Part shown: positions 1 through 64,000 of the stretch, piece after piece
How the letters are laid out: every line of letters begins with the position of its first letter
How positions within the stretch are numbered: the stretch's first letter is position 1
DNA from: Membranipora membranacea
Lineage: Eukaryota; Bryozoa; Gymnolaemata; Cheilostomatida; Membraniporidae
DNA: 64,000 nucleotides
Reading direction: 5' to 3'
Assembly (NCBI GenBank): GCA_914767715.1
Contig: OU612068.1
Coordinates: forward strand, 22,442,001 to 22,506,000
The notes under the pieces: model-generated
Databases searched by the model: none
The model's input: the letters and a program-made list of their open reading frames with translations, nothing else
Told to the model about the DNA's origin: nothing
Program-made: the position numbers and the translations under genes

Positions 1-3000
1 TTTTATTCATGTATCAGTGCCCTCACCTTTTTATGGGAGATGAGAACACAGTTCGAGTGCTCATGCTCACAAGAGAGGGCATAGTCTGGCAGTCTTTCAC
101 ATAACTGTCTGCAGAATTCCAGAACTTCACTGTGCCATGGAACATTCTTCATGGTGAGATCACTAGCAGCTGAGTCTCCACAAAATGTTACTCCCTATAA
201 GAAGAAATTATCATAACATTAAAAACTGGTTTACAATTAGTCATTCCCTCAAACAGGAATCAAGATTGTGATTCATGAGGAAAAAAGACCCGCTATGCTA
301 GCCGAAAAGCAAGGCACTGTAGCACATAGATGAGTACAGCATCACTTTTGCTGCATGAAACTGAATATTGGCTTGTTGATGAGCACGAGCGGGCCTGGTT
401 CTGAAACAGTAGCTTTCTATTAGTACTTTAATAGTGAGGCGATTTCCAGTGAAAATAAGAGAAATATTCCAAAGAAAGAATAAATGATTGGTATCATTCA
501 AATATTGAGGCGGCTATGATATTAGACAGAATAATGTTAAGACCAAGACACTTAGCCATGTTAGTATTGGGAATGTAAGAGAATGAATCATGACAAATAG
601 ACTGGTAGAATGAAGATTACCTTGCAGAAGCTTTAGTAGGCATATCAGTCATATCAGGAGGAGAGACTTTCAGATGACGGGGAATTTACATAATAATTTC
701 TCCAACAATTATTTTTTCAATCTTTCCATAATATTATTATCTAGCATTATATTATTTCGTAATGAAACATCAAGGGAAAAGCTATCATGTATCCTTGCAA
801 AAGATACACTCAGATGAGGTAGTGTTAGATTGAGGGTGGCTAAATGTGCAGAAAGTTAACATTCCCATTGATTAGTACTTGAACTGGTAGGTAGAGAGAA
901 GAAGGATTCATTTATAACAATACCAGGTTAATGTACGGCAAAACAGCACCTCAAATTCAAACTATTCATTCGTAATATGTTTACAATTTTTGTCAGCTCT
1001 GATCATATTTAGAGAGTATAGTTGATCACAGACATAAGTACTGAGTTGAAGTGTTTCGGTTAATAAGCTGCCTTTGAGAACGGAGTGAAAACCAAGTAGG
1101 ATTAATAAAAAATAATATTTACAATTCAGCCTTGAACTGAATGATTAATTACATAATATTATCCATTTTTCAACATGATACGTCAGTAAGGCATCTCAAG
1201 TATGATTTAAGAAGTCAGCCAGCCCTATGGCAAATAAAGACGCAGTGTTATGGTAGGACGTGCTGCCAAAGGGTTCTTGAAAGCTTAATTCTAACTCAAA
1301 GGAAAGTTGAAGTCGCAACCAATGGTGTATTTGTAATATTTGACCAGGTTTGTTTTTAAACCTCATTGAATGTGTGGAGTTACATTAAAGGCCAGTTTTG
1401 TTTGCCTTCCCGCATATGCTGAGCGCATTGAAGGAGTAAAACTTCATAGATGAGGAAAAACTTCTTAGCACAGTTTGTCTGAATCGAATCCGATCCACGA
1501 GCTCAAATATCATAATGATAACAATAAAGTAGCCACTTCATTTCAAATCCTGAGAAAATTTCAATATCTGTGAATAGAGTAAGTGGCATAATTTCACTAG
1601 TGAAAATACTTGAACCCTGAGGTTAAATAGTATTGTGTCTGTGTCGTGAAAAATCAAGACTGATTATTTGCTTGAACTGAAGAAAGCTACCTGTGCTTCA
1701 AAACTCAAGTGTGACTCTTGAAATCCGAAGCCTGTTAGCTTTAGCATTGATGGCCGCTTCAAAGTTGTAACAGCAGAGAGAGCTAGCATGGCTGTTTATT
1801 AGTCTTTTCGTACTCTCTAATCACTCGCCCAATTATTTATACGGGTCGGAATTATTATCACTTGATTTGACACATACGAAAGTTTTGTTGGGCGCTGATG
1901 TCTCAATAGATAAATCATTGTGCATGGCTAATTTCAATTATCTAATCCAAGTTCTGGGACTTTTTTTTGTTATCATCGCTAAATATTAGATCTAGATAAA
2001 GCAGAATTTAGTCATAATTCTCCATTTGCATGTACCTGACTACCGTTGTCTAATTTGATTTAAGTGGCTGGGTAAATAGAGGAAAGTACGATTATGAAGG
2101 GCTAGCCACTAAAAGTTATTCCGTTATGACATTGTTGCCAATGACAGACGCCATAATGTATGGAAGTAGGAGATAACATGATCACAAAAGTCTGAAATCG
2201 TTTTGGATGAAAATAGCAAACATTGATAACTCCCAACCGGGCAAGTTTTCACACATTACAGGAGCACTAATATTTGCAGTGACTGATTAAATGCCCAATT
2301 ATAGCATGTGACCAGCTTTTTAAACTGTTCTCATACTAATTTGTCAATAGATGTCACCTAATACACCATGATGGTTGCAACTCATTTCTAAATGACTCTA
2401 ATCTTTTACTCATCCTGATTATCTTTGCTGTTATTATTGTGAAAACCCCTTGGCTCGCAAAACTGTTGGCATTAGGCTACAATCTTGTTGGAAAATTCTG
2501 ATATGGACTAACCTTTACTTCGATGAATGTTGGTTCACCAAGAGCCACTAGTCTAGCATACTCATCCAGCTCTTCTGTGTTAAACGATTTAACAAGAGTC
2601 AGTCTGTATACTGTTCTCTGACCCTGCAGAAAATATAAATTGTGGATATGGATAAAAAGAAACAAACCTGTTATCTTACTTAGTCCATAGTTCCGTGAGT
2701 TGTCTGATTTTCATCACTATATGCAGAGAGCAGACAACTTTTAAGTCTAAGGCAATGCTATGTCAGGACCAAAAACATATAAATATTTATATTTTTATGG
2801 TCAGGACCTTACCAATATTTATGGTCAGAATATTCAAATCTTAATGCTGTCAGCCACATATCTTATATTTATGCTATGAATCATCCAACGTTCTGTGGGC
2901 TGTCAAAACACAGCGAATTCTGAGAATAGGAAGTTGGTCATATGCATTGAATCTGAAATATTTAACTTTATAATTAAATTACTAATTTATTAAAAAGTGA

Positions 3001-6000
3001 TTTAAACTAACAGATAAGTAATAATAATAAATTACTTATTATATTTATGGCTATTGAAGACATACCTTATCTTTCAGAAATCTAAGACTGTCGACGAATC
3101 TCTCCCAGAAATCAGAGAACAGAGGTCTGTCTATTTTCTTCAGACTCTCTTTTGTGCTGGCGTCGACACTAACATACAGCTGAGTCACTGGCCTCATATC
3201 TCTGTCAAATAAATAATGATATAATAAAGTCCTATTCCGGTGGAGGGAACAGGGGAAGGCTTTATTTATTTCGACCACATACCAGTTAATGATTCTCTAA
3301 AAATATCAACAACAGCATTAATAGGAGCTATAAACATATGTAGGCTTTAAGGGGGCAAGCGATAAAATATTGCATACATTGTTTACTTCTAGTCTCTCAA
3401 AAAAGTGCAAGTGCTTGAACTGTTTTGGTTGATTTAGCTTTGAGTCTCGGAATTCCAACTTAGAGAGAACGAAGCTCTATGCTAACTTGATTATTAGTCA
3501 AGCTGAACACTCACCTTATAGCATCAGGGAATTGAGCATTTGTGACAAGGAAGGAAGAGATCTTCTGATCATGGAGCAGATCTACAAACTTGTTTATCTC
3601 TGGATACATGATAGGTTCTCCCACCAGAGATAGAGCACAATGTCTGACAGCCATTCCTTCAGCTATCTTCTCTGGGATAACTCCTGGTACACCTGTGTAT
3701 ATCACAGTGGAAAACAATTGACATCTAAACGAGATGGAGTTGCTCTCTACTATGAGGAAGTGGGTTGAAAATCAAGGTGACCAACCATTAACATATAAAC
3801 GGTCAATTATTAATATATCTTCGATGCAACTGTAGAAGTGTAACAAACTAAACACTATACTTTAGAGCCTTATAAACCAAACATTCAAATTTTTATATAC
3901 AGATGTCATGAGTTCGACAGAAATTTTCGCCTCAATAAAACTGGTAGGACAACTCCAATTTTACCATCCAACATTTATGTGACTTGATACAGCAGGGAGT
4001 TTGGTCCCAAACCCCCTGGATACAGTATCTAGGTCCTAGGAACCTAAATATTCATAATTATTTGCTAATGAAAATCGAAAGCTTTAGCACAAAACATAGA
4101 GCCGTTGCTATACCTTTGAATTGGTTGATCATTTTTCTGTGATTTTCTAGAGCACCTTGTACGATGTCCTCAGCTGGGTCCATCGACCATTTCCACTCTG
4201 TACCGACAGGGTTTGTGTGGTGTCTATACAAAACACATAAACGTTATGGGCATTTTCAAAAAATGAGAGTTCACCACATACAAATAACACATATTTTCAA
4301 AGTGCCTGATGTACTTACACCATCAGCACCATACTGTGATTAAGTGAAGGGAACTCAAAGCAGGTTACTGGTTGGTCAATCTCTTAATGAAATGATTTAC
4401 ATGACATGACAAACGCACGCAGCCTCGAAAACATATTTGAACCAGTTGTTTTTTGTTTGAGTATTATTAGGCTGCTGTATAAAATTTACACTCAGATCGG
4501 GTGCCTCAAGATTTATGATAGCTTCCCTCATCATGATTTTCTGTCTTTGATGGCCAAAGCAACTTACCTCCAACAAAAGACACATTTATTGGCACAAGCC
4601 AGACTAGGCGTTGTCTCCATACACCTGTGACTCTCTATACCATAGAATGTATGTTTGTAACATCCACCTCTACCTCTCAGCATTGACTACAAGTAGAATA
4701 CTTAAACTGTTAATACCATCTCACACAAAATCATGGTATATGTCTAATACACATTTACAAGATTACTTATGTGATCACATCATAACCTAACAATATGTAG
4801 GTAGTCTTTGAATGAGGGGTACATCAGAATGTAAGTGGGCACCACCCATAGATACAAAATTGTTTTTATATCATGTTCATGTTCATGGACACATTCAATT
4901 TTCGCTACGTTGTACATTTGATAACCCGCATTGCGATAACAAAAATGCAGAATAAAGAATTGAACCATTTGATGACTAATACAGTTTTCATTTTTTCTTG
5001 GTAGACACGTTTACCTTAGTCCATCTGCACAGTTTGACACCAGAGTGAGATCCTATGATTTTGTAGCCTTGTTTCTCTAGAGATTTTCTGATAGTAGGGG
5101 TGACCATCTCTCTGACCTGCTTACTTGCCTCCGCCTCCTTACTAGCAGCCATCACCTTACCCATATCCTCCAGATCAAGGAGAGGTGCTGGGGTTGCTGC
5201 TGCTTCATCATCGCTGTCATCGCTACTACACGCTATCTAAATTTTGGGCGAGCATAATATTGTCAGAGGATATACAAGTGCGGTCCCATAGAATCATGAT
5301 AAACCATTGGCAATGAAAAGGTAGTAATCACATATGATTCTGATGTAACATCCCTTCCATATCATATTCAAGTATGGGAGTGCAACTCCAAACTGAAAGA
5401 ACCAGTGTAATAAGCACTTACTTACAATTTGGTCCCAAAGAATCATTTAATTAGAGCCAAAAAACAACTAGAGAAGTGCAAAGATAACAAGAACTTCACA
5501 TGAGATTTAAAGTATTAGGTCTTCTCCCACTTCATGCACGATCTCCACAGTAATACATGTATCAAAAACTTCAAACTGACAACTAATTTCTACCTCTACA
5601 GTCTACACCATCAGCAAAAGCATTTTTATAGCAAGGAGTCAACTCAATTGATAATTTTAGAATTCACCCTTTTATTCTATATCCAATCACGCAATGATTT
5701 TCATGCCAACGTACCTTATCACCATTTTCATCTGTCTTACAGCTACATATCTTCCCTTCACCAGAACATTTCTCTTTTTTCTTCTTGATTGGTTTCTTTT
5801 TACGCTTCGGCTTGTAGCCTCCAATCAATGTCGACCAAAATATTCCTTTCCAGACTTCAAAGTCCTTTTGTAAACCTGGAAAACCAATGTTACTAGTTAT
5901 ACACTTACAAACTGGTACCAAGGGCATGGTGCAACTTGTGTGGACATTTAATATAGAGTTTCACATCCATCAATATAATAAAAGGGATTTGTGACGATGG

Positions 6001-7759
6001 CATTTCGGATGGGCATGGGATGTGGATGCTCAAGGAAAAAAGCTGGTAGGTAATAGTTACCATAATATTTTTTGATATAATCATTAGTAGAGTGACGCCC
6101 TCATGACTTCCCCCCAACCAAAGCCAAAAATTAATTAATGCGGCAGTTCTATCGATGTTTTTACTCATACCAATCAAATAGCCACATGATAGACTTACTC
6201 CCATTGAGACTACTAGCCACATCTTCATCACATAGACTCAGATCCAGGAATGACTCAGCGGAGAGATCAGACAGCCATTCATCAACATTCTTTGCCGCCT
6301 AAAACAAGAAAAACTTGTTCTGTTCATAGAGATTTTATGCACACTCAAGATTTGTTGACAGATAATAATTGCAACTGAACAAGAGTTGAAGAAAATGTTG
6401 ACCGGCTATAAGTATGTTCCGAAATGGAGAAATTGGAAGTCAAGCCATTCTGATCCAGTATGAAGCAGTGCGATTTTAAAAATGGCCTCCCTTACTCTTA
6501 ATTACTACAGTTAATTTTAGTAAAACGTACTATATGATAGAGCACATTATAGCTGTCATAGTTCCCCTAAAGATTCATAAAGAAATTTCAGTGTCTCATT
6601 TATTTCACCAGCGTTAGTAAGAATTAAAATTCATCCAAAAATAAAGACACACAAAAACAATGCTCACTCATAATTTATTTCATAGAGGTCGGACAATTTT
6701 ATAGCAATAAAGTCCGCTCTCAAATCATACCTTGCAGTAATTAGATCCATATAGAGAATTACCGAGCCCTACAACACAATACTGTAGACCTTGCAGGTAA
6801 CTAGTACCGTATCTGAAATCATTCACAGCATCTTTTAGCCATGAGTAAAACCACCCAGCACCTTCAGGTGGGGTGCCATCAGTGTATGTCGGCATGATGA
6901 ATACACAATAATTCTTATTCACCTGTAAAAATTATAACGTTCAAAAAAATTTAGAAGACAAGAACATTGGAAGATGCGGTAAATCCATTTTGGTTTATTA
7001 AGCCCATGAACAGGGATGAGACCACGGCCAAGTTCTTAGAAACCAAAATATTGTTTCGCCATCACACATTTCCACAATTCAGTGTATTTGAATAGCAATC
7101 AGTGTAGTAAAAAATAAAATACAATGCTTACCTGATCAACAAGAGTTTCAGTTTCAAATTTAGAGAGATCTGCAGAGGTTGTTTTCATCCCAGCCTTCCT
7201 GCTTTCCTTTTCAAGCTCTTCAGCAAATATCTAAAATAAACAAATAGGCTTAGCAATGTAGTAAAAGCAAAAGAGAACCTATACCTTGACATAATCACAC
7301 CCACGTCAGAGGTAGGCTACTCCTGTGTAAGAAATTCTCTTCGAATGAGATTGACTGTGAATTATAAAATTAATCAAAACCACACATCTATTACTATATT
7401 AACGAAGTGCTACCCTTAGGAACAAATCATACCCAGAGTGATTGTCCATTCTTCAATTTTGAGCCAGGGCCCAAAATTCAATTTTATGCATAATTGCATC
7501 TTGTATGGTGTGATACAATACTCCAATCTGTTATCATAGATTGATTGTCATAGTTGATCACCTTTGCCTGACCCTTCTGAGTTGCATAGAGTATGAGAAG
7601 TCCTTTCTCTGTTGACGAAGGAAGTTCAGCATCTTGTTGAGACTGTTTGGATCTGAGAGCTAGGTAAGCGACATACGCGAGACCTACAGCTGATATACCA
7701 GATAATAGGTAGAGTGTAGACCGCGATGGCTTCAAGTCTTTAGACAGTATACCCGGCAT
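1..7759 (-). CDS. TYW1: TYW1, tRNA 4-demethylwyosine synthase (3' end cut by window)
   Basis: TYW1 joins pyruvate to 1-methylguanosine-37 of tRNA-Phe to make the tricyclic base 4-demethylwyosine, an early step of wyosine synthesis. Coding exons on the minus strand: 7759-7562, 7230-7132, 6922-6731, 6298-6199, 5875-5715, 5236-5015, 4686-4568, 4223-4114, 3692-3515, 3201-3066, 2623-2513, 194-27. All have GT-AG borders and matching phases, giving 598 codons before the last exon(s) left of base 1. Residues about 14-35 form a membrane segment. A flavodoxin domain follows (FMN loop YATQKGQAK, then [15 protein letters not shown] and [11 protein letters not shown]). A Lys-rich linker leads to the radical-SAM domain with C355-x3-C359-x2-C362 ([10 protein letters not shown]) and the conserved [17 protein letters not shown]. 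The start is the first ATG, 22 nt after a splice acceptor, so an upstream 5'UTR exon is expected. The order of domains and motifs is that of animal TYW1, so the identity is secure. Confidence 0.96.
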
Positions 7760-8008
7760 GGCTGCTGCTTCAATGGCAGTCCTGTAAAAGGAAAGCAGGT
7801 TCATGTTTTAAATCATTTGCAAATGGTGACTTATTGTTAGCTACGGCACTGATCATTTAAACAAGTTGGTTTTTGTACATCAAGTTGTAATCAAAGTGAT
7901 AGAAACCAAATCCATGCATGTTCCCTGAATTGCAAGCAAGGTGTAAATAGCAAAGAATTTATTCTCAATAACAATGGCTAGGCTACTAGTTAGTATATGA
8001 TTAAATTG

Positions 8009-8034
8009 AGGAGTAACAGTTGCAAGTTACTCCT
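8009..8034. repeat. GGAGTAAC palindrome
   Basis: AGGAGTAAC and GTTACTCCT are perfect 9-bp arms around an 8-nt centre. A decayed relative with TCAAGGAGTAAC and GTAATCCTTGA lies at 8271-8298. Confidence 0.7.
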
Positions 8035-8417
8035 GGACTTATTCAATCATCATCATATGTATGACTATGAGCCCATAGAGTGGCTACTCTACAAAGTACA
8101 GTTGGTGAGAGTCCCATACCCCAGTGGCAGTCAGTGGTTTTGACTTGGGAACTTCATCAGTTCAGGAGTGAGTGGGCCATATTGTTAGATTGGAGGTGAC
8201 AGTGGGTCAAAGTCTCAGCTCTATATAAATTACTCACTCCACTAACCAAACTTAAAACTACTTAATAATATCAAGGAGTAACAGCTGGTAATCCTTGATA
8301 ATATAATATATGAAATAAGGAATAAAACTATGATAAGAAGACAAGCTGGATGGAGTGGACGGTTCTCCCACCAGTTCAATCTCAGACTCATCATATATAT
8401 ATAATCGTAATGTAAGT

Positions 8418-8459
8418 CATGGGCCCCTGGGACTTACATGTAAGTCACAGGGGCCCATG
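8418..8459. repeat. 42-bp palindrome with no loop
   Basis: The sequence is symmetric about 8438/8439 (ACATGT centre) with one mismatched pair; each half runs CATGGGCCCCTG..ACTTACAT. Further ATGTAAGT units flank it on both sides in direct orientation. Confidence 0.8.
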
Positions 8460-9486
8460 ATGTAAGTGACCAGCTTCTGTCTGGCAATGGAAATCATTCC
8501 TTCGCCTGCCTTGGGCCACAGGAGGGACTGTGTGAGCTTTACTTCTTCTATTGTTAGATGATTCTTTCTTAATCCTACGTGACTAAGTTTTGGATTCTTT
8601 ACTGATATTTTTGTTTCTTATTATGTCCCACTAGAATAGCTCGGATCGACTCCCTCTAGCATGTGCAACATTCCATGTGGTGATTGAAGCTCGAACCATT
8701 GCAAAGAGCGTCTCTGAGCACTATTTGTTATCAAAGGTCAAGGACCACGTGCAGTAGCAATAGCCCTAATATCTTATATTATGTAGGGCTGTATTTTATA
8801 TAATCCCTAATAACTAATTGAACCTAGGATTTCAGTCTAGAAAAGCTTTCTATCAAATTAAATTCAGGTACAACTGCACTATAATCCGAACTAAGCCTAG
8901 ACTGGACTTGCATGAAGGCTAGGAGCAAATCAGGAGACCCCAAGAGAAACAAGTGAGTATAATTTTTGTATGCAATAATAAGCCGATTGTTGATACCAGT
9001 GGGAGTAAGCTAATTTGATGATAATTGTGGTGAATTCATTATTAATTATTATTTATAATAATATTTTGTGTAATAAATATATTATTTATTATGCACAATT
9101 TGCCTGCTTTTGCTGGAGTGAGTTGGATAAGCCAAGGCGTTTGAAAGAGCTCCTGTGGCAGAGGAATGGAGATCCATGCATGGTGGTGGATAGCGGAAGC
9201 AAGGATTGTAATGGTTCTGGTTGGCAGAATTGGAAAGAACCACCTGAGTGGTTGATGATACTAGTTTTTGCGCTAAGTACAGATGATGCCATGCAATCAG
9301 GGATACAATGTATGTGAGATATCTGATTTGCCTGCAACAATCTGCAACGGCCATATACAGCTTACTGCCTGGTAAAAAAACAAAAGAATCCCAGCTAAAA
9401 TTGCTCTTGCGTTTTGTCGCATTGTTGTGATTAATATAGTCGTACCACTGAATTAAAAGTGATTTGGGGTCGAGAAGGTCTAAGCA

Positions 9487-9525
9487 TAGCCTTTCTTGAC
9501 AAGCTATGTTTGTCAAGACAGGCTA
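9487..9525. repeat. TAGCCTGTCT palindrome, copy 1
   Basis: TAGCCTTTCTTGAC pairs with GTCAAGACAGGCTA with one mismatch. A cleaner copy of the same design is at 59842-59875. Confidence 0.7.
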
Positions 9526-9693
9526 GTCTAAGTAGTGCGAGATGGTTAGATTCCTTGGTAAGTGATCATTCAAGCTAAACTTTATGCTAGAGCAATGGGT
9601 GCTGACAGCGGTTTAACACAAGTTTCAACCTGCTTACTTATCTCGCTTTTTTCTTGTAGCAGTCAGCATACGTGCAATTAAACCTTATCCGAG

Positions 9694-12600
9694 ATGGACG
9701 CTGAGGAACATCAATCGACCTCAACATTCAGGGAATATCTGAGGATTAAATCAGTGCAGCCGGAGCCTGATTATGGTAGGATAACCATTTATTGAAGTAG
9801 GATGTTGAAACATATAACTGTTTCAACAAAATCATGTCGTCGAAAAGCAGTGTGGCTTATAAGAATGCACTACTGCATGTGTAGGCCTGGTCTTATTTAC
9901 GTTATTACAAAACAAAAAGAGTCTCTCACCACCAGTGAGAAAAAGCAATTATTCCAAGTGGTTACATTGTTTTTGCAACACAGGATACTCCCAACCAGTT
10001 GCATTGTTGATATGCAGACTTCATAGAATTTGCATACTTTGCATAATTAGCTGGTATATACCACTATGCAGCTAAACAAAGTGCACCATGAGAAAGCATT
10101 CACATCGTTTATCATTGCTGTAGATGGTATTGTGAAATTTCTTGAGAAATACGCGAAGGTCAATGGGTTCGGCTGTAGAGTGCATGAGGTAAGTGTGGTG
10201 ATGCTTGCCCTGTTCCAGCTGCCAATAGTAGTATGGTATTTGCAGCCTTGGTTTATCTAAAAAACTCTATGTGCTATTATCAGAATCTCAACTTTTTAAG
10301 CACTTGCTTGGAAATGGCACACCAAAGTAGGATAATGTGTGCATGTGTTTTGGCAGACCACCAACACTTTTTCATACTAATTTTCCTAGTATCCCAACAT
10401 TATGCATACCAGTAATATTTTGCTTCTAGCCTTGACTTATGAAGCCTGCATAATTGATACTCTACTTGCTTGTTTTGTAATGTAGATTAGCCTTTGGCCT
10501 GTATGTTGCCTAATAATCTATAATTGGATGAGAAATATGATAACGACCGACCACCATGAATTTACTGTGCTTACATATTACAGGCGGCACCGGACAGACC
10601 TATTGTGATACTGACTCTCGAAGGTACAAACCCATCATTGCCTTCAATTCTACTCAATTCCCACACAGATGTTGTACCAGTCTTCCCGGTATGTGGTTAT
10701 TTTTTATCACCATTCTATAATAGGATTGACTAGACTGGGTGCAGAATAATGTATCATTTTAATACATTCATTTCTTAATTTCGGAGGTGATCAATTACTG
10801 TATTTTTTATTGAGAATGACTAGTTTTAGAAAGCCAATACCGGTTGTTTTGGCAACATTGGTTGATAAAGATAAGTATCCCTGCAGAATGTCAAGATACT
10901 TGATAAAGTTTGCAAAGGTTGATGGATGTCTGGTTCCGCTTTATCAAATTGGTGGGTATACAGGGGTATTCAGATGAAAATTTAAATCCACACTGAAAAC
11001 TTTTGCAAAACTAGACAGCACCAATGAACCTTGACGATGATTTATAACACTCTATGGATAATATCGGATGTGTTAATAAGGGAACACCCATGTAAGTCTG
11101 ATGAAGAACTTTTTAGAACATTTGATAAATGAGTATCTAACTCCTTGATTTGATGCAAGAAATTGGGTTTATGTGTTGCCTCCTTGCAGCATGTTTATGT
11201 TAATGGCAGTTTATCATGTATTTTGTAGCAGGCTGTTTGTTGAGTTTTATTGGTACCAATTCATCTGCCGGGTGATTATAATGTAATCATCCTGTGCACA
11301 TGTGAATAAACAAATGTTATCTCATTTTAACAGCATCAAATGTCTCAAATAACCCTTTAAGAATTTGTTATGTTACAGGATCAGTGGACCTATGACCCCT
11401 TCTCAGCTCATAAAACAGAAAATGGTGATATATTTGCAAGAGGTTCCCAGGTTTGTATCATTAGTAAAACCTGTGCTCAATTTGACTGTTTAGCAGTTAT
11501 TCCAAGTACAAAGCACTTGGGATTTCCATCATCACGTTACAACACATTGGACATATCATTTGAAAACTACTATACACCCTAATTATTTAGACTTTCTTGT
11601 ACCCCAGCAACCCATGCAAAGTTTGAGCTCTCGAACTTAAATTGTCCAACTTATTAAACAAGCCAAACAAGAATACTCTCGGAAAATACAGCATAACCTA
11701 GCGAAAGAACCTGCTAAAGCCTGGACTGACATTAAAAAGATTAGTGGATTACCTACTAATAGCCCAAAACCAACTCAACAGAATCCATTCAACTCAGATG
11801 ACCTAAACACCTTCTTCACAAGATTTGAGAAGCCTCTCGCTGACCGTCCTGACATCAATAACAACGCCACCATAGCACCACCTTTAGAAATAGAAGAGGC
11901 TACTGTCTTAAAGCAGTTGAAATCGTTGAACTCGAGGAAAGGTCCAGGCCCTGATGGCCTCATCCCCAAAGTACTTAAGCTATGTGCCTATCAACTGGCG
12001 CCTGTCATAACGAAACTGTTCAATTTATCTATCACGTCTAAGTCAACCCCTACTTCCTGGAAATCGGCCATTATCAAACCCCTACCCAAAGTTAAGAATC
12101 CCAATCAACTTAAACAATACAGACCAATAGCGCTCACCAGTTGCCTGTGCAAAATGATGGAGAGACTTGTTAAACATTACATTATTACTCATACAGCTAT
12201 GGACCACCTTCAGTTTGCTTATCGTGCAAACCGCTCAACTCAAGATGCTCTTTTATGCCTCACTACTACCATCACAGATTCCATTGACAAGAAAGCTTCA
12301 AATTATGCCAGGTGTCTGTTCCTTGACTTTTCTTCTGCATTCAACACAATACATGTTCCAGACTTAATCTCGCAACTATCACATCTCGACTCCAATGTCA
12401 CTGAACGGATATACAGCTTCCTAACGAATCGCACCCAAAGAACAATAGTAGATGGCAATATCTCAAAACCCATCATAACCAACACTGGCACTCCCCAGGG
12501 TTGCTGTTTATCTCCACTTTTGTTTTCAATATATACCAATAGGATTACCTCAGACTTGAGCAATATAACTGTCATTAAATACGCAGACGACACCTGTATA

Positions 12601-15600
12601 ATTGGATGCATATCAAATCAATCAGATCTTAGTGCCTATCTTGATGAGATTAGTAGAATTTCAAAGCAATGTTGTGATTTAAACCTATCGTTAAACGCCT
12701 CCAAGACTCAAGAAATGATGTTTTCTACTCAGCTTGTTAGGCCCATTACCCCTACTCTTATCCTTAACGGCACGGAAGTTGATTTTTGTGACAAAGTAAA
12801 ATACCTTGGTGTTACTGTTGACGATAAACTCCGCTATCATGATCATGTGCAATCCATAGTGACTACTGCATCTCAACGCATGTATATTGTGAAAAATTTT
12901 GTATACTATAGCTCAAAGCCCCTTTCTCATATGTTATTCAAGAGTTTTATTGTATCCCTCATCACTTACTGTCTCCCCATACTTTTTACAAGCATCCATG
13001 CAAGCGACAAGAAGTCCTTACGCAAAATATTTAAAGATGCCGCCAAGTTAGGGATTGAGCACCCCGATATAGATGCTCTGGTGGCCAACCAGATCAAGAC
13101 ACTTGGACTACGGTACATACACGATGAAGAGCACTTTATCAATGACTTTCTAACTAAATGCCCCTCAGGTTGCTACCGCACCGTTAAATATCGGGGTACA
13201 TGGGGTAGAGACAGCTTTTTAAGACATCTCATACATACACTTAATAATATACTATTCTAAAAAACTTTTTATACAACAGAGATCTGATTTTTCCATGTTT
13301 TTCTTTCTTGTCAGTATTAACAACGTATTTCGTGACAAATTTTTGTCTATGATAGTAATAAATCCATCCATCCAACAGGCGGAAGCAGGTTGTATAACTA
13401 ATATGGAGTATCACAATGGTTTGTGGTGTCTCAGGATGGGAAACCCTCCCTTTTAATGATATACAGCTATATATGATAGGTTTTTTATGTTATTTTATTA
13501 GGATATGAAGTGTGTTGGTATCCAGTATCTAGAAGCTCTGAGAGAGATGATGGCTGAGGGTCTCAAGTTCCAGAGAACTATTCATCTCTCGTTTGTGCCT
13601 GACGAGGAAATTGGAGGTAAATATTCTTTGTTCCCAACATAATTATGCATAAGCTTATGATCATGATGATGTTTTTAGACATTTTTCTTCACTCTTGATG
13701 ACAAGTTAGCTTTAACACATGAGAATATGCATATTTACATTGGCAGAAGACACCACTCCATATGCTCGGAAAATAATAAAACACAGCCTTCGTGCACATT
13801 TAGTCCTTCCGTGTTCCAACATCTCCGGTCCAAAATACTAGATCAATGTGTTTAACCCATCTGATTGTGTTGTTTGAATATTTTTTCTTACTCAACCAAT
13901 CAAGAATTCAAGTTTGATACAAAAATTTAAATATTCATATATGCTGATGAGCTTCATGTTTGATTCATTAGTCTACAGATAATCTATTTCAGGCAAACTG
14001 GGAATGAAGATTTGGGTGCAGACAGATGATTTCAGATCGCTGAATGTAGGATTCGCTCTGGATGAAGGACTGGCATCCCCTGGACAGGAGATGAGAGTCT
14101 TCTATTCAGAGAGAATGGTCCGCTGTAAGTGTCCATTGGTTGCAAAGTAGAAAACATAGAGACAATTATCAAATATATATTGTCAGTATAATATAGATAT
14201 ATATATAATTTATCTAATAAACATAGTTTATAAATCGCGTTAAAACAAAATAGATCTACAATGATTTAATGATATATACATAGCATATATTGAAATGCTC
14301 AAATTTTACTGGATGGTCTCACTTCCAAATGACCTGATTTTGCTACACATGTTTTTTTATCATGAACGAATGCCTGCTCGGAAACTTCTTTGTAATCTTC
14401 ATTAACATAAAACAGCTTTCAGATTATTATATTGTGACATCGCTCTTTGTTTGTTTTTCTAGGGGGCTACATGGTGGCAAAGGGAAACCCAGGACATGGA
14501 TCTGCTTTTCTGAAGAATACTGTTGGGCCAAAAATTGTAAGTTCAAAACGTTTGTGAAATCAAATACATACAATAATTCTAATGACTGTACAGTTCTGCT
14601 GCTTCCATAATAATGTTGTGTCAGAAGCGTAATTCTTTGTCCGCATACTAGGTTGATGTCACAATCAATTCGAATTAAAGTTTGAGTTCTCAAAACTGTA
14701 CCCATATAGTTTTTCCAACCCTCCTTTTTTCAGCACAAAGTGATGGGCAAGATTCTCGAGTTCAGAGCCCAGCAAGAGGCAATGTAAGTGATAAGTTGTA
14801 GCAATAGGGTCATATACTTTCTATAATTCTGGTCTAGAATAAATCCGGCCTATCGATACAAGGGGTCAAGATGCAGATGGCTAAAAAATAAATGAATGAA
14901 ATGCTCAGGAATTGACAGGACAATATATTAGGGAGATCCTCAATTAGTTTCAAGCTATCTCTCATTTCCTTAATCCATAATTTCTTTCTTGTCATTTCAG
15001 TCGAAACGCTGAATTTACATATTATGTATTCCCAGTACTTAGCCCATCGGTTGCATATATTTGGTGAACATGATTTTGCATTCCTATATATGTCATGCGT
15101 CATAACATGCCGCGGTTGACAAAACAGATCAATTTCATTCCATGTACCTTTTTGTTTAGTTTGAATGGGGATCCAAAACTGTATCTCGGTGATGTCTGCT
15201 CCGTGAATATCAGCGCAATGAGGATAAGTATTTCATTTATTGTTTGTTATCATTATTTATATTAATAGTTTGGTAGGAGTTATCTGTTCGATGTTACTGA
15301 ACAGACAACTCTTACTATAACTTCATGAGCAGCTCTGATAGGGTTCACTCACTTATGAAAACAAGCCAGTTCTTTCGAAATCTGACTTGCTTATTTTTCT
15401 TTGTATTATACTCGAACTCCCAGAATATTTCATACTCAGTATACAATCTGTAGAATGCGTGGCATTGATAGACCATCAGATTGACTGATGTGACACTCTG
15501 AGGCTTGTATTGTTTTGTTTTCTCTTGTTTACGGAGGGGTCCAGTTGAATGTAGTACCTGATGAGTTGAAGGTTGGGTTTGATATGAGGGTGACTCCATC

Positions 15601-17290
15601 TAAGAAAGAAGAAGCTGACAAACTACTCCAGCAGTGGTGTGAAGAGTGTGATGTCACTATAGAATGGCATCATGTGAGTGTATTACCTGTGTGTAAATCA
15701 AGGCCTTTTGTAGTTTGTTAACGTCCAGTGTCTGAGTGCCTCAATGGTCGAGGCCTTTTCTCAGATTTTGACTAAATGTTTTATTACCTTGGAGAGAGAA
15801 AGGGCCTTGTCCACTAGACTGGCACAAACTACAGATAGCATAAGCCGTACATACCATATTACAAGGCAGATCTTTATCGATCCTTTCTAATCATCTTAAT
15901 GACGGTCCCATTCATTGCACTGCTTGCAGTTGCCTCATTCTGTATCGTTGTATCATTCTCTAGAAAATGAGATGATGTGCATGTTTTCTTACAGAAACAA
16001 GACGAAGAAGGAGTCACATCCACAGACCCAGAGGATAAATGGTTTAAAGCTTTCTCAGGTGCACTCAATGACTGGTAAGATATTTAAATTTTACACTACT
16101 TCTCACATGTGCTTTATTTTCCTGATGTAGCCAAGTTTTTTATAGTTTTTGAAACTGATATATCACACAATACTGACTCTTCTATCATATTATTTGGAGA
16201 ATTCCTTTCACCATCAGGATGCATATTTTACTCAGGAAGTTATATATCAGCTCAAAGTGAGTCCGTATTTCTTTCAAAATAAATTTGGATGTTATTTTAG
16301 TGGCATTATCTATACAAAGGAAATTTTCCAAGCTGGTACTGATGCGGCCTTTCTCAGAGGGGTTTGTAGCTTATGTTGTCCTTGTTTCGACCCAAGGATC
16401 TGAAAGTTTCGACCCAACTCCTTTTTTGAACTAATGCTCTCCTTATATAACGGGGTTCCTAATTCAGTCAAACAACGCATACTCCATTTCCCATCAGCTA
16501 TTCACACTGCTCTAATTTTAGTGAGGTCTCCTACACAAAGGAAATTTTCCAAGGTGGTACGGACTGCAGATACTTGAGAAATGTAAGTGATTTCTTAATG
16601 TTTTCAGTTCTATAAAGTATACCTTGGATATGTGCCCAGGTATAACTGACCTCAGATATTTGAGAAACGTAAGTCAATTAAAATATCTGATCGTCCCCCA
16701 TAGAATGTGGTTTATACCATAGTTAACACATTGTGACTGTCACTTTATATATGACTCTGGTAGCCAGGTGCTCTATTTTAATCCAGGTCATGTCAGGGTC
16801 ATTTTGCATGGTTGCATGTGAACTTATTTGCGTCTAATGTGCATGATTTCTTTACACTCCGGGGACAGGTTTACATACAAAGCTTGCTCATCTTCATAGT
16901 TATTGGAGTTTTTTTCAGAACTCTCAACTTATGAGGTAAATTTGAGTTTCAGAATTGGCATTTAGAACATGTGGCCCCAACTTTACCACTTTATCACACT
17001 ATACCACGTCTGAGCCTGCCCGAGTTAGCTCTCCATCTCCTGAAAAGCAAAAGGAAACAACTCCAAATGCAGCTGAATTTGATGCAAAGATATCTAGTGT
17101 AAAATGATTTCACCTATACTTATAATAAACTATTCTATAGATTGGGTTGCCAGCTCTGGGATTCTCTCCAATGAACAACACCCCAATCCTCCTGCACGAT
17201 CACAACGAGTTCCTGAATGAGAAAGTGTTCCTGCGTGGAATTCAGATCTACAAGAAAATCCTGCCTGCAATCGCTAATGTACAGGATTAA
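9694..17290 (+). CDS. ACY1: Aminoacylase-1 (N-acyl-L-amino-acid amidohydrolase, M20 family)
   Basis: This is a cytosolic zinc enzyme that hydrolyses N-acetyl amino acids. Exons: 9694-9775, 10124-10188, 10584-10688, 11379-11450, 13502-13616, 13993-14124, 14463-14536, 14734-14783, 15160-15223, 15533-15673, 15995-16074, one of three alternative exons (16301-16361, 16522-16582 or 16608-16668), and 17141-17290. With any one alternative the frame stays open for 396 aa, close to the usual 400-410. Metal and catalytic motifs are present: NSHTDVVP (His76), DMKC (Asp109), PDEEIGG (Glu143/144), ALDEG and LLHDHNE near the C-terminus. GGVQLNVVP marks the dimerization region. The intron after 15223 starts ATAAGT and ends AC; all others are GT-AG. 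A retrotransposon lies in the intron after 11450. The coding exon begins at acceptor 9659, 34 nt before the ATG, implying a 5'UTR intron. Confidence 0.96.
11590..13378 (+). mobile_element. 5'-truncated non-LTR (LINE) retrotransposon in ACY1 intron 4
   Basis: The element carries the 3' part of a LINE reverse-transcriptase ORF, a short 3' UTR and a tail of ATCC repeats (13362-13374), with no LTRs. The left edge is approximate (between about 11583 and 11641). It lies in the sense direction of the host gene. Loss of the 5' part (endonuclease and start of RT) is the usual result of incomplete target-primed reverse transcription. I could not identify target-site duplications with confidence. Confidence 0.85.
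11641..13260 (+). CDS. Non-LTR retrotransposon reverse transcriptase (N-terminally truncated)
   Basis: The open frame runs from just after a TAA at 11638-11640 to the stop at 13258-13260, about 539 codons with no internal stop or frameshift. RT landmarks in order: RKGPGPDGL, the YRPIALTSC region, [11 protein letters not shown] (motif A aspartate), [24 protein letters not shown] (catalytic YADD, near 12577-12591), then [11 protein letters not shown]. The C-terminal tail is full length. These motifs resemble the CR1/L2/Rex-Babar group, but I assign the clade only tentatively. There is no in-frame start of its own and no endonuclease domain, so this copy is dead by truncation although its remaining frame is young. 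Confidence 0.92.
   Translation: MVQLIKQAKQEYSRKIQHNLAKEPAKAWTDIKKISGLPTNSPKPTQQNPFNSDDLNTFFTRFEKPLADRPDINNNATIAPPLEIEEATVLKQLKSLNSRKGPGPDGLIPKVLKLCAYQLAPVITKLFNLSITSKSTPTSWKSAIIKPLPKVKNPNQLKQYRPIALTSCLCKMMERLVKHYIITHTAMDHLQFAYRANRSTQDALLCLTTTITDSIDKKASNYARCLFLDFSSAFNTIHVPDLISQLSHLDSNVTERIYSFLTNRTQRTIVDGNISKPIITNTGTPQGCCLSPLLFSIYTNRITSDLSNITVIKYADDTCIIGCISNQSDLSAYLDEISRISKQCCDLNLSLNASKTQEMMFSTQLVRPITPTLILNGTEVDFCDKVKYLGVTVDDKLRYHDHVQSIVTTASQRMYIVKNFVYYSSKPLSHMLFKSFIVSLITYCLPILFTSIHASDKKSLRKIFKDAAKLGIEHPDIDALVANQIKTLGLRYIHDEEHFINDFLTKCPSGCYRTVKYRGTWGRDSFLRHLIHTLNNILF
15702..15837. repeat. Degraded foldback element, CCTTYTGTAGTT family, copy 1
   Basis: This segment lies in the ACY1 intron after 15673. 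One end reads CCTTTTGTAGTTTG and the other carries its imperfect complement CAAACTACAG. Between them, GTCCAGTG, GAGTGCC and GGTCGAGGCCTTTTCTC match the reverse complement of the element at 40473-40581, with an extra internal segment. Confidence 0.65.
16301..16361 (+). other. ACY1: ACY1 alternative exon 12, copy A
   Basis: This 61-nt exon has acceptor ATTTTAG and donor GTTTGT. It enters in phase 2 (completing the TG left by 15995-16074 to Cys) and leaves in phase 0. It encodes residues 327-347, including [17 protein letters not shown]. At the motif that reads TD-x-R-Y in other aminoacylases it has TDAAF, so the first conserved arginine is missing. Its 5' half is nearly identical at the DNA level to copy B. 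Confidence 0.8.
16522..16582 (+). other. ACY1: ACY1 alternative exon 12, copy B
   Basis: This 61-nt exon has acceptor AATTTTAG and donor GTAAGT, with the same phases and length as copy A. It encodes [17 protein letters not shown] and keeps the TD-x-R-Y-L/I-R motif typical of the family, so it is the best candidate for the ancestral or default exon. Only 25 nt separate its end from copy C. Confidence 0.85.
16608..16668 (+). other. ACY1: ACY1 alternative exon 12, copy C
   Basis: This 61-nt exon has acceptor TTTTCAG and donor GTAAGT, again with the same phases and length. It encodes [21 protein letters not shown]: the 3' half matches copy B (TD-x-RYLRN), while the 5' half has diverged (YTLDMCPG against YTKEIFQG). 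The open frame and intact splice sites argue for use rather than decay. Confidence 0.75.
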
Positions 17291-17326
17291 TCGTCTTGGT
17301 GCCATCCCCACTTGGCCAACCAATGT

Positions 17327-17332
17327 AATAAA
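17327..17332 (+). promoter_or_regulatory. Probable ACY1 polyadenylation signal
   Basis: AATAAA lies 37 nt after the ACY1 stop codon and is the first canonical signal downstream. It would give a very short 3' UTR. Confidence 0.55.
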
Positions 17333-17411
17333 GTATCGCAACATATACATGTGTTGAATACTGTTTGTTATAAAGTATTGCAATATGCACATGTGTTGTA
17401 TACTGTATTAT
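17328..17411. repeat. Two-copy 42-bp tandem repeat
   Basis: Two units begin ATAAAGTATCGCAACATA and ATAAAGTATTGCAATATG and run through ATACTGT, offset by exactly 42 bp with few differences. They overlap the probable ACY1 polyadenylation signal, so the signal itself is duplicated in part (17370). Confidence 0.75.
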
Positions 17412-18515
17412 ATACAGTATTGTATAAAATACTGTCACCAGGTATTCCATAGTCACGCTGGAACGTGTGGTGATTCCATCTAATCTACAAGAATCTGTAA
17501 ATAGTCTCATTGATCGTTTTTTTTATAATTTGGTGGTGGTTCATTTGATGTAGAGAACTTTTGTTGTGGGAATATACATGACATATTGATAAATACTCGC
17601 TGGCTCATAGAAATACAAAGTGTCGAGGCTTTATCTTCACTGCTAGTCATTTGCTTTCATCTTAGAGATATATGTTACCTACAAAGTATAATCACTTTCT
17701 ATGCAAAGGGGACATATATTGTTATGTCATGACCCCACAATATTTCATATTTTCATATTTGTTTTATTATGTAGTATTATTGAAAAGCATTAAAAGAAGG
17801 TAAACAAGCTGTTCAAAATATAACACAGATAAAGGATCAACATTTTATGATGACGTAAAAAATTGGTTAGTATCAAAAATAATTTGATAGCGGTAAATTC
17901 AGAACTAAAGTCTGAATTGCTACTCTACAGTAAATCATTGGTCCAGACCTATAAAACTAGCTGAATTAAGTAAAGTATTGATCACATTTCAAGGAATAGG
18001 TTAGTATTGGTCAGTATTTGCTGAATGTTGAAGGATGAATGAAAACAAGTATAAATTGTAGCTAAAAATCAACTCACGAAAATGTGAGCGGGCAACTTCT
18101 AACTTGCCGAAATCATTATATACGGGGGAATATTGTCAATCATAATATTTATGCATAGAAAACAAAATTATTCCTTCCACTCAAATGCAGTGTAAGTGTG
18201 GCACCTGAAAGTGTCACAATTACAAGAATGTATTATGAAGTGAAAATGAAGTGGATAAATTTTTGATGAGCTTTCTAATCTATGGAACTCCATCCTATCA
18301 TCCGATGACTAGCGAATACATTGAGCTGAGCAGTTCAAGGTCATCAAAACAACTCGATCGTTGCCTGTCCATGGCTTGCAGATGAGCAGTTGACAATACC
18401 GCACTCGCAGCAACAATATGGAAGTTATCCCATCGCATCAATGTCACAGATTATAAGATGAATTATGGTGAGCATCTACACATTTCTAGAGATCTATGGA
18501 TAGTCTTATATTTTT
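17412..18515. other. Convergent intergenic region between ACY1 and the myosin
   Basis: About 1.1 kb of A+T-rich DNA holds the 3' ends of two converging genes. I see no coding segment with family similarity, no tRNA and no clear repeat beyond the tandem copies at its left edge. I could not find an unambiguous polyadenylation signal for the myosin in it. Confidence 0.6.
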
Positions 18516-21500
18516 CTATTGGATGGGTTCTATATAATTAGATGGAAACAATCCTTCTTTTCCTCTTAATCGTCCTCTCCACCATCCTGATATGTCTACA
18601 AGAAATCAAAATTAGTTAAAAACCATGATGCATTACGATATTTGTTTTATGCATGGTCTTATGACTTGATCAGCAAATAAATTTGATGTATATATAATAT
18701 ACTATATATCTATATATATGGAATTACCATGTGTACTTAGCTCAAATACTGGAGATCAATATGTACATTTGTTGTCTGATTTTACATGATGAGACATGTT
18801 TGTGTATTATCAACTTTAAACTTATTCTCCCAGTTTCGTAATACTCCGAGACTTGAGAACTTCAACATGGCATTTAAAGAACACCAAATTTATTGTTTAA
18901 AAACTTGGGAAAGCAGTTCCTACGAAGAATTGATGAGTATTTAAATTTTTTATAATAATATTGTCATACCTTCTTTTAGTAATTCAATGATATCTGATTC
19001 ATTGAAGCTCAGTTCATCAGTATCCTGTGCGTCGTAAGCATACAAAGCTCGTACTTTAGGGAGAGTCGGCTTGGGTTTAGTAGGTTTTGGTTTGGGTCTC
19101 CCAGCTGCTGGAGGTGGCTTCCTCTGTTTATCACTCAAGTTCCTCTGTATTCTGTAGGCCGAAAAAAAGCACCAGTGTCATAACTAGGAACTGGCTGAAC
19201 AAAAAATTCTATTGCCACGAGTTGTTTTCTTCTCTTAGAACACGAGGAGGCAACTTGTCATAAGGAGCGATATTTCCACAATTCCAAAGCAGGGTCACAT
19301 CAGGTCACATTGAGTGGAAACAGAGCAAGGTTAGCAACAGAATGGGGAAAAAGCTCTTCAAAACATAAAATAAATATGCAAGTTTCTGTCGTTCAAGAAA
19401 AGAGTGCATATCATTTTCAAACCAGTTTGCTAAGTGAACAGATGCCAGACATGTACGTATACGTGTATTATTTGTACAAATGTTGTATTCAAACAGCTAA
19501 TAAACTTTCTCTCTTCACTTTGTCATTTACAATAATAAAATATCATTGCAGTGCATAGTCAGACTACATGCTGCATACAACTTCTTGATCTTATCAACTG
19601 TTAACTACCACCGTATGTGGCACATGTTGCTGAATAAGGGCTGCATCCAAAAAATGTAATAATGAAAAATGAAGCGATGCAGCAGAAAACTCATAACATT
19701 CATATGGCCTAACACGTAACACCATACGTTTTATACTTACAAACTGTGTTGAACACTAAAATTACAAAAGCTTTTAAATATCAAGTCCGATTCCAGATGA
19801 GGTCAATGATGGTTATCTCCCTGTTCTTTACAAAGTGTACAGGCCTTACAGCACTTAGAAGGCACAAGTAAATTGGCGATTGGTTGTCGATCACATGAAA
19901 GTCATGTTTGGAGCAGGAATTTTGGGTCATCCGTTAGCGTCTATAGAGGAAAAATGATACACTTACCCAGCAAAGCCAGCTGATGGTGTCTGCATGAACT
20001 CAGCGTTGCTCATATCTCCATTACCGTTCATGTTACGAGCTTTGGTCTGCGCACCTTGTGAGGGGAGGTGAGGAGAAGCCTCCTTACTGAATCTCCTCGA
20101 CAACTTCTTACCACCATTAGCATGCTGCTGAGGACCTCCTGGAAAAAAAGAACATTTATTCCTAAATAAACATGTGGAGGAATAATCATTGGTCCAAACC
20201 AGAATCATATTTCGCTGTGATACAGTAGTCAGTAGGCACTTTTTCTTTAATATTTAGGATACCACTTGACCTAGCTTTTTTGTTTCATAGACACACACTG
20301 AAAACAAATACATGTAGGACACTAGCACACACAAAGCAACATTAATCACCAAGATGAGCGCACATCAAACATGGTACGTTTATCACAAAACTGCAATCAG
20401 GATGTCTCAACGAATAAGGATAAAGAAATGTAAAAGAGAAAAAAAATGCCAAGATGTAGTAGTTTCCCGTCCCTGTGCATGGTGCTTTATCTGCTCATTA
20501 TCAATCTTGTAGCAGGGCTAGATGAACTTAGGATATTAGTAAAAACAAAGTAAATATAGGACTGCTAGTAACTACATATTGATAGATAGGTGTCAGATGG
20601 TGGACTTTCACTCTAAAACTACCCTCCATGAATTCTCGCCCAGCTAACCCAGATCGTGTTTGATCCATCATGTCAGCAGCTTGAGATCAAAGCCTTCTGC
20701 AGTTTGGGGAACTCCAGGTCCCGGCCACTGGTGCCGATGACTTACAAAAACTGCAGAAGGCCTGTACTGGAGATCCTCTTCTTTTGCTGGCATCATGGAT
20801 CAAGCTTGATCGACATCTACACTATCCGCAGTTCATATTAGGCTATGTGGATGGGAAGTTATACAATAAAAGGCATCCCCAGGGAAAGACTAGTGTGGAA
20901 AAGCAAACATTAATTCTAGGAACCAAATTGTTTGAAATTGTGATAAGAACTGGTTGCAAATGCAATCCGATAAATTAACATTATGGTTGGATACCAAATG
21001 CGATTATTATCATATGTCAGAAGCAAAGCAGATTGGTGTAGCAGCTAATTATTGCGAGCTTGAGGATGGATAATTATTTCTAGTTGAGGAACCTGACTCT
21101 GCATTCTAATGCACACTTTCGCTCTTTTTGCTTTAAAATCACTTCCAACTTCTTGTTAGCAGGTAGTAAACTTGAAGCAAGCAAAACACATGCAAACTTT
21201 GGAGACAGAAATTCCAAAAGTGAATCAGTTGATAGGTTGGCTTGCTGGCCTTGAAATTTTGAAATTGTCAAGGTTCTGGTATCAAGTTAAAAGTGAGTAA
21301 TTACGAATTCGACAACAGTTTTACCTCCTTTGGTTGTCCACGCAGCCATACGTTGTGTAGCTGCATCTGGGGCTACTGGCAACAAAAGTACAATAGATTT
21401 ACCTAGCTGGCAATTGAGGATGGCCGTTAAAATACTGCTGCCACATAAAAACATCCAGGCTATAAAATTTATAAAGCGCATACGCTAGTAGCACGGCAAA

Positions 21501-24500
21501 ATCAAACAAATTAGTAAAAGCTAATAAAAGTATAACTTGGATGAAAAGGCACAGCACCATCTAAATTAACTCTACAAGAAAGAAATTATGGGTCTCATAT
21601 ATCATAATTGGGGTGGGGGAGAGGGGGGTAATACTGGTATAATGTCGTCACTCACCTGGTGCAGGTCTGGTTGGTGCTGGTCGCCCAGGCTTGTGTACCT
21701 GACTGTATGATTGTATTTGGGCTGGTCTCTGATTAGATCTTGCAGGTTTAGCTGGTTGATCCAGTGACACCATTGACGGACCTATAAATTAAATAAAGAC
21801 GACAATTGGAGAGGGGGTTGGTATGCAGTCCAAGAACTCGGTAAACCTAAATCAAGTATAACAGACATCTTAGGACTGATAATTTTGTTTACAGATAAAA
21901 CTGTTTTCAGTAGTTTTGAGGTCTCAAATTAAAGGCAACTTCTGGTGTTATTTTAATAGAATAGCAGCCACATGTAATACCTCAAAGCTCAGCCTGATAT
22001 GCAAGTAATCAAAATCACGCATGACTGTAAAATATAGAAGAAAACAAGTTCAATTCTCACTCTATTTACATTATAAACTTACGGGTGTTTTTGGGTCGGC
22101 CCTGTGCGATGGTGACTGTTAGGGCTTTGCCAGAGGGTTTGAGCATAGCTATATCACTGCCTCCTGTGAGGAACTTTATCTGTCTGGTTCCAGCTCCCTG
22201 CCACTTCTCTTTCTTCACAGCAAACTCCAATCTACATGAACGAAAAAAAGCCCAATCTGCTCAAATATGACACCAAAGTTAAATTCACGATCATGTCCTC
22301 CTGTTTTTTTGTTCCATTGTTATCATTACTTTTTGCCACATCCAAGGAGTTTTTTTATATTTAGAATCTTGCACCTCTCTTTCAACTGTAAACATCTGTG
22401 GAGAGAGTGTAATAAATTAAAGGAACAAACAAACATACGAACCAGGTTTTAAATATAACCTGTTAAAAACATAAACATCCTTAGGTCACACGGAAATTCA
22501 TGTGGCCAATTACAAATAAATCTTTAACAACTCAAAAACGCTGTAAATTGTTCGATCAAACCTGAAAAAAACACAGTAGAGTAGTATTGAATTTTGAAAA
22601 ACTGAATTTTTCATGGACATAAGCAAAAAGTGTATAATGCTGCAGATAACAAAACGCATATATATATAACTCACGAATCTGAGAAGTGCACTTGTAGGTC
22701 TCTGTCTAGTTTAGCTTTGTGTGATTTAGTGAGGCCGGTCAGTATCTCTGTTTTAAATACAGATTCTAATACTGAATCATATCCATCATTACAATGTAGT
22801 ATAATCATGTCATCCTGCATCGTACTGTAAACACCACAATAACAAAATGTAATAAAACATAAAATATGAAGTCAAGACTATGATGCACATAAATGCACAC
22901 CAGTGGAGTTGCTGTGCAAGGGCGGCAATCAGCAGCAACAGCCATCTGCAACTATATTAGGGTTGCCACAAACTGGGTTAATCCTTAACAATCAAAAAAC
23001 TGGCAGGAAAGTTGGTCTGAGGAGTCACAGTAACATGTAATGAACGGTGATGACTGCGTTGTTTGAGCGCATTGAGTATGTGGAAAATGTGAGTAAGATG
23101 TAAATATTACAATTTGAGCTCATGCTGACAAACTTGTCTGGTTACCTGAGAGATACACGAGTGATGGTCTCATACTCTAGTTTACGTTTGATAACCTCCA
23201 CAATCTGTCCTTTAGAAGGTCCTTTCTTTATCTGTTCTCGTCCAATCAGGTATACAAACTTGTTTGTGACTACCAGATCCCTTTTAGTGACCTGAAATAT
23301 ATGACAGTAAGAATAAACACAAATCATATGTAGAGAAGAAAGGAGTCCATGTGATGAATAAGTGTATCAAATTAAGCCTATGGAAGGGGAACAATTATCC
23401 ATTTACCATACTGAAGCAGATATACAGATACAATAAAAAACAGTTTACTACTGAACTCCACTGCGTGCTATAATAAAGAAAATCAAACTGAAAAATATCC
23501 AATGATTGAAGAAGTCCAGAGTTTATTGGAAATAAAATTAAACTCTGCCAACCTTGAACCTCCTGTCATATTTATTGACTGCTGCAGCAAACTCCACTTT
23601 CTCCCTCTTTCCTACGAGAGCTTTCACACCAGGATTGTCATCTAGGCCAAGATAGTCTCCCACAAAGTTTCTGTTGACGCTGAAGCGCCTTCTCTCTTTT
23701 TTGTTGAATAGTATGTCTGTGGCCTGTTCTCTGAGTTTGAAGTAATATCGCTTGGCATTGTATTGTTTCCATGCTTTCTGTATGCAACGTGCATACTTAT
23801 CAAATTTACGCTCTCTAACCTCCTCCAGTAAGAAAAGCTACAAAATACAACATTTATGGATTAATGAAATGACACACAATCGCAGATCTTGAATTTTTTT
23901 AGCCCAAGGTCCTTGGCTTTGTGTTGAATCAGGGAGGGTTGAATGAAGTAAGTTTTGAAATATGTTGAGTTGTGTACTCATTGACGTTTTACTTCAGTGA
24001 GTAAACAACTCCAAATTACAAAAACTTTCTTCCATAAATTCTGATATTTTTTCTGACACTGAAGAATTGCCACATTGATGTGAGATTGAAATTAGCTAAC
24101 ATATGTCAAAACAAAACACCAATACAAATTACCAGGATGGTCCGTTGTACATTAGTTGATCTAAGCCAACACTCCACTCTTCGAACCTAGATATATCAAA
24201 CTGCTTCCTACTCACGGATTCAGGATTTTTGATAAAGACTTTAGTTTGTCCCAGCTGCCACTGATCGTCATCCATCTGCACAGATCTCATTATGTGTGAG
24301 ATGCCTTGTTTAGGGTCACCACGCCAGTTTGGATATGTCTCTGGTGTAAGGATTGCGTATCTGCAGAAAAAGATTTATATTATTTTGAAAGATTGAAATC
24401 AATGCTCCCTTGTCGTTGTCACAACTCGAAGAGATTTGGTGAAACAATATTACATCATTACTGTTATTATTATCTTAGAATAAAAAAGAAGATCTGATCG

Positions 24501-27500
24501 ACATGGTGGATAAGGTGAAACAAAGCTCAACGACAAAAATGGAAATTGAAAAGAAACAATAGGGCATTTCACAATTCAACTTTAACTTGGAATTTCAAGG
24601 CAGATAGAGAGTCTATCTAACTTTTTGATATCGTTGGTCAGTAATTTTCAGAAACATACACTGTGGGATACTAATTTTTCATCCCGGTATATTATGAACA
24701 ATAATAGTTATGCTCACCTTCTGAGGAACTTAGCGAATATTCTTCTGTAAGCGAATCCGGCTCGTCTTACTCTGATGTTTTCTTTCAGTCCGAGATATTC
24801 TACCTGATGTTTTGTCCTGAGAAAATGAAAATGAAGTTTAATAAAACATGGGAAGGAGTTTCTTTGCGTGAAACAGGTTTTCCGTTCACAAAGCTGTTGT
24901 TCATTCTTAACGCCATTATGAGCTTGTCAAATGGGAGTGATTGGACCATGCTTATGAACAGCAGTGATTTGAGTGGAACAACTCGGCATTGAGTCTCAAA
25001 ATATCCAATCTTGCACATTACCACAATTTTCAGACAGCATATATCATACATTCTTGTAACTTTAACTTAAAATATTTCCTCGAGAGCTTAGAAATCTTTC
25101 CAAATTTGCAAGACCGCTCTCTACATAACTGAGAACGAGATTGGTAGACCGCTGACTTGATATTATGGACATCCTATGATGCTGTAAAGTTATTACCTGC
25201 TATCCTCCCAGTCTTTAGGTTTCTTTGTCTCGTTTGGTTTGAGACATCTGATGTAATGAGGGGTACATTTCATAAGCCTATCCACCAGAGTGTTAGCTTG
25301 CTTCTTTATCTTTGTACCGAATGTGGTGGGGCGTCCCTTACTCATACTCGCTAAATCTTCAGGAAACAGGGAGCGGATGAACTCACTACAAAAGACAGGA
25401 TAAATATGTTGAATATACTATCCACCAATTGACAATGATCATCAGTATTACTATATACTGTAATATTGAGACATATATAATATAATAATACGACTCCGGA
25501 GTGGAATAATTTTTCGATCGCCATTACTCACACCATAGCTTTCAAAAACAACTCAGTCACCTAACTCAAGTCGCAAATCAAATGAACTAATTTTAAAACC
25601 GTTACTTTGTTCTAGAGAATCGAATTTGAATTTCTTTTGAATTTGACATACTTTGATGAGCTTTGCATGAGCTCGATGAGATCAGGGAACAGGAGATCTC
25701 GGTTACGTTCACAGAATCCTTCAGCGTTGTATGTCACCTGACCAGCGTAGTGATGTATCACAAAACCAGAGGGGTTACCCTGATAATGCTGATGTCTACC
25801 AACAGCATTCCCAAGTTTCTGTAGAAAGAAGATAAAAAATATTAAAAGTTTAAAGAATAAATGAGAAAATGTCGCAACATTTCAGCCTGATTACTAGGAA
25901 GCTCAGAGTAGCAATCCAAGCACTCAATTCTTAACTAAGCTGCCCCATTTTTGGCCGCTGAGGTAAGGCTAAAGCAGTCTAGATCTATGCCAAGTTCTCA
26001 CTGAATATAAAATTGATTGCTGTCACAAATGCTTTTTAGCATGGTACATTTAATCAATTATGTTTTTGATAGAAATGTGATTTTTTTAAATCCTGGAGAT
26101 GGCACATCCACACAACAACCCAACAACAAAGCTTGTCAGGACAGGCTGACACCAATGCTCATAATGCTTATTATATTCTGAAATAAAAGTGACGTACCTC
26201 CAGAAGAGTGGCATCAGCACCATCTGTGACAGCATGCATAGTAGCGCAGACATCATCTAATACACAGATAATACCAGGTGGCTTTCTCTCATCTATCAAA
26301 TCACACACAATCTTGTTGTTGAAGAAGTCTATAGGTTTCCACTGTACACCCTCTTGTATGTATTCTTCCTTTATAAGTAATAAGAAAATACCAAAATACA
26401 AATCTATTGTACGTTGGACTTGAACTTATGTGAGAAGTTATCTTCTATTGAAAAATTAAAGAAGGGATAACTTCTAATTATTGTCCGAGCCTACTTATTA
26501 CATGCAGGAAGTTTAGTACTCCCTGCTACACATGTTGCCATGGGCCAATGGAATAGTGGTGGGAAATTCCTCTCGAACATGCTTGTGTAGGAAACCATTT
26601 TCTCCTGAATACCCTGACATGCTAACAAGAATTCCATAACACAATTTTATGGAATGACCCAGAAATCTGGCCTTCCAGGGTATTCAAGGCTTTAGTGGTA
26701 GTGAAGGATTTGTGTTAACATGCCCTTTCGAAGAAAGAGGAAGCAATAACATACCTGTTCAGCTTTCAGGGTCAATTCTATGAATATCTGTTGAAGCCGC
26801 TCGTTGACATAATTGATACAGAACTGCTCAAATCCGTTCTTCTCAAAAATCTCGAACCCATAAATGTCCAAGATACCAATGTTCATCTCTTCATTGGGTG
26901 TGTTCATGGCTATGTTTACTTTCTGCAAATCAAGGTTCAATAAATATTTCATAAAAAAACTAATTGGGCATTACTTTCTCTATAAATTGAATGGTCTCTT
27001 GTTGATAGCTAGCGGTCGAGTCCAACAGGGTTCATCTTGAAATTATCAAAATAATCTTGTATAAAAAATCAATCCATATTTTGAAAGAGCACTGTTGAAC
27101 TTTGTTATTGATGAAACTATTAGAAAGAAAGTATGGGAATTAAATATAGCAAACAGTGCATACCTCGACCAGAAAGTCGAATATTCTGGTGTATATAGCT
27201 TTAGACAGAGCATCTCTAGTATAAGCTGCTTGGTCTACATTAAGAGTGACCTCAATCTTCTCACTCTGTTTGCCCCACTTTGTATCCATAATACGAGATA
27301 ACAGCTTACTCCTCAACATCTCCTCAGATATACCCAGCAGATAGGACGGGAACGCTAGGTCTGTGAACATATCATTACATTTGTTATAAAATGCGTCCAA
27401 GATTTGATAAGATGAATGAGGAGATATAGTAAGAAGTCTAGATATATCATAACAAGTATAGTGATAATAAAAATAATGATATTTTGTCGAATCATTTTTG

Positions 27501-30500
27501 GTATACTTTTTCTTTTTTTGCAATTTATGTTCTTGTCAAATCGTGAAAAAAATTAGAAATGATGTACTGTTGCTGACAATATATGTATTACTATTTTTAT
27601 TTTTATTATTATTGCAATTTCATCATCTTTAAAGTATACTAAGAAGTTCCAAGGTCATCGCAGGGTGTACAGGAAGGAATAAGTCTGATAGTATGTGTTT
27701 GCTAGACATCATCGCAACCCTGGCCTTTTTCTGACAATAGCTTAAGGTCGCCACTTGACAATGTTTACTAGATTAAGGGTTCAAACTTTATCATATTTTG
27801 GTGATATTGTTATTCCAGTGACTACCGTCTTATTTTATCGCAACGAGATTCAGTGGTTGGTTATGAAACATCACTCACAACACACAAAAAATTGCCTACA
27901 GTATATTATAAACAGAACAGATAAAATAGCTTACATCCTTGATCTTCGATCTCAGCGTAGTTGCCATTTTCGACAAAGGCTATATTTCCTAGATGCAGTA
28001 TACCAGCTACCAAACCTAGAACTGATTCTTTATCCTCTGTGCAGATTCCCATCACATCCATAGCACTCTGCAGGAAAAGAAAAAAACCCAGGCACTTGTT
28101 AGTTATACGGCAGCATGGACTACAGGCATCATGGACACTATAACGCAGAGAACCATTATAACCTCACCTCATCAGATTTGAACTGTTTTGCTGGACACAT
28201 CTAGGGAACTTAGTCTGAGCCCCCCAAACTTTTGCCCCTCGTCCGACGGCCCCCCGGGCGAGAGAAACTGGGGAACTGTGCTTGAAAAGATAAGGGGAAA
28301 TGGAGATGTCCGCCATGTTGTTTGACCGATCTCAAATCTAAACAAATCATTATCTTACTAGGAAAAGGCCTCGAGATCAATGATTGATGTGTAGCATAAA
28401 GTACAATGTAAAACAGAGATTACAACTCAAACAACCAGGTAATAAAATTAAGTGTTCCGCAATTCTTATCATAAGGTGGAAGTATAGAAAAGCAGCAACA
28501 CTGCAGTGATGGTATCTTATCGTCAATACAACAGTTAGACCTACAGAAGACACCCTGAGTCGAGACGACTTGGACTGAATAGTATAATTATGCTGATAAT
28601 TATACTGTCGCCTCGTACGCCCCTCCGGCCACTACTCCCAGCTGTTTCCTCACTATTCATAACTTTATGTTTTAGTCACATAAGTCTATATTACCATTTC
28701 TCTACAGGAAAGGGGAGTAGTTTTTCTCCACAAACGGATAACTGCACATTACATAGAGTACATGCTCAGAATAGGAGACTGCAGGCACACAAAACTCCCA
28801 TTGCTTGACAACTCTCCTCAACCGGAGATTTTTAAGGCGATGAGAGGGGGGTGTGAGAAATGAGAAAGAACCTTACCATGGTATCTTGGAATTCTTTGAC
28901 ATCATTGGTACCATCTACTTTATATGTACCACTCTGATTTAGATAGAAGTAGTAACTTGGTTCAGCTATTCCCAGTGATTCTAAAATATCAATAAACACA
29001 TCTGTACACACAATCATGTAATGTAAGTCGATCCCTGCCACCTACTATATTCTTTAGCTACACCCCTAAACTACGCAAGCCATTAATGCAAAATTCCCTT
29101 TGCAGAAAGACATTTCCTGCTGCTCCTCACTGTGGGTTGCACTTTTCAAACATGATAACAAAAAAACTAATGTGATTGAAGGTGAATCTGAATTGACAAG
29201 TCATGAAGCATTTCATACAAAGGGTGAACATCCAAAGAAAGTCTAGAATGTAATATTTCAAGGCAGCGTTTCACGATGACCATATTTAGCCAAGTTCCAC
29301 ATCCCAAGTTCACTTCAGCATAATAGGAACAAAGTTGTTACTAGACAAACAGCATGATGTATGAACAACACACGTGGTAACACTCGATGGCCATAGTTAT
29401 GAAATTTCAACACTAAAAGATAGTACTACATGTGACCTGCCAAAGAAATATACTGATGCTTATTACAGTTAAACAGTAGCAACAATATCAATCATAACTT
29501 GATCCTTACCTTTGAGACTTGCTTCTGCACCGGCACAGACCTGGTAGAATATGTGGAAAGATCTCTCTGTTCTGTTCTGTCCAACCACCCTCGACTACAA
29601 ACAAAGAAACATAGTTGACTCGCGCAATTCTTGTTTGCGTGATACAATCAATTGTTGTTTTCTTAGTCCTACCCGGCAATGATTGAGGAGTTGTGACACT
29701 TTTTTGAGGAATCCAATCAGCTGTGAATGTGATGCCAATAAACCTGGAGAGCAACAAGCTCAGTCCACTTACCTTCTCCAGTAGAAAATTTGATATTTTT
29801 CCTCCGATGGGCTCTCCTCCTCTGCTGAACTGTATTTCAACATATTTACCCTGAGAACAGAGACATATCAATGCAGTTAGTGTGGGTACAATATATATGA
29901 TCATGTTTTTGTATAAATAATCCCACTGCAGTATTACAATTGTACAAACAACCAACATTTGGTAAAAAAGTTCAACATCCATTAATTTCAATCACAAAGT
30001 ATTCCATAGGGATCCACAGCAAACAGTCATGACTGGGTTGACTTTTGGTGATTAGTTGACAGAGTCACAGTTCCAGGTTCTATCATATCATATCACTATC
30101 ATATTAGTATTACCCAGAATGCTTGAGCTTTACAACTCATCAGCACTATACATAACAGACCAAAAAACCTAAACTATAGCTACTTCCCTGATCATTCATA
30201 CAACAAGATGTAAGGGAAGAAGGGAAAATACTCATTGTTGGAATAAAACAAATTAGGATGTATATACACCATAGAGTGCTTGGGCCTGAAACAGTCAATC
30301 TTGAAAGCTACCACAGTGGGGCTCTAGCCCACGACTCCCGCTGCATCAACAGCCTGGCAGTGAATAGCAGTGTAAATGTAAATGGATGGAAATTGAAAGT
30401 GGTTTCGGCATGAAAGTCTCAAACCAAGGAGTAACAGGTTACTCCTTGCTCAAACAAAGGAGTGACCCCTTGCTCATACTGACAATATCGTTGCCAGCTT

Positions 30501-33500
30501 GATGATAGCCGAGTAGTTCAAACCTAGTCATAGTTTTTCACGCAAATAATCTGATCTAACAACAGGTCAGGGTTCACTCAATGACCATTCAGAATGTGAA
30601 CTTTCGATGTGACAAGTGGTTGTCAGAATCTGTCACAGCTGAACAAGAAGTAACAAGATTAAATCACTAAGCTCGTGACAACTTCTCTGACTGGGATTGA
30701 CAGGGCATTAATGAATATGCAAATTGTCTAGTCAGAATTTGCAAGTCCTTTAATGGACCTTATCACTAGATGGGATACCATAATATGGCACACTTAAACT
30801 TTGCAAATGAATGGTAAGTGAGAAAAGATCAGAATTGAACCTGCAATGACACTTGATCAATATCCCAGGCCATTACTATGCTGCTGAATTCAATTTGGTC
30901 AATTATCAGAAATTTTCATCCCTAATGAGTGAATAATGTCACAATCATTATCAACACTCTCATTTTTACTCTAGTAAGCACAAATATGTCAGAGCGAAAG
31001 CATTTTTAATTCCTTAGAGTTGTATATCATATCGATGGAGATTGAGCACTCTAAAATGGTCAAAACACACTTAGTGGTTGCAACCTCAGAGGTTTGCACA
31101 CCGTCACCCTTGTTAACATATATGCTGACAGCAGCCTCTGAGGTTCTAACCTCTGTCAGTGTGTTTAGACCATAATTGAAGCTGTCTCACTAGAGGTACT
31201 GTCATCATTCATACGCCTTGCAGCAGACTACTGTCAGAGAATCTCAAATCCTCATATTTCTTCAATGAAGTCTACAAATACTTGTCTTTCCAACTTGACT
31301 TTTTGACAGCTAGGGCATACTAGACAATATTAGAGCAGGTGATGTCATATAATTATTGGACAGACTTACGAATCGACTGGAGTTGTTGTTTCTGACTGTT
31401 TTAGCGTTACCGAATGCCTCAAGCAGTGGGTTAGATTCTAAGATGACAGTTTTGACTTTCTGTACATGGTCGCCGCCTCCTGATACTTTGGCTATGTAAG
31501 ACATGATAAACTTTGCAGAGACTGTCTTCCCTGCTCCACTCTCTCCACTAGAATAAACAAGAAAGTAGACAAGATTTGAATTCATCGTCATTTTTTAAGC
31601 CTTAAAATATTTTCTCTTCTGAATAAACAGATCTTACCCAAACAGACCAATGACAATATGAGCAAGGTACTTTTCCTTACTCTGGACAAAGAGTTCATTT
31701 TGTCTTATGGCACTGGGAATAAACATGATGTTCTCATGTATTGTAACAACCAGTACAGTATGTTATCAGCCCAAAACCCAGTGGCAAACCTATTTGGTAA
31801 CAACAGGAACATCAGGCGAGACTATTTGGATAGGTACTAAAGCTTAATTTCATGTGTCAAACAGTATTATCAGAGACTATAGATATATATCTATAGTCTC
31901 TGGTATTATCACAGAGTAAGGACATCCTTACTCTGTGGTATTATGCTACTCTGTTTGTTACAATTCAGTATCGAAAATAGAGCTCCCTAATAAATTCAGT
32001 ACATAACAAACCACAACTCCCAGGGTAACATGACATGCCAGAGACTCATATTTCTCTCATGTCACAGGCTATAATATGTGAAAAACTAAGACATTCAGAA
32101 CTATCCACAAGCAATGCACTTGAACATAGCACTTGAGTATTGCACCTCAAGTTTGGAAGATAAAATTGGCATCATTTCATCAACGAGTAAACAATAAAAA
32201 ACTGTAAGGCCTACAATTACAGTCTGATAAAGCTGTCAAGCTAGTTGACTGTCCTCGACATATCATGTAAGGGAACAATCACCTCACGTTTTGGGACTAT
32301 TCCAAGGCATTGAGAAGCACATTTATCCTTGGGATTGGAGACTGTTCTTTTAGTATCTCTCTTAGGATTGTGTGCAAGCACAGGTGGCATTTTTAGGAAC
32401 TGTGATCCTAAACGGCTCCCATATCAAAAAATACCAGTTGTCATTCCCATGATAGACATATGTTTACATTGAGCTCAAACTGATTACATAGTTAGTCACA
32501 TTTGAATGACTCCAGAACCATTCGATACCTATTCATGTAAATAAAACTCTTAGGTACAAATATGGTCCTATTCACTCATACTATCAAAATGATCACTTTC
32601 TTATATTACAATACTTATGAGTCATAAGGGAGTTATAAGTATCAAGACGCTTATTATTATTATTATCAATGGTTCAATGATTCAAATCAATGAGTAAGTT
32701 TTTATCATGTTTTATGATCCATTCCCAACCAATTATAGCGTGGTGAGGTGCATTCACACTGATAACAATGATTATAGGAAGAACATGTGTGTGTCGACAG
32801 TCGACATGGTCCGCCCACAGTTTTCTTATGTAAAACATGACACCATCAGTGACTAGTGCATCATCAAAAGCACTGACTCGTGCCTTGATTTCACAATTTT
32901 AAACCTTCAAAAACTGAAAGAACTCAACTGTTAAACTGCATCATATTCATCCAAAAATATGTTATCATTTATGTAGGAGTTTTAGATGCATTGTTGACAT
33001 AAGGTAGCTTTAACTGACTAATCCGGGGATAGGCTCAGCTGCTTTGCCCTTAGGATCACAGAATGTATTGGGATGGTCATTCAAGGGACAACACTACTAC
33101 ACTGTGAGCATAGTCAAGAACTTGTCAACTTACCTGATAATGACACATTGATTCTCCATATCTATCAACATGTTTCTGTACATATTATCTGTGAGTGCGT
33201 ATACATGGGGAGGGTTTTCATAAGACGCCTAAAAACAGGATATCAGTGAAATCATGTTACCTAGAATGCTAGACAAGAAATTATTTCAGATTACGACAAA
33301 ATCACCATGGCAACCTAATGCTTCCTCAAATTAGGGGCTTTTAACATTTTCACAATTACCGCAGGCTTGTTGTAACTGTCCTGACATGTGCTGGCTAACT
33401 GATTTGCATTGCAAATTCCCTTGACAATGACAGTACATATAAATGCCAGTCACTTAGAAGTGACTTAGACTGTAAAGTACCAACTTCACAAAATCTAGGA

Positions 33501-35295
33501 AATGAACCAAACTAAACTAGTTGATTAGATCTCTAGATTAGATAATAACTCCATTTTTTCAATTCTACAGTTCAATGTGAGAATTCATCCATACTATAAT
33601 TACATATTATTGAACTTTTGGGAATATTATATCACTTGATGAGGTTAATGCACTTGAAAGGAATATAAAATACTTTGTGCTCATATTAAATGCTCATCTA
33701 GTTGATTAAACGTTATATATATAAGTAAAAAGAAGCAGGCCTGAGAATAAAACTTACAGCTCCCTGGTAAATATCAATCTCTCTTTGAGTAAAGTATGGC
33801 ATCTCCTTAAACGGATTAACAGCTATAAGTACAGGTCCAATATATGTCTGCATATGGCTAGTCAAGGAGAAACAAGTGCTCGGCAAAGACCATATCATCA
33901 CAGAGTTAGGATAAATCCTTTCTTTGTGATATCATAATATGCGATACAAATCATTACTGGAAGATGGTGTTATGGTGGATGTACTATATTATTTATCCTG
34001 GGGACGAGAGAACAGCCCTAAAGTTTGGTACATGGACATGGGCTTCATTCATTGCCATTACTGGACTATATGGCAATAAATTAATATCAGTGATGGCTTA
34101 CATAACTCCTATCAATCAGCACGCTAGAACAATACAGATGAACACAGGGTTTGTTGTAAGCCAAACCAGTCATCAGCTCTTATCATAACCATTATCAACA
34201 ATTCACGACAATCAATCTAAGAAACTAACGTCACAGCTGACTTCAACAGTACAACAAATTAAGGGAAACATTTTAAAGTGTGTTTGCATCATAGACTACC
34301 TGTAATGACTATTTTCGGATGACATGCATGTCTGACCGATTGCACAATGTGAACAGTAATTTAGTTGTGACCTGTTCAGCACAGTAATCAGAGGTTCATT
34401 CTCACACGGTAATCATCTGAGCGATTGAACAAACATGAAGAAACGGAACAGATTTACTAGGTATCAGTCACCGCAGTTGTCATGGAGTGCATCATGCCAA
34501 CAGAAAGTCCCGCAGTCACATGGGCCATGTCAGAAACTCGGAGTGTTACTCAAATTGTATCAAACAGTCTCTTACGTCCATCTGATTAACTCAAATGTTG
34601 GAATGATCCCCATTAATTTCCTTAGCCCATCATGAAGAGCTTAGCATGCTCGGTCCAAAAAAAAAATGCCGCATTTTGGGTATCAGTGATGTTTATCTTT
34701 CCAAGGATACATAAATCCAGTCATCCATGAATCGTTTGCGAAGATTCTCGACGATGGCATCCTCTGAGATTTTCTGTAGCAGAGTCATATCCTCGACTCC
34801 GCTCTGCTTCACATTGTGTGACTGCCAGTGGTAGGCCTGTGGAAAAAAAAACAATCATAGGGGTTAGCCATTGTGGAGGGTTATATCTCTGGTTGATGGT
34901 CTATGGTCTAACGTTTGCAAGTTGGAAAGCTTAGAGACTCTGATAAATAATCAAACTCATATAATTTACAGCAAAGGCTGTGTAGCTCATATTGCATAGG
35001 TAATTTACATGTATTATACTAAGACCTAGTGACAACAACTTTGCTCATTGGTAATGTGGAACTTTAGAGATTTAGTCAAAGCCACAACTAAAAAACTGTG
35101 GAATCTTGTAATAGGTGTCACTGCCCTGTTGGCAAACACTGTGGGATTAAGCTGAGACATTCTTACAGATATAATCTATGGTAATAATCCTATGCGTGTT
35201 CCTGTCCTATTGTCTCACAGGTGATGTGCCTGTAAAGGTTTTGAGGATGATGGATATATGAGTCTAAAATATTTAAGCTGTCAAGTACTCACCAT
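18516..35295 (-). CDS. Long-tailed class I myosin (MYO1E/MYO1F-like)
   Basis: This is an actin-based motor that links membranes to actin in endocytosis and at the cell edge. Exons (minus): 35295-35293, 34836-34711, 33847-33758, 33228-33134, 31547-31370, 29850-29773, 29594-29510, 28980-28877, 28067-27935, 27360-27164, 26922-26755, 26368-26198, 25818-25652, 25385-25197, 24816-24718, 24360-24216, 23837-23553, 23291-23146, 22824-22675, 22231-22083, 21781-21656, 21375-21325, 20138-19967, 19151-18970, 18595-18516. Phases all close, giving 1122 aa. Motor: P-loop GESGAGKT (about 106-113), switch I NNNSSRF, switch II DIYGFE (about 382), actin-site segment [13 protein letters not shown]. One IQ motif (CIQKAWKQY, about 694) precedes the lipid-binding TH1 domain ([16 protein letters not shown]). 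A Pro-rich TH2 and an SH3 domain ([34 protein letters not shown]) end the protein. The order equals vertebrate MYO1E/F; which paralogue cannot be decided, and a single ancestral gene is likely. Confidence 0.97.
20660..20803. repeat. Foldback element, CCTTYTGTAGTT family, copy 2
   Basis: This lies in a myosin intron. Inner arms CCTTCTGCAGTTT (from 20692) and AAACTGCAGAAGG (to 20762) are exact complements. Outer arms starting TTGATCCATCATG and ending CATCATGGATCAA are imperfect complements. The inner end sequence is shared with the copies at 15702 and 40473. Confidence 0.65.
30425..30448. repeat. GGAGTAAC palindrome
   Basis: CAAGGAGTAAC and GTTACTCCTTG are perfect 11-bp arms around 2 nt. The same hairpin type occurs at 8009-8034 and, less perfectly, at 8271-8298 and 35717-35752. 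A decayed half follows at about 30455 (AAAGGAGTGACCCCTTGC). Confidence 0.75.
31058..31172. repeat. Imperfect foldback repeat in myosin intron
   Basis: GGTCAAAACACACT at the left end pairs with AGTGTGTTTAGACC at the right, and inner blocks AACCTCAGAGG and CCTCTGAGGTT pair as well. The size, about 115 bp, is that of a small non-autonomous foldback element. Confidence 0.65.
31548..33133 (-). other. 1.6-kb myosin intron with paired hairpins
   Basis: This intron lies directly before the P-loop exon. It contains the hairpin pair at 31872-31937. Otherwise it is A+T-rich DNA in which I recognise no gene or repeat family. Confidence 0.7.
31872..31937. repeat. Two adjacent perfect hairpins
   Basis: First, a 30-bp perfect palindrome runs from AGAGACTATAGATAT to ATATCTATAGTCTCT. 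Eight nt later a second hairpin has 12-bp arms, CACAGAGTAAGG and CCTTACTCTGTG, around 4 nt. Both are preceded by TATTATC. Confidence 0.8.
33848..34710 (-). other. Probable U12-type (minor spliceosome) intron of the myosin
   Basis: Read on the minus strand, the intron begins GTATCCTTGG, matching the U12 5' site consensus RTATCCTT at all eight core positions. CTCCTTGAC (complement of 33861-33869) matches the U12 branch consensus TTCCTTRAY at 8 of 9, with the branch A about 14 nt before the CAG acceptor. It joins the codons for WIY and TYIGP in the motor domain in phase 0. Confidence 0.75.
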
Positions 35296-36976
35296 GGCTG
35301 CAGAGGCGGTCTTCTGACTCTTAGGAAGAAGGTAATAGAACTGTTATGGCTGTAGATATAATCCAAACTCACAGATAGAAGTTATAGAGGACTGGGAGGC
35401 CGGAAAGTTGCAGTAGTCTATGATAGAACAAAAGAAACAACTGTTAGGTTTTACCTAAGGATATGTTCATCTTTACACAAGAACATATATGTAGTCCGTT
35501 AAGCTAGGATCGGATTGGCTAGAATTGCAGCCGGAATGATATTATTAAATATGCCAGAAAACAGCCTGCTAACTCATGTTTCGGCTCATTGTTCAGATAG
35601 CAATATCCGTGACCGCACCATTGCCAAAAATTTCCGTCTCATAAATTTGGTCGAAACCCTAGCCTGTATGTGGCATGTTGCTGCAGGCATTCTTAGGATG
35701 TACAAGAATGAGTGTGGTACCAACCAAGGAGTTAGAGACTCCTTGTTTGTACCAACCATGTGAATTTTATGTTTGCATTTTGCTTAGTGGATAATCACAA
35801 TAGCTGAGCAGAAACTTTTACAAATATTGTTCAAATGTGAAAATAGAAGTAAGACAACAAAGATAACAGAAATAGTATATAAATAGAAGAACTTACTTTT
35901 GTTGTCTTTTTGATCCTTATATTTATTGTTACTATTTTTTTTATGAACTGAAGAGATCTTTTATCCACTATTGCTGCACAGACAGAACTTTTATAGATAT
36001 TAGCTTAAATGTTTGTTGTTATTTATCAGGTTTCAATAATTTTCAGGTAATCAGCATGGGTGTCCTGCACTCAATTCACTGTTCATTGGTTCTACATGCC
36101 CACTCACAGTGCATTGAGTTATATCTCTTGATCACCTTCTCTGAGCAAAAAATAGGAAGTATATGCATTAGCCCGGGATTGAATCTCGCAGGTGCTTGAG
36201 ATTTTATTTTCCACGCGTGCAGTGTATAGTCAATGTCACAGGAAACGACTTGGCGAGTCAATTGTTGCTCTTTCTTCACCCATGCCCAAAGTAATTTTGT
36301 GGCCACACTTCTCAATTTTTATTGAAAACAATACCATTACCATACAATTACACATCAGTGAAATAGTTATAGGTTGGTTCTATACAGGAGACACACAAAA
36401 GTGTAAGTAAACATAATATTCTAAGGGCTTTACAACCTAAAAAATCACAACTATCAAGGTAGTGCAAAATTAATCTTAGTAAGTATTTTTATTGACAACC
36501 AACACAACTGTTACCTGGATCTTCATCTACTCATCATCATACTCCTCATAGTTAGTATCTATTCTGTTTTATTTTTCTACTATGCTAAATGATAATGGTG
36601 ACAAGTTTTGTTTGTTGTGTCACTTATTCATCTAATCATGAATGACATGGTATAATATTAAATTGAACTACATAGATGTTTGAACCTTTGTGAGTGTGAC
36701 TGGCAATACATTTTATGATGATGTAGTGTATAATATTGAATTTGTTTTATTTTTCTACCCAGCTAGTATAATACCATCAACCTTTTATTCTCAACAGCAT
36801 TCCTGTAATGCGAATCCAGGAAACTTCTCATCAAACGCTGCCATATGATAGCCAATATACATAATATTGGTCTTGAGCTGATGTTGCAATCTTATGTGTT
36901 TTTTCCAGTGACCCTGTTTGTTGAAAATACGAGAGTAATCCTTGACTTGAACTGATAGTTTATAGGATATCTCACC
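35296..36976. other. Divergent intergenic region between the myosin and DHX37
   Basis: This 1.7-kb stretch should hold both promoters. The only structure I see is the imperfect palindrome at 35717-35752. No coding segment with recognisable similarity, TATA box or CpG island stands out by eye. Confidence 0.6.
35717..35752. repeat. Imperfect GGAGT-type palindrome
   Basis: GGTACCAACCAAGGAGT pairs imperfectly with ACTCCTTGTTTGTACC around TAGAG. It belongs with the GGAGTAAC hairpins at 8009 and 30425. Confidence 0.6.
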
Positions 36977-39900
36977 ATGGGAAAGCGGAAGCAAGGATTC
37001 AATATGGCTGGCAGAGCTAATAAACAAGTGATAGTTGATAACTCTGCTACCACCGAGGTATGAAATGCTGTTAACAGTTCATTCTGTTACATTGTTATCA
37101 CACATCATATATACTGTATTGCAATGAATATAGTAGTGCCATTTTATCCAAAAGCAAAAACAAAGAAATTACAGGCATTATACTCAGTCTTTCTCCATAA
37201 GATCTAAATTCACGTTGCTGATAGCAGTGGCCTTTTCGAGACGAAATCTCATGTATTATAACCATAAACCTAACAGATAGCTGACACTGGCACGGTTCAA
37301 ATTACCGATGCATCATCATCATTCCATGTTCAGAGGTGTCAGGCACCCAACTGGTGTCAGCATTCATAGTGGACAAATTAAGGATTGAGTTAGTTAATAG
37401 TTAATAAAAGGGGCATAAGCAGTAAGAAAGGTCCTTTGCAGCTTGCCTTGTTGCTCACTCTACGGTTCTTCATGTTGATTGTTGTTAAGGAGGGGGCTAA
37501 TATTGATATTGTGGTATTTTAATTTAAGCTAGATATTGGAAGGTGTCTTGGTCTTCCAGAGGGAATTAGAATGGTATATTCTACAAAATACTAGCATTCA
37601 GGGGGGTCTTTCAATTAGAAACAGCCAAAATCGATATATTATCGCTCACTCACTGAGTGAGCGATACCTGCTAGGGGTCTCGCTTTCAGATCGCTCAGTC
37701 ACTTGATGGAACTATATACATTCTGAGTGAGTGATTTGGGAGTGATTTTCTCTAATTGAAACACCAAGTGAGTGATAATTTTGAGCGATGTGATAGTGAT
37801 AACTTGCTTTAGTAAAGGATCACTCTTTCTAATTGAAAGACCCCCCAGGGTTGTTCCACATGTGTCTATGTGAAAGATTTCCCTCAACCTGTCCTCGAAA
37901 TAAGATGTTCAGATAATCTCTTTTTTTTGTAGATTAAAATAGATGCCGCAGCTCTGGGTATCGATGAATCAGGCTATGGAGAAGATAATCCTATAGTACT
38001 ACCCTCAAAGAAGAGAAAAACCACCAAAATAAATGAACCAAAACAATCACAAAAGAAACCTCTGACAAAGAAGGAAAAGAGGAACCTAAAATGTATAGTG
38101 GAGCGGAGGAAAAAGAAAGACAAGGTAAAATCAGACAATCAAGCAATTCTCTATTTTAGTCCGTCTTAAATCATTTTTGCAATGAATTTGGCAAAGTCTA
38201 GTTTTGTCTTGCTTCCCAGATAGATTAATTACTATTTAATTCTTTTTTCAAAAACTAGTTCACTTTGATTTTAGCCTTGAATATTCAGCTCTCAGGCCTC
38301 AGGTGTAAGAATCGTAACTGCTATTTCACATTTCGCTTTCAGAGATCAGAGATATTTGAAGCACTGAGTAAGGTTCAAGTACCCGAGTCTGAGCTCAAAT
38401 ATATGACCAGTACACAGGATATGCACCATAAAAAGTCTAAGAAAAAGTAAGGCACTGCCACAAACCACTGCTGCTCTCGGCTTATAACTCACCAATAACT
38501 TTTTGTGTTACCTTTATAATATATAATAGTTTATAAACGTCATTAAAGTTTTAGTTCTAGGCATTTATTAAGTCAGTTGTGTAAATTGTAACCACGAATG
38601 ACAAAGTCATATCTAAAATTCTGCAGATTCACTGGCTTGTCCAGGTCATCATCCTTAATTTTTGACATGCAGTAGGCATGGCTATATTTTCCAACAATTC
38701 TTTTTTGAGCAGTTTTGCATCTCTGTCTATGTTTTTTAGTGCGAAGAGCGCGCTCCAACTTACAAAGATATCCTCAGATGAACCAACTGGAAAATATGTG
38801 AATATGATAAAGGGTTCTAAAAGGCCAGAAGATCAAGAGCAGGTTGGTAACTCCTTAGCTAATGTGGTATTCCTACTCTCGCTAGTTTAGTGAGTATTAA
38901 TTTGAAAATGATTACCTTAATAGTATTGCTGTTAATTTCTATAGTGGTTGTTACCAGGGAGTTTGGGACGGATTTCCCTAAACTCCCTGATGGTGCAGTC
39001 TGTTAAATGGGAGTTACCTGTCCTACAAAAGATGGTAGACAACTCTTCAACTTTGGTTTTGTCAACAAGTATTCAAGACAAATCTGATTGTAATGAACAA
39101 AGGGCCTGAAGTTTGGAGGCTCGAATGACAACACATATACCTGTTAGTGTATATGAGTGGAGCCCTTAAACCATAGTCTTCCACAAGTCTTTTTTCTGTA
39201 TCGTCTTGTATTTGTCATGTCTTATGTTATTCAATTAAATGCTTCTTGTAGGTAACAGCGGACAGTGATAGCAGTGATTGTGAGATAACGGAGTCTGAGG
39301 ATGAGCCTGATGATGATGAGAAGGATGTGACTGAGGAGATAGAGAATGAGCAGCAGCCTATAGATGATGATGTTATAAATAATGACTCTGAGCAGCAATC
39401 ATCAGCACCACCAGAAGAATATAAGAAACGAGGTATGTCCTAGCTTATGAATCAAGTAATCATTATGCAAATAACATGTAGATCTTGTATCAAATTATCC
39501 ATTATAGGCCAGCAGCAGCACCTCACTATTGTTTCATTGTGTGTAAGGATGATGAACAGAGAAAATTAATAGCAAATAATCAAATGATATTTATTATTGT
39601 TTGGATTTTTGATGTGGTACTATTCCATAAGTGGGGCAATAAATAATGTTTTGCTAAAATTCTTTTCTGATGCAGATTCTACAATATTTCTGCAGAACTA
39701 ACTTGCAAAAGTTACTTGGCAACATTTAGCCAATCAAAATGGATAATTTTGAAGATTAGCCAATGACAGTGCAGAGCATTTTTGTTTATAAAAGATGGCC
39801 GCCAATCATGAGGCTTGCTGCATCAATTCCCACAACACAGAGCATATGATAAAATCCACTGATTAAATTGTCACAACAGCAACTGGACAATGCTCTGAGC

Positions 39901-42900
39901 AAAGCTGAGGATTGGGTTTTGCTAGAAAAACAGCCTGAGCTGCAGGAAGCTACTGATATACTCTGGATCAGATAGATAAGCTACCATCATAATGCATATG
40001 ATCAATGAACTAAACCTTAGTTCATTGATATGATCATGGGATATATAATATTGTGATAGAATGGAGAATGATGACAATAGAAATGAACATTCTTTCTATG
40101 CTCACAAAATCTGCTATCTGAGATTTGCTTAACAAAACTAGTAGCTGCACAGAAAGCCCACACCAGGAAAAATGTGAGTGTTAAGATGAATGATTGTGAT
40201 AGTTTACTTCACTTTCAGGTTTCAATGTTTTTGTTTACTACAAGTAAATTTATTTGTTTATTTCATGAACATACTAGTGTCTCTTCTAGTACTAGTAGTA
40301 GCCTATCCTCATCCAATGTGTTTCAATGTGATGGTAGGTTATCAATATTATTAGAAAATCAATAATTTAAAAGGATTGGGTGTATGTAAAAAAAAATAGG
40401 TCTATGGAATTGTTGACCTTACTTTCAGCAAGGAGTAACTTCGCTATTACAGCTTACTCTAGTCCAAATCACAGGCCTTCTGTAGTTGGTGCAAGTCCAG
40501 TGGTCAAGGCCTAAGAGAGAAAAGGCCTCGACCACTGGGGCACTCGACCACTGGACTTGCACCAACTACAGAAGGACTGTGGTCCAAATCACTACATTTA
40601 AAGCATGCCAGTTACTCATCAGCCTTTTAATGCTAGTGGGACTGGATTGCTGTTACTACTAGCAAGGCAAAACACTTCTGTTAGCATTATTAGTAGTGTT
40701 AATGTGTTGTGATAGCAGTGTTATCAAACTATCATTTATGTATTTAGAATGAAGATACATCTAGTAGTGATGATGACAACGGAAACAAGGCGTCAGCTTG
40801 GTTACTCTTTACTGTTCAGTGTTTATGAATTACAGATGCTCGATTCGTTTTTTTTCAGCTGGCTTGTACCAAGCGGCTCAAGCTAATGAAATAGAGAGCT
40901 TACTATTATATATTTGAAAACTCTGATGACGTGGCAAGAGAAGCACACTACCATCAAATACTATTCCAGGAAGACTTATGAAAGGTGAAGGATAGTTCAA
41001 AACCTTGAAAACTCTAGAGGAGTAAATAGTTTGCTGGAGGAGATGTTCACCATTTCACACACTCCTAAGACAGGTGACATCCAAGCCTTACTTCATTTAG
41101 ACTCTCACCTCAGTACTGCTTGCCAAAAGTTAGTGCTAGCTAACATTAAGTCACCCATAAACTAGCTAAACTAAGCCAAATATTACTCCTCTAGGGTAAC
41201 TATAGGTTATTTCTGTAGTGTTATATCTATGTCAGCATCTATGTTTTATTTAAAGAAGATTCTGCTTGTAAAATATGTGTAGGGTGATGTCATAGGTCTA
41301 AGCAGTTGACGTCCATTACAAGAAAGCCATAACCCCCCTTCCTCCCCCCCCGTGTTTATATATCTACTTGCTTGTAATACGAATAACATATTCCTCCAAC
41401 AGATTTGTTTTGCAAGCTTTTTAACTTAGCTGCTAGATGTGATGTGAGATAGAATCATTTTTTGTTCAAAGGTTGTTCTACCTCCTGCTGTTAACTTGAG
41501 TTGAGATCCAGTTATGCGATTATATTTCTGCTCCTTAATCTTGAGTTTTATCATTCTTTCAGTGATACAGCGAAGGAGGAAGAACCACGCAAAAAGGCTT
41601 AGAATAACTATTCCGATCATAGATCATTGCCAAAGTCCAAGACTAAGAAGCACCAAGTTTAACATGATGACCAAGTACAAAAATACTCTGCATGCATTTG
41701 TGTCAATGCATGTTTTCACATGAATTTTATATTCTTGATGTCCTTTGTTGCATGCCCACACATTGACATAGGTCACATTGCAGGTATGTGTTTTACTGCT
41801 GTATATATTCATTTGATACAGGCTTGTACCAACATCTACTTTCCAATTGGTCAATGAAGAGGATTTGTACCTCGAATGTATTTATCTATACTGGTTTTCA
41901 CAGCAGGAAATACTCCTCTTTTTTGCTTTCCTTCTTGTTTACCCAGGTCATATTATTGTTGGTATTCACTTATTGTATTTTTATGTAACAATTTTATATA
42001 TGTTTGTACATATATCTCACCTTCCAATTAGCCATTGACTGGATTTTTACCTTGATAAAGAATGTATTATATCAATACAGGTTTTCCGTGCATTTGATAA
42101 GCACATTAGTTCGTCTTTCTTTGCTTTCCTTCACGTTGACACTGGTCACATTGTGGATATATATTTGTTTATACTGGTGTGTACTTGTATTGCACCTCTC
42201 AATAAGTCAATAAAGAGGATCTGTTTGTGCCTTGGTAGATAATACACATACAGAATGCTCATTAAAAAACGAAATTTTGCAACTTTTTTGTCTTTTCTTA
42301 GCCTCTGTAGAAAGAATATGCACTCGGAGAGTTATGAGCTTTACATAATTGGATTCGCAGCGAAATTCGGGTCTAGTTTCACTCAATTCTAGGTAACCCC
42401 AGAGAGATAATTATTATTAAATGCAATTTTTTGATCACTCATTAGCAAGAAGTTTCTGGACTCAACCTGTTTTTCGCATCTTAACAGTTTTTCACATCTT
42501 AACTGGATCCACCCTGTCCCCATATATTCCCAATTTATAATTAGACTGCTACTAGTTATTTTATAATAGGGTCTTCTTATAAAAAGATAATGAAAATCAC
42601 ATATGAAATTTGTTTATCGCTGTTATTCTGGAAAGGTTGCGCAAAACCTATTTTTATGCCACAACTGTGTTTGAGGGGTGTCTACAATCTGTCTATAAAA
42701 CCTCAATAGATGGATTTAGCAGTATGATACTTTCTCAAAAACCACTCAAGATATGCATGATATTGATAAAAAAATTTCGATGACGCCAATTCATTCTATG
42801 ATCTTTGCCGAAAGAAGTTAAATGGTAAAAAACGCTCTATATACCCCCCTTTTCCACGTTTCTTACTTGGATCCGCCCCCTTTTGCCCCATTTGTAAAAT

Positions 42901-45900
42901 AGTACATATGCGCCATCAGAACGGCCATAAAAAACTACCCCAGACAAAAGCGGTGGATGCTCATGTTTGAAGGCCGGTTTGCATTGTACGCAATTGTGTG
43001 GATACCTTCAATGCGACAATGGCAGGAACGACACTCAGCAAGATGAGTATGACCAAACTACCGATGATGAAGACCTTGACCTTTAAACTAGTATGAATTT
43101 GCATCCTTTCTTTGTTTTGTTTTAGCAGTGATACTTATGTGCTCTTTAAAATAGCTATTAAATTCAAAATACATAGTCAGATTACACGCTTTACCAGAAT
43201 AAAACTTCATAAACGTTTACCTGTTTTTCACATCCCAACTGGATCCACCCCTTTCTCATATATTCTCAATTTATTATTACACTGCAACCAGATACTTTAT
43301 GATGGGGTCTTTTTATAAACAATCATGAAAAATGACATGAGAAGTACATTTATCACTGTTATTCTTGCACGCTTACACAAAACCTATTATTATGCCGCAA
43401 CTGTGTTCGAGGGGTGACTACAATTTGTCTGTAAAATGTCAACCATTGGGTTTAGCTGTATGATATTTTCCCAAAAACTACTCAAGATATGCATGATATT
43501 GATAAAAAAAATTCAATGACACTGCTTCATTCTATGAACTTTGCCAAGAGAAGTTAAATTGCAAAAAACGCCCTTTTAACCCCCTTTTCCGTGTTTCTTA
43601 CTTGGATTCGCCCCTTTTTGCCCCATTTGTGAAATGGTACATATGCGTCATCAGAACGGCCATAAAAAACTACACCAGATACAGTCTTCAATTTTCTCTG
43701 TTCAAGACACTTACGCAGATGTTATTTTTAGAGCCTTTTATGTATAGCCGCTGCTGGCCTATTACGTTATCTCATGAATCATAGATTTCAGAGAGAATCT
43801 AATTGCAAAATGTTGTTGTTACCGCTGCACAGAAGAGAATGGCTCGGCGCGGTTCGTTGAGATATTTAACTGCATTAATTAAGATGACAAAGTCATGGTC
43901 CATCATTAGTTCTTCCGTCATTGGTCCTTCCCTCATATCCTGAAATCATATTAGGTTTTTAGAAATAAAGCAACACTTATTGCTAATTGTGGACTGCTAT
44001 TCACTGTGAGACTGTCATCGTAGAGTGGTGGAGGGGTACTATGTATGAAATTTACAATTTTAAAGTGGAGCTGATGTATCCATTTTTGACTGCTTTTGAT
44101 GCACTGCGTTTCAGCACAAAGATAAATGTACACAGGATCTTTACATGAGGTGACTTCAACATTAGCAGTGTGAATTTCAAAACCAATATAGTTCAATACT
44201 AATATCTGTGTTGATATAAAATTAATAAGTTATGTTGGGAAATTTGTTGAGAGATATTCGATATCAACACGATAGATGGAAATAGTGTGAATGTGCGGCA
44301 CAAATAGTTCTTTTCTGCTGAAGAACAATGTTTCACACACCTCCAAAACTAATTATAGTACAGAAACAATGTGTGTCACTTTTTAGCCTAGTAAACTTAT
44401 CAGTCAGAAATGATAAAGTTCATGTTATTCAGCGGTTTAACCGCTATCAGGTCCCGTCAAGGACACCAATTTGACGTAACATGTTTCCATATCAGAAAAT
44501 CATCATGTGCAGATCAGATAAAACTAATTGATGCGGTCGAACCCATCTGTAATCCCTGTACGCAAATAATCCTAGAATGTACAATGATAAGATAAGGGAA
44601 AGCATTATAAATTAAATCGTTTGGGGCCATCAACTCGACATCATTAGTGCTGGAATCGTTGGTGAAGATGGGTTTGAAGCTGATTACTTTAGCTGTGATC
44701 GCGGTACTACTGATTTCTGTTTACCCGGTAAGTGTGCTTATTTATTTTTACTGTAATTTGGACAATTATTTATTATATCAATCGGCGATGAGAAAATTTT
44801 TCCTTGATTTGGCCAGTTGCTACATTTTTCATTTATAAAAGGTCGATCGAATATTATGTGCGTCTCGTTTTTATGAGTAAACTCTTAACTGGGTTCTTTG
44901 GTTACATGACTTTGTATGCTCACAACAGAGTGCCGTGCAAGACACAAATTAGGTTAAATTAAATAAATTGTGAACTTGATTCATCCTAGAAATTTCCATT
45001 TAAATATTGCAAACAGGGTTGTTAATTTTTTTTCAGGCAGCAAATGGGCAGGGAGTTAATGTTGCCCAGCAACTTCCGTCCTCTCAGTCACAAATTGCGA
45101 CATCGCAAAGACAAATTAATAATGCAAACCCTAACATACAGCAATACAAAGACTTACTAAAATCTTCTCAGGAGAACTATGACCTTCTGTTACAGAATTT
45201 CACAAACTACAGGTGGGTAGCGTTTGTCTTAAATGAAAATTGAGCAAAAACTTATAAATACAACATAAAAACGATTTGAAAAAATTGAAATGAATTGAAG
45301 AGCATATTATTATTGTTTTCAATGATACAGATGCAAAAAATAATTTTGCCTTATTGTTGAATTTTGCGCTTCAGAACGGCTACTATTTATAGGTAGAATT
45401 GCTGAAATCTTTTTTTTTTATATTTATATACTCCATTATAATCACCAACCATTGTATCATGACAATTTAGGCCGTGTGAAAAAAGGAGGCATGGAATTAA
45501 ATGAATTAAAAGCAGGTTATAGAATGCTGCCCAACCAACTTTCTGAGATCTAGAAAACTAATGCAATTAATAATTAAATTATGTAAATGATACATTAAAA
45601 AATTTAAGGACCACTCAGGAGCAGCAGACTTCCCAGCTTCTGAACAGAATTACATCTCGTATTTCACTGTATCAAAGACTACAGACTGCTAGTTATAACG
45701 TTGAGAAGAAATATCACTCTCTGTTCCTGGAGAATAAGCAGTGTATGGCTAACCTCACAGTCTATATCCAGCGAGTCAACCAGCAGGAACAGGATGTAAG
45801 GAATAATATTAAAATTGATTTGGTTTCAATATCTGTGAATACTATTATGCATAGAAAATCCTGTCCAAATGCCCTACTTTCTTGAACTCTTGTTTGAAAT

Positions 45901-48900
45901 TTATTATTGCCAACTTAAATTTACACTTGTTTATCATACATCTATTAGAAGTCATTGAGAATCAGATTTTGCTGATATTTGTTCGAAGGAGTTCACCAAC
46001 TATTATGAGCAATTATTTTTTTATTTTCTGGCATTTACCAGCCTACCACAAATTCCATCAAGCTCTGTTGAATTTAATTTCAGATCGATGCCCTCAATAT
46101 AGAGATTGATGCATTGCTGGCTAAGCTAGCGGCATATCAGAAGGCCAAGGGTAAAACCGGCCCAGAATGTGACAAGAAGTTGGATGCATGCAATAATGAT
46201 GCCAAAAAGAATCTTGGTGTTTGTGAGGTATGTTTAGATACAAACTATCATTGAACCCGCCATTCGTGAGCCCTACATTCTAGGATATGGGTGCTATTCG
46301 AAGTTCATTCATTTTCTTTAATCTTAGGTTGCCGATCTCTTAATTTATCTCTTTGTTTTGTGATTTTTTAAATTAACAAAAACTACTCCAAGTACAAAGT
46401 GGTGCTGACAGATGCATTTTGCACGTTTCGCATAATAGGCTTTATTTGAAGTTGATTTCAAATTTTTGTTTTTCTGCCACTGACAATCACATTCCCTCCG
46501 TTATTATACCTGTTGTGGTCGCCTCCACTTTGGCAATGATCAAGACTATTTCTAGTCTCACATAATATTTGTACTTCTATTGCAGACCAGTAAGAAGAAA
46601 TGTAAAAGTGATCTTCATAATGAAAAGGCTAAAGGTTATCAGAATAAGAGAGACAACGATAAATGTGCTGATGATTTGAAAAAGTCTCAAGGCTCACTTC
46701 GCCAGTGTGAAAGCGAGGTAAGATTGAGCTAGTGAAGTTATCTTCTATCGATACATTTGAATCCCGCATTATTTCGGCAGTGAGTGTAATCTTGGATGGT
46801 TCTGAATATAATGTTTCATGACCTTGAGTGTTACTCGGACACATACAGTTTATAAATATGGCAATACTTGCTCTGATTGCAGAAAACAAAACAGAAAGGT
46901 GATAACGATCAGCTAAACAAAGCAGTTAAGAAGGGCAATGATGACCTTAGCAAATGCCAGAAGAGCAACGCAGCATGTGATGTTGGCAAAAAAATGGTTA
47001 ATGGCGATCTCAAAAAATGTCAAGGTCATAACTCTAACTGCCAGAAACAAGTTGATGACCTAAAAAAACTAGTCAACAATGGTAAAAAAGACGATGTTGC
47101 TCATGATGAATGTAAGGCAAAGGTGAAGAAGTTTGAGGATGATCTCCTGAAAAACAGTGGTGAGTTAGTTTCTGATATTTACATAATAATGTCAAGATTA
47201 TTTTCATCATGAACGCAAAATTACTAGCCTAGAAGGAAATTTATAGATTCTGTGCAGAATAGTGTTTTTGAAATGGAAGTCAACTTCTGCGTTAAAGGAG
47301 CATACTAATTTGGAATAATACAATGTAAGAATGTGTGTAGGTAGTTGACCATATTGACTCTCTCTTTATAGCATTGAAAAACTGTGCTGCATGGGCAGCA
47401 CATGGTTTACCTAGTGGTGACTACTTGGTCGATCCTGATGGCGATGGTGTAGGAGTTGCACCATTCAGAGTTCGTTGCAGATTTACTGGCGGAAAAGTTG
47501 AAACTATGGTGCGTATGATCGACCCCTATAAAGCAGGGTTTTGTAGTTGATGACCTGTTTGCATGCCTGCTCTGAAATTTCTTATCGAGCTACAGCAATT
47601 TTCACTGCTTGAAGTTTCATGGAGTTTTTATTTTTCACCATGCACAACGAGTATTTCTTGGATTTTTTGTAGGTTAAAAACAGCAATCCTAATAAATTCA
47701 CAAGCAAGAAATCTAAGTCTAAGTGCCATGATTTGAAACACTATGGCGATAATAAGACACCTTCGTCAAAACCAGGAAAACATGGAAAACGTAGTCACAG
47801 TTCGGACAGCAGTGGTAAAAGTGGTGAGAGGTAAGTGTCAGTTTTCTTTAAATCGGACTGTCACAATCGGTTTTCAATTTATAATAGTCTGTTGGGGTTG
47901 CTCTTTTTGGAAGGTTTATTTGGAAATCATCTGAATGTGGCTGAAATGAGACCAGATGGCACACTCTCTTTAGTTATAATGCCCCCATCAATTCGCTCGG
48001 AGTTGACTCAATTTTTTCGGTTATCAACAATAGTAGGTAAACTCCAGATTAAGAACATCTCCAGTAAATTCATTGAAGGATAATTGGAATTTTTAGGTGT
48101 TGACAGTTGTTTCAGGATATCTCAATGTCACTTCGAAATCTATATGCTAATGCTATCTAATTGATTTGTGGATTTTTTTATGAGGTGCTAGTTTTCTACT
48201 CGGAATGTATGCAGTAATAGTATTGACGTACCATGGAATAATGAATATCATAACGCTGTCTTTTGAATAGTTCTCCCAAAAAAGGATACTGTCAGGCTAT
48301 GAAGTACACCTATGGAGCAACAGATGATCAGCTAAATGCCCTTAAAGCAGTTAGTACCTCATGCAGCCAGAGAGTTACGTGGAAGTGTTTTGACCAGTCC
48401 GTGTTGTCCATTTTCACTCGGGTAAGCATAGCTTATACAAGTGGGACGAGATCAACTCTCCATCATTACCAGGCCATAACCCTGGCGTGTATAGATTTAT
48501 CGCTGTATTAAGGCTATTCTAATAAACCGCCAAGCCACATTCAATTATGTAAATGTAAATTAGATATTAGGCTGCTGTCATCTGGTGCATGTATCCCACT
48601 CATGCCAACTTTGAATAGCATGCCTTTTGAGTGAAGAGAGGAAACCGTTTGATATATCTGTCACTTCATGTAAATACATAATAATATTGACGTCATGATA
48701 TGTTTTTAATTCATCAGGGATGTTTCAGATGGGATTAAGGTTCAAGCTCCGAAATCGATTTGAGGCAAGTTTTGGTGTGCTGGTATCTCCCGCGGCTGGT
48801 GTCGCATTGAACAGGAGCATGAGTTTAGGGTGATGGCTCAAACTAGCATCTTGCCTGCTACACAATGTATAAATGGACCCACACAAGAGCTTTTCATCGT

Positions 48901-51900
48901 AACCCACTGTTGACAAATAATCTTGTATTCCAGGATGGGTATACATATGGCAAACATGGAGAATGGTGGCCCTATTATTACTTCTATGCGCCAAATTCTC
49001 CCCTTGAGTGTGAGTGTGCGGAACAGTCATCTTGTCTGAACAACAAGGGATGTAACTGCTACAATGATGATACCAACTGGCAACAGGATAGCATTCTGCT
49101 CAAAGATAAGAAAATCCTACCCTTGACTCAAATTGCGCTCGGAGACCTGGACAAAAAGAAAGAAAATGCTGAGATCACTGTTGGAGACCTTATCTGTGTC
49201 TAAATAAACATTGAGTCGTCTGTTCAGCAATTCTATTTTAATCATTTTTATCATAGATCATGTGAATGGTTTTGAATCATCACACCATTTTTATTTCTAT
49301 TGTGTTTCTTAGATTGTATGCAGCTTGAGTTCTTCCATTGGGTGGAATTTGACAATGGATTGCTATCAGTTATTTAACACTTTCAAGATTTGCCATTTTT
49401 GTTACTAACTGTAAACAGTCGAGCTGAAAAAGAAACAAATAAATTTCTAAGCAATTATTCATACTGGTTTGTAATTCGAGGAATGCTTAATGACAATATG
49501 TTTTTTCATCAGAAATTTCAATGTTGATTGTCGATGATTGTCTAATGACTCGGTAAACGCATATTTGGAATGATAATTATCATTTATCTATTGTTTGTCT
49601 GAAGCGCATACAAAAGTTAAAGAACCACAAAACCTCTTCCATGAACATGATCATAGTAAAGTATGTAGGAAGTACTTAGTTTTCAATATACATGTTCATA
49701 GTATGAACATGTACATAGTATAATTTATTGACTGGTTGGGATAATTTTGACTCCAAGCCACCCAGTCAAAATCACCATTCTGATGATATGGGCCCAATTT
49801 TCATTTCTATTGCCCTTCAAAAATTTAATGGCCCTGTGTCAGTCTTGAGTTTTTACTACAATCTCTCAACCCAATGATATACCCTCTGTGACATATTTTA
49901 CGACACACCATTGTCGCCAGCCACTTAAATCATCAAACTGATTGAGTTACTGTTTAATGCTTCCCCACTATCAGGACTCTTGTTTGTCATATCAAAGTAT
50001 TTTTTTACGTTTAATCCATTGCGATCTCTGGTCCGCATGTATAATAACTCCCAAAGCAGTCCAAAACAATGTCACTGTTGTTATAGATGCAGATGATGAA
50101 GAAGATATTATTTCTAAGCCTGCAGTCCCGTCTCTTCTTAATAAGCTAAAGAAAGGGGTGGTTATAGAGAGGGACGAAGAAATCCAGGTAACTAACTCTC
50201 AATTAAGCTGCTCACATACTATATACATATACTTGATAATAATGATGAAGTTTGAATAAATAGAATCAAAGATCATTCATAGGCATGATTAGTCATATAG
50301 TATTGATTAGAATAGATATAGATTAGATTTATTTCTCTTCGGACTAAGGTATAAAAAAGATTGTTCATCGAAATCAAGTATGAGTTTATAACTCCCTATG
50401 AGGCACACGATTGTGTGTGTTATGCTTTACCAATTCAATTTCTTGATCTAGATGAAAATTCAGATTAATTATGTTGGTAGAGGAAACATAACATCACTGT
50501 TTTTAAATCTTATCACAAATTGATGGAAAACTGTGTGGTAAAAAGATTTCAGGAAACTGAAAATTTATAATTGTTCTCTTATTTAGGGAGGTCAGTGTAT
50601 CTAGGTATTTGTTGGGAGTCTCTATGCTAGAGCTGATAAGCCTGTTATCAGGAGAAAAGGGGTTGACTATAATTATTGTCATTTGCAGACGGCGAGGATG
50701 AAACTCCCAATATTAGGGGAAGAGCAGCAGATTATCGAAACAATATCGGAGAATATGGTCACTATTATATGTGGAGAGACGGGATCTGGTAAAACTACAC
50801 AAGTACCACAATTCCTCTACGAAGCTGGGTATACCAGGTTAGTTCATTGTATATATTGTTAAATGATATAAAATATTATTTGATATTTATTATATTGAGT
50901 ACCTTCCTCTGCCCATCATGTTTCGATTACCACTGTGCTATGTGGAGGCTTCTCTGCAAATTTAAAAAGAAAAAGATGTCTTATCATTGTACCTCTCGGG
51001 TTCATTCTGTGATGGAACATTGCTGCTATGATGGCGAGAAGTCATGTCACAGTTCATTCAACAACAGTAAACTGTAACTGGATGTGTCCTTAAAGACTTC
51101 GGAAGGACCACAGCAATATATAGTCTGGCAGGTAGTTCTGCAGTAATTATGCAATATTTTATCATTTAGACAATTCAGAGCACTTCTGGGTAAAAATTAT
51201 GTGTAGTGTTAGGAATTGTCCTCCCTTCTCATCTAAGAGCTATGAGATATTTATGCGCCCTAGTGCTGTGCCAACCTAATATGCTAATACTTCTATCTAC
51301 GTGAGACAACTGTAAAAATTATTAAATGAAGTTATCTACTGTTGTAAAATGTCTCCTGACAATGGAAATATATTTATTTTGAACTTATGTGGGAAAGAAT
51401 GGCAATTAAATGTATTTTGAAATGTAAGCTTATTATGTTGGCACAGCACTAGGGCGCATAAATACCTCATAGCTCTTAGATGAGAAGGGAGGACAATTCT
51501 TAACACTACACACCATTTTTACCCACAACTGCTCTGGATTTTCTAAATGTGAAAATTTTGCATAATTACTGCAGAACTAGCTGCCAGACTATTTATTGCT
51601 GTGGTCCTTCCGTAGTCTTTAAAGAAATCAAGCCTCAGACCTTTTTTCTTTTCCTAGTGATAACCATATGATAGCTGTAACCGAGCCAAGGAGGGTAGCT
51701 GCTATCTCCATGTCTAAACGTGTAGCTAAAGAACTTAACATGACTGAAGCCGAGGTGTCTTATCAGATCAGATATGAGGGAAACACAACTCCAAATACTA
51801 TCATTAAATTCATGACTGATGGTGTACTGCTGAAAGAAATTCAAAATGTTAGTTAATAATTATCCTATATGCTGTATATCCAAAATATGATATCGTAAAA

Positions 51901-54900
51901 TGATTGAGATTTCTTAGCAAACAAAATTTGAATTCGATGTTGATGCTGTTGAGTACATCACCAATTTCTGCGGAGTCAACCTTTACTGTGCATTTGGTCA
52001 GTCTTTTTGTGTCAATATAACATGACACATATGACACTGGTCATTTTAAAAAAATACTAAACTGTGTTGATTTTGAGTTATTACCAAAAAATAATCCCGG
52101 AGGTAATGACTGATAGTAAACCTCATCCGAGAAATTATCCTCATTATTATATTTCCATCCCATTTAAGGATTTTTTGTTGGAGAAGTATAGAGTTGTGAT
52201 CATAGATGAAGCTCACGAGAGATCCGTGTACACTGATGTCCTCATCGGCCTTTTATCAAGAATTGTCACACTAAGACACAAGGTAATTAATACGCTCTAA
52301 CAGCGCTAAATGTTTCATCTCTCAAAAGGTGCCTAGAAGACCAAAATAACCCATTGATAACTCATTGTTGGCACAATAACACATCATGTGTCTCTTATCA
52401 TACAAAAGAAACGGGCAACACCCAATATTGATAATGGCTAAAAATACACATATGATGTCAAACATGAGAATCTTCCAACACTGTTATTTACGTCCCATTG
52501 ACCGCCCCCAGGTCTTGACACGTTGAAATGGCAGTTCTTATTCCCATTGCTCTGTGATGCATAGTGTTTGTAAACCCCAGTTAATGGGTTCTTGTTTTTT
52601 CTGCAGAAAGAGAGACCGCTGAAAATGGTGATTATGTCGGCCACTCTGAGAGTTGAAGACTTCAGAGATAATACACTTCTCTTCCCGACTCCTCCTCCTG
52701 TCCTCAAGGTTTGTCTGGGCTCTACAAATTACGTATTTATCTTGGCCACTGCTCCTCTACATTTACAAAACTCAATATTATCAATATTTTATACTGACTT
52801 CAGTGTGCGATTAGTGCACATATTTAGTGTATGAGGTAAAACGACACCAATTATGAGCACAGCATATTTAAAGGCCATTAGCTTTGATTGATAAACTCCC
52901 TTGACAGAATAGATGCGACATTTAGGGCGGAAAGCTTGAAACATAGCAGCTGCCACATATATATCCTCCTAGGAGTCTATCGTTGAATTAATTATTACAC
53001 CATTTGCAATCTTTCAAGATAGTTTCGTACAGCAGTGTACAAACTAAAATTAAACTATGCCTCCGTATATAGAAATACACTTATTCATATATATTTATTG
53101 TGTATTCATATTTTGATTATTTACCCCATACTTATTATTGATATACAAGATTCCATGCATCCTTCACAGATCGATGCTAGACAGTTTCCAGTCACCATAC
53201 ATTTCAATAAGAGAACTCCAGATGATTATCTCACTGAGACATTTAAAAAGATATGTAAGATACATCGTAAGCTTCCTGCTGGCGGTATACTGGTGTTTGT
53301 AACTGGTAAACAGGAGATTCATACACTGCTCAAAAAACTACAGAGAACATTCCCCTCATCCAAACAGATGGCTGTTCAGGGTAAGCGTTGTGTGAGTCTT
53401 GGTGATTAGATTAGATTGGTCTCTGCGCTTAGACTAGTGCTTTGTGTGTTTTAGTTTCATCCAAAGTACTACTAATATTTGTTTTAATCTTCGTGCTAGC
53501 ACAGTCTTATGGCGCCATATAACATTGTTTGACAAGCTGACTATGTTCAAGGTTGTCATCCCTTATCTCCCCTCCGCAATTATTTTGAGCATAATCCTGG
53601 TTTTGTGTCTCTAGTTTGCTTGCATTGATATGAGTTGATTTTAGACGGCGAAGATGCATCAGCAGAGACAAAAACAGACAACCCAAGCAGTGATGAAGGG
53701 AATGAGTCAGACAATGGATCTGAGAATTCTGAGAGTGGAACTGAGACTAAAAAGCCAAAGAAGAAAGCTACTAAACCAGTGAAGGAAGAGGAAATTGTGA
53801 ATGCGACGCTACCAGAAATTAAACTTGATAGGTGAGTCACTTTGATATTTAAATTACCATATTTTTAGACAGTTGTGGTCTTCAGGAAATTTGGCATCGT
53901 GCTCGGTTCAGTAATCTCTTGATGTTCTCTTTGATGATAAATGGATGAATCGATCTAGCGCCCAGTACCCTTCAGTGTACTTACCTTAGTAAAGTATAAT
54001 CTGGGGTTTAGTTTAGCTAGCTTGAGGATCTGGGGTTTAGTTTAGCTTGCTTGAGGGTGTCTCAATCTAAATCTAGCATCAATTTTCCCTTGTAGGGGAG
54101 GAAGTGAAATAGAAAATGAGGTTGAGTAAATGATTGCTCCACGCTGATCACCTGATATACTATTGCATGTATATCTCTGATCGATAGAGAGTGAACTAAT
54201 TCACTTAGCATGAGTACCATCACAAGGAATTTGGTGTCAATTTTACTGATGGGGGCGGGTACATGTAAGGTACTGCTACTAAATTGGCTCTAATGGTCAG
54301 AGATACACATGATTATAGTGAAGTCTCAACATCAATGTGTGATAGCTCTCCTTATATCTTCCTCTTGACTATACCTGACACATCTAGGGCACTGAGGCAT
54401 ATAGCTGCTGAACAATAACTTGGGTCACTGATACCTTAAAACCTATGTTCTACATAACGGTATTTGCTCACGTCTCCATTTTAGTTACTCAGCCTTACCA
54501 ATGGATGAGCAGGCAGAGTTGGAACCAGACGACTCAGACATGGAGTTAGATATAGACTCAGATCTCGAGGATGAAGATGAAGGAGACCCTGATGGTGACA
54601 GGGTAAGTCATCAGTTACCAGTCACTTACACCTGTAAACTCCTGTCAACTCCTGTCAACTCCTGCCAACCTCCCATTACTCGATTATTTGAGGCACAATA
54701 ATGACTATCCCACAATGCATTTTCTGGATTTCCCAGCAGGATCTTTATTGGAAAGTTAGGTTAAATATTCATCATCAGAGTGTTGCTCACACAGCCCATC
54801 GACATGCTGCATATCATATCTATTGACCCCTGAGTAGTATGGATGTTTTCACATGTTGATCACATCCTTGATTCTCTGTTGATAGATGATAGATTATGAG

Positions 54901-57900
54901 CAGAGACGAGCAGATATGCAGCTACCCCTACACGTGTTACCTCTCTACTCGTTACTGAACACTAAGAAACAAGCTCTAGTATTCGAGCCACCACCGGAGG
55001 GCTGTAGGCTGTGTGTCATATCTACTAATGTGGCTGAAACCTCACTCACTATACCTCATGTTAAATATGTCATCGACTGCGGAAAGGTTTGTTCGTGTTT
55101 GTTCCCCCATCCACAACATAATAGATCATGCAAATTTCTGTGGTAGAACCAATTTGCTTGTGTGTTGGAACGTGTTTTCTCAATTGTCTTAGTTGTTGTC
55201 TAGACAAGGAGCTATAATTATTAATTTGATATATTAATTACATTTATTTTGGTCCAATTAATTTGATTTTCTGGTGAAGTCGATCAATGAGTTTTGAACT
55301 GTTATGTAATTCCAGACAAAGAATAAGTTTTATGACAAGGTGACTGGAGTATCCACTTTTAGAGTGACCTTCACCTCACAAGCCTCAGCCAATCAGAGAG
55401 CAGGTAGAGCTGGTCGTACTGGTCCTGGGCACTGCTACAGGTAAAATATTCCTTATTATCGTTCCCGCCCTTGTGACAGCAGAGAGAGTAGTTGAACTTT
55501 GTTATTGACTGTGACTGTCTTGGATAACAGGACCTGTCAACATGTGCAAATCTGGGCTTATGTGCATGTGAACATAAATATATGTATATATGTGGTTTTT
55601 GTTATGGTTTTTTTCATACAAATCCATAACACTCGCAGTGCAATAAAAGCTGCATTGTGGGAAAATTTTGCCTGATTTATATGATATATGCGATCCAATA
55701 TTGTCTATGGAAACCTTTTAATGATATATAACTTGACAAACCTGATAAATTTAGCCTCATATCTGTGATTTTGTTTCAGGTTGTACTCTTCAAGTGTGTA
55801 CACAGATGAGTTAGAGGAGTTTTCTCCCCCTGAGATAGTGAGCCGCCCTGTAGATGATCTTATATTACAGATGAAAGCCATGGGTATAGAGAAAGTGATC
55901 AACTTTCCTTTTCCTACGCCTCCTTCTGAGGAAAGCCTCGTGGTAAGTAGTGAATGTGATCATCCCCAACCCTCCTTCGTGATATCTTCAACTCTTGTAC
56001 CAGAGTGGTATCATGTATTCACTTACTTCTCAACTTCTTGTACCAAAAACGTACAACATCTCTCTCAGTTTCATGTGTCCACTTACTAGTTAGTTGGAGG
56101 TAAAAATTTATACACAGGCACACTGGGCGCTCAATTATTGGATCTCTGAGCTAGTTTGTGCAATGATAAATTAACTATTGTGTACTTCTTATCATCAAAT
56201 AGTCCAATAAAGTAGAATTGACTGAGAATTGCTCCCATATTGATCAAAAGTGTCTCAATCCGAAAAATTCTTTCTACAATTGATGAAGCATCCCCATGCG
56301 TTGTAAAAAAGGCATTAACTGGAAATGACACACTAGGCAAATTCGCGACCTGCTCCACTGTAATAAAATTGATCATTAATAATCAGTGTAAAATCCCATA
56401 CGCAGGCTCTCAACTGCGTATGGGATTTTACACTGATTATTAATAATCAATTTTATTACAGTGGAACAGGTCGCGAATTTGCCTACTGTGATAAATGCTC
56501 CTCTACTGCGTTATGTTTCATAAAATCTCAGATGATCTTTTATCTTTCTTTAGGCTGGACAAGATCTACTAGTCAAACTTGGTGCACTGGAAGTTACACT
56601 TCAATCGCTCGCCCGTAAGAAGAAAGGTAAATATCCCTTTGTAATGTAACTCATGAGACACTCCAAGGTTACTTCTTACCTCGCATCAATTCTTGAATTG
56701 TCTTTTGTAAAAGACTGTTGTGTGTGCTCTTATATGATATTCATCCTTACTTGTGTCATAAACACTTTTCTTAATTTTCGCCATGATTTCTTCCTCCTCA
56801 GGACAACCCATAGCTAAGATAACAAAGCTCGGGAAGACGATGTCCATGTTTCCGGTCGCTCCACGCTATGCTAAGATGCTCTCCATGGCAGAACAGAGAG
56901 GATTACTACAATATGTGATAGCTATAGTGGCTTCCTGTTCTGTTCAGGAACTGTTCATGGAAGGAAGTCTCAATTCAGCTATAGAGGTGTGTTATTCATC
57001 AATTACTTAATATACTTTTATAATCATTTTTATCAAAATGATCTGCATTGAAAGGTACCTCTCACATTGTGAGGTACACCAATTTGATGCAGTTTAGCTG
57101 CATGTATCCTAGTTACACAGACATCCAACTAACTTGCGTTTATTAAAAGCTTGTGATTTTTATTATTGCACATCTATGAGGCGCTTATATCGCTGCAATA
57201 TGGACGCCAATGTGCACTGGTATAATTGTTGAGACTGTACCAGATGCTGGGTCTTACCGCAGAACCATCATGCTTCTCTGCATGGTTTTTCACTCATAAC
57301 TTCTGGGCTAATTTGTCAATGACCTTCTTACTTCCACATTATGTCAATCAATGTCTCAAATTACATATTGTAAAGTTTTGAGGCTGGATGCTCATAACTT
57401 CCTGAGATAAAGCCAGATAAAAAAACTCCCCTCGATTTTGTTTATTTGCTTGTTTTGATGGCTCCCTGCAGGTCACATGACTTGTCACAGCATAACGTTA
57501 TTTCAGTCTGATGGAAGTATTGGCTGTTGTGATAATAGCTTTCACGGTAGCGATAAAGATAGCTTAGGATACTTATCTTGAGCTATTCTACAAACTTCAT
57601 GAATTTCCATGTGCACCATCCATCTGTGTAGCATTATAATTAAACTGTACACAGATTTCTCATTGTGTAATGTTATTACAGGGTGACGAGCTTGTGGAGA
57701 AAACACAGAAGTTGGCTCGACAAAAAATGCAATGGGCTGGAAAGGTTGGTATCAATACAATTAATACAATATAACAAATACAATATAACAAATACAATAC
57801 AATAAACACAGTACAATAAATACAATAGAATAGATAGAATACAATAGATACAATACAATAGATACAATACAATTAATACAATACAATTAATAAATTTATT

Positions 57901-60900
57901 TATATAACTTATAAGTTGTATTGTAATGGTGAATGCTCACCAAGGACCTGAGAAGTCATCAGTAAGCACCCAACACCGTCTATCGGAACAAAGACATATT
58001 ATACTGACTGTGAGAAGTGTATTTGTTTTTACGATTCTAATATTTCAAAAATTTGATTGACAATTTTCAAATAACTTGAATAAGATATGATTTTTATAAA
58101 GACATGTTCTGGTGAATAAGGATCATATTTTTTTCACCTGATCTTTGAGCAATATTTATTTTTCCCAGAGAATGTTTTATGAGTAGAATTTGATTTACAC
58201 AGGGTCAAGCGTTACTGCTAGGTGATGCTATGGTGAACCTGAAGGCTGTAGGGTCTGCAGAGTATATGGGGTGTACACCCGAGTTCTGTGAGCAGAATAA
58301 CATCAGATACAAGGCTATATGTGAAGTGAGAAAACTCAGAGTCCAGCTCACTAATATAGGTAAGGTGTCAGGTTCAAATTCACCACCTGTGATCATGCGC
58401 AAGTCTTATATTGGATAATTGTAATTATGTATTATCTTTGTCTCAAATAGGAGCTCAATAACTGATATTCCCCTTGAAAAACTTACTTTCTGTCAATTAT
58501 TGTGTTCCATTGCAATTGAATAATTATGTAAAATATATGTTTAAAATAATAATGATACACAATGTAGGCTGATATTATTGTTGTTTTGTTGGCAAGGACC
58601 AGATCTGAACACAAGCTCAACAGACTGTACATAAATTTGTGTCAGAGAATACGGGTAGCTCTAGCTGTATGCGCTATAAAATGTCCCATCTCCTCTCATA
58701 AAACGCGATGATTGTGAATGTTAATTACTAATTTTCATGTTGGTTTTCCTTTTCCAGTGAATTCCGTTTTACCAGATGCTAATATCTGTGTAGATCCTAG
58801 AATGTCTCCACCTACAGAAGAACAAGCTAGGATGATACGCCAGATAATGTTGGCAGGGCTCAGTGATCGTATCGCCAGGTAAGTGTGACATGTTATCAAC
58901 ATTCCCACAATGCAACTGTAGCCTGAAACTCACATTATTGTCCTCCATTGGACTTCTTGAAAATTGCATTTTGGGATACGCTTTAATCTTGGCATGAATG
59001 TAAATATTAGTCAAAGTAATTCCAGAATTACAAACTGTATCATTGATTGGGATTCACTTTTGCTAAGATGTTTAGAGCATGTTGTCAGAGGAAGCTTTAT
59101 TCTACCAATTAAATTCATTTGTACAATGCACTGTGAGAATCATTATCAGGTCACAGAAAAAGTTAATGTCGTTTGCATATTTGTCTCCTCGACTTGCATT
59201 CTACCACATTGCCTATTTTTGTAACATGCGCTGCAGATTTCCCTTGTTTATATATGTCACGGACTAGCTCTACCGATGCTGACAGCTTTTGTCTAGTTCA
59301 AGTTGGATCAACATTGCTGGCTTTTGCGTTTTAGTAGAAGGGAAGCACCTCCAGCACTGGAAAATGGATCAGACATGATCTAGCTTTGTGTCTATGATTC
59401 TGTACTAAAGGATTTTTTTTTACAGATTTAATCTTGTACCAAATGATGCTGAAGCTGACACTAAAAAGAAGATGAGGCATTCCTATCAGGTCAGTGTTTT
59501 ACGTTTCATTGAAATTCTTTTTTTAACAAATTCACATGTTTTCAATTTGGTTATCATAATAATGTCTAAAGATGCTAACTATACAATTTCTCAAATATTG
59601 ACCTGGGGATGAGGATTAGAGGTATTGGTAAAAGGATAAACTTGCTGTATCACACATGATTAAACTATTTTAAACTATTTAAGATTTTGTGAGTTTTACT
59701 TGCAATAAATAGAATGATACATTTAAGTTTTTTGTTATTGTGCAAATTCCAAAGCCTCATGATGGGCTAACACATTCTACCATCAGACAGTTTGGAAGGC
59801 ATGGTCGTCCAGTCTCAGTGCCAGAATTTCTGGTGAATATGTAGCCTGTCTAGACGAGTTTGTCTAGACAGGCTAATACTTATGATGTCTAAAAGTGATC
59901 CTACATGTTTGTTATACTCAATGTATCTGTTAATTTTAGAGCACATTGGTGGAGGATTACTGTTATATACATCCAACCTCAGTTCTTAATAAGAAGAACC
60001 AGGAATATCTGATATATCAGGATATTATAGAAGCCAACGATAAGGTGTACCTCAGAGGTAAGTCTGACAGAGCAGTATAATAGAAGAAAAGATATTGAGC
60101 TATGTCCTCAATATCGTTGATTTTATATGCCGCCAATTCTGTATAATGCATGAAATTCCCGCGATTTTTATTTAATTGCAGAGAGATCTAACATTGTCTG
60201 TAAATAAAACCTTGTATTTCAATAATGCTTATTGTGATAATTTCAACTGTTGAGTCTGTAGGGCCATGGTGGATTGTGCCAAGCTGTCAGATGTTTTTTG
60301 TATATTTTGCTTGTTTTGTAGGCGTCACCGCCATTGAAGCAGAATGGATACCAAAGTATGCCCCGTTGAGATGTAAATTTTCTGAACCACTGGAAACCCC
60401 ACCACCGAGATATGATGGCAGTTCAGGGGTCATCAAATGTCACATGACCACAACTTTCGGTAACTATGACTACAAATAAACAATACAAATGCACCAGTTC
60501 GATTAGTCATGGAGTAGAACAATGAGAATAGTTTATCGGTAGTAAATTACTATCCCTAGAATTTATTGTTATTTATAACCTAGTGCATCATTTCATGGTT
60601 CCTCCAACATAAATTCTTGTCCTGAACATCCTGGTTCTTCATTTGTTGGATCAGTCATTGGGTTCTCGTTTGAATACAGTGTGACAATGTTGTATGTGTT
60701 GCCGTTCCTCCATGCTATGCGCTATATGTGTAATTGTTGTGTACATGTCATGAAGGCCTTGGTCTGTCTGCTGATAAGCAGGCCATATGGGGAAGATTCA
60801 GATTGAGCCACCAATGCCTCATTAAAGCTCAACCAGACGCATGTGACCTCAGGGGTGGTGATGTGAGACATTGCTAACCTTCCTAATCGGTCTTAGAAAT

Positions 60901-63242
60901 TTTCACCAGGTTCATGTTAGGCATAATACTGGCTACAAAAAATGAAATATTGCGTTTCATGTCCATGAAAAGTTGAACAATTAGTGTAGTTATATGGAAA
61001 GATCATTTTCAAAATTTTTTATCGATGGGTTGAAATAGTGTTCATATGATATATTTCAAGATAGAATACCAAATAGAAAATATGGAGCATTTGTGAGCTT
61101 TCTTATGCTTTTCATGTTAATTATTCCCAACATCCTTAATTGTTGATACATGAGATTTGACTCAACAAAAGAAATATCCTGTAGCAAGGGAGATAACTCT
61201 GCAATTGATTTTGAAATATATATATATATAGTATATATACAATTTTATTTGGCAGACAATAGCATCCCAGACGGATGCCTTTTTTTTAATCTATTAATAT
61301 TTTTTTCCCATACAATAGGAGTCAACTTAGTTTCATAAACTTCATGCTGAGTGAGGCCGTCCGGCACTGTGAAGTCTCAATACTGGCTACCTCTTTTATT
61401 GAATAGAATCATGGTCACAGCTAAAAACCCTTCAGGGTTCATCACTAGTTGATGAGACTTTAAACAACATTTATTGAATCAAACCAATACAGATTTTGAC
61501 AACTTGCTGCTCCATTCACCAGGTCCTCACCTCTGGCAGTTACCTACGGTAGAACTACCCTATCCTAGTAGAATGGAGAAGTATAGATACTTTGCCATGG
61601 GTTTCCTCGATGGCTCCGTCTGTAAGCGGCTGAAGAGACTACAGGACAAATATCTGGCATCTCCGTCTATCATGGTCAAGTCATGGGCCAGGTAAGTTTC
61701 ATCCATACACATATAAATACTTATTATTATCTTTATATATTACATATTAATTTTTATGCTCATTGTCCCATCATCAACCATTCTGGTAACCTTGAACACA
61801 TTCATCTATTAACGTAAGTCTTAGTTTCGGATAAAAGCAATATTTGTTGTGTAGAATCTCATTTCTTATACCAACCGCCACCTAAAAATACAATATGTTA
61901 TTGATAATGATAACGAAAACAAAAAAATGAAATAAAACAAACCAAAACCATGATGAAGAGATATATGGCCATTTTCCCCTTTGTTGTCTTATGTGACATA
62001 TCTACTGTCCTTTGCCGCGCGGCATCTATGGATGGAAGTCTTTGATACAATGCAGAACATGTTGCCCAGCCTAGAACTCCTTTGACCTCCCTCTCGACTG
62101 TTATTTGTGACATATCTCTGTAGGTTACAGCCGAGGACAGAATCTCTACTGAAATCTTTATATTCAGCCAAAGTATCGGATAAGGAATCACTAAAGGCTA
62201 GATTCATCTGTGACAAAGATTGTAAGTATGATGTGATTAAGATCATGTTTGATACAGTTTACCTGCATTCAGGCTTGCTCCCCTTCCACTGATAAGCCAC
62301 AGGCTGATAAATAGGGGTAAGCAATTCCAAATGAAGGCAAACTGGATCAAACCTACAGTGGGATAAATAGATCTGATGTATGAGAAATATACTGAATTAA
62401 AATTGAAATTAACTTATTTAATTTATAGAATTTAAACACTACGTTTTTACGTTGATAACCTAGTGTACTACCCCCCCCCCCCTTCTGTCTGATTTTTAGA
62501 GTGTACTGATAATCTTATCACGTAGGTTCTCTAGTTTCAACTCCAAGATGAAATTGCTACCACTAGTTGAGAGTTTCCTGCCTGTAATGCGATGCAGGCC
62601 AGGTCTCAACCATGCAGCCTAGCTTTTGGCATTTTGTTTTGTCACGTGTAGATTATCACACTAACAGGGTTATTGCCTGTTTTGACTAACCAATTCTGTC
62701 ATAGATAAATACATTATAGTCTCTTGGTCACCTATGATTAAAAGCCAATCCACGTTCAATGCTATCTAGAGATAGATGAACCCGCATCAATCGTTAAAGA
62801 TTTAATTGAATTATATTGCGTGACAGTTCGTTTTGGATGTATTCTAGGTCTTTTGAAATATTACTTCACAATGTACCCTCTACGTCTACACCCTTCTATA
62901 AAACCTTTTATTGACCTTCATATAGACCGAGAACATCAATATATTATTGTGGCATCAAGGCGATGAAAAATCAAGGATCTACCAACTTAATAGATTGAAT
63001 TTTGTTGTAAACATTTTACATGTATTATTAACATATATTATTAAATACATGTATAATATATCATGTATTATATATTACATACTATATATTTTATACATGT
63101 ATTATTTTCTATGGTTTTAGATCTGCTACCACAAATACTAGAATGGTTACCAGAATCAGAACACGAGGATGTCAGGTCTACATGGCCTCCTATGAAACTC
63201 CCTAGAAAACCTGACAATGAGGAAGATGATGGTGAAACGTGA
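36977..63242 (+). CDS. DHX37: DEAH-box RNA helicase DHX37 (yeast Dhr1 orthologue)
   Basis: This nucleolar helicase, in yeast, releases U3 snoRNA from pre-ribosomes during small-subunit assembly. Exons: 36977-37057, 37933-38124, 38343-38446, 38740-38842, 39252-39432, 50060-50187, 50689-50837, 51658-51847, 52169-52282, 52607-52708, 53170-53380, 53645-53831, 54485-54602, 54886-55086, 55316-55440, 55780-55942, 56554-56626, 56802-56986, 57682-57744, 58203-58359, 58758-58878, 59426-59489, 59940-60057, 60322-60459, 61523-61691, 62124-62221, 63121-63242. All phases close, giving 1218 aa. The N-terminus is MGKRKQGFN, then Lys-rich and acidic. Motifs: GETGSGKT (292-299), [12 protein letters not shown] (389-392), SAT (425-427), [18 protein letters not shown] (714-721), then the HA2/OB region. 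An acidic insert of about 100 residues between the RecA lobes is also found in human DHX37. The fifth intron is 10.6 kb and contains a complete gene. Confidence 0.97.
37601..37846. mobile_element. 246-bp MITE-like element in DHX37 intron 1
   Basis: The 21-bp terminal inverted repeats are exact: GGGGGGTCTTTCAATTAGAA(A) at the left and its complement at 37826-37846. The interior has GAGTGA-rich palindromes such as ATCGCTCACTCACTGAGTGA. It has no coding capacity, so it would need a transposase in trans. I see no clear target-site duplication. Confidence 0.75.
38956..38990. repeat. Hairpin AGGGAGTTT..AAACTCCCT
   Basis: AGGGAGTTT pairs with AAACTCCCT, with GGGA and TCCC pairing inside. It lies in the DHX37 intron between 38842 and 39252. 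Confidence 0.6.
40473..40581. mobile_element. Foldback element, CCTTYTGTAGTT family, copy 3
   Basis: The 30-bp arms (40476-40505 and 40546-40575) are exact complements beginning CCTTCTGTAGTTGGTGC. The 11-bp direct repeat GTCCAAATCAC flanks it at 40462-40472 and 40582-40592, which looks like a target-site duplication. It is the best-preserved of three copies in the window. Confidence 0.75.
41765..42235. repeat. Diverged tandem units
   Basis: Blocks around CTTCCAATTGGTCAATGAAGAGGA (first part at 41840-41860) recur with changes at about 42020 and 42200. GACATAGGTCACATTG (41766) recurs as GACACTGGTCACATTG (42137). The order and spacing suggest an old tandem duplication. Confidence 0.5.
42487..42946 (+). 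repeat. 460-bp direct repeat, first copy
   Basis: The copy begins GTTTTTCACATC and ends ATAAAAAACTACCCCAG. It matches 43223-43681 along its whole length with scattered differences, including GGATCCACCC, AAGATATGCATGATATTGAT and CATCAGAACGGCCATAAAA. Confidence 0.85.
42947..43082 (+). pseudogene. Possible C-terminal fragment of a Cys-rich (CXC-like) mobile-element protein
   Basis: Between the two 460-bp repeats an open frame reads [20 protein letters not shown], continues with a Cys, and ends in an Asp/Glu/Gln-rich tail closed by TAA at 43082-43084. This C-x-C-x6-C-x3-C pattern followed by an acidic end resembles the tail of uncharacterised repetitive proteins of invertebrate genomes. The frame is closed a few codons upstream, so at most a relic remains. 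Assignment is weak. Confidence 0.35.
43223..43681 (+). repeat. 460-bp direct repeat, second copy
   Basis: This is the partner of 42487-42946, about 736 bp downstream in the same orientation. It carries small indels and substitutions, so the duplication is not recent. Together with the segment between them the pair may be the remains of one repetitive element. Confidence 0.85.
44668..49203 (+). CDS. Secreted coiled-coil protein with fibrinogen-like C-terminal domain (gene nested in DHX37 intron)
   Basis: Exons: 44668-44727, 45037-45212, 45609-45795, 46084-46227, 46586-46717, 46883-47159, 47372-47508, 47673-47830, 48271-48421, 48934-49203. Phases all close, giving 563 aa. Residues 1-20 are a signal peptide ([20 protein letters not shown]). 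Residues about 30-320 are Gln- then Lys-rich coiled coil. Between 188 and 286 lie eight Cys at multiples of seven residues. From about 329 a fibrinogen-like domain follows: [20 protein letters not shown], then a Ser/Lys-rich insert. It ends with [25 protein letters not shown] and TVGDLICV, the pattern of the fibrinogen-like module of contactin-associated proteins. The likely role is a disulfide-linked extracellular or matrix oligomer (inference). It lies on the same strand as, and wholly within, the fifth intron of DHX37. I do not recognise a named orthologue. Confidence 0.92.
49203..49208 (+). promoter_or_regulatory. Probable polyadenylation signal overlapping the stop codon
   Basis: The nested gene ends TAAATAAA, so AATAAA shares its first base with the last base of the stop codon. 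A second AATAAA occurs near 49437. If the first is used the 3' UTR is about 20-30 nt. Confidence 0.5.
49209..50059 (+). other. 3' remainder of the DHX37 intron after the nested gene
   Basis: About 850 bp of A+T-rich DNA. A 10-bp-arm hairpin, ACATGTTCAT..ATGAACATGT, lies at about 49690-49712. No coding segment is evident before the next DHX37 exon. Confidence 0.6.
51089..51624. mobile_element. 536-bp foldback element in DHX37 intron
   Basis: Arms of about 190 bp (51089-51284 and 51437-51624) are imperfect complements around a spacer of about 150 bp. The ends are TTAAAGAC and GTCTTTAA. A shared internal block, GCGCCCTAGTGCTGTGCCAA, appears reversed near 51440-51460. It fills most of the intron between exons 50689-50837 and 51658-51847 and has no coding capacity. 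Its right end stops about 33 nt before the next exon. Confidence 0.8.
54001..54058. repeat. Two-copy 29-bp tandem repeat
   Basis: CTGGGGTTTAGTTTAGC is repeated exactly 29 bp apart, with two or three differences in the rest of the unit. It lies in the DHX37 intron before exon 54485-54602. Confidence 0.85.
56334..56485. repeat. Near-perfect hairpin with 71-bp arms
   Basis: Left arm 56334-56404 and right arm 56415-56485 are complementary apart from about two positions, around the 10-nt loop GGCTCTCAAC. The arm starts TAGGCAAATTCGCGACC and its inner end is CCCATACGCA. It lies in the DHX37 intron between 55942 and 56554. Confidence 0.9.
57750..57897. repeat. AATACAATA-type microsatellite
   Basis: This is a run of variants of AATACAAT, AACAAATACA and AGATACAATA over about 145 bp, starting just after the donor of the exon ending at 57744. 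Confidence 0.85.
59842..59875. repeat. TAGCCTGTCT palindrome, copy 2
   Basis: The 14-bp perfect arms TAGCCTGTCTAGAC and GTCTAGACAGGCTA surround GAGTTT. It is the same design as 9487-9525. Confidence 0.8.
62471..62482. repeat. Poly-C run
   Basis: About twelve consecutive C residues occur in the last-but-one DHX37 intron. It is a simple repeat and a likely site of sequencing or assembly error. Confidence 0.85.
63016..63106. repeat. TACATGTATTAT-type A+T-rich repeat
   Basis: Variants of TACATGTATTAT and ATATATTA alternate in both orientations just before the last DHX37 exon, ending about 15 nt before its acceptor. Confidence 0.7.
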
Positions 63243-63309
63243 TGGAGAGAAATTTACAGACAAGAGCAAAAATGGTACTGTCTGAGTGCCAACAGGCGAT
63301 ATCGCAAGC

Positions 63310-63315
63310 AATAAA
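63310..63315 (+). promoter_or_regulatory. Probable DHX37 polyadenylation signal
   Basis: AATAAA lies 68 nt after the DHX37 stop codon and is the first canonical signal downstream. Confidence 0.55.
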
Positions 63316-64000
63316 GTAGTAGGCCATTTATCATCTGGATATGGTGCTTATCCAATGAAAGAAAGGAAATCACATCTGTATTTTATGATGAGCAGTGAAA
63401 GTGAGATAGGGGACATATCTACCCTGTATTTATGTATAGACCGAAATATCCCCAAAAGAGGTCATCGGTAGAGGTTTTGTTTTCCTTCTATCGAGGCGTG
63501 TCATCCTTTGTTATTGAGAACTTTGGTCAAACAAGACACATTATTGGCATGTATTTACCCTTTTTTAAAAGTACTTCATCGCCTTGAAAAATCAATTATA
63601 TTTGTTTCTTATTTGAATAAGATTGAATTAATTTTTAATGCACACCACTCCATTAAATTTCTTGGAACTACATGGTTTCAAGTAAAGCGGAAATTGATCA
63701 CAGTTAGGAATTATTCACAACACTTAAAGTCAAGTTGTCTCAACTCTATCTTCGATTCACTGATGGCGCTAGACTGTAATGCTTTCAGCATTGATACTTA
63801 CTAATTGGCAGTGAAATAAGATTCATTCAGGCGACAATCCTAAATAACCTACTCTAGCTAACCTTATAGCCCCATTACATGTTTACAAGAACCTAATGAC
63901 CTGACAGCAAACAGTTTTAAAACAATGTCAGATTTAGATGCATTGGAACAATTGGTTAATTCTTTGTCAGTTGATTGAGAGATATTTATTCACACTTTGT
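63316..64000. other. Region downstream of DHX37
   Basis: About 680 bp of A+T-rich sequence. An open stretch of 98 codons at 63508-63804 has no recognisable similarity or gene-like context. I see no RNA gene or repeat. Confidence 0.5.

Follow-up and report, generated by a model that had tools for sequence, protein, structure and literature searches.

Candidate mutually exclusive exons in tandem in an aminoacylase-1 gene of the bryozoan Membranipora membranacea

The ACY1 gene and its tandem 61-nt exons

The window, the whole stretch of 64,000 nucleotides of Membranipora membranacea DNA analyzed here, contains a complete aminoacylase-1 (ACY1) gene, the exons and splice sites of which were read directly and assembled. 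Three 61-nt exons, designated A, B, and C, lie between its penultimate and last constitutive exons. The features discussed below are:

9694..17290, + strand: ACY1 gene from start to stop codon, comprising 11 coding exons before the array, a single array exon (A, B, or C), and the last exon
15995..16074, + strand: constitutive exon 5' of the array, preceded by AG and followed by GTAAGA, ending in the TG of the junction codon
16301..16361, + strand: alternative exon A, encoding 20 residues after the junction codon, with Ala for the middle Arg of TDxR and a weak donor, GGG/GTTTGT
16522..16582, + strand: alternative exon B, the closest to the family consensus; its first codon is TGA in the frame of an A-B join
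16583..16607, + strand: 25-nt spacer between B and C, with donor GTAAGT and acceptor TTTTCAG
16608..16668, + strand: alternative exon C, with PGITD and other features common to the single exon of the paralog on contig C5
17141..17290, + strand: last coding exon, containing the HDHNE zinc-ligand stretch

The protein assembled from the 11 upstream exons, one copy, and the last exon has 396 residues with A, with B, or with C. It contains the Pfam domains Peptidase_M20 and M20_dimer, the M20 score being 111.9 for the A isoform and 110 and 109 for the other two, and it matches human ACY1 (structure 1q7l). Among the database proteins listed (the best 120 of 3325), the best match is an aminoacylase-1-like protein of Watersipora subatra (P0001, 68% identity), and none derives from the window gene. 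Residues His80, Asp113, Glu147, Glu148, Glu175, His206, and His373, which by counting in the human numbering are the zinc ligands, the catalytic Glu, and the dimer-domain His, are all retained and lie outside the exchanged exon.

The ten introns among the 11 upstream exons range from 197 to 2051 nt, and those around the array, other than the one between B and C, are 226, 160, and 472 nt long. The full 396-residue frame requires a non-GT-AG (AT-AC) intron at 15224-15532. An intron of this non-GT-AG kind is found at the same place in both ACY1 genes of the assembly, reading ATAAGT...TTTAC in the window and ATAAGT...TATAA at C5:13313773-13314305; in the C5 gene, the LQGGEAQ residues of protein P0002 (described below) are compatible only with the ATAAGT...TATAA join. 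The Watersipora record differs at this site (KMRVQ), perhaps through a mis-annotated intron. Intron 4 of the window gene contains, on the gene's own strand, a reverse transcriptase frame of the non-LTR type (RVT_1; 11917-13260, 447 aa), which is uninterrupted between 11917 and its stop codon. Elsewhere in the window, a gene at about 2500-7800 on the minus strand was taken by eye to be TYW1-like; one of four tested fragments from it matched Flavodoxin_1 and the other three had no match. A further M20-family match in the assembly (L001, C6:16747994-16748113, E 4.4e-7) is absent from the ACY1-protein search.

Each of the three alternative exons is 61 nt long, is preceded by AG and followed by GT, starts with T, and has an open frame; all are entered in phase 2 and left in phase 0, with a junction codon, TG/T, that specifies Cys. 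The preliminary description of three tandem homologous 61-nt exons having their own splice sites and the same phases was correct to the base. A 20-position profile was made from 175 homologous segments, comprising the best 120 of 3325 in one search and 55 more among the best 120 of 1998 in another. Applied to both strands of the whole window, it gave scores of about 34.5-34.7 for B, 29.8-30.0 for A, and 19.1-19.3 for C, with the fourth match at 6.7; the three top matches are neighbors within the expected gene and have the correct strand, frame, and order. A DNA search of the 339-Mb assembly (339,339,785 bases in 18 contigs) with positions 16250-16750 found the array once.

The three exons differ from each other at 38-49% of their bases. 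The likeness between A and B is patchy: they are 82% identical over 49 nt that include the acceptor and the 5' half (16294-16342 versus 16515-16563, with an exact run of 19 nt), and despite these similar 5' halves their 3' halves are strongly different, a pattern that suggests partial gene conversion. Among the GT donors of this gene, that of exon A is the weakest, scoring 2.47 on a donor matrix as compared with 5.6-11.6 for the others; the same GTTTGT hexamer also follows ACY1 exon 4.

Frame logic and the exchanged segment

The frame is open only with exactly one of the three exons, and each other combination (none, AB, BC, AC, or ABC) runs into an in-frame premature stop. Skipping all three creates a TGA at the junction, joining A to B creates a TGA directly after A, and the A-C, B-C, and A-B-C joins lead to early stops. 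That any single copy restores the 396-residue enzyme and that double inclusion shifts the frame, as proposed earlier, was borne out for all combinations. Two ways around this arrangement were considered and rejected: inclusion of all three exons (183 nt) does not rescue the frame because it meets an immediate stop, and retention of the 25-nt spacer, giving a 147-nt B-C exon, by arithmetic loses the phase change made by a 61-nt exon.

The intron between B and C, at 25 nt as compared with 160-2051 nt for all other ACY1 introns, is too short for normal splicing. Steric exclusion, which is one known device and not obligatory for mutually exclusive exons, was judged by a distance of less than 50 nt from donor to branch point; the B-C intron measures 25 nt in all and is under this limit. 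The intron between A and B is 160 nt long, so that steric exclusion does not extend to A. The suggestion that exclusivity in the array is enforced by steric block is thus supported for B with C and not for A. Decay of frameshifted mRNA, or regulation, would be needed to keep A from being combined with B or C. Eight inverted-repeat pairs that might form competing RNA pairings at the array are short or poorly placed, and none is convincing.

The exchanged segment directly precedes the zinc-ligand His, and the earlier observations that it adjoins the zinc site and that TDxRY is lost in A were confirmed. Exon A reads TDAAFLR, and the last exon has HDHNE. In the predicted fold of the Watersipora protein (mean pLDDT 94.9), modelled with an alignment that included 37 of the 175 homologues, the segment consists of a strand (residues 331-336), a Thr-Asp loop, and a helix (residues 342-347) that ends at the exon border; a Foldseek comparison with the PDB returned the expected M20 relatives. 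The segment corresponds to human T347-R353, as counted from the structure of the T347G mutant. In the related enzyme DapE, T325 is named among the residues possibly important for substrate recognition in PMC4012986, and we infer that it is equivalent to T347 of ACY1.

The segment is strongly conserved among the 175 homologues: Thr is present in 174, Asp and the last Arg in all 175, and the middle Arg in 165, the remainder having Lys (7), Tyr (2), or Cys (1). The TDxR..R motif is kept in B and C. Exon A keeps the Thr, the Asp, and the last Arg and has Ala in place of the middle Arg, a residue found there in none of the homologues. A and B share a Gln at a position where 157 homologues have Pro and none has Gln. 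Exon C keeps TD.RY.R, but at two core positions that are nearly invariant it carries Met and Cys, each seen there in 0 of 175; the Ile that precedes its Thr occurs in one homologue only, P0002. Substrate handling is likely to be altered in the A and C forms, in which a change of acyl-amino-acid specificity, as suggested earlier, is conceivable; the two could instead be low-activity or regulatory forms. A resemblance of isoform A to the CPG2-like motif GGTDAAY was dismissed: when solved structures were searched with its exon A segment, two sequences came back, human ACY1 and an unrelated weak match, and the Pfam M20 score of isoform A exceeds those of the other two only slightly.

Conservation of the copies and a second ACY1 gene

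Adjacent exon pairs are identical at 38/61 and 37/61 positions, and the 60-nt flanks (A-B upstream, A-B downstream, and B-C downstream) are identical at 19/60 apiece, which is the chance level. Neutral decay was simulated with B as the start and the observed number of differences placed at random, with no insertions or deletions and all change on one branch; the profile score of A was reached in 0 of 100,000 runs and that of C in 29 of 100,000. Because A and B share the exact 19-nt run, the diverged 3' half of A was tested separately. It differs from B at 14 of 21 bases, yet D..[YF][LIVM]R is kept, an outcome seen in 3 of 200,000 neutral runs. The simulations support selective maintenance of A and C. 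All three copies score under the 5th percentile of the homologues (39.6), and C is also below the lowest-scoring of the 175, P0002, at 29.2. Comparison of silent with replacement changes gives borderline values for B-C (p 0.05) and for A-B (p 0.06), and the A-C pair is nearly unbiased (pS 0.59, pN 0.47, pN/pS near 0.8).

A genome search with the B isoform gave 28 exon matches, 12 on C4, which belong to the window gene, and 16 on contig C5 (29,963,023 bases), where a second ACY1 gene is located:

C5:13302936-13316753: second ACY1 gene, the exons of which match P0002 at 69-100% per tblastn piece

The low values arise where alignments extend into introns, but at least two internal residues differ. 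P0002, a 397-aa protein of JGI source whose contig does not exceed 1593 bases, spans the C5 exons; given the near-match with residue differences, it derives by splicing from the C5 gene itself, from a different allele, or from a close relative. Since P0002 is near-identical to it, the C5 paralog appears to be transcribed and spliced. Its slot holds a single 61-nt exon of the PGITD type, with the same phases as A, B, and C (SDVKYKVEQFPGITDMRFVRN). P0002 alone among the 175 homologues has Tyr for His206, and it alone has Leu for His373; with two catalytic histidines replaced, P0002 is unlikely to be an ordinary aminoacylase. Replacement of His206 by Ala in ACY1 is reported in PMC4012986 to leave the enzyme nearly inactive. 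In a tree built from the window protein, minus the alternative residues, and 34 of the 175 homologues, P0002 and the window and Watersipora proteins form a group (100/100), in which the window protein pairs with P0002 (97/75).

The last exons of the C5 gene occur in five tandem blocks at C5:13314306-13432951 (L033-L045), about 24-36 kb apart; no 5' exons were detected in blocks 2-5, and two blocks have an in-frame stop. A profile scan of the C5 locus found no A- or B-like remnants in the exon slot; after the five C-like exons, the next match (score 10.5) is at 13391043, a long way from the intact gene.

The C5 exon is nearest to C in protein terms, with BLOSUM sums of 65 for C, 49 for B, and 27 for A; by these sums, the segments fall into one group with A, B, and the Watersipora sequence and another with C and C5. 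Copy C and the C5 exon have PGITD.R..RN in common. Their comparison gives pS 0.99 and pN 0.27, the lowest pN of six pairs (Fisher p 3.7e-6). At the DNA level, the C5 exon is identical to A, B, and C at 30-36 of 61 positions, with 35/61 for B and 36/61 for C. C is favored over the others as kin of the C5 exon except in 17% of site bootstraps, and the kinship is therefore suggestive only. Most simply, exons of the A/B and C types would already have been alternatives when the gene was duplicated, and C5 would have retained the C type alone; it is also possible that sequence passed from one gene to the other or that Ile arose by convergence.

Two protein pairs, from Discoglossus and Macrobrachium, that were examined as possible exon isoforms of this segment are 83% and 76% identical throughout; the evenness of identity along each pair identifies them as paralogs and not exon swaps. 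A protein search with the C region returned no C-type candidate, which in part reflects a limit of its word filter, as P0002 was missed too.

Interpretation and comparison with known systems

The anatomy, the frame logic, the splice dinucleotides, the conservation limited to the exons, and the fixation of a C-like exon in the paralog are all read from the sequence. They are probably best explained by three mutually exclusive, tandemly duplicated exons in the bryozoan ACY1 gene, with B as the default. Every pre-mRNA would include one of the three exons and no more, and each exon would supply the same structural piece: a β-strand, the Thr-Asp loop of the substrate site, and a short helix to the exon border. 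B, the closest to the family by sequence, would be the default exon. B and C would exclude each other because the 25-nt spacing cannot hold U1 and U2 together on one intron, and transcripts that join A to B or C would be removed by nonsense-mediated decay. The substrate pocket would be changed in the A form, which lacks the Arg of TDxR, and in the C form, which has Ile before TD.

It is unlikely that B alone is used, with A and C as remnants of past duplication that are decaying or have dropped out of splicing. Such a history would fit the position of B nearest to the family, the loss of a near-invariant Arg and the weak donor in A, the score of C under that of every scored homologue, and the lack of a window-gene product among the database proteins listed. 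However, the flanks have fallen to chance identity, whereas A and C keep the frame, both splice dinucleotides, and TD....R, which is rare under simulated neutral decay, and C is closest to the exon of an apparently transcribed paralog even though nearly all silent sites have changed. We regard as quite improbable the alternative that only B and C are functional and that A is a poison exon lowering the ACY1 level through decay. The A-B join stops at once and the A-C join early, A lies 160 nt from B with no steric block, and its weak donor would fit regulation, but A by itself is open and keeps D..FLR despite many nucleotide changes, which a poison exon would not need. An assembly artefact in the form of collapsed paralog or haplotype sequence is extremely improbable. 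Although the assembly is described in PMC10290214 as one haplotype, incompletely phased, and a related gene is present on C5, the array occurs once, its copies are 38-49% different, unlike alleles, and the C5 exon is identical to them at just 30-36 of 61 positions.

A further reading, which we consider unlikely, is that the array provides a splice-chosen active site in a dimeric metabolic enzyme. The A/B and C types would have split before the C4/C5 duplication, C5 would have fixed the C type and lost its catalytic histidines, and isoforms A and C would be low-activity or ligand-sensing partners that dimerize with B and tune it; such tuning is proposed because the ACY1 active site uses a dimer-domain histidine.

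Mutually exclusive exons are better known from channels, adhesion proteins, and muscle proteins. If all three copies are used, one housekeeping hydrolase gene swaps a substrate-site loop by splicing, and three enzyme forms could be obtained from an interchangeable exon beside the zinc site. Whether a divergent paralog can be seeded by an alternative exon that existed before it is a question for which the C5 paralog is a natural test case. In limited searches of the open-licence PubMed Central literature, none of the best-ranked papers (10 of 72 and 12 of 2,602), by title or opening of the abstract, concerned such an exon array in ACY1 or in bryozoans, in agreement with the earlier statement that no such array is known in aminoacylase-1; the arrangement would be of a known type in a gene and a phylum for which these searches gave no earlier case.

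Tandem-duplicated mutually exclusive exon clusters have been surveyed in human (PMC5740500). The ACY1 array resembles those clusters, in the features that the survey sets out, in its adjacent homologous exons, matching length and phase, and non-functional combinations; it differs in the devices of its putative exclusivity, A being exclusive by frame only and B and C also sterically. As frame and steric devices are both described in that survey, both devices of the ACY1 array are known ones. The encoded 396-residue protein shares the M20 and dimerization domains and the zinc and catalytic residues with human ACY1 and with P0001, to which its identity is given above, but the window gene has three versions of the TDxR region whereas the P0001 record has a single B-like form. 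The C5 gene and P0002 have the same slot, a 61-nt exon in the same phases, and the PGITD.R..RN of copy C; in contrast to the window gene, C5 has one slot exon, Tyr and Leu at the equivalents of His206 and His373, and its 3' exons in five tandem blocks.
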